A stretch of DNA of 45,440 nucleotides from Candidatus Woesearchaeota archaeon. GTDB taxonomy: Archaea; Nanobdellota; Nanobdellia; Woesearchaeales; JAGVYF01. The translations under genes and the position numbers were made by a program. Positions 1 through 45,440 of this stretch are shown piece after piece (position 1 is the stretch's first letter; each line of letters begins with the position of its first letter). The DNA lies in NCBI GenBank assembly GCA_023264635.1, contig JAHFLT010000010.1, positions 1-45,440 of the forward strand, read 5' to 3'. The notes under the pieces were generated by a model. The model was not told where the DNA came from, ran no database searches, and saw only the letters and a program-made list of their open reading frames with translations.

Positions 1-55
1 TCCCCATACCAACGTGCTTTAGCACCCTCTTTTTCATGTCCTTGCTATAACCCAT
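1..55 (-). CDS. Transposase N-terminus, IS630-like (partial, cut by window edge)
   Basis: Reading the minus strand from an ATG at 55 gives 18 residues beginning MGYSKDMKKRVLKHV before the window ends. This is the usual opening of the helix-turn-helix domain in IS630-type transposases (M-[GA]-Y-S-x-D-[LM]-[RK]-x-[RK]-V). A GGAGG ribosome site lies 7 bases before the ATG. Only the DNA-binding start is visible, so the catalytic DDE domain, intactness and insertion-sequence ends cannot be judged. The family call rests on the short motif alone; another HTH protein is possible. Confidence 0.6.
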   Translation of the reverse strand, partial: MGYSKDMKKRVLKHVGMG

Positions 56-56
56 G

Positions 57-75
57 GTGTATCCTCCGGATACAC
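57..75 (-). promoter_or_regulatory. Hairpin over the transposase ribosome binding site
   Basis: GTGTATCC (57-64) and GGATACAC (68-75) form a perfect 8-bp stem with a 3-base loop, ending one base before the start codon at 55. On the minus-strand RNA the GGAGG ribosome site is formed by the loop plus the first bases of the 3' arm. Such a structure would limit ribosome access and hold transposase expression low; that role is inferred. Confidence 0.5.
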
Positions 76-137
76 ACCCTGCAACAAGCACCACTGTAAC
101 ATAATTACGGTTTAGAACACCAAGAACTATCATCACA

Positions 138-149
138 ATATTTTTAAAC
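138..149 (+). promoter_or_regulatory. TATA-like box for the 172-579 gene
   Basis: An AT-rich element, ATATTTTTAAAC, is centred about 28 bases before the ATG at 172, the spacing expected for an archaeal TATA box serving a leaderless transcript. No ribosome site precedes the ATG, which supports that reading. Confidence 0.4.
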
Positions 150-171
150 AGGATGCGTTTTCCCCTTTAGG

Positions 172-579
172 ATGACATACCAAAAGAAAACCACAAAAGG
201 ATACCTCCTTGAAATGGGCCTTTATGCAACGGGAGGAGCAGTGGCATCAATTGTACTACCACTTAGTGCTTTTACGTGTGCATTGGGGGGAGCTGGTGTT
301 TATCTTTATCGCACGCATCAAACAATTAATAATTTAGTAAATGGAACTGCCTCTGGTGCTTGGGGACTTGTCAGCCGTCTTGTCCCTGGCAGCAAAACCA
401 GCCCTGCAGAAACAGTAAGCGAATATAACCGGATAACGGAACGTCTAAAGGATGATATTCTTCGCTTGGAAGCAGCTCACCAACTTGATCAGAAGGAAAC
501 ACTAGATAAAAGAGTCATGGATGTAGATGAAGAGTTAGAGAAACTAAAAAAAGAACTGGGTGAGAAAAGAAACATTTAG
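172..579 (+). CDS. Small membrane protein with C-terminal coiled coil
   Basis: This 135-residue protein is not a family I recognise. Residues about 14-48 are hydrophobic and rich in Gly, Ala and Leu, consistent with one or two membrane helices. Residues about 80-130 are strongly charged, with a Leu/Lys/Glu pattern that suggests a coiled coil. The TATA-like box 28 bases upstream and the lack of a ribosome site point to a leaderless mRNA starting at this ATG. The 3' end meets the convergent msrAB gene, overlapping by 4 bases. Location in the membrane with a cytoplasmic or external coiled-coil tail is inferred. Confidence 0.65.
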
Positions 580-1598
580 TCAAACAATTTTCTATATATC
601 CCATACCCCTCTTTCTCTAAATCATTCTTAGGGATGAAACGAAACGCTGCAGAGTTCATGCAATACCTTTTTCCTGTGGGAAGTGGTCCATCATCAAAAA
701 CATGACCGAGATGAGAATCTGCATGTTTGCTTTTCACTTCAGTGCGCGTCGTGAAAAATCCACTATCCTCTTTTTCTACAATATTCTCTGACTCTAATGG
801 TTTGGTAAAACTTGGCCATCCTGTACCAGAATCAAATTTATCTTTTGAACTGAACAAAGGCTCTCCGGATACAACATCAACATAAATCCCCTCTTTATAA
901 TTGTCCCAATACTCATTCTCAAATGGCTTTTCTGTTGCTCCTTTTTGTGTAACGTCATATTGCTGAGATGTTAATTTCTTCCGCAATTCGGGATCAGGGA
1001 GATTCTTCCATTTTTTTTCTAAGAATTGGTCTCTGCCAGATCGAGAACGATAAAATTTATAGCGGAGAGGATTCTTTTTGTAATAGTCTTGATGATATTC
1101 CTCTGCAGGATAAAATATACTTGCCTTTCTAATTTTTGTCACAATGGGCTTGTCAAATAATTTTTGTATTTCCTTCTTGGATCTTTCTGCACTCTTATGT
1201 TGTATTTCATCATGGTAGAAAATAGCGGTTGTGTATTGTTGGCCGCGGTCAACAAACTGGCCTTTAGCATCTGCAGGATCAACTTGTTTCCAAAAAACAT
1301 CCAAAATTTGTTCATAAGTAATTTCTCTTGGATCATAATATACTTGAATAGCTTCTACATGGCCAGTAGTGCCTGCAGAAACCTCTTCATACGCCGGATT
1401 TTCTTTTTCCCCACCCGTATACCCTGAAATGACTGCTTTCACTCCCCGCAGTTTTTCAAATGGAGGTTCCATGCACCAGAAACAACCACCTGCAAATGTA
1501 GCAATGGCAAAATTCTTGTCTTGAGGCGTTGCTGATTTTTTGTAGGGAAGGTTGCACCCGACAAAAAAAAAGACAAACACGATAAGGAGTTGTTTCAT
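576..1598 (-). CDS. msrAB: Methionine sulfoxide reductase MsrA-MsrB fusion, lipoprotein-like
   Basis: A bifunctional enzyme that reduces both the S and R forms of methionine sulfoxide in damaged proteins. The MsrA domain has the catalytic motif [11 protein letters not shown] near its start; the MsrB domain has [16 protein letters not shown] and the catalytic cysteine in [11 protein letters not shown]. The MsrB pattern lacks the zinc CxxC pairs of many MsrBs. The protein opens with a short hydrophobic stretch ending in FVGC, a lipobox-like signal, so it is probably anchored outside the membrane. I chose the ATG at 1598 because a TATA-like element sits near 1627-1638 and the longer starts at 1625 or 1709 would fall in or before it. 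About 340 residues. Confidence 0.9.
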
Positions 1599-1728
1599 TG
1601 ACTTAGGAGATAAGGCATTCTTCATCTTAATTAAACCAACACTCTGTTGGACATAATCCTCATAAGTGTCCCATAACTTATATTGCTTTCGACAAAGGAT
1701 TAAATACATCCTTCCCTCATTTATTATT

Positions 1729-2334
1729 ATGTGGCTGAATACCCTCTCCGGTAGTCATACATTACTGCAATGGAGAACTCAGTACGTGAGTAATACTCCG
1801 ATTTCCCATATCTTTCTCCCGCACTTTCTTGTACAAAAGAGATATGCTTCCCTAAAAACAGCATTGCTGAATGAGTCATTTTACCCGAAATCTTCTGACC
1901 TTTTCGATTTATCCCAGACAAGTGATCTGCGGACTGCGAAGCAACCATTGTTACGTGATTTTCAGCGGTTTCTTTCTTCTTCAGAAATGCACGAGCTTAT
2001 CAGCGCTGTCACTGATATAAAAACAAGGGGACAAGTCGATGCCTTTGGGTCATTATATACTGACACTGATTACCTTCTTCCTCATGATGACCGCCTGGAA
2101 TCCAGAAAAGTGGCATTTGTTTTTTATCTTTCGACGCTTACAAGGAGTGATGGTGGAGAACTGGCATTTTTTGAAACAGACAGGAAGCATAATCCAACAA
2201 AGGAAATCAAGCTTTATCGCCCCAAAGAAAATGCACTGCTCCTTTTCACTGTAAGCAAACGGTCATGGCATTGCGTGAGGGAAATACGAAAACCAGTCAA
2301 ACGCTATGCAATCGGTGGATGGTTCCATGGATAG
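1729..2334 (+). CDS. 2-oxoglutarate/Fe(II) oxygenase, Tpa1/Ofd1 N-domain-like
   Basis: A prolyl-hydroxylase-type dioxygenase of 201 residues. The iron-binding HxD is seen in [11 protein letters not shown], the distal histidine in SWHCVREI, and the 2-oxoglutarate-binding arginine in KRYAIGGWF at the C-terminus; GGELAFF is the usual strand between them. The N-terminal part ([20 protein letters not shown]) resembles the eukaryotic Tpa1/Ofd1/OGFOD1 catalytic domain, which hydroxylates a proline of ribosomal protein uS12; the substrate here is not known. The start at 1729 is favoured because a TATA-like TTAAATAC at about 1700-1708 lies 26 bases before it. The next gene overlaps the stop by 8 bases. 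Confidence 0.8.
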
Positions 2335-2905
2335 TTTTGTCAATTCTCTCTATCTGGAAAGAAAAACTATTGCTTGTATCAAGCAGCAACTTATATCACC
2401 TAAAAGCATTCAATTATACCATTTCCTGCAGCAGCCGATTTTTCGTTTCCTGCACAGTTCATTGCAGAAATGCAGCTGGCATCATGAGCATGCTGCCCAC
2501 ATCCACTCTTTCTCCACACCATCAACTATCCCCCTTCCAATAAAAACACTTCTTACCGTGTTGGATTCTGATGAATGGGCGATGTGGCTTTTATTGGCAA
2601 CAGGAAAAGAAGTGAAACTAAAGAAGCAACGTCTGCAATTATTCGGCACGGGGGATTATACACTGCAACATGATATACAAGAGCGAGGAATCCACTGTAT
2701 GATTGCGTTGACAAGCATTTGGGGGACAAATTGGGGAGGATACACCTCGCTGGTAAAAGAGGGGAAGGAAATTGTTCGCATCAACCCAATTCCTAATTCC
2801 CTTACCCTGTTTGAACAGAAAAAAGGAATGGCATCATTTGTGAAATACATCAACCACCGCGCAGGAAACAAAAAACATATCGTTATTCATGCACTCTATG
2901 CATGA
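2327..2905 (+). CDS. Degenerate 2OG oxygenase-like partner (Tpa1/Ofd1 C-domain-like)
   Basis: A 192-residue protein translated from an ATG that overlaps the stop of the oxygenase upstream (ATGGATAG), so the two are translationally coupled. It keeps parts of the double-stranded beta-helix pattern: GDYTLQHD with an HxD, then NWGGYTSLV and [10 protein letters not shown]. The distal metal histidine appears to be replaced (MASFVKYI), and the usual Arg near the end is not clear. That matches the C-terminal half of Tpa1/Ofd1, which has the same fold but is non-catalytic. The likely role is a binding or structural partner of the first gene. It converges on the DUF255 gene, overlapping it by 10 bases. 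Confidence 0.65.
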
Positions 2906-4827
2906 AGCTGTTCAAGCACTTTTTTAACATCGTTTGTAGGCAATAAACATGCGCCCTCATGGCAGACATAAGCCATGTTTCCATCTTTCTTGTCTTTTAT
3001 CAAAGATGTGATGGGGATTAATGCCGGATCTGTGTAGAGTATTATCATCTTTGGAATAAAGTGTCTTCTTAACTCCCGGATTATTTCTTTATTTGCGGTC
3101 ACAACCACGTACGAAGGGTCAGCCAGAAAATCTATTGCTATCATGAAGAAAGCATATGCAGAAGGTCCATTGCTTAGGGGAAATGCTTGCCCCAGCATCC
3201 TTGCATGGTCTTCGTATGTCCTATCTCCTGTTATCCGATTAAGTCTAAGTAGATTAAACATTGTGACTGCATTACCCGATGGAAGAGCGCTATCATACCA
3301 TTCTTTTCTTCTCTGCAGAACCACTTCACTATCCTCTGCAGTGATATAGAAACCACCATTCTGCCTATCCAGAAAATGGGTGAGTACCTCTTTGTTCAGC
3401 TTCAAAGCTGTCTGCAGATAATGAACGTCGAATGTCGCCTCGTATAATTCAAGCAGCCCCCAGATAAAAAAAGCATAGTCATCAAGAAATCCCATGATTC
3501 CATCATTGTGCTGCAGTTTGCCATCTTTACACCTTGTAAGGATAAGAGCTGCTGCATGCTTTGCAGCATCGATATATTTTGATTCACCAAACACTGCTCC
3601 AGCTTTTGCAAGCGCAGCGATCATCAAGCCATTCCAATCTGTTAGTACTTGGTCATCTTTCAGCGGACGTGCTCTCTTCTCACGTGCCGCAAACAATTTT
3701 TGGCGTGCTGCGGACCAAAGTACTTGTTCCCTTTCCGTGAGTTGTTTACTGATATGGAGGATGTTTTCTTTTTCATCTTCAATGGAGAATATGCTGCACA
3801 GAGTTTCACCATCTTTCCCGAGAATATTTTTTATCTCTTCCCTTCCCCACACATAAAATTTCCCTTCAACACCTTCTGAATCTGCATCCTCTGCTGCATA
3901 AAAACCGCCTTCTTCCGAGACCATGTCACGCAAAACATAAGCGAGAATCTCTTTTGCTGTTTGTTTGTATTCTTTCTTTTTTGTTACTTGATATGCCTCA
4001 GTATATGCGAGTGCAAGCATTGCCTGATCATAGAGCATCTTCTCAAAATGGGGAATGTGCCATTGTGCATCTGTTGAGTATCTGTGGAATCCGAATCCGA
4101 TATGGTCATAAATGCCACCAAAGCGCATTGCCAAGAGAGTTTTTTCAACCATATCCAATGCTCTACTGTCTTTCGTGCGTTTCCAATACCTGAGAAGGAA
4201 AAGAAGAATATGAGCTGTGGGGAATTTTGGTTCAGTGTCAAAGCCGCCATGCTCTGCATCAAAACGTTGACTCAGTTCTGCATATGCACGGTCAATAATT
4301 TTCGGATCGAGCTCTCCATGCTCACTATTTTCTTGCAGTGAAGCAAGGATGCCTTCAGCAGAGACTTCTAGTTCTTTTCTCCGTGTTTTCCACAGCTGCT
4401 TAATGCGCGAAGCAAGCTCTATAATTCCAACCTGCCCGTACTTCACGTGTTTTGGCAGATAAGTCGCTGCGAAGAATGGTTTCTTCTCCGGAGTCATAAT
4501 AATGGTAAGTGGCCAGCCACCGCTTCCAGTGAGCAGTTGGCACACGCCCATATACGTCGCATCTATATCTGGCCTTTCCTGCCGGTCTACTTTAATGCAC
4601 ACAAATGCGTCGTTCAACAGTGCTGCAACTTCATCATCGCTGAAAGATTCCTCCTCCATGACATGACACCAGTGACATGCTGCATAACCGATAGAGAGAA
4701 AAATAGGTTTACCCTCTTGTTTTGCTTTTTCGAATGCTTCCTCTCCCCAAGGACACCAGTCTACTGGGTTGTATGAGTGTTGTAGAAGGTAAGGACTTTT
4801 TTCTTTACCGAGTCTGTTTTGTTTCAT
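2896..4827 (-). CDS. DUF255 thioredoxin-domain protein (YyaL/SPATA20 family)
   Basis: A full-length 643-residue member of the YyaL/SPATA20 family. The N-terminal thioredoxin-like domain starts with [22 protein letters not shown] and carries [12 protein letters not shown], the family signature; [16 protein letters not shown] follows. The remaining about 450 residues look like the (alpha/alpha)6 barrel that resembles N-acylglucosamine epimerases and glycosidases ([24 protein letters not shown] is typical). The biochemical activity of the family is not settled; roles in thiol chemistry or sugar metabolism have been suggested. It is divergent from ahcY across a 120-base intergenic region. Confidence 0.9.
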
Positions 4828-4855
4828 TTTACTGTAAAAAACTTTACTGTGTCAA

Positions 4856-4883
4856 CTACTATTTCTTTTCTACTATTTCTTTT
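4856..4883. repeat. Tandem 14-bp duplication in the DUF255/ahcY promoter region
   Basis: CTACTATTTCTTTT occurs twice head to tail (4856-4869 and 4870-4883) without mismatch. It lies between the divergent DUF255 and ahcY starts, about 30 bases before the ahcY TATA box. It may be a slippage product or a doubled binding site; nothing else in the sequence decides between them. Confidence 0.6.
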
Positions 4884-4910
4884 TCTATTGTGATTGCAGA
4901 TAGAGTAATG

Positions 4911-4918
4911 TATATAAA
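4911..4918 (+). promoter_or_regulatory. TATA box of ahcY
   Basis: TATATAAA lies 33-40 bases before the chosen ATG at 4951. Transcription would then begin near 4940, giving a very short leader that contains GGTGAT (4941-4946) as ribosome site. Confidence 0.6.
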
Positions 4919-4950
4919 CCCGCGCAGTGTGTTCGCGACGGGTGATGGCT

Positions 4951-6201
4951 ATGGCATACGAAGTCAAGGATATCAGCCTCTCTGAGCAGGGAGAAAAGAA
5001 TATTGCCTGGGCAGAGATGGAAATGAAGGCACTGCTCAATGTAAGAGAGAGATTCGCAAAGGAAAAACCGCTGCAGGGAATACGTATTGGTATGGCACTG
5101 CACGTCACAAAAGAAACAGCTGTGCTTATCAGAACGCTTATTGCAGGGGGTGCTGAGGTGGCTATCACTGGTTGTAATCCATTGAGCACTCAAGATGATG
5201 TTGCAGCTGCTCTGGCAAAGTCCGGCGTGTGGGTTTATGCATACAAAGGAGAGACAAAAGAAGATTACTACCGTTACCTCAATTCTGTGCTTGATTTCCA
5301 GCCACATATTACTATTGATGATGGGTGTGATCTGGTGACAGAGATTCACACAAAAAGAAAAGATTTGCTGGAGGGGATCATCGGGGGATGTGAGGAAACA
5401 ACGACAGGAGTTATACGATTGCGTGCGATGGAAAAAGATAACGTGTTGGCATACCCCCTCATTGCTGTTAATGACAACAAAACAAAACATCTCGTTGATA
5501 ATTATTATGGGACTGGACAAAGTACGATCGACGGAATACTGCGCGCAACAAATATCCTCTTTGCGGGTAAGAATGTTGTGGTGGCTGGCTATGGCTCTTG
5601 CGGCAAAGGCATTGCGCTCAGAGCAATGGGTTTGGGTGCACATGTCATTGTGACAGAAGTAGATGCCTTCCGTGCCATGCAGGCAACGCTTGATGGTTAT
5701 CGTGTGATGCAGATGAGAGATGCTGCAAAAGAAGGTAATGTGTTTATTACTGTTACAGGAAATAAAGATGTGATAACTCTGGATCACATAAATACTATGA
5801 AAGATGGAACTGTGCTTGTTAATTCAGGACATTTTGACGTGGAGATTGATCTCGCCGGACTGCAGAAGTTGGCTGAGAAGAGAAAGATACGGCCATTTTT
5901 GGATGAATATCAGCTGTCCAATGGCAATCGTATTTATGTCGGTGGTGAAGGAAGACTCATCAATCTGGCTGCTGCGGAAGGACATCCCAGCGCAGTGATG
6001 TCCACCTCTTTCTGCGGGCAGGCACTTGCATGTGAGTATCTTGTAAAGAATAAAGGGAAGCTGCCGGTGAAAGTGATTACATTGCCTGAAGAGCTGGACA
6101 ATGAGATTGCTTGCCTTCAATTGGCTGCAATGGGTGTAAGAAAAGATGCACTTACAGAGGAACAGAAAAAATACCTCGAAAGCTGGCAGGAAGGGACATA
6201 G
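4951..6201 (+). CDS. ahcY: S-adenosylhomocysteine hydrolase
   Basis: Splits S-adenosylhomocysteine, the product of methyltransferases, into homocysteine and adenosine. Family signatures are clear: [34 protein letters not shown], the NAD-binding loop [18 protein letters not shown], and [12 protein letters not shown]. At 416 residues, and ending [14 protein letters not shown] without the C-terminal Tyr-containing extension of the eukaryotic enzyme, it matches the shorter archaeal/thermophile form. The ATG at 4951 is chosen because GGTGAT precedes it by 4 bases and a TATA box stands at the right distance; ATG at 4945 is an alternative. It converges on the caspase-like gene downstream. Confidence 0.95.
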
Positions 6202-6215
6202 AATAGCTTGTCTTT

Positions 6216-7097
6216 TTACCTTTTCTCTAGCGTCCAGCTAACAGGAAGATATGCTCCCCGTTTCAGAACTGGGTCACATACAAGATTGTTGACCAGCGCT
6301 TTTTTGTTTTCATAGTCTAAATCAACAGGGTTATCAAAATCATTAGGATAAAGATAAGAATTGAGAATGTATTGATCCAAAAAATCATGTTTGTATGTGC
6401 GCCATTTTTTGCTTGTGTAGGCAACAGCTTCCTCGAATGAAACCTTTCCATTTTTGTCCGTGTCAGCAGCTCTGGTAGTGAATGCACTGAAGAAGTCTGC
6501 ATTGCTACAATAATTTCTGTCACTCCAGGAGAGGTGAGTCCTGTTGGTTGCAGAGACTTGTGCTGCATACCGTGCAACTGACCGATCTAACAGTGTTTCA
6601 GAGTTACATGCTGAATAAAACGCAGCTGTTTTTGCTTTTGTTGTGTTGATTAACATACTAAGCTGCAAACCGCTTATATTCTCCCCATAATCAGGATAGA
6701 GCACTCCATCATCTCCTCCGTGACTCAAAATAGAGAGAATAACTTCGTCACCTCTATTCAAGTTCTTTGTTTTTTCCCTAAATGCCTGTTCCAGCTTTTC
6801 ATACGTCCCTTCCAAGAGAGGCATTTCATCAATCTCTCCTTTAAGCGCAATAGAATTATCCTGTTTATCTGGATTTTTGTCGTTATAGAGGATGGTGATA
6901 TACTCTTTTGGAACTCCTAACTCCCTTATTGCTTGATAAGTTCCTGCTGCATTTCTCCAGGTAGACTTTTTGTCAATAGGGTCTTTGGCAGTTGTATCTC
7001 GGAAAGAAGAGAAAATAAAGGCAACTCTTTTGGGCGGGTCAGCGCATGCTTGTGTCGATAACAATAAAAGTAACGTCACAATACCTGTTTTTTTCAT
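6216..7097 (-). CDS. Secreted caspase-fold (clan CD) peptidase-like protein with EF-hand loop
   Basis: Residues 1-20 form a signal peptide (MKKTGIVTLLLLLSTQACA), with a weak lipobox before the cysteine. The body carries two hallmarks of clan CD cysteine peptidases (C13/C14): LSILSHGGDDG with the catalytic His-Gly, and AAFYSACNSE with a Ser-Ala-Cys catalytic cysteine. Further on, DTDKNGKVSFEE is a textbook EF-hand calcium loop (D-x-D-x-N-G-x-x-x-x-x-E). About 293 residues. The ATG at 7097 follows a GAGGG ribosome site; a TATA-like CTTTTATAG lies at 7146-7154. An extracellular, calcium-dependent protease is the natural inference, but the substrate and peptide specificity are unknown. Confidence 0.75.
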   Translation of the reverse strand: MKKTGIVTLLLLLSTQACADPPKRVAFIFSSFRDTTAKDPIDKKSTWRNAAGTYQAIRELGVPKEYITILYNDKNPDKQDNSIALKGEIDEMPLLEGTYEKLEQAFREKTKNLNRGDEVILSILSHGGDDGVLYPDYGENISGLQLSMLINTTKAKTAAFYSACNSETLLDRSVARYAAQVSATNRTHLSWSDRNYCSNADFFSAFTTRAADTDKNGKVSFEEAVAYTSKKWRTYKHDFLDQYILNSYLYPNDFDNPVDLDYENKKALVNNLVCDPVLKRGAYLPVSWTLEKR

Positions 7098-7165
7098 AGA
7101 CAACCCTCTTCGGTGATTTTGGTCTATTCACGATGCAAGTCGCTGCTTTTATAGGTATTGTATAT

Positions 7166-7190
7166 GTCTTATAGAGTAGGTCTTATAGAG
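7166..7190. repeat. Direct repeat of 11 bp upstream of the caspase-like gene
   Basis: GTCTTATAGAG is present at 7166-7176 and again at 7180-7190, separated by 3 bases. It lies just upstream of the TATA-like element at 7146-7154, a place where archaeal regulators or BRE-binding factors act. The function is not known; the rest of the 133-base gap 7098-7230 holds no gene. Confidence 0.5.
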
Positions 7191-7230
7191 ATTAGGTAAT
7201 TTTAGCAAAAGAAATTTGGCCTCTTTTGAA

Positions 7231-7992
7231 TCACTTTTTGGTGTACTTGTTTGCTACATGCGTTCTCAATTGCTGGACACTATTTTCCGTGTCATTTCCA
7301 CGGCGTAGCTGAACGAGGAGAGTAGTTAATTTCTTATCTACAACTGCTCCCTCACCGGGCAGATAATCCATTACGTGAAACCTTGGGTCATGGCCAGGAG
7401 TTTTGTACCATTCATTATCCTTCAAGGGTTCGAGATATAATGCTTCGGGATAGGACTCACACCCAGCACAATCAGGGATTCTTCCGTCATTAATGAAGAC
7501 GCCACCTAATGCACGCATGTCAAAAGTTCCCTGTCCAAAGTTAACAAACAGGCCACCTCTTGCATACCAGCCAAGTAATGCTCCTCTCGTGTAATTGATT
7601 ATGCATCCATTATTTACCTCATCAACATTGATGATACTCTCAGTATGTCTAAGCTCAAGAATGCCTCTCTCAAGACGATATCCGTAACCAGAGCCACATT
7701 CATCCCTCGTAATTATTACGCGTTTTGCCACTTCTGCATTGAGTAATGCTGTGTAAAAAATCCCCTGGTATTTCGGTGGGCATGCAGGAAAGTCTGCATC
7801 AGTAACGGTGGAAAAAGCATTGGAGTATGGGGCAAGCATAGAGACAGTCTCTTCCAGTACTTGTTTGTACTCAATTTCTCTGTTTTCAACATAATGTACC
7901 CATTGGGCATAGACTTCAGCAACTGGATTACTGCGCAGAGATGTTTTCTCATCTGGCTTTCCAACTCCCCCATAAAATTTAGTAAGGTTCAT
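7231..7992 (-). CDS. GKPDEK-family protein, copy 1 (predicted beta-solenoid)
   Basis: A 253-residue protein of a family I do not recognise, with relatives at 7979-8794, 17460-18242 and, by N-terminus only, 18239-18898. It opens with YGGVGKPDEK followed by an NP pair, then a helical stretch, GIFYTALLN, and a glycine-rich core of repeating turns: GILEL, GCIINY, GLFVNFG, GVFINDG at 17-21 residue spacing. This suggests a short beta-solenoid. A CAGC pair follows, then ALYLEPL. No signal peptide or membrane segment is seen. The start at 7992 overlaps the previous gene by 14 bases, so it is the last gene of an aspS-led operon. The function is unknown. Confidence 0.7.
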   Translation of the reverse strand: MNLTKFYGGVGKPDEKTSLRSNPVAEVYAQWVHYVENREIEYKQVLEETVSMLAPYSNAFSTVTDADFPACPPKYQGIFYTALLNAEVAKRVIITRDECGSGYGYRLERGILELRHTESIINVDEVNNGCIINYTRGALLGWYARGGLFVNFGQGTFDMRALGGVFINDGRIPDCAGCESYPEALYLEPLKDNEWYKTPGHDPRFHVMDYLPGEGAVVDKKLTTLLVQLRRGNDTENSVQQLRTHVANKYTKK

Positions 7993-8794
7993 ATTGTTTG
8001 CAACGCTCTTCAATTCTTTTTACCAGTTCAATAGAATTTTCTGTTGCCGTTGCCTCTTTGAGCTTCTTGCAGAGCAGCGTAAGTGACGTATCATTGACAA
8101 TGAGGACGTTCTTCTTTGCTTTGTGTGAATGAGCGAACCATTCTGTCTCTAATCCATGGCCCCGATAGATTTCCCACCGGTGCTGTCGCGAGAGATAATC
8201 GATGTACAGTGCAGTAGGCTTAGAATGACAAGCAGTGCAACCATACGATGTCCCATAGTTGATAAAGGTTCCAGCCTCAGCAGCTGCGCCCAGATAACCA
8301 GCACCAAGATTAATGAATAATCCTCCTTCTGCATGCCAACCTACCATCACATGAGTGCGTTTACGATTGATTATACAACCACCTTTGGCGGAATTCCCAT
8401 AATCACCAAATACATTGCTATCTGGAGCTTTTACTTCCAGGATTCCTTTCTCTAATTGGAAGCCGTACCAGACGTTATCTAGACCTGGCTGCGTGATTGT
8501 GACGTATTTTACCAATTCCGTATTGAGCAATGCAGTATAGAAAATACCCATATACTTATGCGTGAATGGAAACTCATTGTCTATTAAGTGGCTGATTGCT
8601 TTTTGATGGGATCTCAGTTGAGACTGTCTCAGAAACGTTACTGCCTCTTCCAACAATATTAGAAGGTTACGATGCTGGTCTGCTTCAGCACTCCACTCTC
8701 TGAAGGCAGTAACAATATTGCAAAGGGGATTGGTTACACCAATTGTTGTTTTCTCATCTGGCTTCCCTATCCCACCATAGGATTCAATTCCCAT
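7979..8794 (-). CDS. GKPDEK-family protein, copy 2 (predicted beta-solenoid)
   Basis: A 271-residue paralogue of the downstream gene, with the same order of elements: YGGIGKPDEK at the start, TNP, a helical region, GIFYTALLNTELV, then turns GILEV, GCIINR, GLFINLG and GTFINYG, and finally CTACHSKPTALYIDYL with a CxxC. The shared CxxC and the conserved ALY[LI] after it suggest a metal site or disulfide at the end of the solenoid. It begins one base after the deoxyribosyltransferase-like gene stops, so the two are expected to be translated from one message. The function is unknown; a structural or ligand-binding role is inferred from the repeat pattern. Confidence 0.7.
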   Translation of the reverse strand: MGIESYGGIGKPDEKTTIGVTNPLCNIVTAFREWSAEADQHRNLLILLEEAVTFLRQSQLRSHQKAISHLIDNEFPFTHKYMGIFYTALLNTELVKYVTITQPGLDNVWYGFQLEKGILEVKAPDSNVFGDYGNSAKGGCIINRKRTHVMVGWHAEGGLFINLGAGYLGAAAEAGTFINYGTSYGCTACHSKPTALYIDYLSRQHRWEIYRGHGLETEWFAHSHKAKKNVLIVNDTSLTLLCKKLKEATATENSIELVKRIEERCKQYEPY

Positions 8795-8795
8795 T

Positions 8796-9188
8796 TTAAG
8801 TCTCTTTAATCTCCCCTAAAACATCCTCAATCGTCTTTCTCCGTTTCACAGAAGGATGAAAATAAAACATTGACCGGCTACTATGTTCACCCACAACGTA
8901 GATAAGAGGCTTTCCAAAAGTAAGATGCGATGCTATTGCTGTTCCTAACTCGACATACATTCCCGTTCCGGCGTCATCGCTAAGCAGAACAAAAATATCA
9001 CTTTCTCTAACTCCATCAATATCTGCAAGTGAATACTCACGACTTTCTCTTTCATGATGGTCGTATGGTTTTATCGGCAGATGAACTGTCCAATCACTAG
9101 TGATGGTATGACCATAAACAGCTAGCAGTTGATGTATCTCACGGACTTTTTCTTTTTCGTCAAACCGTGCAGCAATATACCACTTCAT
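8796..9188 (-). CDS. Nucleoside 2-deoxyribosyltransferase-like protein
   Basis: A 130-residue single-domain protein. MKWYIAARFDEKEKVREIHQLL is the first strand and helix of the nucleoside 2-deoxyribosyltransferase fold; SLADIDGVRESDIFVLLSD supplies the acidic middle segment; GTGMYVELGTAIA contains the catalytic glutamate in the family's G-x-x-x-E-x-G motif. Members move or hydrolyse the N-glycosidic bond of deoxynucleosides or their phosphates; which one acts here cannot be told. Its ATG overlaps the aspS stop (ATGA), so it is translationally coupled to aspS. A second member of the superfamily lies at 19825-20235. Confidence 0.75.
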   Translation of the reverse strand: MKWYIAARFDEKEKVREIHQLLAVYGHTITSDWTVHLPIKPYDHHERESREYSLADIDGVRESDIFVLLSDDAGTGMYVELGTAIASHLTFGKPLIYVVGEHSSRSMFYFHPSVKRRKTIEDVLGEIKET

Positions 9189-10975
9189 AAATGTACCATT
9201 TTATTGTTTTTTTTTGCAATGTCTATTTTAATATGCAGGTCCTGTAGTTGTTTCTCAGAAACATCACCTGGAGAGCTGTCCATGGGGTTCTCTGCTGCTT
9301 TGTTCTTCGGGAAAGCAATACATTCACGGATATCCTGTAACCCATTCATTAATGCAACTAGCCTGTCAAAACCCAGTGCAATCCCGCCATGAGGAGGTGC
9401 GCCATACTTGAATGCATTCAGCAAGAAATCAAACTTCTTTGCAGCTTCTTCATATGTGATGCCAACGACTGCGAGAGTTCTTTCCTGAACATCTTTCCTG
9501 TGAATCCTGATACTGCCACCGCCAAGCTCTGTGCCATTCATTACAATATCATACTGACGTGCATGCACTCTGCCCGGCTCGGTTTCAAGATAAATCATGT
9601 CTGTCTCTTTTGGCATGGTGAAAAGATGATGCATGGCAATCCATTTCTCCTCATCTTCACTCCATTCAAATAGCGGAAAGTCAGTCACCCAACAAAATGC
9701 GAACTCATCCTCATTGATGAGATTAAGCTTCTTGCCGAGCACAAGGCGTACTTGCCCCAACGCAGTCAATGCACGTGTAAATGTATCAGCAGAAAACAAT
9801 AACAAGTCACCTTCATGCGCTTTACACGTTATGCAGAGTTGTTGCTGGATGTCTGGTTTGAAGTATTTCGCTATTGAGCTCTCCAACACAAGACCTTTTG
9901 CAACTTTTGCCCATGCCAAACCGGGTAAATGGTACTCTTTTGCAACTGCTTCCAATTGCTCAATTTCTGTCCTGCTGAACTTGCCACAGCCTTTCGCATT
10001 TAGGCAGAAGATGACTCCTTTTTTATCCAAGACGCTCTTGAATATACCAAAGTCGCTGTGCGCCACAATTGAGCTAACATCAGTTAGTTCCAAGCCGAAA
10101 CGTACATCTGGTTTATCTGAACCATAGCGACGCATTGCTTCATCGTACGGTAGCTTTGCAAATGGCGTTTTAATGTTTTTCTTAAGCACTGTTTTGAAAA
10201 TATGCTTGAGTAAACCTTCGACTAAGAGATAGATATCACTCTCATCAACAAAAGACATCTCCATGTCCACTTGTGTAAATTCTGGCTGCCTGTCTGCACG
10301 CAAATCCTCATCACGCAAGCAACGTGCAAGTTGGAAGTATCTGTCACAACCAGCTACCATGAGAAGCTGCTTGAACAACTGCGGACTTTCAGGCAATGCA
10401 TAGAATTTACCAGGATGCCTTCTTGCAGGGACAAGGAAATTACGTGCTCCACCAGGAGTATAACGCATCAGCAGAGGCGTTTCTATCTCCAGAAAGTCCT
10501 GGCCAGACAAATAGGAGCGCACTGCCTGCATTGCTTCATGACGCATCTTTAGGTAATGTTGCATTAAGGGTCTTCGCAAATCAAGATAACGATACGCCAA
10601 ACGCATCTCTTCTGCTGCTTGCTGCCTGTCTTCTATTTCGAAAGGGGGTGTTTCTGCAATGTTGAGAATAGTCAAGGCATCAACCAATATTTCAATCTCC
10701 CCTGTAGGCATCTTTGGATTCTCCATTCCAGGCTTTCTGTTTCTTGCATGACCTGTAATGTGAAGAACCCACTCCCTTCCTATATGTTCTGCTTTCTGAT
10801 GCACTTCTTTCTTGTGGGAAGGGTCAAAGACAACTTGGGTAAGTCCGTAGCGGTCTCTGAGATCAATAAAGATGACGCCGCCGTGATCCCTTCGTGATTG
10901 AACCCAGCCAGAGAGAGTTACTTCTTTGCCGATATTCTTCTTTGTCAGTTCACCGCACGTCTGTGTCCTAAGCAT
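9185..10975 (-). CDS. aspS: Aspartyl-tRNA synthetase, bacterial type with GAD domain
   Basis: Charges tRNA-Asp with aspartate. At 596 residues it has the bacterial layout: OB-fold anticodon-binding domain (residues about 1-110, GWVQSRRDHGGVIFIDLRDR), class II catalytic core with motif 2 FQLARCLRDEDLRADRQPEFTQ, an inserted GAD domain (about 290-410), and motif 3 GIALGFDRLVALM. Archaeal AspRS enzymes are about 430-440 residues and lack the GAD insert, so this gene was probably acquired from bacteria. Whether it is discriminating or also charges tRNA-Asn cannot be read from sequence by eye. It is followed by three coupled minus-strand genes. Confidence 0.93.
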   Translation of the reverse strand: MLRTQTCGELTKKNIGKEVTLSGWVQSRRDHGGVIFIDLRDRYGLTQVVFDPSHKKEVHQKAEHIGREWVLHITGHARNRKPGMENPKMPTGEIEILVDALTILNIAETPPFEIEDRQQAAEEMRLAYRYLDLRRPLMQHYLKMRHEAMQAVRSYLSGQDFLEIETPLLMRYTPGGARNFLVPARRHPGKFYALPESPQLFKQLLMVAGCDRYFQLARCLRDEDLRADRQPEFTQVDMEMSFVDESDIYLLVEGLLKHIFKTVLKKNIKTPFAKLPYDEAMRRYGSDKPDVRFGLELTDVSSIVAHSDFGIFKSVLDKKGVIFCLNAKGCGKFSRTEIEQLEAVAKEYHLPGLAWAKVAKGLVLESSIAKYFKPDIQQQLCITCKAHEGDLLLFSADTFTRALTALGQVRLVLGKKLNLINEDEFAFCWVTDFPLFEWSEDEEKWIAMHHLFTMPKETDMIYLETEPGRVHARQYDIVMNGTELGGGSIRIHRKDVQERTLAVVGITYEEAAKKFDFLLNAFKYGAPPHGGIALGFDRLVALMNGLQDIRECIAFPKNKAAENPMDSSPGDVSEKQLQDLHIKIDIAKKNNKMVHL

Positions 10976-11000
10976 AAAGCAAGGGAGATGAAGGAAGGCG

Positions 11001-11010
11001 TATATAAAAG
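11001..11010 (-). promoter_or_regulatory. TATA box of the aspS operon
   Basis: CTTTTATATA on the minus strand is centred about 30 bases before the aspS ATG at 10975, so the message would be leaderless or nearly so. No ribosome site precedes the ATG. The rest of the 149-base gap to tatD (10976-11124) shows no gene. Confidence 0.6.
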
Positions 11011-11124
11011 TAGTGGGTTATCGAGCTGTGGAAAATCTTAGGTAAAAAGAAGAAGAAAAAAGGGGCAAGGAAGAAGGAAAAATAGGCAAGACACAACCTC
11101 ATGACAAAGACATTTTGTTGTGCT

Positions 11125-11871
11125 TTAGAGAAAAACTCTCTGATAATTTGCAAAAATGATGTTCTCCATCTCCTCTTTTGTCACGCTCTTTATTTTGGCA
11201 ATGATCGGAACAGATCTTGCTATGTTTGCTGGTTCATTGGGAACATTCTTTTCAGGTCCTAAATACGGAGCATCAGTCTCAGTCAGCAACTGCTTCAGAG
11301 GGAGCATCTCAACAAGCTTCTGAAAATGATTATCACGTAGGATGTTAGTTGGGATCGAGAACCAATATCCGGCATCAATTGCTTTTGCAGCAATTTTCAT
11401 GTTTCCTCCAAAGCAATGCAAAACCACCTTTTTCAGTTTTGATGACCGCAACAAATCAACTGTGTCAACCTCAGCTTTACGTGAATGGACAATGATGGGT
11501 TTTTTGATTTTCTCAGCAAATGCCATCACTTTCTCAAAGTTCTCTCTTTCTTTTTTTTGTTGCGCAACATCTGTGATCCAATGATAATCAACACCTACTT
11601 CCCCAAGAGCAATAATGGTATCTTTATTTTTCCTGATAAAATCAAATTCCTCGTCAATCTGTTCATCTGTCATCTGTAACGCGTCAGTTGGATAAAGGCC
11701 GAGAGCGGCTTTGACTACTGGATACTTTTTAGTGAGGTCAAGAGTAATTCTGTTGGTCTTGGAATTGGTTCCGTTAGAGATTATGACACCAACGCCTGCT
11801 TCTTTTGCACGCTGGAGGATAGTATCAATGTCTTCCAAGGCATCGAGATGAGTATGAACATCTATGAGCAT
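11125..11871 (-). CDS. TatD-family metal-dependent hydrolase (DNase-like)
   Basis: A 248-residue TIM-barrel hydrolase of the TatD family, which are metal-dependent nucleases in the cases studied. Metal ligands are visible in order: DVHTHLD at residues 3-9, the glutamate in GEVGVDYHW, the histidine in IVHSRKAEVDT, HCFGGN, and the aspartate in TETDAPYLGP. The length is close to the usual 255-265. The ATG at 11871 is preceded by GGTGAG 4 bases upstream, and a GTTTTATAAC box is shared, in opposite orientation, with the divergent Sfm1-like gene. Confidence 0.88.
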   Translation of the reverse strand: MLIDVHTHLDALEDIDTILQRAKEAGVGVIISNGTNSKTNRITLDLTKKYPVVKAALGLYPTDALQMTDEQIDEEFDFIRKNKDTIIALGEVGVDYHWITDVAQQKKERENFEKVMAFAEKIKKPIIVHSRKAEVDTVDLLRSSKLKKVVLHCFGGNMKIAAKAIDAGYWFSIPTNILRDNHFQKLVEMLPLKQLLTETDAPYLGPEKNVPNEPANIARSVPIIAKIKSVTKEEMENIIFANYQRVFL

Positions 11872-11931
11872 ATTCTCACCATATGTGATGATGTTATAAA
11901 ACTTTTTAAACCGGTCAAGAACCACTACCTC
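11872..11931. promoter_or_regulatory. Divergent promoter between tatD-like and Sfm1-like genes
   Basis: The 60-base gap contains TTATAAAACTTTTTAAA (about 11894-11910), which gives TATA-like elements on both strands: about 25-30 bases before the plus-strand ATG at 11932 and before the minus-strand leader of the TatD gene. The two genes may therefore compete for the same site. Confidence 0.45.
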
Positions 11932-12495
11932 ATGCGTTTTATCGTTGTGCACATGGAGCAGCGCCTGTACAAGTGGGCGTTGTTGGAATATGAGCATCTC
12001 AGCGAACTTGTGGGAAAGGAAAAGTTATTGTTTACTAATCTGACGAAAACACAAGCGACAGCTCTTTCTGCGTATGGCAAAACAACAACGCAACCAATAG
12101 AGAAAATACTGCTCTCAAAACCATGTCTCCTGGATCCAAATGCGGATAAAACATTGACACCAGAAGATGCAAAACAGTTTTCTGATTTTGTCTTTGGTGG
12201 CATTCTCGGAGATTATCCTCCGCAGAAAAGAACATTGGAACTGGCAAAACTGCTGCCCAGTGCTCCAAGAAGGAATCTGGGTCGTGCACAGATGTCCACA
12301 GACACTGCTGTCTTCGCGACGAAGAGGATATGTGATGGTATCCCCCTTGAGAAGTTGATATTTCAAGACAATTTTGTTATTTTTATGGCAGACAAGATGG
12401 AGATGATCCTGCCGTACCGGTATCTTATTGACGGGGGAAAAGTAGTCTTCTCAGCTAAGCTCATGAACTATCTAAAAAAGAAAAAAGGATTTTAG
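11932..12495 (+). CDS. Sfm1-like SPOUT methyltransferase (PF04252/DUF431)
   Basis: A 187-residue protein that matches the SPOUT family of yeast Sfm1 (formerly DUF431). The signature segments are GGILGDYPPQKRTLELAKLL, LGRAQMSTDTAVFATKRI and PLEKLIFQDN. Sfm1 methylates an arginine of ribosomal protein uS3 using S-adenosylmethionine; archaeal members were annotated as SAM-dependent RNA methyltransferases, and the target here is not established. The ATG at 11932 is selected because the homologous region starts MRFIVVHMEQ and a TATA-like element precedes it by about 30 bases. It converges on copA with a 31-base gap. Confidence 0.75.
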   Translation: MRFIVVHMEQRLYKWALLEYEHLSELVGKEKLLFTNLTKTQATALSAYGKTTTQPIEKILLSKPCLLDPNADKTLTPEDAKQFSDFVFGGILGDYPPQKRTLELAKLLPSAPRRNLGRAQMSTDTAVFATKRICDGIPLEKLIFQDNFVIFMADKMEMILPYRYLIDGGKVVFSAKLMNYLKKKKGF

Positions 12496-12526
12496 TGGCA
12501 GTGGTGTTTGAGTCTTGGTTACTACC

Positions 12527-14941
12527 TTACTCAATCTTTGGTTTATACAATCTCATCAGCAGCGAATTACTTATCACTGATATTGAGCTGGCTGCCATTG
12601 TGCCAGCAGCGATCATTGGATTTAACAGGAACCCTGTAAATGGATACAGTGCACCCATCGCAACAGGGATGGCGAGCACATTATAGATAAATGCAAGAAA
12701 CAAGTTCTGCTTGATTTTACGGATGGTATATTTGCTCAAATCAATTGCTGTTACAACATCACGAAGGTCATCTTTCACCAAAATTATGTCACCGGTCTCC
12801 AAAGCAACGTCAGTTCCCGAACCAATGGCGATGCCGATATCCGCTTGCGCAAGTGCAGGAGCGTCATTGATGCCGTCACCAACCATTGCAACAACTTTTC
12901 TACCATTCTGCAGTCGCTTGATCTCTGCTGCTTTATCTCCCGGAAGAACATTCGCCAGCACTTCTTGAATTCCGACCTGTGCAGCTATCGCTTTCCCTGT
13001 TTGCTCATTATCCCCCGTAAGCAGCATGACTTTTTTGCCCATTGCTTGCAATGCAGCAACAGCATCCTTTGCAAACGGCTTGAGCGTGTCAGCGATGGCA
13101 ATAAGCCCTATTAATTTTTTATCAACTGCAATAAGCACAACGGTCTTGCCTTGCCTTTCTAATAAGCCAAGCTGTGACTCATCTGCTTTTATTTTCGCAT
13201 GGTTATATATCAGTTGACGGTTGCCAATCATGATTATCTTGTTACGCACAGTGGCAATAATCCCATGTCCAGGTACTGCCTTGAAATTTTTAGGAGAGAC
13301 GAGTTTACTGTTCTTTGCAGCAGCAACAACCGCCTTTGCCAGAGGATGCTCAGAACCCTGCTCAGCGCTTGCTGCATAAAAAAGCACATCCTTCTCTGTG
13401 CCATTTAATGTAACAACATCCGTCACTGTTGGCTCCCCTTTAGTGAGGGTTCCGGTTTTATCAAAGACAACAGTATCTATCTTGTGCGCAGTCTCAAGAG
13501 CCTCACCTCCTTTGATTAAGACACCATGTTCAGCTCCCTTGCCAGTGCCTACCATAATAGCCGTAGGTGTAGCTACACCAAGTGCGCATGGACAGGCAAT
13601 GATAAGTGTGGCTATGAGAATACTTAATGAGAAGACAAAAGAGTAGCCTGCAAAGAGCCAGAGAGAAAATGCAAGAAAAGACAATACAATTACAGTCGGT
13701 ACAAAATAGGAAGAGACAACATCCGCCATTCTCTGAATCGGCGCTTTGCTTCCCTGCGCTTCCTCGACAAGCCTGATGATGGCAGCCAATGTTGTGTCTT
13801 TGCCAACCTTGGTAGCTTTTATTTTGAGCAATCCTTCTTTGTTCACCGTGGCACTCATAACATTGTCTCCTTTCTGTTTGGTGATGGGGATTGATTCTCC
13901 CGTTAATGCGCTCTGATCAACAGCTGAAGCCCCCTCCACTACAATACCATCCACGGAGATTTTTTCTCCGGGTTTCACAAGGAAAATGTCTCCAACAACA
14001 AGTTCTTCAACAGGAATGTCCATTGTCTTGCCTTTTCGTATCACATGCGCAGTCTTTGCTGCCAGACCCATGAGACGTTTGATTGCTTCAGAGGTCTTAC
14101 CTCGTGCAAGCGCCTCAAGCCACCGTCCAAGGATAATGAGAGTCACTATCACTGCAGCAGTATCATAATAGACATGTGCCTCAACACCATACTGTGCCAA
14201 AGAAGTGCCAAAGAATGTTGCGACAACACTAAATCCATATGCAGCTAAAGTTCCCACTGAGATGAGCGTGTTCATGTCTGTTGTTTTGTTCTTTAGCGCA
14301 GACCATGCACCCAGGTGGAATGGAAGCCCAACCCATAGTTCAACAGGTGTGGCGAAAAGGAACTGCACATAATTGTTCGCCAAAAAAGCCGGAATCGGAA
14401 GGAAATCAGATAGGCTGAGCAAGAACACAGGTAATGTTAACAAAACGCTCGCAAAAAAACGGAAGCGATACTGCCTTATCTCTTCTTCCCGCGCCTGTTT
14501 TTCCTTGTCGAGAGCACCTTCTTCACCAACTTTATAGCCGATTGCCTCTATCGCTTTTTTCAGTACGTCTGCTGAAACCGTGGTGCTATCATACTTGACA
14601 ACTGTAAGCTGGTTGCCAAATGACACGTCTGCTGAACGCACCCCGCTTTGTTTTTCCAGCGTGTTTTTAATGAGCTCCGAGCAGTGAGTGCTCTGCATAC
14701 CAATGATCTTGAATTGGACGATATCGGCAACTACCTTATAGCCGGTCTTTTCAATCGCATTATGCACGCCAAGCTCATTCATGGTAGTTTCATCAAATTC
14801 AACAATGGCCTTGCGATTTGCGAAATTAACTGCGGCTTTCAGAATGCCTTTCTGCATTGTCAACCCTTTCTCTATATTCGCGGCACAGCTAGCGCAATGC
14901 ATTCCCTCTATATCCAGAATTATTCTTTTCATCGTGCTCAC
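12527..14941 (-). CDS. copA: Copper-transporting P1B-type ATPase
   Basis: An 804-residue membrane pump exporting Cu(I). In order: a heavy-metal-associated domain with GMHCASCAANIEKG, a second one where the motif reads GMQSTHCSELI and so keeps only one cysteine, a membrane domain, TGES in the actuator domain, the CPC motif in ACPCALGVATPTA, the phosphorylation site DKTGTLT, HPLAKA of the nucleotide domain and GDGINDAPALAQADIGIA. The GTG at 14941 overlaps the stop of the upstream nuclease gene by 4 bases; an ATG at 14932 is the alternative start. No copper-responsive regulator is adjacent. Substrate assigned from CPC and the first HMA domain. Confidence 0.93.
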   Translation of the reverse strand: MSTMKRIILDIEGMHCASCAANIEKGLTMQKGILKAAVNFANRKAIVEFDETTMNELGVHNAIEKTGYKVVADIVQFKIIGMQSTHCSELIKNTLEKQSGVRSADVSFGNQLTVVKYDSTTVSADVLKKAIEAIGYKVGEEGALDKEKQAREEEIRQYRFRFFASVLLTLPVFLLSLSDFLPIPAFLANNYVQFLFATPVELWVGLPFHLGAWSALKNKTTDMNTLISVGTLAAYGFSVVATFFGTSLAQYGVEAHVYYDTAAVIVTLIILGRWLEALARGKTSEAIKRLMGLAAKTAHVIRKGKTMDIPVEELVVGDIFLVKPGEKISVDGIVVEGASAVDQSALTGESIPITKQKGDNVMSATVNKEGLLKIKATKVGKDTTLAAIIRLVEEAQGSKAPIQRMADVVSSYFVPTVIVLSFLAFSLWLFAGYSFVFSLSILIATLIIACPCALGVATPTAIMVGTGKGAEHGVLIKGGEALETAHKIDTVVFDKTGTLTKGEPTVTDVVTLNGTEKDVLFYAASAEQGSEHPLAKAVVAAAKNSKLVSPKNFKAVPGHGIIATVRNKIIMIGNRQLIYNHAKIKADESQLGLLERQGKTVVLIAVDKKLIGLIAIADTLKPFAKDAVAALQAMGKKVMLLTGDNEQTGKAIAAQVGIQEVLANVLPGDKAAEIKRLQNGRKVVAMVGDGINDAPALAQADIGIAIGSGTDVALETGDIILVKDDLRDVVTAIDLSKYTIRKIKQNLFLAFIYNVLAIPVAMGALYPFTGFLLNPMIAAGTMAASSISVISNSLLMRLYKPKIE

Positions 14942-15735
14942 AGTGTCAGAATCTGGGTAAGCGCTTCTTTAACTATTTTTCTCCCGAAAGTGATAGAGAG
15001 AAGATGTTTGTTCAACAAAATATCTTGTATTGTCAGGATATTGTTCCGCATAAAAAAAGAAATGACATGACGGGGAAGCTGAAGTATTGTTGTAGGAAAT
15101 GCATGTTTATGTTCAATCATGTGCGTAAGTGAAAAGGTACTCTTGTAGCGCCAGCCAGAGAGCATGATATTTTTCGCGGCAGCATAATGACTTGCATGCG
15201 CTGAAAATCGTGTGTTCGTTATGAGCCAACCCTGCGTGAAATGATATGGGTTTTGTTTTTTCTTGTATCCATCTTCGATATCTTCCAATGTCGCCTGAAG
15301 CTGGAGGACGTTATCCAAACCGCAGTCTCTATGAGGATTGATGTGATGCTTGCATTCCACCAGAAAGAGATTATCTTTTTTTGCTGCGATTATATCAACT
15401 TCGTGCTCAATTGCTTCACCGGGAATAATCACATTTGTGGTACATGCATAGCCATTCGCTATCAGAACGCGAGACACGTATACCTCGAATTTCGCTGGCT
15501 CAAGCGCAGCAACAGCTTCACGCAATCCATAAAGCAAGCTGAACCTGAATGGGAGTTCTGCTTTGACCAGTTGTGCAATGCGCTGTGTTGTGTCACCGTA
15601 TTTAAGCTGATTTTTTACTTTTGCGATTACTTCATGAGCAAACTTACCTGGCACTCCGAGACGTTTGCAAAGTGAAAGAACTCTCATTGAATCAAATTCT
15701 TCAACACGCCCATCAGCTCTTTTGATTAATGTCAT
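14938..15735 (-). CDS. ATP-cone plus Mrr-like restriction-endonuclease-fold protein
   Basis: A 265-residue protein in two parts. Residues about 1-85 resemble an ATP-cone (LIKRADGRVEEFDSMRV, then GDTTQRIAQLV), the nucleotide-sensing module best known from ribonucleotide reductases and NrdR. Residues about 105-200 are an Mrr-type PD-(D/E)xK nuclease: EHEVDIIAAKKDNLFLVECK gives the D...ExK catalytic pattern. The tail is unassigned. The start overlaps the nnrD stop (ATGA) and its stop overlaps the copA start, so all three are coupled. A nuclease controlled by nucleotide state is the inference; it could act in repair or defence. Confidence 0.75.
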   Translation of the reverse strand: MTLIKRADGRVEEFDSMRVLSLCKRLGVPGKFAHEVIAKVKNQLKYGDTTQRIAQLVKAELPFRFSLLYGLREAVAALEPAKFEVYVSRVLIANGYACTTNVIIPGEAIEHEVDIIAAKKDNLFLVECKHHINPHRDCGLDNVLQLQATLEDIEDGYKKKQNPYHFTQGWLITNTRFSAHASHYAAAKNIMLSGWRYKSTFSLTHMIEHKHAFPTTILQLPRHVISFFMRNNILTIQDILLNKHLLSITFGRKIVKEALTQILTL

Positions 15736-16568
15736 AATACATTCTGAATCTCATTCACCACGTCTGTTGCCAATGTACTTTCTCCAAGTTTCTTTGCTGC
15801 TAGTGCTCCAGCAGCTCCATTGACGTATGCAGCAGCGCATGCTGCATGAAAAGGGTTAATTCCTCTCGCAAGATATGCGCCAACAATACCTGCCAACGTA
15901 TCTCCCATTCCTCCTTTTGTCATGAATGGAGAACCTGTCTTGTTGAGCAGTGTTTTAGCGCCGTTGGAAATAATGTCAACGTGCCCCTTTGCAAGGATTG
16001 TTGCTTTGTAGTGCTGAGAAGCTTTTGCTACATGTGTTGCTCTCTCGGAGAATGACGTGGGCAACACCTTTTTTGTCAGTGCAAGAAACTCTCCAGCATG
16101 CGGAGTGAAGACTAGTTTGTTGTGTGCAACAGGAGCAGCGGCAAACGCTCGTATTCCATCTGCATCGATAATTGTGGGAAGAGTTATTGTGGCAAGAAGG
16201 CAGTGCACAAAATCAATTGTCTTATCCTCGCTTCCCATGCCCGGTCCAAGAACAAGAGCAGTGATACCATAATGATGGATTGCCGCCATTGTCTCATTAA
16301 GATTGTCCGGAGTAAAAAAATGACATTTCAGGGGAATAGTAATAAGATTGGGAGAGAACTGCGCAGCAATACCTGCAGCACGGTGTGGCGCGATTATGTA
16401 GACAACATCACATCCTGCTCTGTACGCAGCCATACCCGCAAAGCAACATGAGCCAGTTAGTTCACGCGAACCTCCGATAATAGCGAGCTTGCCAAATTTT
16501 CCTTTATGAACCCATGGCTCACGCTTGGGATAGATTTTCTTCAGAATTGATTTGGTTATTGTTTCCAT
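15732..16568 (-). CDS. nnrD: ADP/ATP-dependent NAD(P)H-hydrate dehydratase
   Basis: Repairs NAD(P)H hydrates, the damaged forms of the cofactors, by dehydration coupled to ADP or ATP. The ribokinase-like fold is evident from HKGKFGKLAIIGGSRELTG, VLGPGMGSED, IIDADGIRAF, FTPHAGEF, ILAKGHVDII and the C-terminal GSPFMTKGGMGDTLAGIVGA with the catalytic aspartate. About 278 residues means the dehydratase only; the epimerase (NnrE) half found fused in many organisms is absent. The ATG at 16568 fits a TATA-like TTTTTTATAG near 16599-16607, so the gene probably has its own promoter. Confidence 0.9.
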   Translation of the reverse strand: METITKSILKKIYPKREPWVHKGKFGKLAIIGGSRELTGSCCFAGMAAYRAGCDVVYIIAPHRAAGIAAQFSPNLITIPLKCHFFTPDNLNETMAAIHHYGITALVLGPGMGSEDKTIDFVHCLLATITLPTIIDADGIRAFAAAPVAHNKLVFTPHAGEFLALTKKVLPTSFSERATHVAKASQHYKATILAKGHVDIISNGAKTLLNKTGSPFMTKGGMGDTLAGIVGAYLARGINPFHAACAAAYVNGAAGALAAKKLGESTLATDVVNEIQNVL

Positions 16569-16622
16569 ATCTCTTTTTGGTAGAAACAAAGAAGGTAACT
16601 ATAAAAAACTAATGTCGAAAAA

Positions 16623-17426
16623 CTAATGCCGATCTACTCTCTTTCCGCGTTCAATGTGCTGGATAACATTAACCCTTTTCATTGCCTCGTTCACTGCTTG
16701 TTCCAGCAGAATCTTCCCTGTTTCTGCACTTGCTACAGTCGGATCCCCCTGGACTCCTGACCAACTTATTTCACTCCACCACGGCATGTACTTTAGAGAG
16801 CCGTCTGCCCAATCCATGTAGAAGTCAGCACCAATATCTTTTGGGTAATCAATTTCTTTCACTGCCTTATCCATCTTGACGAGATCCGGACGTATTGCGA
16901 GCATCAAAGATGTTTCCAGTTCGCATGCATGACCCATTCCCCCCGGATAATCTGATTTTCGTATTTGCTGGATGAGTTTGAGTGATTCTGGGCTGGTAAG
17001 ATAAAATGAGTTCATGCAGACAACATCTTTATTACGTCTGTTGGTTTCCTGTTGAGCAATAGTGCAAAGAGATTCATTAGAACCATGACCATTAAGAATG
17101 TACATTTTGGTGAAACCATGATGAGCAAGTGCACTTGTGATACTGAGCAAATGCTCCACAAATTGGTCGTATCGAAGATATGTTGAGCCTGGAAAATCCA
17201 TGTGATGCGGGCTATAACCATGCACTACTTCTGGCAGAAGGATGGTTTTCTCTGGCATAGCCTCTGTGACTTTCTCGAGAATTGTTTTAGGGATGATGAC
17301 ATCCGTGTTAATCGGAAGATGATAGCCGTGGTCTTCTAATGTACCAACAGGAATAAGAGCCACACGGTTTTCTTTTGTATATTCCCTTATCTCATCCCAA
17401 GTACATTCGTCATATTTAGTTGTCAT
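16623..17426 (-). CDS. Creatininase-family amidohydrolase
   Basis: A 267-residue metal-dependent amidohydrolase of the creatininase superfamily, which also holds ArfB (an archaeal formamide hydrolase of flavin and deazaflavin synthesis) and MftE. Metal ligands appear in order: E and H of GTLEDHGYHLP, D of INTDV, H of ILNGHGSNES and E of ACELETSLM. PHHMDFPGSTYL is a further family block. The substrate is uncertain. It has a likely promoter of its own: GCATTTTTAAAATGC (17445-17459) lies about 25 bases upstream, at the stop of the preceding gene. Confidence 0.85.
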   Translation of the reverse strand: MTTKYDECTWDEIREYTKENRVALIPVGTLEDHGYHLPINTDVIIPKTILEKVTEAMPEKTILLPEVVHGYSPHHMDFPGSTYLRYDQFVEHLLSITSALAHHGFTKMYILNGHGSNESLCTIAQQETNRRNKDVVCMNSFYLTSPESLKLIQQIRKSDYPGGMGHACELETSLMLAIRPDLVKMDKAVKEIDYPKDIGADFYMDWADGSLKYMPWWSEISWSGVQGDPTVASAETGKILLEQAVNEAMKRVNVIQHIERGKRVDRH

Positions 17427-17444
17427 AAGATCGTGGTAAATGGG

Positions 17445-17459
17445 GGCATTTTAAAAATG
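17445..17459 (-). promoter_or_regulatory. Palindromic TATA-like element before the creatininase-family gene
   Basis: GCATTTTTAAAATGC on the minus strand is an almost perfect palindrome (7-base arms around one base). Its TTTAAAAT core sits about 24 bases before the ATG at 17426. It could be a TATA box, an operator, or both. Confidence 0.45.
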
Positions 17460-18242
17460 CTATTGTTTTTTTGCGTGTTTTTCAGTGTATTCTTGTATGG
17501 CATGGAGAACTCCAAAATAGTCATTCTCAGTCCATTTTCCAAGACGTTCTAGTAGTTTTAGCACTTCGTCATCTAATCGAAATAGATGAATAGAAGCATG
17601 CATCCTATGTGTCCAAAATTGATCCTCATCTGGGTAATGAATCCGAATATGATACGGGGGCTCAATAAAAATTCCTCGTGTTGCACCAAAACCAAAACAG
17701 TCTTTGTTGATAGTCCCTTTGTTTACAAAAGCACCTCCGCTTGCAGCAAATCCCAATTCTTTCAGATGCGCATAATTAACGATGCACCCTCCTTTCGCAA
17801 ACAGCCCAACTTCTCCCCCGTCTGCATAGAGCTCTATAATCCCCTTTTTTAGTGAGTAACCAAGAAACTCGAATGATGGAATGTGATGAGGAACAATAAG
17901 ATGTTCTATTTTCCCTTTGTTAAGAAGTGTAGTGTAATAAAGACCAGCGTAAAAACGAAGCGTTTGGGGTATATCCTTTAGAGGTGTAAAATAGTCATTA
18001 CCACCTATCTTGTTGGGCAACACTATGTCTTCCAATATTTCTGCTGCAGCTTTCTGTAACCTGGCTATCGCTTCTGGAGGTACCCATGTTGGCCGGCAAC
18101 CCGGATGGCACTTTGGCGCTTTCTTTTTTGCATAGGCTATCCACTCCTCCAGTGCTTTTGTAAAGACTATGACGGGATTTGTTGCATCTCTGGGTTTCTT
18201 TTCTTCGGGTTTTCCTATACCGAAATAGGTGTCAATGCTCAT
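17460..18242 (-). CDS. GKPDEK-family protein, copy 3 (predicted beta-solenoid)
   Basis: A 260-residue member of the same unrecognised family as the genes at 7231 and 7979. The N-terminus reads YFGIGKPEEKKPRDATNP; then come a helical part with a CHPGC pair not found in the other copies, LYYTTLLNKGKIEHL, and the core turns GIIELY, GCIVNYA, GAFVNKG and GIFIEPP. The conserved pair near the end of the other copies is here a single cysteine (DCFGFG). The ATG at 18242 overlaps the stop of the upstream copy by 4 bases, so the two are coupled. No signal peptide. The function is unknown. Confidence 0.7.
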   Translation of the reverse strand: MSIDTYFGIGKPEEKKPRDATNPVIVFTKALEEWIAYAKKKAPKCHPGCRPTWVPPEAIARLQKAAAEILEDIVLPNKIGGNDYFTPLKDIPQTLRFYAGLYYTTLLNKGKIEHLIVPHHIPSFEFLGYSLKKGIIELYADGGEVGLFAKGGCIVNYAHLKELGFAASGGAFVNKGTINKDCFGFGATRGIFIEPPYHIRIHYPDEDQFWTHRMHASIHLFRLDDEVLKLLERLGKWTENDYFGVLHAIQEYTEKHAKKQ

Positions 18243-18898
18243 CGTTGCCGCACCCCGCGAGACGCCCAATGGTCAAGATAAGAGGAGATAGAAAATCCGC
18301 AATAGTCTTCGCGGGCAACGGGCCACAAAACATTCTCCGGCAGAAGAAAAAGCCACGCCTTCTGTTTAATTTCTTCCGGCAATATCGCATAATGACGAGA
18401 CCAGAGCTTCTCTACCAAAACAGGATTTATTTCGTTCACGTCTTTAATGGGAACGTATCCATTCACTGAACCAATTGAATACACTTCTTCACCCGCGTGT
18501 TGCAGTTTTCCTCCTTGTGCAACGTATTTGTTTCCATTCCACATGAGATTCTCCGGGTCGAGATAACAATGTAATAGATTTCCTTCCCGCATCATCGCCA
18601 TGCTCAGCCATTCACCGTAACAACTCATCATATCATCAACAACTGCTTGCTGTTCTGGTTGCAATCTCCCTTCCAGTCCTCTGCAGATAAGGTCAAACGC
18701 TTCTGCCGGTCTTGGATGGCGTTCGTAGCCGCGTTCTCGTAATGCTCGCAGGCTGACGTCGAATGTGTAGAGTTTTTTCTCTTTCCCTTCATACACCACT
18801 TTCGGTTCGAAGACAACGTCAGCGAGAGATGGCTTTACAGTAAGTTCCTTCTTTTCATCTGGTTTGCTGATGTTACTGTAAAGAATTTTGTCGAGCAT
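18239..18898 (-). CDS. Protein sharing only the KPDEK N-terminus (copy 4)
   Basis: A 219-residue protein with LYSNISKPDEKKELTVKP at residues about 6-23, clearly the same short N-terminal motif as its three neighbours, but the rest does not follow the solenoid pattern. The middle (AFDLICRGLEGRLQPEQQAVVDDMM) looks helical; later parts contain KYVAQGGKLQHAGEEVY and PENLMWNG. I do not recognise it. A TATA-like TGTTTAAAA (18921-18929) stands 27 bases before the ATG, giving a leaderless transcript that leads into copy 3. The motif may be a targeting or docking tag carried by different bodies. Confidence 0.65.
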   Translation of the reverse strand: MLDKILYSNISKPDEKKELTVKPSLADVVFEPKVVYEGKEKKLYTFDVSLRALRERGYERHPRPAEAFDLICRGLEGRLQPEQQAVVDDMMSCYGEWLSMAMMREGNLLHCYLDPENLMWNGNKYVAQGGKLQHAGEEVYSIGSVNGYVPIKDVNEINPVLVEKLWSRHYAILPEEIKQKAWLFLLPENVLWPVAREDYCGFSISSYLDHWASRGVRQR

Positions 18899-18954
18899 TG
18901 ATGGAGTGTTTGCATTAGCTTTTTAAACATTTTTGTCTAAACAATGTAGATAAT

Positions 18955-18963
18955 TTTATATAT
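18955..18963 (+). promoter_or_regulatory. TATA box of the 18997 surface-protein gene
   Basis: TTTATATAT lies about 38 bases before the chosen ATG at 18997. Transcription would begin near 18985, leaving a short leader with a GGTGGGAG ribosome site. The region is divergent with the KPDEK copy 4 promoter. Confidence 0.55.
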
Positions 18964-18996
18964 CCTCTCTCCATTAAAATTATGGGGTGGGAGATA

Positions 18997-19797
18997 ATGA
19001 AGTTTGAAGTTACCATAAACAAAAAGCATGCATACCTAATTATAGCAATGATAATGCTTGTCGGCGTCTTTGTCGTTGCACAGACATCTACTACTCCTGT
19101 TGTTTCACATAAACTAAGTCAGATCACGAAAGAGAATGGTGTTGCACTGGATATAACAAATACTAATGATGGAAAAGTTGGGATAGGGACAATGAGTCCA
19201 GCAGCAAGATTAGATGTTGTTGGTTCTGCCACTACCGGAGATACTATGCTTCGTGTAGGCAGTCCTGCAGATGTAAATTATCGTGGCTATGATGTTGCTG
19301 TTGTACAAGGAGGCCCGTCAACGGGCTATGTCGGAACTGTTCTTAATGTTCAATCACGTAGCCTAGATGAGACTGGATATGTCTTGCTAAATGTGCAAAA
19401 TGCAGTCGCTAATACCCCTTCGAGTAAGCTATATGTTCGAGGTGACGGCAACGTCGGCATCGGGACAGTCACACCAGGACAAAAATTAGATGTCGCAGGC
19501 AACGTCAATGCACAAGGGGTTTGCATCAATGGAAACTGTAAGACTGCTTGGAGTGGGATTTCTGGATATGAAGTAGTTACTCAAACATGCAATACAGGGG
19601 GAGGTATGTTTCAACATTGCGAAGCCGTTTGCCCAAGCCAAAAACGTGTGCTTGGGGGGGGATGCCGAGTTGCGAGCGGAACAAATGGCCAATTACAAAA
19701 TAACCAGCCAAGTGGTGATGGTTGGGCCTGCGTTTGGTATAGCCTTCAAACAGTTCCAGGTGTTCTAAACGCGTATGCGATATGCGCTACTGTTTGA
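18997..19797 (+). CDS. Membrane-anchored or secreted protein with tail-fibre-like repeats
   Basis: A 266-residue protein. Residues about 10-30 (AYLIIAMIMLVGVFVVAQT) are a signal sequence or membrane anchor. Two copies of a repeat follow: VGIGTMSPAARLDVVG and GNVGIGTVTPGQKLDVAGNV, the pattern found in phage tail fibres and many bacterial and archaeal surface proteins. The C-terminal about 90 residues carry seven or so cysteines (GVCINGNC, QTCN, HCEAVCPS, GGGCR, WACVW, AICA) and probably form a disulfide-rich domain outside the cell. A surface adhesin or S-layer-associated protein is inferred. Confidence 0.7.
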   Translation: MKFEVTINKKHAYLIIAMIMLVGVFVVAQTSTTPVVSHKLSQITKENGVALDITNTNDGKVGIGTMSPAARLDVVGSATTGDTMLRVGSPADVNYRGYDVAVVQGGPSTGYVGTVLNVQSRSLDETGYVLLNVQNAVANTPSSKLYVRGDGNVGIGTVTPGQKLDVAGNVNAQGVCINGNCKTAWSGISGYEVVTQTCNTGGGMFQHCEAVCPSQKRVLGGGCRVASGTNGQLQNNQPSGDGWACVWYSLQTVPGVLNAYAICATV

Positions 19798-19824
19798 TGG
19801 GTCATAATGGGTGATTTTTCACTG

Positions 19825-20235
19825 ATGAAAATCTATTTTGCCGGTTCTATTAGAGGTGGGAGAGAAGATGCAGAATTATATCACTCCTTGATTGAATACA
19901 TGAAACAGTATGGAGAAGTTCTCACAGAACACGTTGGGAAGAGAAAACTGAGTGTTGCGGGAGAAAAAGGAAATAGTGAGAGCTATATTCATCATCGTGA
20001 TTTAGAATGGCTTGTTGCTTCGGATGTCCTTGTTGCAGAAGTAACGATACCAAGTTTAGGTGTTGGGTATGAGATAGGTCGTGCTGTGGAACAGAAAAAG
20101 AAGATACTTTGTCTGTACCGGTCTCATGAGGGAAGAAAACTTTCTGCGATGATAGCAGGTTGTCCTGATGTTATAGTAAAGGAATATCATACACTAAGCG
20201 AGGCTAAGCGTGTGATAGATGATTTCTTAACGTAA
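19825..20235 (+). CDS. DNPH1/RCL-like 2'-deoxynucleoside 5'-phosphate N-hydrolase
   Basis: A 136-residue member of the nucleoside 2-deoxyribosyltransferase superfamily, closest by eye to DNPH1 (RCL), which hydrolyses deoxynucleoside monophosphates to base and deoxyribose 5-phosphate. Motifs: MKIYFAGSIRGGREDAELY at the start (substrate phosphate and ribose site), HHRDLEWLVASDVLVAEV with the acidic residue, and PSLGVGYEIGRAVE with the catalytic glutamate. The ATG at 19825 is chosen over 19807 because the conserved MKIYFAGS begins there and GGTGAT stands 9 bases before it. A nucleotide-pool cleaning role is inferred. Confidence 0.85.
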   Translation: MKIYFAGSIRGGREDAELYHSLIEYMKQYGEVLTEHVGKRKLSVAGEKGNSESYIHHRDLEWLVASDVLVAEVTIPSLGVGYEIGRAVEQKKKILCLYRSHEGRKLSAMIAGCPDVIVKEYHTLSEAKRVIDDFLT

Positions 20236-20246
20236 ACTATAAATAG
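20236..20246 (+). promoter_or_regulatory. TATA box of the glutamate-dehydrogenase-family gene
   Basis: CTATAAATAGC lies about 43 bases before the ATG at 20285; a start of transcription near 20268 leaves a leader with GGTGATC (20276-20282 region) as ribosome site, three bases before the ATG. That ribosome site overlaps a GTG that could otherwise be read as a start. Confidence 0.55.
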
Positions 20247-20284
20247 CAACAACACCCTAAAGAGAGAAAAAGCAGGTGATCTTT

Positions 20285-21391
20285 ATGGTGGAGTACGATG
20301 ATTATGGTCCTGAGAAAATTATAGAAGTCTATCACCCAAAAACAGGAATGCGTGGATTTGTTGTCATAGATAATACTGCCTTGGGTCCGGGCAAGGGTGG
20401 TATACGCATGACGCCTTCTGTTTCTATGGAGGAAGTTGCACGGTTAGCTAGGGCGATGACGTGGAAATGCTCATTAGCAGGATTACCGTTCGGCGGTGCG
20501 AAATCTGGAATAATAGCAAACCCAAAAGAGATGAACGCCAAACAGAAAGAGGATTATATTCGCGCATTTGGACAAGCTATTAAAATAGTCTGCCCCAGTA
20601 TGTACGTTGCTGCTCCAGATATAAACACTGCAGAACACGAAATGGAAGTGCTTGCCAAAGCAGTAGGAACACTAAAGGCCTGTACAGGAAAACCCCGTAA
20701 GATGAAGGGAATTCCTCATGAGCTGGGATCAACTGGTTTCGGCGTCTTCCATGCAACAATTGTTGCAGCGCCATTCGCAAAAATAAACCTGAAGAATGCC
20801 ACAGTAGCGGTAGAAGGTTTTGGTAATGTCGGAGAATTCGCAGCAAAATTTTTGGTAGAATACGGCGCAAAGCTTGTCGCTGTCTCTGATTCAAAAGGGG
20901 TTGTCTATAATGTGCATGGCCTTGATTTTGAAAGGCTGAAGACTATTAAGAAGCGGCATGGGACTGTTACCGCATATAGTCCTGGGGAAATCATGCCAAA
21001 TAAATCGATAATTACCCTGCCAGTCGATGTGCTCATCACAGCAGCTGTTCCTGACCTCATTAAAGAAGAGGATGTGCCGAGCATTGGCGCAAAGCTTATT
21101 GTGTGCGGCTCTAATATACCCATGACAACAAAAGGCGAACAGCTGCTCCATGAGAAAGGCATTCTTGTCGTGCCTGATTTTGTTGCGAATGCAGGTGGCG
21201 TCATATCCTCATATGTTGAATATACCGGAGGCACGCCAGAGAAGATGTTCATGCTGGTAAAGCAGAAACTTGTGACCAACACACGCTTGGTGTTGGACGC
21301 AGCAAAGAAGAAAAAGATAAAACCAAGAGATGCTGCGCAAGAACTTGCTGTAAAGCGCGTGCTTGCAAAATGCAAGACGTGCAGGAAGTAA
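20285..21391 (+). CDS. Glu/Leu/Phe/Val dehydrogenase family enzyme
   Basis: A 368-residue NAD(P)-dependent amino-acid dehydrogenase. Family blocks: GPGKGGIRMTP, MTWKCSLAGLPFGGAKSGI with the catalytic lysine, YVAAPDINTAEHEM, GSTGFGVF, the dinucleotide loop VEGFGNVGEFAAKFL and VPDFVANAGGVISSYVEY. It is shorter than typical archaeal glutamate dehydrogenases (about 410-420) and closer in length to leucine/phenylalanine-type enzymes, so the substrate should not be taken as glutamate without a test. The cysteine-bearing tail (AKCKTCRK) is unusual. The thioredoxin reductase gene follows after 13 bases and may be co-transcribed. Confidence 0.85.
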   Translation: MVEYDDYGPEKIIEVYHPKTGMRGFVVIDNTALGPGKGGIRMTPSVSMEEVARLARAMTWKCSLAGLPFGGAKSGIIANPKEMNAKQKEDYIRAFGQAIKIVCPSMYVAAPDINTAEHEMEVLAKAVGTLKACTGKPRKMKGIPHELGSTGFGVFHATIVAAPFAKINLKNATVAVEGFGNVGEFAAKFLVEYGAKLVAVSDSKGVVYNVHGLDFERLKTIKKRHGTVTAYSPGEIMPNKSIITLPVDVLITAAVPDLIKEEDVPSIGAKLIVCGSNIPMTTKGEQLLHEKGILVVPDFVANAGGVISSYVEYTGGTPEKMFMLVKQKLVTNTRLVLDAAKKKKIKPRDAAQELAVKRVLAKCKTCRK

Positions 21392-21404
21392 CAGGATTAA
21401 AACA

Positions 21405-22361
21405 ATGATTAAAAACAAGAAAGACAAAAGGGAGGTCTGGGATTTCTTTGTTGTAGGGGGAGGTCCTGTAGGAGTAGCTGCTGCTATCTATGCTGGTAGA
21501 TTCATGTTGAAGACTATAGTCGTGGGTAAAGAAATTGGCGGGCTAATTGTCAGAACACATATAGTAGAGAACTATCCGGGTTTTACCAGCGTTACTGGAC
21601 AGGAATTAATGAATGCCTTTCTCACGCACGCTGCAAGCATGAATATCCCTGTAGTGGAAGACGAAGTGCAGCATATTACACAGAAAGAATCTTTTCTTTT
21701 TGAGATAGTCTGTGGTGAAAAGACGTATTACAGTAAGACTCTGCTTTTCGCGACTGGCTCAAAGTGGCGCACGTTAGATGTCCCGGGGTATCGTGAGTTC
21801 TATGCAAAGGGGGTCTCTCATTGTGCTACCTGCGATGGCGCTTTCTTCAAGAATAAGACTGTTGCAGTCATCGGCGGCTCAGACTCTGCTGCCAAAGAGG
21901 CTTTGCTCCTAACACAATATGCCAAAAAAGTGTACATAATCTATCGTGGTGAAGAGATACATCCAGAGCCAATCAATGGTGCCCGTGTCAAAGCAAATCA
22001 AAAGATTGAGATAATCAATAAGACCAATGTCACCGAGATAAAAGGCAATAAGATGGTAACGGATGTAATTCTTGATAGGCCTTTTAGGGGAAGAAAAGAT
22101 ATAGGAGTAGATGGCGTGTTCATAGAAATAGGACATATCCCACTTTCAGACATTGCGACTTCACTTGGAGTCAAGACTAATGACAAAAGTGAGATAATTG
22201 TAGGAACTGATTCAAGAACAAATTTACCGGGAATTTATGCAGCAGGTGATGTCACACAAGCTCCCTATCGCCAAGTCATTACCGGGGCTGCTGAGGGAGT
22301 AATCGCTGCATTCAGCGCATATGAAGATATAGGGAAACATGAATTCAAAAAAAAACAATAA
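21405..22361 (+). CDS. trxB: Thioredoxin reductase (NAD(P)H-dependent flavoprotein)
   Basis: A 318-residue FAD enzyme that passes electrons from NAD(P)H to thioredoxin-type proteins. FAD-binding VVGGGPVGVAAAIYAGR is at the N-terminus, the redox pair in SHCATCDGAFFKNK in the middle, a second dinucleotide loop in VAVIGGSDSAAKEALLL and the FAD-closing GIYAAGDVTQAPYRQV near the end. The ATG at 21405 lies 13 bases after the preceding gene. Possible partners in the window are the DUF255 protein and the glutaredoxin-like protein at 40651; no classic thioredoxin is present here. Confidence 0.93.
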   Translation: MIKNKKDKREVWDFFVVGGGPVGVAAAIYAGRFMLKTIVVGKEIGGLIVRTHIVENYPGFTSVTGQELMNAFLTHAASMNIPVVEDEVQHITQKESFLFEIVCGEKTYYSKTLLFATGSKWRTLDVPGYREFYAKGVSHCATCDGAFFKNKTVAVIGGSDSAAKEALLLTQYAKKVYIIYRGEEIHPEPINGARVKANQKIEIINKTNVTEIKGNKMVTDVILDRPFRGRKDIGVDGVFIEIGHIPLSDIATSLGVKTNDKSEIIVGTDSRTNLPGIYAAGDVTQAPYRQVITGAAEGVIAAFSAYEDIGKHEFKKKQ

Positions 22362-22376
22362 GAAAGCTAACCACCA

Positions 22377-22574
22377 TTAATCAGAATCATCACCATACTC
22401 TATTTCTTCCTCCCACTCCTCATCATCATTTTCTACTTCTTCTCCCTTTTCATTGAATTCTTTTTCGTCCATTATCTCAAAAGAATCCTTACCAGCACCG
22501 CATTTCGGGCACTTCTTCGGTGGATTAACACCTTCAGCTTCATAATCGCACGATGTACAAACCCATTTTGTCAT
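22377..22574 (-). CDS. Rubredoxin-type small iron protein with acidic tail
   Basis: A 65-residue protein. WVCTSCDYEAEG and PPKKCPKCGAGKDSF provide the two CxxC knuckles of a rubredoxin or rubrerythrin C-terminal domain, expected to hold one iron. The last 25 residues are almost entirely Asp and Glu, not usual for rubredoxin, and may be a partner-binding tail. GGTGAACAA precedes the ATG with a good ribosome site. It converges on trxB, and an electron-transfer role in oxidative defence is inferred. Confidence 0.8.
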   Translation of the reverse strand: MTKWVCTSCDYEAEGVNPPKKCPKCGAGKDSFEIMDEKEFNEKGEEVENDDEEWEEEIEYGDDSD

Positions 22575-22625
22575 TTGTTCACCTTATTTTTTTGCGAAGT
22601 GATACTCTTTATCAGTTCTTCAAGG

Positions 22626-22904
22626 CTATCTCTTCCTTATCCGTGCCACCTTATGGTAAACTCCAGCTGTATCGTCCACATCCACATTAACAGTAACTGG
22701 TGGTTCTAATTTTCCTGCATCAAAAAGATCACGCAAGTCGTTATCTAACTCTTCAGGGTAGAAGCTGTATCTTGGCTGAAATGCCGTTTCAGTGCGTTTA
22801 TTTTCTCCTCTTACTTGATGAGTCTCAATAACCCCAGGAATGTATTCCCCATTGGGAGTTCTGCTTGGTAATACGGCAATACGTCCTTGTAGTCTGCGTA
22901 CCAT
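22626..22904 (-). CDS. Small basic protein of unknown function
   Basis: A 92-residue protein starting MVRRLQGRIAVLPSRTP and ending VYHKVARIRKR. The C-terminal half (ELDNDLRDLFDAGKLEPPVTVNVDVD) resembles the small proteins at 45024-45269 and 45269-45440, with a shared helix ending in FxxGK and then a beta strand. The start at 22904 is chosen because a TATA-like GCATTTATAG (22928-22937) lies 28 bases upstream; a TTG at 23057 with a purine-rich run before it would add 51 residues that do not look like natural protein. I do not recognise the family. Confidence 0.6.
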   Translation of the reverse strand: MVRRLQGRIAVLPSRTPNGEYIPGVIETHQVRGENKRTETAFQPRYSFYPEELDNDLRDLFDAGKLEPPVTVNVDVDDTAGVYHKVARIRKR

Positions 22905-22940
22905 GGTTTTATTACCACACATTTGTGCTATAAATGCTTT

Positions 22941-23218
22941 TCGGAAAAATGTATGTGGAAAGCATCTTCTCGCTTTTACTCCTGCAATGAGCAACTGACT
23001 TTCCCCATAAGGGACACAAAGAAATCTCGCATATTTCTTGTGCAAGTTGCTTCGCAACTTTACACCCCCCTTGTCAATTTATCTTCTCACATTTAGAAGC
23101 TCGACCGTAGGATACTTTCCACATACGGAAAAATACTCACAAACGAAGAAAAAGAACCAAAGAGCAAAGAGCTCTTGGTTAAACGTCATAATTCCACTCA
23201 CGGAATTCCGAGCGCGCT
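22941..23218. other. Intergenic stretch with palindromes, no gene seen
   Basis: Between the 22626 gene's promoter and the terminator at 23219, no convincing gene is seen. The stretch holds several inverted repeats: AAGTTGC/GCAACTT near 23042-23060 with a 3-base loop, AACCAAAGAGC/GCTCTTGGTT near 23155-23181 with one bulge, AATTCC/GGAATT near 23190-23208, and the overlapping palindromes CGGAATTCCG and GAGCGCGCTC at 23201-23219. This could be a structured RNA or the decayed end of a mobile element; the sequence alone does not decide. Confidence 0.4.
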
Positions 23219-23251
23219 CAAAAACCACCCGTTTCCGACGGGCGGTTTTTG
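23219..23251 (-). terminator. Strong hairpin after the 45-residue gene
   Basis: Arms 23219-23232 and 23238-23251 pair over 14 bases around a 5-base loop. On the minus strand every pair holds, one as G-U (CAAAAACCGCCCGT / ACGGGTGGTTTTTG). It begins 12 bases after the stop of the small gene at 23263. The 3' arm ends in a TTTTTG run, so a terminator or mRNA-stabilising stem-loop for that gene is likely. Confidence 0.65.
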
Positions 23252-23262
23252 ACAGAAAATAT

Positions 23263-23400
23263 TTATCTTCTACTTTTCTTCTTCGCTTTGCGCTGACCAC
23301 CGCGTGCCATGCGTGCACGACTGATGTCACCTTGCTTATCGACAAAGTACAAATAGCCAGATTCTTTTCTGACACCTACTTTTGCTACTTTTTCTGCCAT
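23263..23400 (-). CDS. Conserved-looking 45-residue basic protein
   Basis: The minus strand encodes MAEKVAKVGVRKESGYLYFV followed by DKQGDISRARMARGGQRKAK and five more basic residues, then TAA. The gene has a near-ideal ribosome site (GGGAGGT, 7 bases before the ATG), a TATA-like AATATTTAAATAC upstream (about 23456-23467) and a strong hairpin just after the stop. The pattern GYLYFVDKxGDISRAxMARGG resembles small proteins I recall from DPANN genomes, from memory only. With Arg/Lys-rich ends, nucleic-acid or ribosome binding is plausible. It is too short for standard gene length cut-offs. Confidence 0.75.
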   Translation of the reverse strand: MAEKVAKVGVRKESGYLYFVDKQGDISRARMARGGQRKAKKKSRR

Positions 23401-23478
23401 TTTTTTACCTCCCTCGGCTCTGATGAGAACCCTTAGACGACAGAAGACGAAACTAGTATTTAAATATTTTGTTGTAAC

Positions 23479-23508
23479 TCCGACGGAAAAACGTTATTTC
23501 TCGTCGGA
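23479..23508 (-). terminator. Hairpin after the Dph2-like gene
   Basis: TCCGACG (23479-23485) and CGTCGGA (23502-23508) form a perfect 7-bp stem around a 16-base loop, two bases after the Dph2-like stop at 23511. The loop holds an AT-rich run. It may end or protect the dph2-like message ahead of the small gene's promoter. Confidence 0.45.
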
Positions 23509-23510
23509 AC

Positions 23511-24239
23511 TCACCTTTGATTGTCACGTGCAGCAAGGAATTGCGTAGGAGAGAACTGCGGATCTATCTGCCTTATAAGCTCCACAGCGTCTGCCAGATC
23601 AAGCACGAGCTTCCTGAAACGTGGCTGGTCATCGTAACTGATGCGTGGGCACATGGTGTTTACCCATAGCTCAACAAAAGGATAGTTCTCAAGGTCATTC
23701 CAATCCAGAGTCTCCGTGAGGAAGACCACTACCTCTTTCTTTCCTCGGAAATACTGTTTAATGGCTAGTGCAGCTTTCAGATTGTTCTGACCGTATTTCA
23801 TCGTGACGAGAATGCCAATAGTTTTGGCTTCAATGAATTTCATTCGTGCTGTATTGTGGCGACTGATAATGTCCTGCACATCTTCGGGAGTAATAAGTTT
23901 GTATTCATTTGTTTCTGGAGAATAACAGTGGACTGGCTTGTTTCCTTTCAGTACAAGGGTTTTTGGATGGAAGAGACCATCCCCTATATACAGACAGGCA
24001 TCTGTTTCATCTGCTGTCACAATATCACAACCTACAATCTGCCCGGGATACTTTGAATGCAATCCCTTAAAAAGTTTTGTTTTGATGCCATGTTCTGCAA
24101 GCTGCTTGGTAAGAAAAGGCAATGCATCCAGATACTGAACAGCAGCTGCTATAGTTATAGAATACGGAAGTTTTTTTATAATAGCTACAGGAATGGTGAT
24201 ATTATCTTTGTACCGTCCTTCCACAATCATCACTTTCAT
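23511..24239 (-). CDS. Dph2-like diphthamide synthase lacking the N-terminal domain
   Basis: Dph2 is a radical-SAM-like 4Fe-4S enzyme that starts diphthamide synthesis on elongation factor 2. This 242-residue protein matches domains 2 and 3: ITIAAAVQYLD, GQIVGCDIVTA with the second cluster cysteine, ACLYIGDGLFHP, and VNTMCPRISYDDQP with the third. Archaeal Dph2 is about 340 residues, and the first cluster cysteine lies in domain 1, which is missing: the start at 24239 begins at domain 2, and upstream sequence holds no further in-frame match. It may be a Dph2 paralogue with a different task, or work with a separate partner. Confidence 0.75.
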   Translation of the reverse strand: MKVMIVEGRYKDNITIPVAIIKKLPYSITIAAAVQYLDALPFLTKQLAEHGIKTKLFKGLHSKYPGQIVGCDIVTADETDACLYIGDGLFHPKTLVLKGNKPVHCYSPETNEYKLITPEDVQDIISRHNTARMKFIEAKTIGILVTMKYGQNNLKAALAIKQYFRGKKEVVVFLTETLDWNDLENYPFVELWVNTMCPRISYDDQPRFRKLVLDLADAVELIRQIDPQFSPTQFLAARDNQR

Positions 24240-24315
24240 AACGTGACGGTGATGACATCTGTTTAAGAATCTTTTTCCTCGCAACTATTAAATATCCCCT
24301 TATACCTTAGAGATT

Positions 24316-25008
24316 ATGGTTAAATTTTACCTGCTTATAGGTCCCTCGGGAGTTGGTAAATCAAAACTCCAGGAAAAGCTTGTCTCTGATTTGGAACATA
24401 TTGTCCGTTCAATATCAGCCACTACTCGTCCTCCTCGGGAAGAGGAACATGACGGAACTGATTACTTTTTTTATAATCAGAAGGTATTTTTTGATATGGT
24501 GGGAAGTGATGAATTCCTTGAGTTCAAAGAATACGCTGGTGAACACTATGGTACTCCTAAAAAGTTCATCGAAGATACTCTCAATGGTGGGAGTGATGTA
24601 GTAGGGGTAATCGAGGTGAAGGGGGCACAGACAATCATCAAGCAGTTTGAAAAGGAAAAGCGACGTGAATGCGTCGTAAGCATCTTCGTCTATCCTGAGC
24701 ATTTCCAAGACCTTGTTACTCATTTGAAGCAGAGAGACACAAAATCGGGCTATTCACGGAAACGATTGAAAGATATGAAAAGGCGCATCATGAAGAGGAT
24801 GACCATTGCTGTAGAGGAGATAGAACACCTTAACGACTTTGATTACAGGATCTGCATGAGGCACAACAAGTTTGATGAAACATATAACCAACTGCGTTCC
24901 ATCGTCATAATAGAGAGAGCGCGTGATACTGTGGATGAAAGCTATGCATCACGATTCGTCAAGGACTATACAGCATTCTGCAAATCCTATAGATCCAGGA
25001 AAGCTTAG
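24316..25008 (+). CDS. gmk: Guanylate kinase-like enzyme
   Basis: A 230-residue GMP kinase-type protein. The P-loop is GPSGVGKSKL at residues about 9-18; SISATTRPPREEEHDGTDYFF and FLEFKEYAGEHYGTP are the GMP-binding segments; the rest is a helical C-terminus, somewhat longer than in E. coli Gmk (207). True guanylate kinases are uncommon in archaea, so acquisition from bacteria is plausible. It would convert GMP to GDP for nucleotide supply. The gene is divergent from the Dph2-like gene and followed by rad50 after 93 bases. Confidence 0.85.
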   Translation: MVKFYLLIGPSGVGKSKLQEKLVSDLEHIVRSISATTRPPREEEHDGTDYFFYNQKVFFDMVGSDEFLEFKEYAGEHYGTPKKFIEDTLNGGSDVVGVIEVKGAQTIIKQFEKEKRRECVVSIFVYPEHFQDLVTHLKQRDTKSGYSRKRLKDMKRRIMKRMTIAVEEIEHLNDFDYRICMRHNKFDETYNQLRSIVIIERARDTVDESYASRFVKDYTAFCKSYRSRKA

Positions 25009-25101
25009 CAAATTGCAGTCGAACAGTATCAGCATTTTTTTTAAAGAGCCTGCTTTTTTTCTAGCCATAATCTATTTATAGAACTGGTGTGTGGTGTGGG
25101 G

Positions 25102-27576
25102 ATGCAGCTCAAGCGTCTGGCGCTAAAAAATGTGCGCAGTTATGTAGAAGAGGAAATTATCTTCCCAACAGGGTCTTTGCTTCTTTCGGGAGATATTGGA
25201 GCAGGTAAGAGCACCATACTCCATGCTATTGAGCTGGCTCTTTTTGGCTTGCGAAAAGCAAAACTACCTGGCCGCGGCTTATTGCGTCACGGTGCTATGG
25301 AAGGTTTTGTTGAGCTGGAATTTAGTATAGAAGAAAAAACGGTTATTATTCACCGCAGCATACGGGCGATGCGTGACGATGTTCGACAGGAGGGCGGGTT
25401 CCTTACGATTAATGGTAGACATACAGAGCTTACTGCACAAGAACTCACAGCGCAAGTGCTTGAAATGCTCGGCTACCCATTCTCGCTTTTGTCAAAGGGA
25501 AAGAATCCGGTTTTTACCTATACTGTTTACACACCACAAGAAGAAATGAAGCACATCCTGCTTGATGAGCCGGATAATAGAATAGATATTCTCAGGAAGG
25601 TCTTCGGAATGGATAAGTATAAGCAAATACAGGAGAATACCATCGTTTTAGCAAGATCGTTACAGGAACGAGTTAAGCAAGGAGAACTCATGATGTCTCA
25701 GGGGCAGGGAAAACGTATCCTGCTGGAGCAAAAAAAAGCTCACTTGCTAGAATTACAGCAACAAACTGCGGAAAGAAAAGAAGAATATGAGCGTGTTACA
25801 GCACAGGAGAATGCTTCGGCGCAGAATCTTACACAAACAGAAAAAGTGCTTGATGAAGCGCGCTCCATTTCGATGAAACGTGTTGCTGTAAAAGAGCGTG
25901 TGGATGCAATGCACCAGGCAGTTCTGCAGGTAGCAGCTGAGCAGAAGCATACAGAGAATATGATAAGCAGTATTCGCTTGTCTTTACAGCAGCTTCCTAC
26001 ACCACCACACGATGAGAAGAAAGCAGAGCTGATGCAACGAATCAACACCCAACAGCTTTTCGTACACCAATTATCATCAAAGAAAAATATCCTTGAGGAA
26101 AGGAAGGAACATCTGTTCAGGAAGCACAAGGAGCTTTCTTCTCTCGCTACAAGCAGAGAGCAGTTCATGACGCAGCTTACAGAGAAACAGCGTGAGTACG
26201 ATACCGCGGTTGCGCTGGTGCAAGACAAAGACGCTGTTTCACAAGCACGACAGGGACTTGAAATCGATGTTCTGGCTATTATGACGAAAGCAAAGGAAAC
26301 AGAAGTGCACTTGCAGCATGTCCAGAACAGCAGACAGCAACTGGCTGTGCTCTCTTCCTGCCCAACTTGTTTTCAGGAAGTTGGGTCGCTGCACAAGAAG
26401 AGCATGCTGGCAAAACAACAGGAGCTTGAGAATGAACTGCAAAATAAGTACCAGCATCTCGCTGAAAAAAAAATGGTGATTGAAAATTCTCTTGCATCAT
26501 ATCGTGAACGTGAGGGGCAACTCATAAAAAAAGAGCGCATTGTTTCGATACAGCGTGTTGACATGATGCACCTCGAGCAAAACATAAAAGCTCTGGAGAA
26601 TGTGCCTAATGAATTGGTTTCAACAGCCCAAGACCTTGTAAATACTGAAGATGAGCTTGAGCTGTTAGGAAAGCAGAATATCCATGTGCTCTATGCTGCT
26701 ATCGAAGACGACAAGAAGAAGCTTACAGCTCTGGAAGAGTATGAGCAGATGATGCGGCAACATGAAGAGAAAAAGCACGTATTGGCAGAAAAAGAGTTGC
26801 AGCTTAATGAACGGCGCGCAAGAAAGCAAGAATATGACATGGCACTACAAGCTGCTGAGCAGGAAGAGAGAATGCTTGCACAGCAGCTGAATGCATTCAC
26901 ATCAGCGGATGCAATGTACAGCATGGCGCGAAAGGAGCATGATGCATGTATTGCTGCGCTCCAGCAAGCAGGTGGAGCATGGAGCAAGCTTATGGGAGAG
27001 CAGGAAAGTTTACAGGTGTATTGTTCTGAATTGGAAGCTGAACTTGAACAACTGACTCAGCTTACCCAGAGTGTCCAGAGAATGAAATCACTCCATACAT
27101 GGCTGAGTAATTTCTTCAGTGATCTTATGATGACACTAGAGAAACATCTCTTTGTTGCAATACATCGCTGCTTTGCAGAGCTGTTCCAGTATTGGTTCGT
27201 GCTGCTGATGGAAGAAGAAGGCCTTGCAGCAAAGCTGGATGACATGTTCACTCCCGTTATTGTACAGAATGGATATGAAGTTCCGTTCGAGCATTTATCC
27301 GGAGGAGAGAGGACAAGCTGTGCACTGGCATATCGTCTTGCGCTCAACAAAGTAATCAATGACGTACAGAGCATGATAAAGACAAGAGACTTGCTTATTC
27401 TCGATGAGCCAACAGAAGGCTTTAGTGCAGACCAATTGGACAGAGTGCGCCTTGTGCTCGATGATTTACACCTCTCTCAACTTATTGTCGTGAGTCATGA
27501 AAGCAAGATAGAGGGGTTTGTTGACCATGTGCTAAGAGTGGTAAAAAACGAGCAGGGAAGCAAAGTAATTTGTTAA
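25102..27576 (+). CDS. rad50: Rad50-type SMC ATPase with zinc hook
   Basis: An 824-residue double-strand-break repair ATPase. The N-terminal half of the ATPase carries SGDIGAGKSTILHAIELALFG (Walker A) at residues about 33-53; long coiled coils flank a zinc hook CPTC near residue 418, close to the middle; the C-terminal half has the signature LSGGERTSCALAYRLAL and Walker B LLILDEPTEGF, with VVSHESKIEG. The ATG at 25102 is the fifth codon in a run preceded by GGGG, and a TATA-like TATTTATAG lies near 25072-25080. The usual partner mre11 is not in the window, nor are herA or nurA. Confidence 0.9.
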   Translation: MQLKRLALKNVRSYVEEEIIFPTGSLLLSGDIGAGKSTILHAIELALFGLRKAKLPGRGLLRHGAMEGFVELEFSIEEKTVIIHRSIRAMRDDVRQEGGFLTINGRHTELTAQELTAQVLEMLGYPFSLLSKGKNPVFTYTVYTPQEEMKHILLDEPDNRIDILRKVFGMDKYKQIQENTIVLARSLQERVKQGELMMSQGQGKRILLEQKKAHLLELQQQTAERKEEYERVTAQENASAQNLTQTEKVLDEARSISMKRVAVKERVDAMHQAVLQVAAEQKHTENMISSIRLSLQQLPTPPHDEKKAELMQRINTQQLFVHQLSSKKNILEERKEHLFRKHKELSSLATSREQFMTQLTEKQREYDTAVALVQDKDAVSQARQGLEIDVLAIMTKAKETEVHLQHVQNSRQQLAVLSSCPTCFQEVGSLHKKSMLAKQQELENELQNKYQHLAEKKMVIENSLASYREREGQLIKKERIVSIQRVDMMHLEQNIKALENVPNELVSTAQDLVNTEDELELLGKQNIHVLYAAIEDDKKKLTALEEYEQMMRQHEEKKHVLAEKELQLNERRARKQEYDMALQAAEQEERMLAQQLNAFTSADAMYSMARKEHDACIAALQQAGGAWSKLMGEQESLQVYCSELEAELEQLTQLTQSVQRMKSLHTWLSNFFSDLMMTLEKHLFVAIHRCFAELFQYWFVLLMEEEGLAAKLDDMFTPVIVQNGYEVPFEHLSGGERTSCALAYRLALNKVINDVQSMIKTRDLLILDEPTEGFSADQLDRVRLVLDDLHLSQLIVVSHESKIEGFVDHVLRVVKNEQGSKVIC

Positions 27577-27601
27577 TACTTATAGAAAAAGAGAGAACAA
27601 G

Positions 27602-27612
27602 ATTTTTAAAAG
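27602..27612 (+). promoter_or_regulatory. TATA-like box of pyrC
   Basis: ATTTTTAAAAG is centred about 27 bases before the ATG at 27634. No ribosome site is present, so a leaderless transcript is likely. Confidence 0.5.
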
Positions 27613-27633
27613 CACTACGATACAACACTATCT

Positions 27634-28650
27634 ATGTTCATTGACCCACATGTCCATTGCCGCGATGGCGCTGAGTCGTACAAGGAAACAATTGCTCACG
27701 CACTGAAGGTGGCAGAGCTTGCTGGCTTGACTGCGATCTTTGATATGCCGAATACAAAGCCACCTCTGATGAGAAAAGAAGAAGTGGTGAAGCGATTGGA
27801 ATCAGCAAAACAAACAGCTTCTCCCGTGTGGTACGGTGTTTACATGGCACTGACAGCTGATGCTGCGCAGATAAAGCACGCTATTGAGACCTATTCTGAG
27901 CTCGAACACGTTGTCGGATTCAAGCTGTACGCAGGTCATTCTGTTGGAAACCTTGGTGTTGTTAAAGAGGAAGAACAGAAATCCATTTATCGTATTCTGA
28001 CAACTGAAAAATATATGGGAGTTATTGCTGTTCATTGTGAGAAAGAATCTCTTCTCAGCAACCTCTGGGATAAGACTACCCCAAAGACGTATGCGCTTGC
28101 ACGTCCATGGCAAGCGGAAGTAGAATCAGTAAGAGACCAGCTCAGGTTTTCCAAAGAGGCTGGTTTTGAAGGGGTACTGCACATTGCCCACATATCTGTT
28201 CCAGAAGCAGTACGACTGATCAATGAAGAGAATCATATCCGTGTCACATGTGGAGTTACTCCTCACCATCTGCTCTTCGATTACACTGCGATGGAGAAAG
28301 ATGGGCTTCTCCGGAAAATGAATCCACCACTACGTCCTCCTGGGATGAACAAAGAGCTACTGGAAATGCTACGGAATGGAATGATATCCTGGATTGAGAC
28401 AGACCATGCGCCGCATACATTACATGAAAAACTAAATCTTCCGTATTTATCAGGAATTCCGGGATTGCAGAAGTATCCGAAGTTTATTCGGTGGTTGAAG
28501 ATGCAAGGATTTAGTGAGAAGAGAATAAGAGAAATAACATGGAACAACATCATCAAAACGTTTGGATTGTCGCTTGTACCAAGACAATGCACGCCTGAGA
28601 TTGATTTAGAGTATGAATATCCCTACGATCCGTATAAAGGGGTATTGTGA
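27634..28650 (+). CDS. pyrC: Dihydroorotase (amidohydrolase family)
   Basis: Closes carbamoyl-aspartate to dihydroorotate in pyrimidine synthesis. The zinc ligands are in place: DPHVHCRDG at residues 4-12, the bridging lysine in VGFKLYAG, HCEKES, HISVPEAV, and the catalytic aspartate in IETDHAPHTLHEK; FDMPNTKPP is the family loop. The 338 residues compare with about 340-430 in the family. The short form and the tail VPRQCTPEIDLEYEYPYDPYKG differ from the usual class I enzyme. No other pyr gene is adjacent. Confidence 0.88.
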   Translation: MFIDPHVHCRDGAESYKETIAHALKVAELAGLTAIFDMPNTKPPLMRKEEVVKRLESAKQTASPVWYGVYMALTADAAQIKHAIETYSELEHVVGFKLYAGHSVGNLGVVKEEEQKSIYRILTTEKYMGVIAVHCEKESLLSNLWDKTTPKTYALARPWQAEVESVRDQLRFSKEAGFEGVLHIAHISVPEAVRLINEENHIRVTCGVTPHHLLFDYTAMEKDGLLRKMNPPLRPPGMNKELLEMLRNGMISWIETDHAPHTLHEKLNLPYLSGIPGLQKYPKFIRWLKMQGFSEKRIREITWNNIIKTFGLSLVPRQCTPEIDLEYEYPYDPYKGVL

Positions 28651-28690
28651 AAGAAAAGATAGAAAGCATGAATATCAGTTTGATGCGAAA

Positions 28691-28700
28691 GTTTAAAACA
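28691..28700 (+). promoter_or_regulatory. TATA box of the tRNA-Pro gene
   Basis: GTTTAAAACA is centred about 28 bases before the first base of the tRNA at 28724, the normal archaeal spacing. Confidence 0.6.
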
Positions 28701-28723
28701 TCCTTACTATTTCTTTCTCCTAT

Positions 28724-28827
28724 GGGGCTGTAGTGTAGCCTGGTATCACTCAAGCTTGGGGTGTTTGCAACCGGAGTTCGAATATGGTTTGATAAGCCTC
28801 AAATCAACGAGAGTCTCCGCAGCCCCA
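28724..28827 (+). tRNA. tRNA-Pro(GGG) with a T-loop intron
   Basis: The acceptor arms GGGGCTG (28724-28730) and CAGCCCC (28820-28826) pair fully, with A73 at 28827. The D-arm GTG/CAC has GG in its loop. The anticodon arm CAAGC/GTTTG encloses TTGGGGT, giving anticodon GGG. The T-arm CGGAG/CTCCG has the loop TTCGAA then T, but 31 bases are inserted inside the loop (28783-28813). With the insert removed, a standard 73-base proline tRNA results. No CCA is encoded. Confidence 0.88.
28783..28813 (+). other. 31-base intron in the T-loop of tRNA-Pro
   Basis: Placed between T-loop positions 59 and 60 (or one base later, which gives the same mature tRNA). The insert can fold on itself: GTTTGAT and ATCAAC pair with one bulged T, leaving a small loop. 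A strict bulge-helix-bulge splice motif is not obvious by eye. T-loop introns at 59/60 are known in some archaea, and a splicing endonuclease of relaxed specificity would be needed. Confidence 0.75.
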
Positions 28828-28852
28828 TTAGGGAAAATGAAAATGAAGAAAA

Positions 28853-29413
28853 ATGAAAATTAATATTGCAATAGCAGGCGGGCCATGCACCGGCAAGTCA
28901 ACGCTGGCTGCATACTTGTTTGCCACATTGAAGACTAAAGGATATGATTATGATTTAATCGCTGAGGAAAACAGGAAGCTCAAGAAAGAATTTGGGGATT
29001 ACAGGAGTCCTTTTGAACGATTTTACATGTGGCGTCAGCAAGAACGTGAGGAGCTTAGATCAGCTGCAGCTGATGGATTTGTTACGGATACACCATTGTT
29101 TCATCTTTATGTCTCTGCACGGATGTATGCTAAAGAAGACAGAGATAAACTTGCCGTAAGAGAGTTATTCAGGATGTGTCTTGAGACAGATGACCGTTAC
29201 CAGGTTATTGTCATGGCAACATCACCAGTAGAAATTCCTTATCACGCAGACCAATGCCGTAATGCGGGACTCGAAACGGCAATATACCGTCATGGTCTGA
29301 TACGTAGTTTTGTCGAGCACTTTTGGACGGAGAAACTGTGTTTTGTTGAAGGCTCTCTCGAGGAAAGAGTGAAGCATGTAGAAGATCATCTCGAAAGAAT
29401 GCGGAAAGTTTAG
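28853..29413 (+). CDS. P-loop kinase, AAA_28/NadR-like
   Basis: A 186-residue P-loop protein: Walker A GGPCTGKSTLAAYL at residues 9-22, then LIAEENRKLKKEFGDYRSPF, an EE-N-R motif as found in the AAA_28 group, and VTDTPLFHLY in the place of Walker B. This group includes the ribosylnicotinamide kinase half of NadR and related nucleoside kinases. No nucleotidyltransferase domain is attached, so the substrate is uncertain. The start is the last of three in-frame-like ATGs just after the tRNA. It converges with a 4-base overlap on the AAA+ ATPase gene. Confidence 0.65.
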   Translation: MKINIAIAGGPCTGKSTLAAYLFATLKTKGYDYDLIAEENRKLKKEFGDYRSPFERFYMWRQQEREELRSAAADGFVTDTPLFHLYVSARMYAKEDRDKLAVRELFRMCLETDDRYQVIVMATSPVEIPYHADQCRNAGLETAIYRHGLIRSFVEHFWTEKLCFVEGSLEERVKHVEDHLERMRKV

Positions 29414-30777
29414 AATCCTATCTTATTCATTCTCCTGTCTCGTGATTCCATCGTAGCCAAGACATCCAGTATGTCCTGCTCAGAGAGAAGTGGCTGATCC
29501 TGTCCGCTTTCTATCTTTTTCTCTATGCGCTTCTGCAATGCTTCAGCCAGAAGGCTCTCCAGGTCAGCACCAGTTTTCCCTTCTGTTTTCTCGATGAGCA
29601 TGTCAAAATTCAGATTGCAAAACAACGTCTTGCCAGCAGCTTCTTCTTTTTTTTTGCAGTGTATTGCGAGAATTTCTTTGCGCGCTGTTGCATCAGGTGG
29701 TGGAATATAAAGAATCTTATCAAATCTGCCTGGCCGCAGCAATGCAGCATCGAGGCCATACATTTTCTTTTCTGGGTTATAGAGATTTGTTGAACCGATG
29801 ATAATGATGTTCTTTTTTTTGTCAATGCCGTCCATCTCAGTCAAAAGCACGCTTACCAACCTGTTTTCATCCTTATCAGCAGCTGTTATTGCTTCTGTTC
29901 GTGGACCTGCTAAGACATCAATTTCATCAATATAGATAATGAGGTTATCACGTTTTGCTTTGCATGTAGCAAAGAAGTCTTTTAATTTGCGTGGGCCTTC
30001 CATATGCCATTTTGACCAAAAATCCTCTGCATATAATATTCTAAAGAGAGATTTTGTTTCTCCGGCAAGTGCACGTGCGAGATATGTCTTGCCACAGCCA
30101 GGAGGGCCGTATAAAAGAACTCCATGAGGGAGCGAGCAGCCTTCTTGCTGCAATTCCCCATTATGCGTTAATCCCCATACAATGTACTGCAGCTCTTTTT
30201 TGATGTGAACTAGACCACCGACATCGGCGAGTGCAAGGGTAGGGATGTCCTCTTTTTTTATTTCATCGGGAAGTAGTTCTTCTCTATCCTTTACCCCTTC
30301 AGGATGTTTTTGTTCTTTCTTTCCAGCTTCTTTCTTTTTTTCTTCTGGTTGCACTTCTTTTGTCTCTTCTTTCTGCTCTTTTTTTGGCAGTTCTTTAAAG
30401 TCTTCAGCGTGACCAAGTCTTTTCTTAGGAGGGATATGAATAAAATACTGTTGTTCATTATTTTTTTCGAGCAGCATGCTGGCACCAAAGGTGATTATCG
30501 CATTGTGCAATAAGTAATGCACCTTTGTTGCATCCGATTTCTCAAAAAAAGTTTTTAGTTTGTAGTCACTTTTTCCCAGCGCAGTGACTTTAATAACTGT
30601 TACATACGTTTCCATGCATAAATAGGTGATATCGTAACAACCTACTGTGTTGTCTGATGGCACTATTTGGAATGAGCCTTTTACTCCTGCCTTCTTGATA
30701 TTCTCAACTAATGTCTCAAGCAATGGAAGGATTATCTGATCTTCATTCTCTTTTCTGCCGAGGAGCCAGTCAAGCAT
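29410..30777 (-). CDS. AAA+ ATPase with unknown N-terminal domain
   Basis: A 455-residue protein. Residues about 1-135 are a compact domain I do not recognise. Residues about 135-190 are a highly charged Lys/Glu linker. Then comes a Cdc48/PAN-type AAA module: LADVGGLVHIKKELQ, Walker A GPPGCGKTYLARALAGE near residue 224, Walker B NLIIYIDEIDVLAGPR near 280, sensor IIIIGSTN and GLDAALLRPGRFDKILYI with the Arg finger. The ATG at 30777 overlaps the upstream secretion-ATPase stop by 8 bases, so the two proteins are made together. An unfoldase or remodeller serving the envelope machine is inferred. Confidence 0.8.
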   Translation of the reverse strand: MLDWLLGRKENEDQIILPLLETLVENIKKAGVKGSFQIVPSDNTVGCYDITYLCMETYVTVIKVTALGKSDYKLKTFFEKSDATKVHYLLHNAIITFGASMLLEKNNEQQYFIHIPPKKRLGHAEDFKELPKKEQKEETKEVQPEEKKKEAGKKEQKHPEGVKDREELLPDEIKKEDIPTLALADVGGLVHIKKELQYIVWGLTHNGELQQEGCSLPHGVLLYGPPGCGKTYLARALAGETKSLFRILYAEDFWSKWHMEGPRKLKDFFATCKAKRDNLIIYIDEIDVLAGPRTEAITAADKDENRLVSVLLTEMDGIDKKKNIIIIGSTNLYNPEKKMYGLDAALLRPGRFDKILYIPPPDATARKEILAIHCKKKEEAAGKTLFCNLNFDMLIEKTEGKTGADLESLLAEALQKRIEKKIESGQDQPLLSEQDILDVLATMESRDRRMNKIGF

Positions 30778-33052
30778 ACCGCTCACCAAGCTGCACCTTT
30801 TTGATAGCACGTTTAAGCCATTCTTCCCACTCAAAGAAAATGCGATCAGAATCGAATTTGCCAACATCTTCCTGTATTTTTTTCATGAGATTATGCAGCA
30901 TGTTGTTTGATTCTATAGAGAATCTTGCCTCAAGCAGTAGATCCATTTTATGTTTGGTGGCGGATTGGACAAGCGCCTCCTTTGTTTTTGCCCGTAACAA
31001 AATATTGTCCCAGACAGCATCCCAGTCTCCAGCAAGACCTCTGATGTTTGCAGCGATTGTTTTAAGGACTTCAGAATCCCCATTAAGCAAATCAGATGTA
31101 GGCTCAAGCTGATCGGTTTCTACATTGTACTTCATTAAATCAACAAATCCACCTTCAAGCAAAGGATCCTCTTCCCATTGCTTTCTTACCTCAGTGATAG
31201 AAAGTATGCGTCGCGCCCTGCTCAGTCCACCCTGGAGACGGATAGGATTAGCGACGATTATAATATCTGTGGCTTTGAAAGATGTTCTTGGAACGCCAAT
31301 ATCATTCACGACCCTGTCATAGACACCGTATGGTGATTCAGCATGGATAGTGCCAGCTACAACGTTTGCAGCAGCGCCCACACGCATTGCTTCATAGAGT
31401 GCTATGGCTTCCTGTGAACGGACCTCACCAATAAAGAGGGCAGAATCACCAAGACGCAGGGTTGCACGGATTCCATCAGTGGCAGTGACTTCTGCTCCTA
31501 CCTTCGCGAGAGCACCGGCTACTTTCATGGATTGAATGTTATACCCTAACTTGCGCAGCGCATCCGATGGGAGCTCTAGGGTATCCTCAATGGTGATTAT
31601 CCTGTATTTCTGCATTATCTCCACAAGCAATGAACCGAGAAGACTTGTCTTTCCACTTGATCGTGTGCCAGTGACGAGCAGAGTGCGCGTTCCATCGACG
31701 AGAAAAGAGATGAGTCCTGCAGCAAGAGGATTGAGCATCTTTGCCTTGATAAACAATGGCAGTGTCCACGGATCATCGCGATGTCTGCGAAACGAGTATG
31801 CTAATCCGGTTGGATTAAGGGGATTCGTGATGACAGATACTCTTGCTCGCGCGACAGGGAGGATTATCTCTGTATCGAGTATTGGATTTGCTTCATCAAG
31901 TGGCCTACCTGAAACGAGGCGCAGCTTCGATGCCCATGATTCGGTGTCTGTTCTCGTGGGAATAATGTTTGTTGTGCATTCACCATAATCATTATGCACG
32001 ACAAATAGAGTAACTTGACCTTGAGGGGAATTGACAGAGATGTCTTGTATCCTTTCATCGGCGAGTAATACTTCAATAAGTCCAAAACCCACTGTATAAC
32101 GCACTAAGATTTCTGCGAGTTTCTTTATGCGCTCTTCAGAGAGCTCCAGTTGTTTATTGCCAGCGAGTTCCTCAACTAAATCCCTGCCGACATTGAAGAA
32201 CACCTCTCGTAAGCGTTCAGGATCAATGAATTCCTCTCTGCTCGGTTTATGTTCAGCAACGATTGTGCGCGCAGTGTCCAGCAACTCATATTCATCCTCA
32301 GACAGACGGAACTCCGGAGGAATGATATGATAAAGGTTAACGACATTATCCGGGAATGCGAAAACCGTCACTTCTGTGTCTTCCATTTGGTAGGAATCTG
32401 TCTCTATCCCGTTAAGAGGATACTGCGCCTGCAAACGTGTGAAGAGGAAATCAGGCTTTATAGTAGGCGAAAAAAAGCTCCTGTATATCTCGCGGTCTCT
32501 TACCTTGTATCCGGCAAGAGACTGCTGGGCTCCTTGAATAATGCGCATATTTTCCATCTGCGCAAGCACGTTGTCCAGCAGCTGCGTATATCTCGCATAT
32601 GCTGCGGCACATCTGCCTTCAACCATAATATCTGCACGTAGTTTCTCCTCTCTTGCGATGCGTTTAAGCACAACATATGCACCAATCGGATCTCCCTTAA
32701 GCTGGTCATAAAATAACTGCTGGAAATCTGCCAGTTTTCTGGCAATGCACCTCAATCCTGTTGAGCCATCAAGCACTGACCTGAACAACTCAAGGTATTT
32801 CTCCTTGATTATTTTTCTCAGGAAAGTGGCTACTTCAACGAGCAGTTGGGTTTGTGCATAATCATATTCGAAATCCCTCTTTTGAAAAAGGATGATGCGC
32901 GAGACAAAGCCTACTTCTGCAATGGTCTCGATGACATTGCCCATCACAAGTGGGTCATCTTCTATACTTGGGGCTTTGGGATACGGGTCATAATTAAAGC
33001 GGAGAATCTTCTCTTCCCCTTCCCTGATGAGAGCATACTCAAGCTGCGGCAT
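30770..33052 (-). CDS. Type IV pilus/secretion ATPase (GspE/TadA/PilT class)
   Basis: A 760-residue secretion ATPase, longer than ArlI/FlaI (about 520-550). The N-terminal about 350 residues are divergent. The C-terminal core has VTGTRSSGKTSLLGSLL (Walker A, near residue 467), ITIEDTLELP (Asp box), SALFIGEVRSQEAIALYEAMR (Walker B) and AGTIHAESPYGVYDRVV (His box), followed by SITEVRKQW. This hexameric class drives assembly of pili, archaella and secretion systems. Neither a T2SSF platform gene nor a class III pilin is found within 8 kb. It is divergent from a coiled-coil gene and overlaps the AAA+ ATPase gene. Confidence 0.9.
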   Translation of the reverse strand: MPQLEYALIREGEEKILRFNYDPYPKAPSIEDDPLVMGNVIETIAEVGFVSRIILFQKRDFEYDYAQTQLLVEVATFLRKIIKEKYLELFRSVLDGSTGLRCIARKLADFQQLFYDQLKGDPIGAYVVLKRIAREEKLRADIMVEGRCAAAYARYTQLLDNVLAQMENMRIIQGAQQSLAGYKVRDREIYRSFFSPTIKPDFLFTRLQAQYPLNGIETDSYQMEDTEVTVFAFPDNVVNLYHIIPPEFRLSEDEYELLDTARTIVAEHKPSREEFIDPERLREVFFNVGRDLVEELAGNKQLELSEERIKKLAEILVRYTVGFGLIEVLLADERIQDISVNSPQGQVTLFVVHNDYGECTTNIIPTRTDTESWASKLRLVSGRPLDEANPILDTEIILPVARARVSVITNPLNPTGLAYSFRRHRDDPWTLPLFIKAKMLNPLAAGLISFLVDGTRTLLVTGTRSSGKTSLLGSLLVEIMQKYRIITIEDTLELPSDALRKLGYNIQSMKVAGALAKVGAEVTATDGIRATLRLGDSALFIGEVRSQEAIALYEAMRVGAAANVVAGTIHAESPYGVYDRVVNDIGVPRTSFKATDIIIVANPIRLQGGLSRARRILSITEVRKQWEEDPLLEGGFVDLMKYNVETDQLEPTSDLLNGDSEVLKTIAANIRGLAGDWDAVWDNILLRAKTKEALVQSATKHKMDLLLEARFSIESNNMLHNLMKKIQEDVGKFDSDRIFFEWEEWLKRAIKKVQLGERYA

Positions 33053-33089
33053 AGGTAGATTTATGTAGGTGAAAAGGATATTTAATAGT
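33053..33089. promoter_or_regulatory. Compact divergent promoter region at the secretion-ATPase gene
   Basis: Only 37 bases separate the minus-strand secretion ATPase start (33052) from the plus-strand coiled-coil gene (33090). GATTTATG at about 33058-33065 stands 27 bases before the plus-strand ATG and may act as its TATA box, with the minus promoter probably inside the coiled-coil gene. Confidence 0.35.
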
Positions 33090-33461
33090 ATGCCTGAAGA
33101 GAAACCTATTCAGCAAGCCCAGAGTTTTGCTGATGATAAACTCAATGAGTTGCTGCGCGTTCTGCGCACAATGGAGGAACGCTTCACCAACATCAACCGA
33201 AAACTGGATGTGCTGGAAAGCAATTTCCTTGCGCAGCAGAAGAAGATGAATAAGGATTTCATGCTGGCTGAGTCTGATTTAGTGGAAATGAAAAAAGAAC
33301 TTTCGAGTTTCAACTACAAGCTCAACCTGCTTGGTAAAGAGCTGTTGCTCTGTGCACGGAAGGGAGATGTAGATTCCATCAGAAAATATCTTGAGTTCTG
33401 GCAGCCAATGAACTTCATCAGGAGAGAGGAAGCAGAACGTTTCATTCAACTGAAGAAATAA
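33090..33461 (+). CDS. Coiled-coil protein next to the secretion ATPase
   Basis: A 123-residue protein, nearly all helical. Residues about 10-85 show heptads of Leu, Met and Phe with charged residues (LNELLRVLRTMEERFTNINR, SDLVEMKKELSSFNYKLNLL). The C-terminal VDSIRKYLEFWQPMNFIRRE is more compact. It resembles in size and style the coiled-coil ArlC/D/E or pilus accessory proteins, without clear homology. Start at 33090 is chosen because the TATA-like element falls 27 bases before it; 33069 is in the same frame and would begin within it. It ends converging with a 20-base overlap on the secreted-protein gene. Confidence 0.65.
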   Translation: MPEEKPIQQAQSFADDKLNELLRVLRTMEERFTNINRKLDVLESNFLAQQKKMNKDFMLAESDLVEMKKELSSFNYKLNLLGKELLLCARKGDVDSIRKYLEFWQPMNFIRREEAERFIQLKK

Positions 33462-34071
33462 TTTTTGTTCTCCGTTCAAGTTCCTGCTTTGTCGCAAGTA
33501 ATGCCTTTGCATAAGCATTGTTTAGTCCTGCTCCATGCAATGGCTGGCCATTGTATTCCGCATAGTCCTGTAAAGGCAGCCAATTGACAAGAATCGGATT
33601 TGTTTCTCCTATTCCATCAGCTCCACTATCCTCTATGGTGAAAACGTATTGCGGCGCCACGATGCGCAGCACAATCCCTATCACTGTTTCCTCTTTATTC
33701 TCATAAACTGATGGACCATACATGTGAACCCAAGCATGTCTATGATCAAAAACAGTATATTTATCCATGTAGAGCTTAAGGTCGATGAGACCTTCTTTGT
33801 CCTTGAAACTAATATGATAAATCCGTTCTTTGAGCATCGCATTATTTGGCCACAGATAGGACTCTTCTACAGCAGCTGTAATGCGCTCTTCCAGTGGCAG
33901 CTTCTTCTGGTCGTATTTCCATAACTCCCAACAGAGTGTTGTCATGTCTGAAGCAGCTTCTGATATCACCTGCGTTGCTCTCGGAGCTATTGGGCCATAA
34001 TAGTCTGCAGCATACCCAGAATGGAGTGATATACCAGCAAGTAGTGGCAACAGCCTTTTCATCTGGTTCAT
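33442..34071 (-). CDS. Secreted protein of unknown function
   Basis: A 209-residue protein beginning MNQMKRLLPLLAGISLHSGYAADY, a signal peptide with a likely cut after AYA/AA. The mature part has no repeats or membrane segments and is not a family I recognise; it contains WPNNAMLKERIYHISFKDKE, HRHAWVHMYGPSVYE and NPILVNWLPLQDYAEYNG, and ends in a Lys/Arg-rich helix. TTTATAAA (34095-34102) lies about 28 bases before the ATG at 34071. Its position inside the putative envelope locus suggests an outer component. Confidence 0.6.
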   Translation of the reverse strand: MNQMKRLLPLLAGISLHSGYAADYYGPIAPRATQVISEAASDMTTLCWELWKYDQKKLPLEERITAAVEESYLWPNNAMLKERIYHISFKDKEGLIDLKLYMDKYTVFDHRHAWVHMYGPSVYENKEETVIGIVLRIVAPQYVFTIEDSGADGIGETNPILVNWLPLQDYAEYNGQPLHGAGLNNAYAKALLATKQELERRTKIISSVE

Positions 34072-34156
34072 CTGGGATTGGAATTGAAGAGCAGTTTATA
34101 AAAATGACTCGAAAGATTTATATAACCTCTTTCCCACAAAGAGACAGAAAAAGCGC
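34072..34156. promoter_or_regulatory. Divergent promoters between secreted and coiled-coil genes
   Basis: The 85-base gap has a minus TATA box TTTATAAA at 34095-34102, about 28 bases before the ATG at 34071, and a plus TATA box ATTTATATAA at 34116-34125, about 36 bases before the ATG at 34157. The second leaves a leader containing AAAGAGACAG. Confidence 0.55.
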
Positions 34157-34681
34157 ATGACTGAATTAGTCGACACCGTCCTGTCACTTAAACAGCAGGG
34201 ATATACGAACAATCAGGTAATCCAATACTTACAAGGTCAAGGATACGAGAATTATCAGATTTTTGATGCGGTTTCTCAAGCAGAAGCACAAAGCAGGCCA
34301 GTGGCGACTGAGATACCAAACGCGCCTGTCATCGGAGGGCGTGAGGACATTGAGGAAGTTGTAGAAAGTATCGTTGATGAGAAATGGAAAGTCTTTGAAG
34401 AAGGGGTAAAAAAAATTCTTGAGTGGAAAAATGAAACAGAAGGAAGGATAATAAAAATAGAAACAGATATAGCTGGCTTAAAAGAATCATTCTCACAGAT
34501 GCAGGGCGCCTTATTCGGAAAACTTGGTGAATACGAAAAAGGCATTATGGATGTTAGTTCTGAAATAAAGGCAATGGACAGAGTATTCCAGAAAGTTGTT
34601 CCGACGCTAACAGAGAGTGTTGCAGAGTTGTCACGGATAGCGAAAGGAGCAGGCGCGAAGGAAAAGAAGGCAAAAGAATAA
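34157..34681 (+). CDS. Coiled-coil protein with N-terminal repeat motif
   Basis: A 174-residue protein. The N-terminus contains a doubled helical motif, QGYTNNQVIQYLQGQGYENY then QIFDAV, of the form QGY-x-x-x-Q-[IV]-x-x-x-L/V. From memory, similar openings occur in other DPANN proteins. Residues about 60-170 form coiled coil (EGRIIKIETDIAGLKESFSQ, DVSSEIKAMDRVF), with a Lys/Ala-rich end. It is convergent to the tandem membrane-protein operon. A tether or adaptor between membrane subunits and the ATPases is a reasonable inference, not shown. Confidence 0.65.
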   Translation: MTELVDTVLSLKQQGYTNNQVIQYLQGQGYENYQIFDAVSQAEAQSRPVATEIPNAPVIGGREDIEEVVESIVDEKWKVFEEGVKKILEWKNETEGRIIKIETDIAGLKESFSQMQGALFGKLGEYEKGIMDVSSEIKAMDRVFQKVVPTLTESVAELSRIAKGAGAKEKKAKE

Positions 34682-34727
34682 TTGTCTGTTCTAAAAGCTG
34701 TAAAAGTTGCAGAGTGAATATCACCTG

Positions 34728-35309
34728 TTATTTTCTTGCTCCAACAGGTATGCCGCCAGCCAGAAGATGGATTGTCAATGCAGCAATGATAAATATAAAC
34801 ATAAGCCCAAGTACTTTTGGATGAAAGAATGTCTTCAGGAATGCTTCTTCTCCTATTCCGGCAACACCAGTACCACCACCATGTACAGTAGCTGTTATCT
34901 GTTCTCCTGTGGGAACTGCTGCGCCGAAGAATACCTGCCCTGCAGAAGCAGCAAAGAGGATAAGGCTTACTATCACGAGGGTTACTGTCACCCAACTGTA
35001 CTCACTGCTTTTAAAGACAGAAGCAATCTCCTCATCCTTTATCCCAAAAAACTTAAAGAACATAATCATGAGCACAAATACCATAAGCAGCACAATAAAC
35101 CAAGGTGTCATGGTACTTATTATTTCCACAGCAGGTCGTGTGAGGGCAACAATCATTGCTGTGACAAATGCAATAATGGCATGCAGTTCTCTTCGTTCAC
35201 CAAACATCTTCTGGCTTTCCAGAATCCCGTAGACCACAGACCAGACAAACAAAAATGGAAAAATGAATGAAAATCCTTTTATCAGGCTGATATCAAGAAA
35301 AGTGACCAT
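34728..35309 (-). CDS. Five-helix membrane protein, tandem paralogue D
   Basis: 193 residues, last gene of a four-gene operon of related membrane proteins. Helices near residues 8-30 (FSFIFPFLFVWSVVYGILES), 40-58, 66-86, 100-135 and 165-185. The first helix carries the family pattern [FL]-x-P-F-[LIM]-x-V-[FW]-[ST]-V-V-Y-G/A-[IV]-L. It is the most divergent of the four and has a Ser/Gly/Ala-rich loop between helices 4 and 5. Its ATG overlaps the stop of paralogue C by one base. No known family recognised. Confidence 0.7.
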   Translation of the reverse strand: MVTFLDISLIKGFSFIFPFLFVWSVVYGILESQKMFGERRELHAIIAFVTAMIVALTRPAVEIISTMTPWFIVLLMVFVLMIMFFKFFGIKDEEIASVFKSSEYSWVTVTLVIVSLILFAASAGQVFFGAAVPTGEQITATVHGGGTGVAGIGEEAFLKTFFHPKVLGLMFIFIIAALTIHLLAGGIPVGARK

Positions 35310-35896
35310 TATTTTTTCTCCACCTTAAATTCCTCAAGACCTTTCTTGATTTTACCCCATGCATCTACCTTCGCTTCGCCGCCAGTAATATAGTAGACGA
35401 TCAAACCGAAAACAAGCACGATGACGAGAAGCGACTGCACTTCTAGTGGGATATACCAGCTAAACGTTTGCGTAAAGCCGTACTGGAACCAGCCTGCATT
35501 TGTACCGAAGATGTAAAGCACTACGACAAAAGCAGTAATTGCAAAGAGACTTTGAAAAATAGCCCCCCCCACAAATCCATAACCAAATGAACCAATCAGG
35601 ATGAGTGCCATAATCAGAGCGATAACGATAGCTGCTATGCTCGGGAGTGAATTGTTGATTAACACGACGGGATCTGTTTCAGCCGGATACATCCTTGTAC
35701 TATGGGGGATGATAGCAGCCAACGCAATCGCAAGCGCCACAATGGCAGAGTATCGTTTATTCTCATCGCCTTTGCCAAGTATCTGAATCTTGAACAGGAT
35801 AGCATAGACAATAGTAAAAACGAGCATGAAAGGGACAATGATATCCATCAAGCCCCATTGTTCCAGTACTCTTATTGCATCATCAATAGCCGGCAT
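35309..35896 (-). CDS. Five-helix membrane protein, tandem paralogue C
   Basis: 195 residues with five hydrophobic helices. Family motif: LMDIIVPFMLVFTIVYAILF in helix 1, then SAIVALAIALAAIIPH, YPAETDPVVLINNSLPS, and a long helix GIIMALILIGSFGY-like stretch. The YP-x-E-x-D...LPS segment is shared with paralogue B, so B and C are the closest pair. A short charged tail of Lys/Glu follows the last helix, probably cytoplasmic. GGTGA stands before its ATG, and 14 bases separate it from B. The function is unknown. Confidence 0.7.
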   Translation of the reverse strand: MPAIDDAIRVLEQWGLMDIIVPFMLVFTIVYAILFKIQILGKGDENKRYSAIVALAIALAAIIPHSTRMYPAETDPVVLINNSLPSIAAIVIALIMALILIGSFGYGFVGGAIFQSLFAITAFVVVLYIFGTNAGWFQYGFTQTFSWYIPLEVQSLLVIVLVFGLIVYYITGGEAKVDAWGKIKKGLEEFKVEKK

Positions 35897-35910
35897 CTTA
35901 CTTTTTCACC

Positions 35911-36492
35911 TTACTTTTTTACCATTCCACCAAAGACATCCTTTAAGACATCACCTGCTGAATCTGTCCAATTCTTTTGCGGTTTCTCTCCGACTATGAA
36001 ATACACTATTAGCCCAAATATAAGCACTGCGACAAGCAATGTCCATGTTTCTGGCGCAATATAAAAATCCACCCAATCCCAAAATCCGTATGGAAACCAA
36101 CCAGCGCTTCTACCAAAAATGAACAAGACAGTGACAAAGGCTGCTATCGCTATAAGAGGATTAAGCACAGCTGTTCCTTCCCATTTGTAGCCCAGCGTAC
36201 CAATAAGCAGCAAAGCCATAATAATTCCTATAGTGATGATGCCAACAGAGGGGAGAGATTGGTTGATGACGTCTACCACATCAGCTTCTGGTGGATAGGT
36301 ATGTGTCACATGCGGAACAATAACAGCAAGTGACATCGCCAGTGCAACGATGACATTAAATCGCTTTTCTGGAAGGATCTTGATGTTCTGCAGGATGGCG
36401 AAAATAACAGTGAACACCAAGATGAATGGTACCAGGATGTCTGACAATCCCCAATATTGCAAGGTTCCAATAATATCGTATGGATATGCCAT
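35911..36492 (-). CDS. Five-helix membrane protein, tandem paralogue B
   Basis: 193 residues from the ATG at 36492, one base after the stop of A; a longer start at 36540 would lie inside gene A. Helix 1 reads LSDILVPFILVFTVIFAILQ; FNVIVALAMSLAVIVPH and YPPEADVVDVINQSLPS follow, matching C at nearly every conserved position; further helices lie near residues 85-105, 118-138 and 145-165. The end DSAGDVLKDVFGGMVKK is amphipathic. The function is unknown; a homo- or hetero-oligomeric membrane complex with A, C and D is inferred from coupling. Confidence 0.7.
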   Translation of the reverse strand: MAYPYDIIGTLQYWGLSDILVPFILVFTVIFAILQNIKILPEKRFNVIVALAMSLAVIVPHVTHTYPPEADVVDVINQSLPSVGIITIGIIMALLLIGTLGYKWEGTAVLNPLIAIAAFVTVLFIFGRSAGWFPYGFWDWVDFYIAPETWTLLVAVLIFGLIVYFIVGEKPQKNWTDSAGDVLKDVFGGMVKK

Positions 36493-36493
36493 C

Positions 36494-37069
36494 TTATTTC
36501 TTCTCCTCCGGTTTTTTTTCTGGCTTAGGACCTTGGACAATCCAGTGCATGAACCAAGCTACGGCCATGATTAAGAGAACTGCACCAACATAATCACGCT
36601 GCCAGTTCTGTGCAAGAAAGTCAAGAATCTCTTCAAGCCAGTTGCTTTTTCCACCCTCTGTGGGAATAGCATGCAGGAATATAAGCATGACACCAACAAA
36701 ATTGATGAACAGAAAAACATACAGCTCGGTGCCTTTTAGTTCCATCTCCTGTTGCTTATACAGTACACCTACCAACATAAGATAAGAAACACTCACGAGC
36801 AACAAAATAACGACATTCGCCATTGCTTCATTTATCAAAGCAACCAACTGACCACTTGCCACGACCAGAAAGCCAATGACAAATGCAACGAGCGAATTGA
36901 GATTCCTTCGAGGATACCATTCACCACCAATTTTTTCCATCCCTAAGACACGGGTCTTATCAAGGACTGCATAGACTATTGTAAACACAAGGAGGAATGG
37001 AAGGATAACGTCATAAACTCCTAATTTATCCAAGAATACGATAACATTGCCCAGCAGTGTTTCAGCCAT
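36494..37069 (-). CDS. Five-helix membrane protein, tandem paralogue A (first of operon)
   Basis: 191 residues; helix 1 YDVILPFLLVFTIVYAVLDK carries the family motif, followed by KTRVLGMEKIGGEWYPRRNL and LNSLVAFVIGFLVVASGQLV. Five helices in all; the tail PKPEKKPEEKK is basic and acidic mixed and probably cytoplasmic. It is preceded by GAGGTG and a second purine-rich run, and by TATA-like GATATATAAAT (37108-37118), so it heads the A-B-C-D operon. The gene is divergent from manC. Confidence 0.7.
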   Translation of the reverse strand: MAETLLGNVIVFLDKLGVYDVILPFLLVFTIVYAVLDKTRVLGMEKIGGEWYPRRNLNSLVAFVIGFLVVASGQLVALINEAMANVVILLLVSVSYLMLVGVLYKQQEMELKGTELYVFLFINFVGVMLIFLHAIPTEGGKSNWLEEILDFLAQNWQRDYVGAVLLIMAVAWFMHWIVQGPKPEKKPEEKK

Positions 37070-37179
37070 ACCCTCTTTTACACCTCACTCTCTTACATCG
37101 AAGCATGATATATAAATGTTTCTCAGAGGACGCTTGCCTCCTGCAAAAGTTTATAGGCAACCTCTTCATTCCCCAGCGC
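37070..37179. promoter_or_regulatory. Divergent promoters: membrane-protein operon and manC
   Basis: Minus TATA-like element at 37108-37118 (ATTTATATATC on the minus strand) is followed by a leader with GAGGTG before the ATG at 37069. Plus TATA-like GTTTATAGG at 37149-37157 is about 27 bases before the ATG at 37180, giving a leaderless manC message. Confidence 0.55.
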
Positions 37180-38394
37180 ATGCTCAAAGCAGTCATCATG
37201 GCAGGCGGATCTGGCAAGAGACTTTGGCCATTGTCACGGAAAAACCAGCCTAAGCAGTGTCTTTCACTGGTTTCAGAAAAAAGTCTGCTGGAAGATGCTG
37301 TGGAACGCATGAACTGCACAACAGATAAAGAAAATATATCCATTGTAACTACTCAGGAGATTGAGCAGCAGCTGAAGGCGCTTGTGCCAGATGTTACATA
37401 TATAAAAGAACCACTTGGTCGCGGTACAGCAGCCAGTATCGGATTGGCAGCGATTGCACAACAAGGGAATCCTGTGATAGTTATAGGGACAGCTGATCAT
37501 GCTATTACGGATGTAGAACTTTTCGCTCACGAAGTCAAGCAGGCATCTGCTTTGGCTGATAACGACAACATAGTACTTTTTGGTATTCCCATCACGCGAC
37601 CAGAAACAGGTTATGGATATATCCAACGTGGCAAAGCATTGCCAACTAGGGTGGAAACCTACACTGTTGCGGCTTTTACTGAAAAACCAAATCACACAAG
37701 GGCTGTAGAATATATGCACTCCGGAAAGTACTTCTGGAATTCAGGGATGTTCATTGCAAAAAAGAATGTCCTTCTAAGTGGCATAAAACAGCATCTTCCG
37801 GAATTATGGAATGGCCTTTCTGTTATCCGCAAGTCCAACTTTGATGCAGACGTCATGAAGAATGTGTTCACTTCCCTTTCAACTGTGTCTATCGATGTTG
37901 GAATAATTGAGAAATCAATCAATGCTGCTGTTGTGAACGGCACATTCCCTTGGGATGATGTGGGAGATTTCCTTTCATTCTCACGACTTTCTTTTTCCAA
38001 TTTATACAGGAGAGACAAAGACAACAACGTTATCAGGGCCAAATACCAAGGCGGAGCTACAAATTCTGTTATTATTGGCACTAACCGCATCATTTATGCT
38101 GAACAGGTCTCTGACTGTATCATAGTTGATACGCCTGATGTAGTGATGGTGTGTAAGAAAGACAAATCTCAGGACGTGGGAAAACTTGTTCACGAGCTCG
38201 AAAGACATCCGCAGTTCCAACTATACACACAAGGCGAAGGCCCTCTCGCAAGCGCATCATATTGTTATAGCGGCCAGAACGATATCAAGAGCACATGCTT
38301 TGTGGCAACTGTTGGAGTAAGTGGATTAGAGATTTTTGTTAATTCTCAATCGGTTATAGTTAAACAAGTATCTAGAGCTGATAAACAGTATTGA
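37180..38394 (+). CDS. manC: Mannose-1-phosphate guanylyltransferase
   Basis: Makes GDP-mannose from mannose 1-phosphate and GTP. The nucleotidyltransferase signature AVIMAGGSGKRLWPLSRKN with QPKQ follows at once; LGRGTAASIGLAAIA, GTADHAI (in place of the more usual PADH), TGYGYIQRG, FTEKPN and WNSGMFI are further family blocks. About 404 residues: the catalytic domain plus a beta-helix-like part, without a complete mannose-6-phosphate isomerase domain. The ATG at 37180 begins the conserved MLKAVIMAGG and lies 27 bases after the TATA box. manB follows after 32 bases. Confidence 0.92.
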   Translation: MLKAVIMAGGSGKRLWPLSRKNQPKQCLSLVSEKSLLEDAVERMNCTTDKENISIVTTQEIEQQLKALVPDVTYIKEPLGRGTAASIGLAAIAQQGNPVIVIGTADHAITDVELFAHEVKQASALADNDNIVLFGIPITRPETGYGYIQRGKALPTRVETYTVAAFTEKPNHTRAVEYMHSGKYFWNSGMFIAKKNVLLSGIKQHLPELWNGLSVIRKSNFDADVMKNVFTSLSTVSIDVGIIEKSINAAVVNGTFPWDDVGDFLSFSRLSFSNLYRRDKDNNVIRAKYQGGATNSVIIGTNRIIYAEQVSDCIIVDTPDVVMVCKKDKSQDVGKLVHELERHPQFQLYTQGEGPLASASYCYSGQNDIKSTCFVATVGVSGLEIFVNSQSVIVKQVSRADKQY

Positions 38395-38426
38395 AAGATG
38401 GACAATAAAGAGGGTTGGCAATAATC

Positions 38427-39767
38427 ATGGGTATCGTGAAGGCATATGACATACGAGGTGTCGTTCCAACAGAGATAGATGCCTCTATAGCAAATAAAGT
38501 GGGGAAGGCAGTTGTTGCATTGACTGGCGCAAAAAGTATTCTCATCGCCAATGACATGCGTGTAAGCAGCCCGGCATTAGAGTATGCACTGAAATACGGA
38601 ATAATTGGCCAAGGCACAGATGCACATATAGCCGGATTATGTTCCACACCACAATTCTATTGGCTTTTAGCTACAAGTGGATATGATGCAGGCATAATGA
38701 TAACTGCATCTCATAATCCGAAGGAGTACAATGGTTTCAAGATTTGCAGGAAAGGTGCAGCACCTGTAAGTTATGAAACTGGTCTGGCTGAACTTGAGCA
38801 GCTGTTGACAAAAGATAGCAAAGACATGAACGGCAAAGGGATTGGCCGTTTTTTTACTATGAATAATAGTTCGCCGTCTCATTATGCACAATTCATTGCT
38901 TCTCTTGTTTCTCTCTCCCAACAAAGAAAAGTGGTACTGGATGCCGGGAATGGTATGGCAGGGCACACGTTGCCATCTTTGCTCACGCACTACCCGATGC
39001 TGGATATACATCCGCTTTATTTTACCCTAGATGGCACATTTCCTAATCATGAAGCAAACCCCATCAAAGAAGAGAATCTTACGGTTCTTAAAAAAAATGT
39101 TCTAGAGAAAAAGGCTGACTTGGGAGTTGCTTTTGATGGTGATGCTGACAGGGGAGGATTCGTGGATGAACAAGGGAAATTTGTCTCTGCCGACATGATT
39201 CTTTGTCTCCTTGCAACGGATTATCTTGCAAAGCATCCTAGCGTTCCTATTGTATACGATGTGCGCAGCACCAAGGCTCTTGGTGAAGCAATTGGACAGC
39301 ATGGTGGAGTACCTGTTGTCTGGAAAGGGGGTCATTCACGCATTAAGCATAAGATGATAGAAGTTCAGGCACCGCTCGGTGGGGAGAAGTCGGGGCATTT
39401 CTTCTTTAAGGATTTTTTTTCAGCGGATTGTCCGGATGTGGCATGGCTTCGCGTCTTGCAGATTATGGAAGAAAGAAGAAAATCACTATCTGAGCTTGTT
39501 GAATCATTTAAAAAATATTATGGTGGTGAGGAATTGAATTTCCCTGTTCCCAATGACCCACAAGCAGTTATGAAGAAAGTCGAGCAGATGTATTCTGGCA
39601 GCGTGATGTATCTTGATGGCTTATCAATGGACATGGGAGAATGGTGGTTTAACCTCAGACCTTCCAATACAGAGCCGCTGCTGCGATTGAATATTGAGTC
39701 GAAGACGCAGAGATTGTACGAAGAAAAGAAAAAAGAAGTGATTGCACTGATTACTGGTTTATCTTGA
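38427..39767 (+). CDS. manB: Phosphomannomutase/phosphoglucomutase
   Basis: Interconverts hexose 6-phosphate and 1-phosphate and so feeds manC. About 446 residues in four domains: KAYDIRGVVP at the start, the active-site serine in ITASHNPKEYNG near residue 94, the metal loop AFDGDADRGGF near 238, the sugar-binding WKGGHSRIKHKM and GGEKSGHFFF (E-x-S type), and the phosphate-binding LRPSNTEPLLRLN. The ATG at 38427 is preferred to a TTG at 38415. With manC it forms a two-gene operon supplying GDP-mannose for glycoprotein or glycolipid synthesis. Confidence 0.92.
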   Translation: MGIVKAYDIRGVVPTEIDASIANKVGKAVVALTGAKSILIANDMRVSSPALEYALKYGIIGQGTDAHIAGLCSTPQFYWLLATSGYDAGIMITASHNPKEYNGFKICRKGAAPVSYETGLAELEQLLTKDSKDMNGKGIGRFFTMNNSSPSHYAQFIASLVSLSQQRKVVLDAGNGMAGHTLPSLLTHYPMLDIHPLYFTLDGTFPNHEANPIKEENLTVLKKNVLEKKADLGVAFDGDADRGGFVDEQGKFVSADMILCLLATDYLAKHPSVPIVYDVRSTKALGEAIGQHGGVPVVWKGGHSRIKHKMIEVQAPLGGEKSGHFFFKDFFSADCPDVAWLRVLQIMEERRKSLSELVESFKKYYGGEELNFPVPNDPQAVMKKVEQMYSGSVMYLDGLSMDMGEWWFNLRPSNTEPLLRLNIESKTQRLYEEKKKEVIALITGLS

Positions 39768-39768
39768 G

Positions 39769-40263
39769 CTATTCTTTCATTACTTGGGCTTTCATTACTT
39801 GGAAAAGATCGTTTGCTTCATCAAGTGTTGCAGTAATATCTTCCTGCATCATATGAGGAGAATATTTACCTTCTCTCACATCAATATATGTCAATGGTTG
39901 CATCAGTAAAAATTTATACACCTGACCATTACCTGCAGTTAGTTCTGCTTCCAGACCAGATGGACCATAGAAACAGATAGTTTCTATTCCCCTAGTTCTC
40001 GAGTAATTAATTTCTAAATGAGGGTTGATTGTCCTGCTTATGCGGTATGTTTTCTCGCTGATGCGGTACGGCGCTTCAGTATGTAGTCGAGACAAACCCA
40101 CTTTTATTCCCATAACTGTAACAGCAACTAAACCAATTAATCCTACTCTTTTTGCAGTAAACTTACCTTTTGATTTCTCTGGAGCTGGTAGTTGATTGAT
40201 AGGTTCAAGTCCAGCTTCTTTGAGTTCTTTGTTGATTGAACTGAGTGATTCCATATTTTCCAT
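39769..40263 (-). CDS. Single-pass membrane protein of unknown function
   Basis: 164 residues. A charged N-terminal about 40 residues (KELKEAGLEPINQLPAPEKS) precedes one membrane helix, RVGLIGLVAVTVMGIKVGL; the outside part of about 100 residues contains YSRTRGIETICFYGPSGLEA. Not a family I recognise. TTTTATATA (minus strand; 40291-40300) sits about 30 bases before the ATG at 40263; the ATG at 40254, after GAGGATGG, is an alternative start. It converges on manB, two bases apart. Confidence 0.55.
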   Translation of the reverse strand: MENMESLSSINKELKEAGLEPINQLPAPEKSKGKFTAKRVGLIGLVAVTVMGIKVGLSRLHTEAPYRISEKTYRISRTINPHLEINYSRTRGIETICFYGPSGLEAELTAGNGQVYKFLLMQPLTYIDVREGKYSPHMMQEDITATLDEANDLFQVMKAQVMKE

Positions 40264-40344
40264 CCTCAGAAAACAATGGTTCGGGTAGTCTATATAAAAG
40301 TATCCAACAGATTTTTATTCTTACGCCTGTTATCATTTACTAAT

Positions 40345-40614
40345 ATGAAAAATAATGTGGAAGGTAGCTCATTGATTATCATCCTCTTCGTTCTTCTCAC
40401 TGCCTGCAAACCATCAACAGTATCACGAGAACAATGCACTACTGATGAAAATTGCAAGGTGATCTATAGCAGTTGTGGTTGTGCTGCAGTTTCTGCGCAT
40501 GATACTGAAACATTTATTAAAGAGGATAAAGTATGCATTGTCAACAGTTGCATGACGAAGCAAACAACAACAATTTGTTCTAAAAGCCAGTGTATACTTA
40601 AAGAAAATGCTTAA
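40345..40614 (+). CDS. Small cysteine-rich lipoprotein
   Basis: An 89-residue protein with a signal IIIILFVLLTAC, a good lipobox (LLTAC) for a membrane anchor. The mature part holds eight cysteines (EQCTTDENC, SSCGCA, KVCIVNSC, TICSKSQC) in about 50 residues, so it is probably stabilised by disulfides outside the cell. The start at 40345 is chosen because a longer start at 40276 would place the signal far from the N-terminus. TTTTTATTC upstream may be the promoter. Function unknown. Confidence 0.65.
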   Translation: MKNNVEGSSLIIILFVLLTACKPSTVSREQCTTDENCKVIYSSCGCAAVSAHDTETFIKEDKVCIVNSCMTKQTTTICSKSQCILKENA

Positions 40615-40650
40615 ATAACATTACATATAATGGTGCTAGAGGTGATAATC

Positions 40651-40896
40651 ATGCCAACAAAACAAAAAGTAAAAGTCTACTCAACACCAACATGCGTTTA
40701 TTGCCAGAAGACAAAAGCATTTCTTAAGGAAAACAACATAGAGTATGCAGATATCAACGTTGCTGAAAACGAAGAAGCACGTGAAGAGATGATACAGAAA
40801 ACAGGGCAGATGGGCGTACCTGTCATCCAGATAGGAGATACTCTTATTGTCGGTTTCGATAAAGAAGCACTCAAAAAAGCACTAAACCTTAAGTAA
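40651..40896 (+). CDS. Glutaredoxin-like thiol protein
   Basis: An 81-residue thioredoxin-fold protein. KVYSTPTCVYCQKTKAFL carries the CxxC redox pair at residues about 15-18, MGVPVIQIGDTLIVGFDKE the cis-proline and substrate loop; this is the glutaredoxin/NrdH-like size and layout. The ATG at 40651 is preceded by GGTGAT 5 bases upstream, which decides the start. Its likely electron source is the thioredoxin reductase at 21405, by inference. Confidence 0.88.
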   Translation: MPTKQKVKVYSTPTCVYCQKTKAFLKENNIEYADINVAENEEAREEMIQKTGQMGVPVIQIGDTLIVGFDKEALKKALNLK

Positions 40897-40917
40897 GCCT
40901 TCTTTTTTCTTATTTTT

Positions 40918-41607
40918 ATGAAAGTATTAGTCGGTTGCCCAATCTATGAAGGAAAACGTTACTGCCTTCAGAAATACGTCGAGGGATTGAAGGCGTTGAC
41001 CTATTCTGAAAAAGATATACTGCTTGTTGACAATTCCCCAACACCAGTATTTTCTGAGGAACTCGAAGCATTGGGCATCCCTATAATTCATACAGGGTTT
41101 GAATTGGCAACGCCTCGTGATAGAATAATTCATTGCAGGAACATCCTTCGGAAAAAAATGTTTGAAGGTTATGATTACTTTCTTAGTCTTGAAGCAGATG
41201 TTGTCCCACCACCAGATGTAATTGAACGTTTGCTTGCGCACAAAAAAGATATTGTCTCTGCGGTTGTATGGTATTATTCAGAATATGATGGGAAACGTAT
41301 TCCCGCACCATTACTATGGGACTTTGATCCAAAAGGCGATGAGAAGTATATGGTTTATGTTGACAGAGAAGAATTAGCTAAACCCCAACTAAAGGAAATA
41401 AAGGCATGCAGTTTGAGCTGTTGTCTGATAAGTAGAACATTACTAGGAAAAATAAGATTCAGTTATGAGAAGGATAGCTATGATGACGTGATGTTCTGCA
41501 CCAATGCAAGAAAGCATGGGTATTCAATTTATGTCGATACAACAGTTGAATGTACTCATTACTATGTCAGAAAACCCCCATCACATACTGGCGACACAAA
41601 GAAATGA
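40918..41607 (+). CDS. Glycosyltransferase, GT-A fold
   Basis: A 229-residue family 2-like glycosyltransferase. KVLVGCPIYEGKRYCLQKYV starts the nucleotide-binding domain, DILLVDNSP the second strand, YDYFLSLEADVVPPPDVI supplies the acid-x-acid metal motif (EAD), and CLISRTLL and YDDVMFC fit the catalytic part. No membrane segment follows, so it is cytoplasmic or peripheral. The donor may be GDP-mannose from manC-manB nearby; that is inference. The ATG follows a TTATTTTT run by two bases. Confidence 0.75.
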   Translation: MKVLVGCPIYEGKRYCLQKYVEGLKALTYSEKDILLVDNSPTPVFSEELEALGIPIIHTGFELATPRDRIIHCRNILRKKMFEGYDYFLSLEADVVPPPDVIERLLAHKKDIVSAVVWYYSEYDGKRIPAPLLWDFDPKGDEKYMVYVDREELAKPQLKEIKACSLSCCLISRTLLGKIRFSYEKDSYDDVMFCTNARKHGYSIYVDTTVECTHYYVRKPPSHTGDTKK

Positions 41608-41789
41608 GTAGCATTCAAGAGAAATCACCGTTACAAGTCATTCCGCCAATGATGGCAATTTCAAAAAAAATGCAGAGCTTCCAAAGAAGTCAACATTTCT
41701 TGAACCAATAAATGAAAAAGTATTGGTTCTTGGACTTACGAGCGCACAGCGTTCGTGATGTTTTGCATTTCATGCCAGAAGGTAATTCT
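41608..41789. other. 182-base intergenic stretch without a clear gene
   Basis: Between the glycosyltransferase and the ABC exporter. One frame runs open from a TAG at 41608 to about 41756 with natural-looking residues (FLEPINEKVLVLGLTSAQRS at its end) but has no start codon, so it may be the remnant of a decayed gene. No hairpin, tRNA or promoter is evident. Confidence 0.3.
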
Positions 41790-43901
41790 TTACGCCAGAA
41801 TATGCTTTATCTCTTTGACTTTAGACATTACCTGATATGTAAGCACTGGTCCCTTGCCCAATGCTTTGCTCATTCTTGCTATCATTCCTTTTATCTTTGC
41901 CTCTGCTGTCTCTACGTCCATCTCGGGCATAACGATGTAATAATTATATCTTGATTTTGGCACTTCTGCCATGAAGTCAATATTTCTGATGCTGGTCTCT
42001 ATGAGAGAACGTGCCTTCACTGCAAGAGATATGGCTACGTCATTGCCACGCTCTTTGACCAATTCATCAAAATTTGCGATACTTAGTGTGATGAGGGAAA
42101 GTGGTTTGTTATTCTCCTGCATGCGCTTCCACTCAGTAGCGAGATGTTCCTTAAAATTATTAATGCCACGCACTTGCGTATGATAGAATTCAGCAAAATT
42201 TTCCTGCTTCTCGAGTAATTCAGTGAAAGATCCTTGCTCAGCAACTACTCCCTCTTTCAAGAAAATTATCTTGTCAACATTCTTTATAGTGGAGAGGCGA
42301 TGCGCAATAATGATGGTGGTCTTACCTTTAGTGGCATAGTCAAGAGCTTCTTGTACCTTCTCTTCAGATTCCGAATCCAATGAAGAAGTCGCTTCATCTA
42401 GAATTATTATCTTCGGATTCTTCAGTATTGCACGGGCTATTGAGATACGCTGTTTCTGACCACCTGATAAATTAACTCCACGTTCTCCTACCAAGGTGTT
42501 ATACTTCTTCCTGAGGGTCACTATAAACTCATGAATATTCGCGAGCTTGGCAGCTTTTTCAATCTCTCCGTCAGTTGCATCCAACTTGCCCATTCTGATG
42601 TTGTCACGGAGCGATGCGTTAAAGAGTATGGTTTCCTGTGAGACATAACCTATGTTTTTTCGCAGCGAGAACAACTGCACATCGCGTAGGTCATTATTGT
42701 CAAGAGTTATCTTACCTTTCAATGGATCAAAAAAACGGGCAATAAGGCTTGCTACTGTTGTTTTTCCTGCACCGCTTGGGCCTACCAAACCAACAGATTC
42801 ACCTGACATAATTTTGAACGTAACATCATGCAGCACAGGCTCTGCTGGCACATAGCGAAACTGCACGTGAGAAAAACCGATATTGCCTTTAATGGTATTG
42901 AGTGGTTTTGCATTCTTTTTTTCAGCTACATGCGGTTGCGTATCGAGGAACTCGAATACCCTGTTGACAGACACCATTGTTGACTGAATGGCAATATTAA
43001 TACTTCCCAGCTCAGACACTGGCCCGAACAATTTACCGATATAGGTGTAGAGTGCCATAAGTTCTCCTACAGTAATAACACCTGTAATAACCTTGTAGCT
43101 GCCATACCATAAGATGACTATCAATGGCGTGAATGTGATAAGCCCGACGATAGTACCACTATAACTCTGCAAGAGGCTCATGTCCAGATTCAGTCTTATG
43201 AGGTTCTTGTTTTTCTTCTTGTACTTCTCAAGCTGGATGCTCTCAAGGACAAATGACTTTATTGCCTGTATGTTCACTATGTTCTCCTGCAGAAAGCTGA
43301 GCATGTCACTGCCCTTATTGATGAGCACTCTTTTCTTTTTCTTTACCAGGTTCCCGAAGTATTTCTGTGAAATGACATAAAAGGGAAAAAACGTCAATGA
43401 TGCTAAAGTGACCTGCCAATTGAGATAAAGGCATATCCCGAGAATAAACACTGTTGTCAACACATTCATAAGCACCGAATCTATCACAATCCCGATAAAT
43501 GATTCTATACCGTAAACATCATCTTCCAAGCGCACAAGAATGTCACCTATCTTCTTGCTGTAGAAAAAACCCAGGTCTAGATTTTCAAGATGTTGGAAAA
43601 GCTTGGTCTTGACGTCATTTATTATGTTCTCTGCTAAGAGGGTTGTCTGATAGGACGTGTAAATCTGAACAAAGCTTTTCAGAAAAAAAAGCGCTATAAA
43701 GAGAAGCATAAGATAATACAACAATGTGAAATCCTTGCGGATGAGGATGTCATCTATCAGAATTTTCACAAGATAGGGGCTGACTAATGAGAGTGCAGTA
43801 AGAAAAACAGATATAATGAATAACCATAAAATGAGATGCCAGTAGGGGACAGCAAAACGCATAATGCGGAGCGATTTGTGCCAGAATGGATGAGCTGCCA
43901 T
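41790..43901 (-). CDS. ABC exporter with C-terminal degenerate GGDEF-like domain
   Basis: A 703-residue half-transporter of the MsbA/lipid and multidrug exporter type. Membrane domain about 1-320 (six helices); ATPase with GPSGAGKTTVA near residue 375, signature LSGGQKQRISIARAIL near 480, Walker B IIILDEATSSLD near 500 and H-loop IIAHRLST. After about residue 590 there is an extra 110 residues: PLSLITLSIANFDELVKERG, then ISLAVKARSLIETSIRNIDF and YNYYIVMPEMDVETAEAKIK. The order matches a diguanylate cyclase GGDEF fold, but the GG[DE]EF loop is replaced. It may be a regulatory sensor of a nucleotide or a structural relic. Confidence 0.85.
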   Translation of the reverse strand: MAAHPFWHKSLRIMRFAVPYWHLILWLFIISVFLTALSLVSPYLVKILIDDILIRKDFTLLYYLMLLFIALFFLKSFVQIYTSYQTTLLAENIINDVKTKLFQHLENLDLGFFYSKKIGDILVRLEDDVYGIESFIGIVIDSVLMNVLTTVFILGICLYLNWQVTLASLTFFPFYVISQKYFGNLVKKKKRVLINKGSDMLSFLQENIVNIQAIKSFVLESIQLEKYKKKNKNLIRLNLDMSLLQSYSGTIVGLITFTPLIVILWYGSYKVITGVITVGELMALYTYIGKLFGPVSELGSINIAIQSTMVSVNRVFEFLDTQPHVAEKKNAKPLNTIKGNIGFSHVQFRYVPAEPVLHDVTFKIMSGESVGLVGPSGAGKTTVASLIARFFDPLKGKITLDNNDLRDVQLFSLRKNIGYVSQETILFNASLRDNIRMGKLDATDGEIEKAAKLANIHEFIVTLRKKYNTLVGERGVNLSGGQKQRISIARAILKNPKIIILDEATSSLDSESEEKVQEALDYATKGKTTIIIAHRLSTIKNVDKIIFLKEGVVAEQGSFTELLEKQENFAEFYHTQVRGINNFKEHLATEWKRMQENNKPLSLITLSIANFDELVKERGNDVAISLAVKARSLIETSIRNIDFMAEVPKSRYNYYIVMPEMDVETAEAKIKGMIARMSKALGKGPVLTYQVMSKVKEIKHILA

Positions 43902-43985
43902 GGAAAGTTCTCTTTTTAGACTAAATTAAAATAAACCTAAAGAAAGATGCTATATAAAGGTTTTGAGAAAGAAAAAAAAAGAGAT

Positions 43986-44219
43986 TTATCTTACTTTGAC
44001 ATTAAAGTCATCAGAGCCTAGAAGCTCATTTGCCTTTCTCCTTTTTTCGGCTGCTCCCGTTAACGTGACTCTTAGAAGTGTAGGCGTGTCTTGATAGGTT
44101 TTACCTTTGATTTTTTTTTCTACATCACTTTTTTTGACTCTGACGCGAGAAGACCCGCTGCCAAATACGTAATTATCGCTACCATCGTTTCCTTCATATC
44201 TCCAATCATTAGATGCCAT
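43986..44219 (-). CDS. Small protein of unknown function (77 residues)
   Basis: A hydrophilic protein opening MASNDWRYEGNDGSDNYVFG and containing many Lys, Arg, Ser and Asp. A middle part (SSRVRVKKSDVEKKIKGK) suggests two beta strands and a helix. The ribosome site GAGGTGA stands 7 bases before the ATG. A TATA-like GATATATAAATG is near 44272-44283. The leader resembles those of the genes at 44372 and 44759. I do not recognise it; the strong ribosome site suggests high expression. Confidence 0.65.
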   Translation of the reverse strand: MASNDWRYEGNDGSDNYVFGSGSSRVRVKKSDVEKKIKGKTYQDTPTLLRVTLTGAAEKRRKANELLGSDDFNVKVR

Positions 44220-44309
44220 TCTTTCTTCACCTCAACTATAACCTCTTTTGTCTTTTCTTTTGGTCTTTGCATTTATATATCTTTCTCTAGGTGATATGGC
44301 TAGAAACGC

Positions 44310-44325
44310 AATACTTAAATATCTC
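44310..44325 (+). promoter_or_regulatory. Promoter copy 1: CAATACTTAAATATCT
   Basis: This 16-base sequence occurs identically at 44672-44687. It holds a TATA-like TTAAATAT and lies about 50-60 bases before the ATG of the following small gene at 44372, leaving a leader of roughly 25-30 bases. Confidence 0.6.
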
Positions 44326-44371
44326 CATGTCCTCAGTTTTTAAAAAAGAGGATAAATTCGAGGTGAATGAT

Positions 44372-44599
44372 ATGGTAAATCTAAAAACAGGGGAATGGCG
44401 TGTAGGAAATCCAAAGAATTTGGCAGAAGGCAAATATTACTCGTTAGACGACATAAATGGTTCTGACGTAGAAGCCTATGCTCCTGCAGATGTAGTGGAT
44501 AAATTAATCAAGACAAAGACAAAGCAGAAACAGTCTGTCATTGTCGAAAGCTGGAAAGATGTAAAAGGTGTCGGCTGGGTAGCAAAATTAAAAAAGTAA
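44372..44599 (+). CDS. Small protein of unknown function (75 residues)
   Basis: Reads MVNLKTGEWRVGNPKNLAEG and continues to a C-terminus VGWVAKLKK. It is acidic in the middle and basic at the end, with beta-strand-like VIVESWKDVKGVGWV. The pattern of a helix (DVVDKLIK) then strands resembles the proteins at 22626 and 45024. GAGGTGA, 5 bases before the ATG at 44372, is a strong ribosome site and decides this start over an upstream ATG at 44291. The function is unknown. Confidence 0.65.
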   Translation: MVNLKTGEWRVGNPKNLAEGKYYSLDDINGSDVEAYAPADVVDKLIKTKTKQKQSVIVESWKDVKGVGWVAKLKK

Positions 44600-44671
44600 T
44601 TATTTTATTTTTGTCTTGGATTTCTTATGTACCAGTAAGAATTCTATTCTATTTCTGTTTGCTAAAAAACA

Positions 44672-44687
44672 CAATACTTAAATATCT
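44672..44687 (+). promoter_or_regulatory. Promoter copy 2: CAATACTTAAATATCT
   Basis: Identical to 44310-44325 and again upstream of a small gene (ATG at 44759). The two leaders also share AAAAGAGGATAA before a GAGGTGA ribosome site, so promoter and leader seem to be duplicated together while the proteins have diverged. Confidence 0.6.
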
Positions 44688-44758
44688 GTACTGTATTGAT
44701 ATAGGTACATTTCAAAAAAAAAGAGGATAATTGAAAAAACCTCGAGGTGAAGAGAAAG

Positions 44759-44968
44759 ATGGCGAAAGGAAAAACAAGTGGAGTTTATCAAGTCAAGTTA
44801 AGAGGGTCTAAACTTGATAACGTGGCGAGCGGACCGATTGATGTACAAGTTGACCTTGACTTAAAGAACAAGATTAGTAAAGATATTGGTGAAACTTCTA
44901 CTTTCTGGGTAAAAGTTGCCGATGGCAAAGTTACAAAATATGGAAAAAGCGAAAAGGATGTAAAGTAA
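44759..44968 (+). CDS. Small protein of unknown function (69 residues)
   Basis: Reads MAKGKTSGVYQVKLRGSKLD and is Lys-rich at both ends. The middle (PIDVQVDLDLKNKISKDIG) and later STFWVKVADGKVTKY suggest a small beta-rich fold. A strong ribosome site GAGGTGA stands 8 bases before the ATG. It shares its promoter and leader with the gene at 44372 but not obvious protein identity. No known family recognised; a small abundant nucleic-acid or stress protein is possible. Confidence 0.65.
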   Translation: MAKGKTSGVYQVKLRGSKLDNVASGPIDVQVDLDLKNKISKDIGETSTFWVKVADGKVTKYGKSEKDVK

Positions 44969-45023
44969 GAAGTAAATAAAAAGAGGGTCTATTTTTCTTT
45001 TTTGTTTTTTTTTTGCTGGTGTT

Positions 45024-45269
45024 TCATCTCAGCACTTTTTTCAATTTTATCAGAAACCTGTTCTGCCCAATGAACTTACGGTCATATTCAACTTCGGGTA
45101 GTTTTCCTGCTTCGAAAGCTGCAATAAGGTCAGCTTTAATGAGCGGTGATTCAATGTCTGCAAGAGAAAAACGTTTTCTCCGGACGTCCATAATTGAACC
45201 ACCTACGAGCTCGCGGCCGGTAAAGTCAACTTCTTTGAAATGCCACTCGCGAACTTTGCTGCGAGCCAT
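45024..45269 (-). CDS. Small protein, paralogue of the following upstream gene
   Basis: An 81-residue basic protein reading MARSKVREWHFKEVDFTGRE and ending QNRFLIKLKKVLR. The middle segment ADIESPLIKADLIAAFEAGK is echoed in the gene just upstream (NIESPDIIAELTKSFENGKK), followed in both by a P-x-VEY strand and a basic tail. The ATG overlaps the upstream stop by one base (TAATG), so they are coupled. The function is unknown. Confidence 0.65.
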   Translation of the reverse strand: MARSKVREWHFKEVDFTGRELVGGSIMDVRRKRFSLADIESPLIKADLIAAFEAGKLPEVEYDRKFIGQNRFLIKLKKVLR

Positions 45270-45440
45270 TATTCATGCTCCGGGATAACACCTGTGACAA
45301 CTACTTTTTTCCTGTTCTTTCCCAAATTAACCTCACGGTACTCTACATGTGGTTTCTTTCCATTTTCAAAAGACTTGGTTAATTCAGCTATTATATCAGG
45401 ACTCTCTATATTTTCGATGAAGAATTCCTTGTGTTCAGTA
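45269..45440 (-). CDS. Small protein (partial; start lies beyond the window)
   Basis: The last 56 residues are seen, from TEHKEFFIENIESPDIIAEL to GVIPEHE and TAA. It shares the helix-GK-P-x-VEY pattern with the downstream gene (SFENGKKPHVEYREVNLG). The start codon lies outside the window. The two form a small coupled operon; the function is not recognised. Confidence 0.6.
   Translation of the reverse strand, partial: TEHKEFFIENIESPDIIAELTKSFENGKKPHVEYREVNLGKNRKKVVVTGVIPEHE

Follow-up and report, generated by a model that had tools for sequence, protein, structure and literature searches.

Nanoarchaeal genomes with several diversity-generating retroelements (DGRs) and with orphan target proteins have been described (PMC4372165), and the variable proteins of DPANN DGRs are the nearest described counterparts of one of the two protein families treated here, designated S. 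The DPANN variable protein AvpA has a C-type lectin fold, AvpA-like proteins outside DGRs occur in Woesearchaeota (PMC5006420), and archaeal DGR targets typically have no recognizable domains (PMC8144416). The second family, designated L, is best compared with the GXGXG family (PF01493), to which subunit C of formylmethanofuran dehydrogenase (FwdC, TIGR03122) and the C-terminal beta-helix of the glutamate synthase large subunit belong. Like these, L is built of repeats about 18 residues long, whose turns read G-x-x-A/M-x-G-G. The core fold proposed for L is therefore an already known one, and what is unusual is a short N-terminal peptide, termed the tag, which L shares with the unrelated, DGR-type hypervariable family S; a search of the open-access literature, which was not exhaustive, yielded no report of a tag common to DGR-type proteins and the GXGXG family. 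In joining a short, conserved peptide at one terminus to bodies that are not related, the two families resemble proteins with cargo or export tags, such as the encapsulin cargo peptides, which unite otherwise unrelated proteins.

The DNA analysed (the window) is a stretch of 45,440 nucleotides from a Candidatus Woesearchaeota archaeon (contig JAHFLT010000010.1 of assembly GCA_023264635.1). Its genome (G000) comprises 1.316 Mb in 46 contigs and is 96% complete, and the genome of a congener (G001) served for comparison. L protein 1 is encoded on the reverse strand at positions 7231..7992 (253 aa from the ATG at 7992, defined by the open reading frame and by profile homology) and consists, in this order, of the tag, a helical part, an FYTALLN block, beta-helix coils, and C-terminal helices. 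The reading frame itself extends over 7231-8013, and the ATG at 7992, which opens the protein with MNLTKFYGGVGKPDEK, is a more plausible start than the TTG at 8013. With this start, the gene overlaps by 14 nt that of L protein 2 (7979..8794, reverse strand, open reading frame of 271 aa), and the two proteins are 36-39% identical. L protein 3 (17460..18242, reverse strand, 260 aa) begins with an ATG that overlaps the stop codon of the upstream S gene (18239..18898, reverse strand, 219 aa), a tagged DGR-type variable protein and the first gene of an S-L array. The tags are N-terminal in all four proteins and are encoded, each on the reverse strand, at 7945..7992 for L protein 1 (MNLTKFYGGVGKPDEK), 8750..8794 for L protein 2 (MGIESYGGIGKPDEK), 18198..18242 for L protein 3 (MSIDTYFGIGKPEEK), and 18851..18898 for the S protein (MLDKILYSNISKPDEK). 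A preliminary description of the window, based on the letters alone, had proposed two adjacent, coupled, and related copies at 7231-8794 with a common N-terminal motif and a GIFYTALLN block, and these features were confirmed: the block is found in both copies and, as [GA][IL][FY]YT[AT]LLN, in all three L proteins of the window, each of which also has GKP[DE]EK within its first 16 residues. The assumption that this motif marks a single family had to be abandoned, since the S protein opens with it as well.

Two observations concern the surroundings of the L pair. The gene that follows it (6216-7103, reverse strand) appears by eye to encode a secreted caspase-like or legumain-like peptidase (SHGGDDG ... 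YSACNSE); in Pfam it gave weak EF-hand matches alone. The pair itself lies downstream of an aspartyl-tRNA synthetase gene (9185-10975), and an S gene is located directly upstream of such a gene in another genome (G123, locus L151), a shared neighbourhood that is possibly a coincidence.

A search of G000 with L protein 2 (7979-8794) gave 50 matches. An early iterative profile search merged S into L, apparently via the common N-terminus; iterative profile searches over the regions fetched around the matches, followed by separation according to the protein body, resolved the two families. The three full copies noted previously within 11 kb are real, but they represent an undercount, as the L proteins of G000 that reach 200 aa or more number at least 22, with fragments in addition. 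The congener has 12 or more members, and distant relatives were detected in 7 further genomes out of 353 in an order-wide profile search. The densest array of L-type genes seen (locus L184, contig C65 of G294, 4.5-17.7 kb) comprises about 12 tandem genes in about 13 kb, with the variant N-terminus RYGxM..GE. The regular coil repeat that had been described for the window copies proved to be a property of the family: over 33 L proteins, 35 neighbouring pairs of the coil motif are spaced by 16-22 aa, mostly 18-19, compared with a mean of 0.07 and a maximum of 1 in 200 residue shuffles. A CxxC motif is indeed present in the two neighbouring copies, but it occurs in only 4 of the 33 L proteins and is placed elsewhere in the other two, and the suggestion of a metal or disulfide site conserved throughout the family is therefore ruled out.

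Among the 29 L proteins compared with the family models, including those of the window, none reached the Pfam gathering score for GXGXG or gave a convincing match to any other model, and the window proteins matched no Pfam or NCBIfam model, TIGR03122 (FwdC/FmdC) included. A relationship became apparent with the L profile, which matched FwdC chains in the PDB (8rja_C, E 2.8e-9; 9sfi_R, 8e-9; 7bkb_I, 5.5e-6) in two separate stretches over the coils, a match that recurred with a wider alignment. A distant relative found by the L profile at 7.3e-14 (locus L187, genome G084) passes the Pfam GXGXG threshold (37.1 vs 32.5 bits) and matches TIGR03122 with E 2.1e-28, its 99.3 bits being below the equivalog cut-off of 130.65; two other distant relatives match the same model at 1e-22 to 1e-24. 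Structure prediction was less informative, since the models of L and S are shallow, having been built with the window proteins and one related-locus protein only. The AlphaFold model of L, obtained from the three window sequences, is of low confidence (pLDDT 60, pTM 0.65); in it, short strands lie between a helical part at the N-terminus and further helices at the C-terminus. Foldseek searches with this model gave nothing significant (E 1.5 or worse); the top five matches included FwdC and glutamate synthase, the pair of proteins in which the GXGXG beta-helix fold is known. In L protein 2, the coils are placed at approximately 8198..8464 on the reverse strand (residues about 111-199), with limits based on the model strands, the profile alignment to FwdC, and the coil motif. 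The beta-solenoid core predicted in the preliminary description is thus backed by the paralogous family, the solenoid-type repeat, and the FwdC match, but the AlphaFold model alone is no proof; the accompanying statement that no known family fits does not hold, given the distant GXGXG/FwdC-type repeats matched by the profile. From the sequences, we consider it very probable that the core of L is a beta-helix of the GXGXG type. In view of the FwdC match, the matches of distant relatives to the GXGXG and TIGR03122 models, and the coil spacing, L is regarded here as a divergent GXGXG-like branch and not as FwdC. In contrast to GXGXG members, the window L proteins remain under every curated cut-off, and L adds the tag, the helical part, and the C-terminal helices and forms dozens of divergent paralogs.

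The S family comprises about 29 intact copies in G000 (29 exceed 200 aa) as well as fragments, with bodies unrelated to those of L. Its mean column identity is 69%, and a hypervariable stretch is followed by a fixed ASRGV end. In the window protein, the hypervariable (VR-like) region extends over approximately 18268..18316 on the reverse strand, as delimited by codon-position entropy and alignment, and the conserved 3' end occupies 18239..18267 on the same strand, encodes ASRGVRQR followed by the stop codon, is IMH-like, and includes the ATG at which L protein 3 starts. In the variable region (columns 201-210), entropy amounts to 1.38, 1.19, and 0.75 at codon positions 1, 2, and 3, respectively, with mostly C or T at position 3, which is the signature expected of a DGR target and the reverse of the pattern in most of the gene. 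Indels, which mutation of adenines alone would not generate, occur in the variable regions as well. Perfect or near-perfect hairpins are located just 3' of the S stop codon in several copies (z = -7.9 for one that was folded). Downstream of six S genes (loci L076, L083, L087, L090, L096, and L079), two or three conserved hairpins follow one another, CCAAAGAAATTCGTCACGAATTTCTTGG and others. Upstream of many S genes that open an array, L083, L090, and L091 among them, a TTTTTAA-like box can be seen by eye some 25-30 nt ahead of the ATG, which suggests leaderless archaeal transcripts.

A link of S to DGRs comes from its relatives in other genomes. In G223 and G258, an AAC-rich template repeat lies downstream of the S gene, together with a gene for a DGR-type reverse transcriptase (RVT_1, 4.3e-24). 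The G223 template repeat and variable region differ by 11 mismatches at A and by none at 49 non-A sites; the G258 pair is less clean (13 at A, 8 elsewhere). The congener has a DGR of its own with a different target, where 17 differences are at A and 2 elsewhere. On this evidence, S can be assigned to the DGR-type variable proteins with high confidence. It resembles those described from DPANN archaea (AvpA and others; PMC4372165, PMC5006420) in the template repeat and reverse transcriptase adjoining its relatives, in the adenine-specific differences of these, in the fixed 3' end, and in the hairpin. It differs in its about 29 dispersed copies, in the tag common to an unrelated family, and in that neither a template-repeat-like copy nor a DGR reverse transcriptase was found in the 96% complete G000 (0 candidates, whereas the congener gives E 9e-111), so that present-day mutagenesis of S in this genome is only putative. 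The sole reverse transcriptase match in G000 was rejected as a DGR component because it belongs to a Ty3/gypsy-like element, whose remains (zinc-knuckle gag, protease, reverse transcriptase, and integrase; contig C2, locus L163, 4108 bp) are probably eukaryotic contamination. A profile search of the PDB with S gave no significant match and none to any DGR variable protein, and the S model, in which a C-type lectin fold was looked for, has a pLDDT of 39.5.

The part common to L and S spans only about 15-20 residues. A degenerate codon pattern for KP[DE]EK matched 55 times in G000 and five times in the congener, the reversed pattern used as control not once in either. In G000, 43 of the 55 matches are located at N-termini, 29 of them in S and 14 in L; those of the remainder seen in reading frames are mostly in charged linkers. 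Other L copies carry variants (GKPEDK, RRPEEK, GPPDEK), and the L copies of the congener have looser ones (GKPEKK, SSPDRR, NKPDEK). S relatives in other genomes mostly align from about position 23-37 onward, i.e., without the tag, and most S-like domains of the order begin only beyond the tag region, with N-termini of a different kind in front of them. The N-terminus of distant L relatives is possibly related to the tag, that of distant S relatives is not, and the tag was therefore probably L's first; its transfer from L to S, and not in the opposite direction, is accordingly the probable course of events. The tag itself may be a docking or sorting signal. A role as encapsulin cargo peptide was ruled out, since no match to an encapsulin shell gene (PF04454) was found in G000; in contrast to encapsulin cargo, the tag also has no known partner. 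A separate case of a common N-terminal motif was seen beside a distant L relative (loci L188 and L197, contig C10 of G128), where three adjacent genes share 'M-x-EGELE-x-x-I' on helical, GXGXG-type beta-helix, and TPR-like bodies and adjoin genes for a PP2C phosphatase and a kinase-like protein.

The chief rival to a docking function of the tag is that it has no address function at all and represents the start of an ancestral L gene, behind which S was inserted in frame, with promoter and translation signals coming along and with later copies inheriting the tag by duplication. The arrangement of the genes fits such a course in several respects: where S and L co-occur, S is first in transcription order, S often heads arrays with a short upstream region of its own, the genes overlap at ATGA, and the S and L tags are identical in up to 33 of 36 nt. 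Comparison with the congener, in which L is found at the same loci, points in the same direction, because at one locus with the same flanks G000 has two S genes in tandem (contig C14) and the congener a single L gene (contig C69), the downstream dITPase-like gene being 70% and the upstream gene 66% identical; such a swap fits insertion at L starts. At another locus shared by the two genomes, an S gene precedes five L genes in G000. Nevertheless, KP[DE]EK has been kept in L proteins that are otherwise only 20-35% identical, and the third codon positions of the S tag vary more than positions 1 and 2. As the tag residues are constant while third positions vary, the constraint acts on the protein, and the tag appears to be under selection as a peptide, apparently since its transfer. 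For these reasons we regard an inert gene start as a somewhat less likely explanation than docking.

Less probable still is a function in intracellular defence, in which S and L would sense viral or plasmid antigens and the tag would link both to a common effector. DGR-diversified putative antigen sensors are known from multicellular bacteria (PMC10907252), the S and L proteins are predicted to be soluble (no signal-peptide-like or transmembrane stretch was found by hydropathy in 29 S and 22 L proteins), and S of the congener carries a prokaryotic RING-like finger (1.1e-6, just below the cut-off); however, there was no PADLOC match, and the arrays are scattered over 32 sites with unrelated genes on either side, and inspection of these flanks by eye revealed no recurring partner or effector. 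That L proteins are structural subunits functionally akin to FwdC within a metabolic complex is very improbable, because the match of the L profile to FwdC is confined to the generic repeat, even the closest relative (99.3 vs 130.65 bits) misses the TIGR03122 cut-off, and high copy number, tandem arrays, and strong divergence ill suit one enzyme subunit. A phage origin was ruled against by the lack of any significant PHROG match and of any IMG/VR relative.

We therefore return to the docking or sorting tag that was moved from L onto DGR-type S and unites two diversified recognition sets, a reading of the whole that we put forward tentatively. The L proteins, about 215-365 aa long, would serve in recognition or as scaffolds and not as enzymes. 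Each would consist of the short tag, a helical part with the FYTALLN block at its end, a right-handed GXGXG/FwdC-type beta-helix whose coils, about 18 residues each, differ in number between members, and C-terminal helices, and the copies would have multiplied via tandem and dispersed duplication. By recombination at L loci, in line with the locus at which two S genes stand in place of L, the tag may have passed to S, displacing the N-terminal part of the latter. S would then have multiplied until about 29 copies existed, some on their own and others leading S-L arrays. Most likely, the tag would be an invariant docking or sorting peptide through which both sets reach one partner, in the cytoplasm or in the cell envelope, and diverse binding surfaces might be provided by the coil faces in L and by the hypervariable C-terminus in S. 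It is conceivable, if doubtful, that the organism, a DPANN-like archaeon, thereby possesses a repertoire of about 50 proteins comparable to antigen receptors, all of which would begin with a constant docking peptide that is transferable and joined to one of two unrelated bodies, the beta-helix proteins (L) being diversified by duplication and S by targeted mutation, with its own retroelement absent from the assembly.

The findings suggest that two sets of proteins, both rapidly diversified, use a common docking signal and that DGR targets could spread to dozens of loci remote from any reverse transcriptase. They also suggest a possible route by which DGR targets acquire a new N-terminal module, namely by taking the place of another gene's body where that gene resides. 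The tag itself provides a handle, as its binder should show where L and S act, be it in host contact, at the envelope, or in the cytoplasm.
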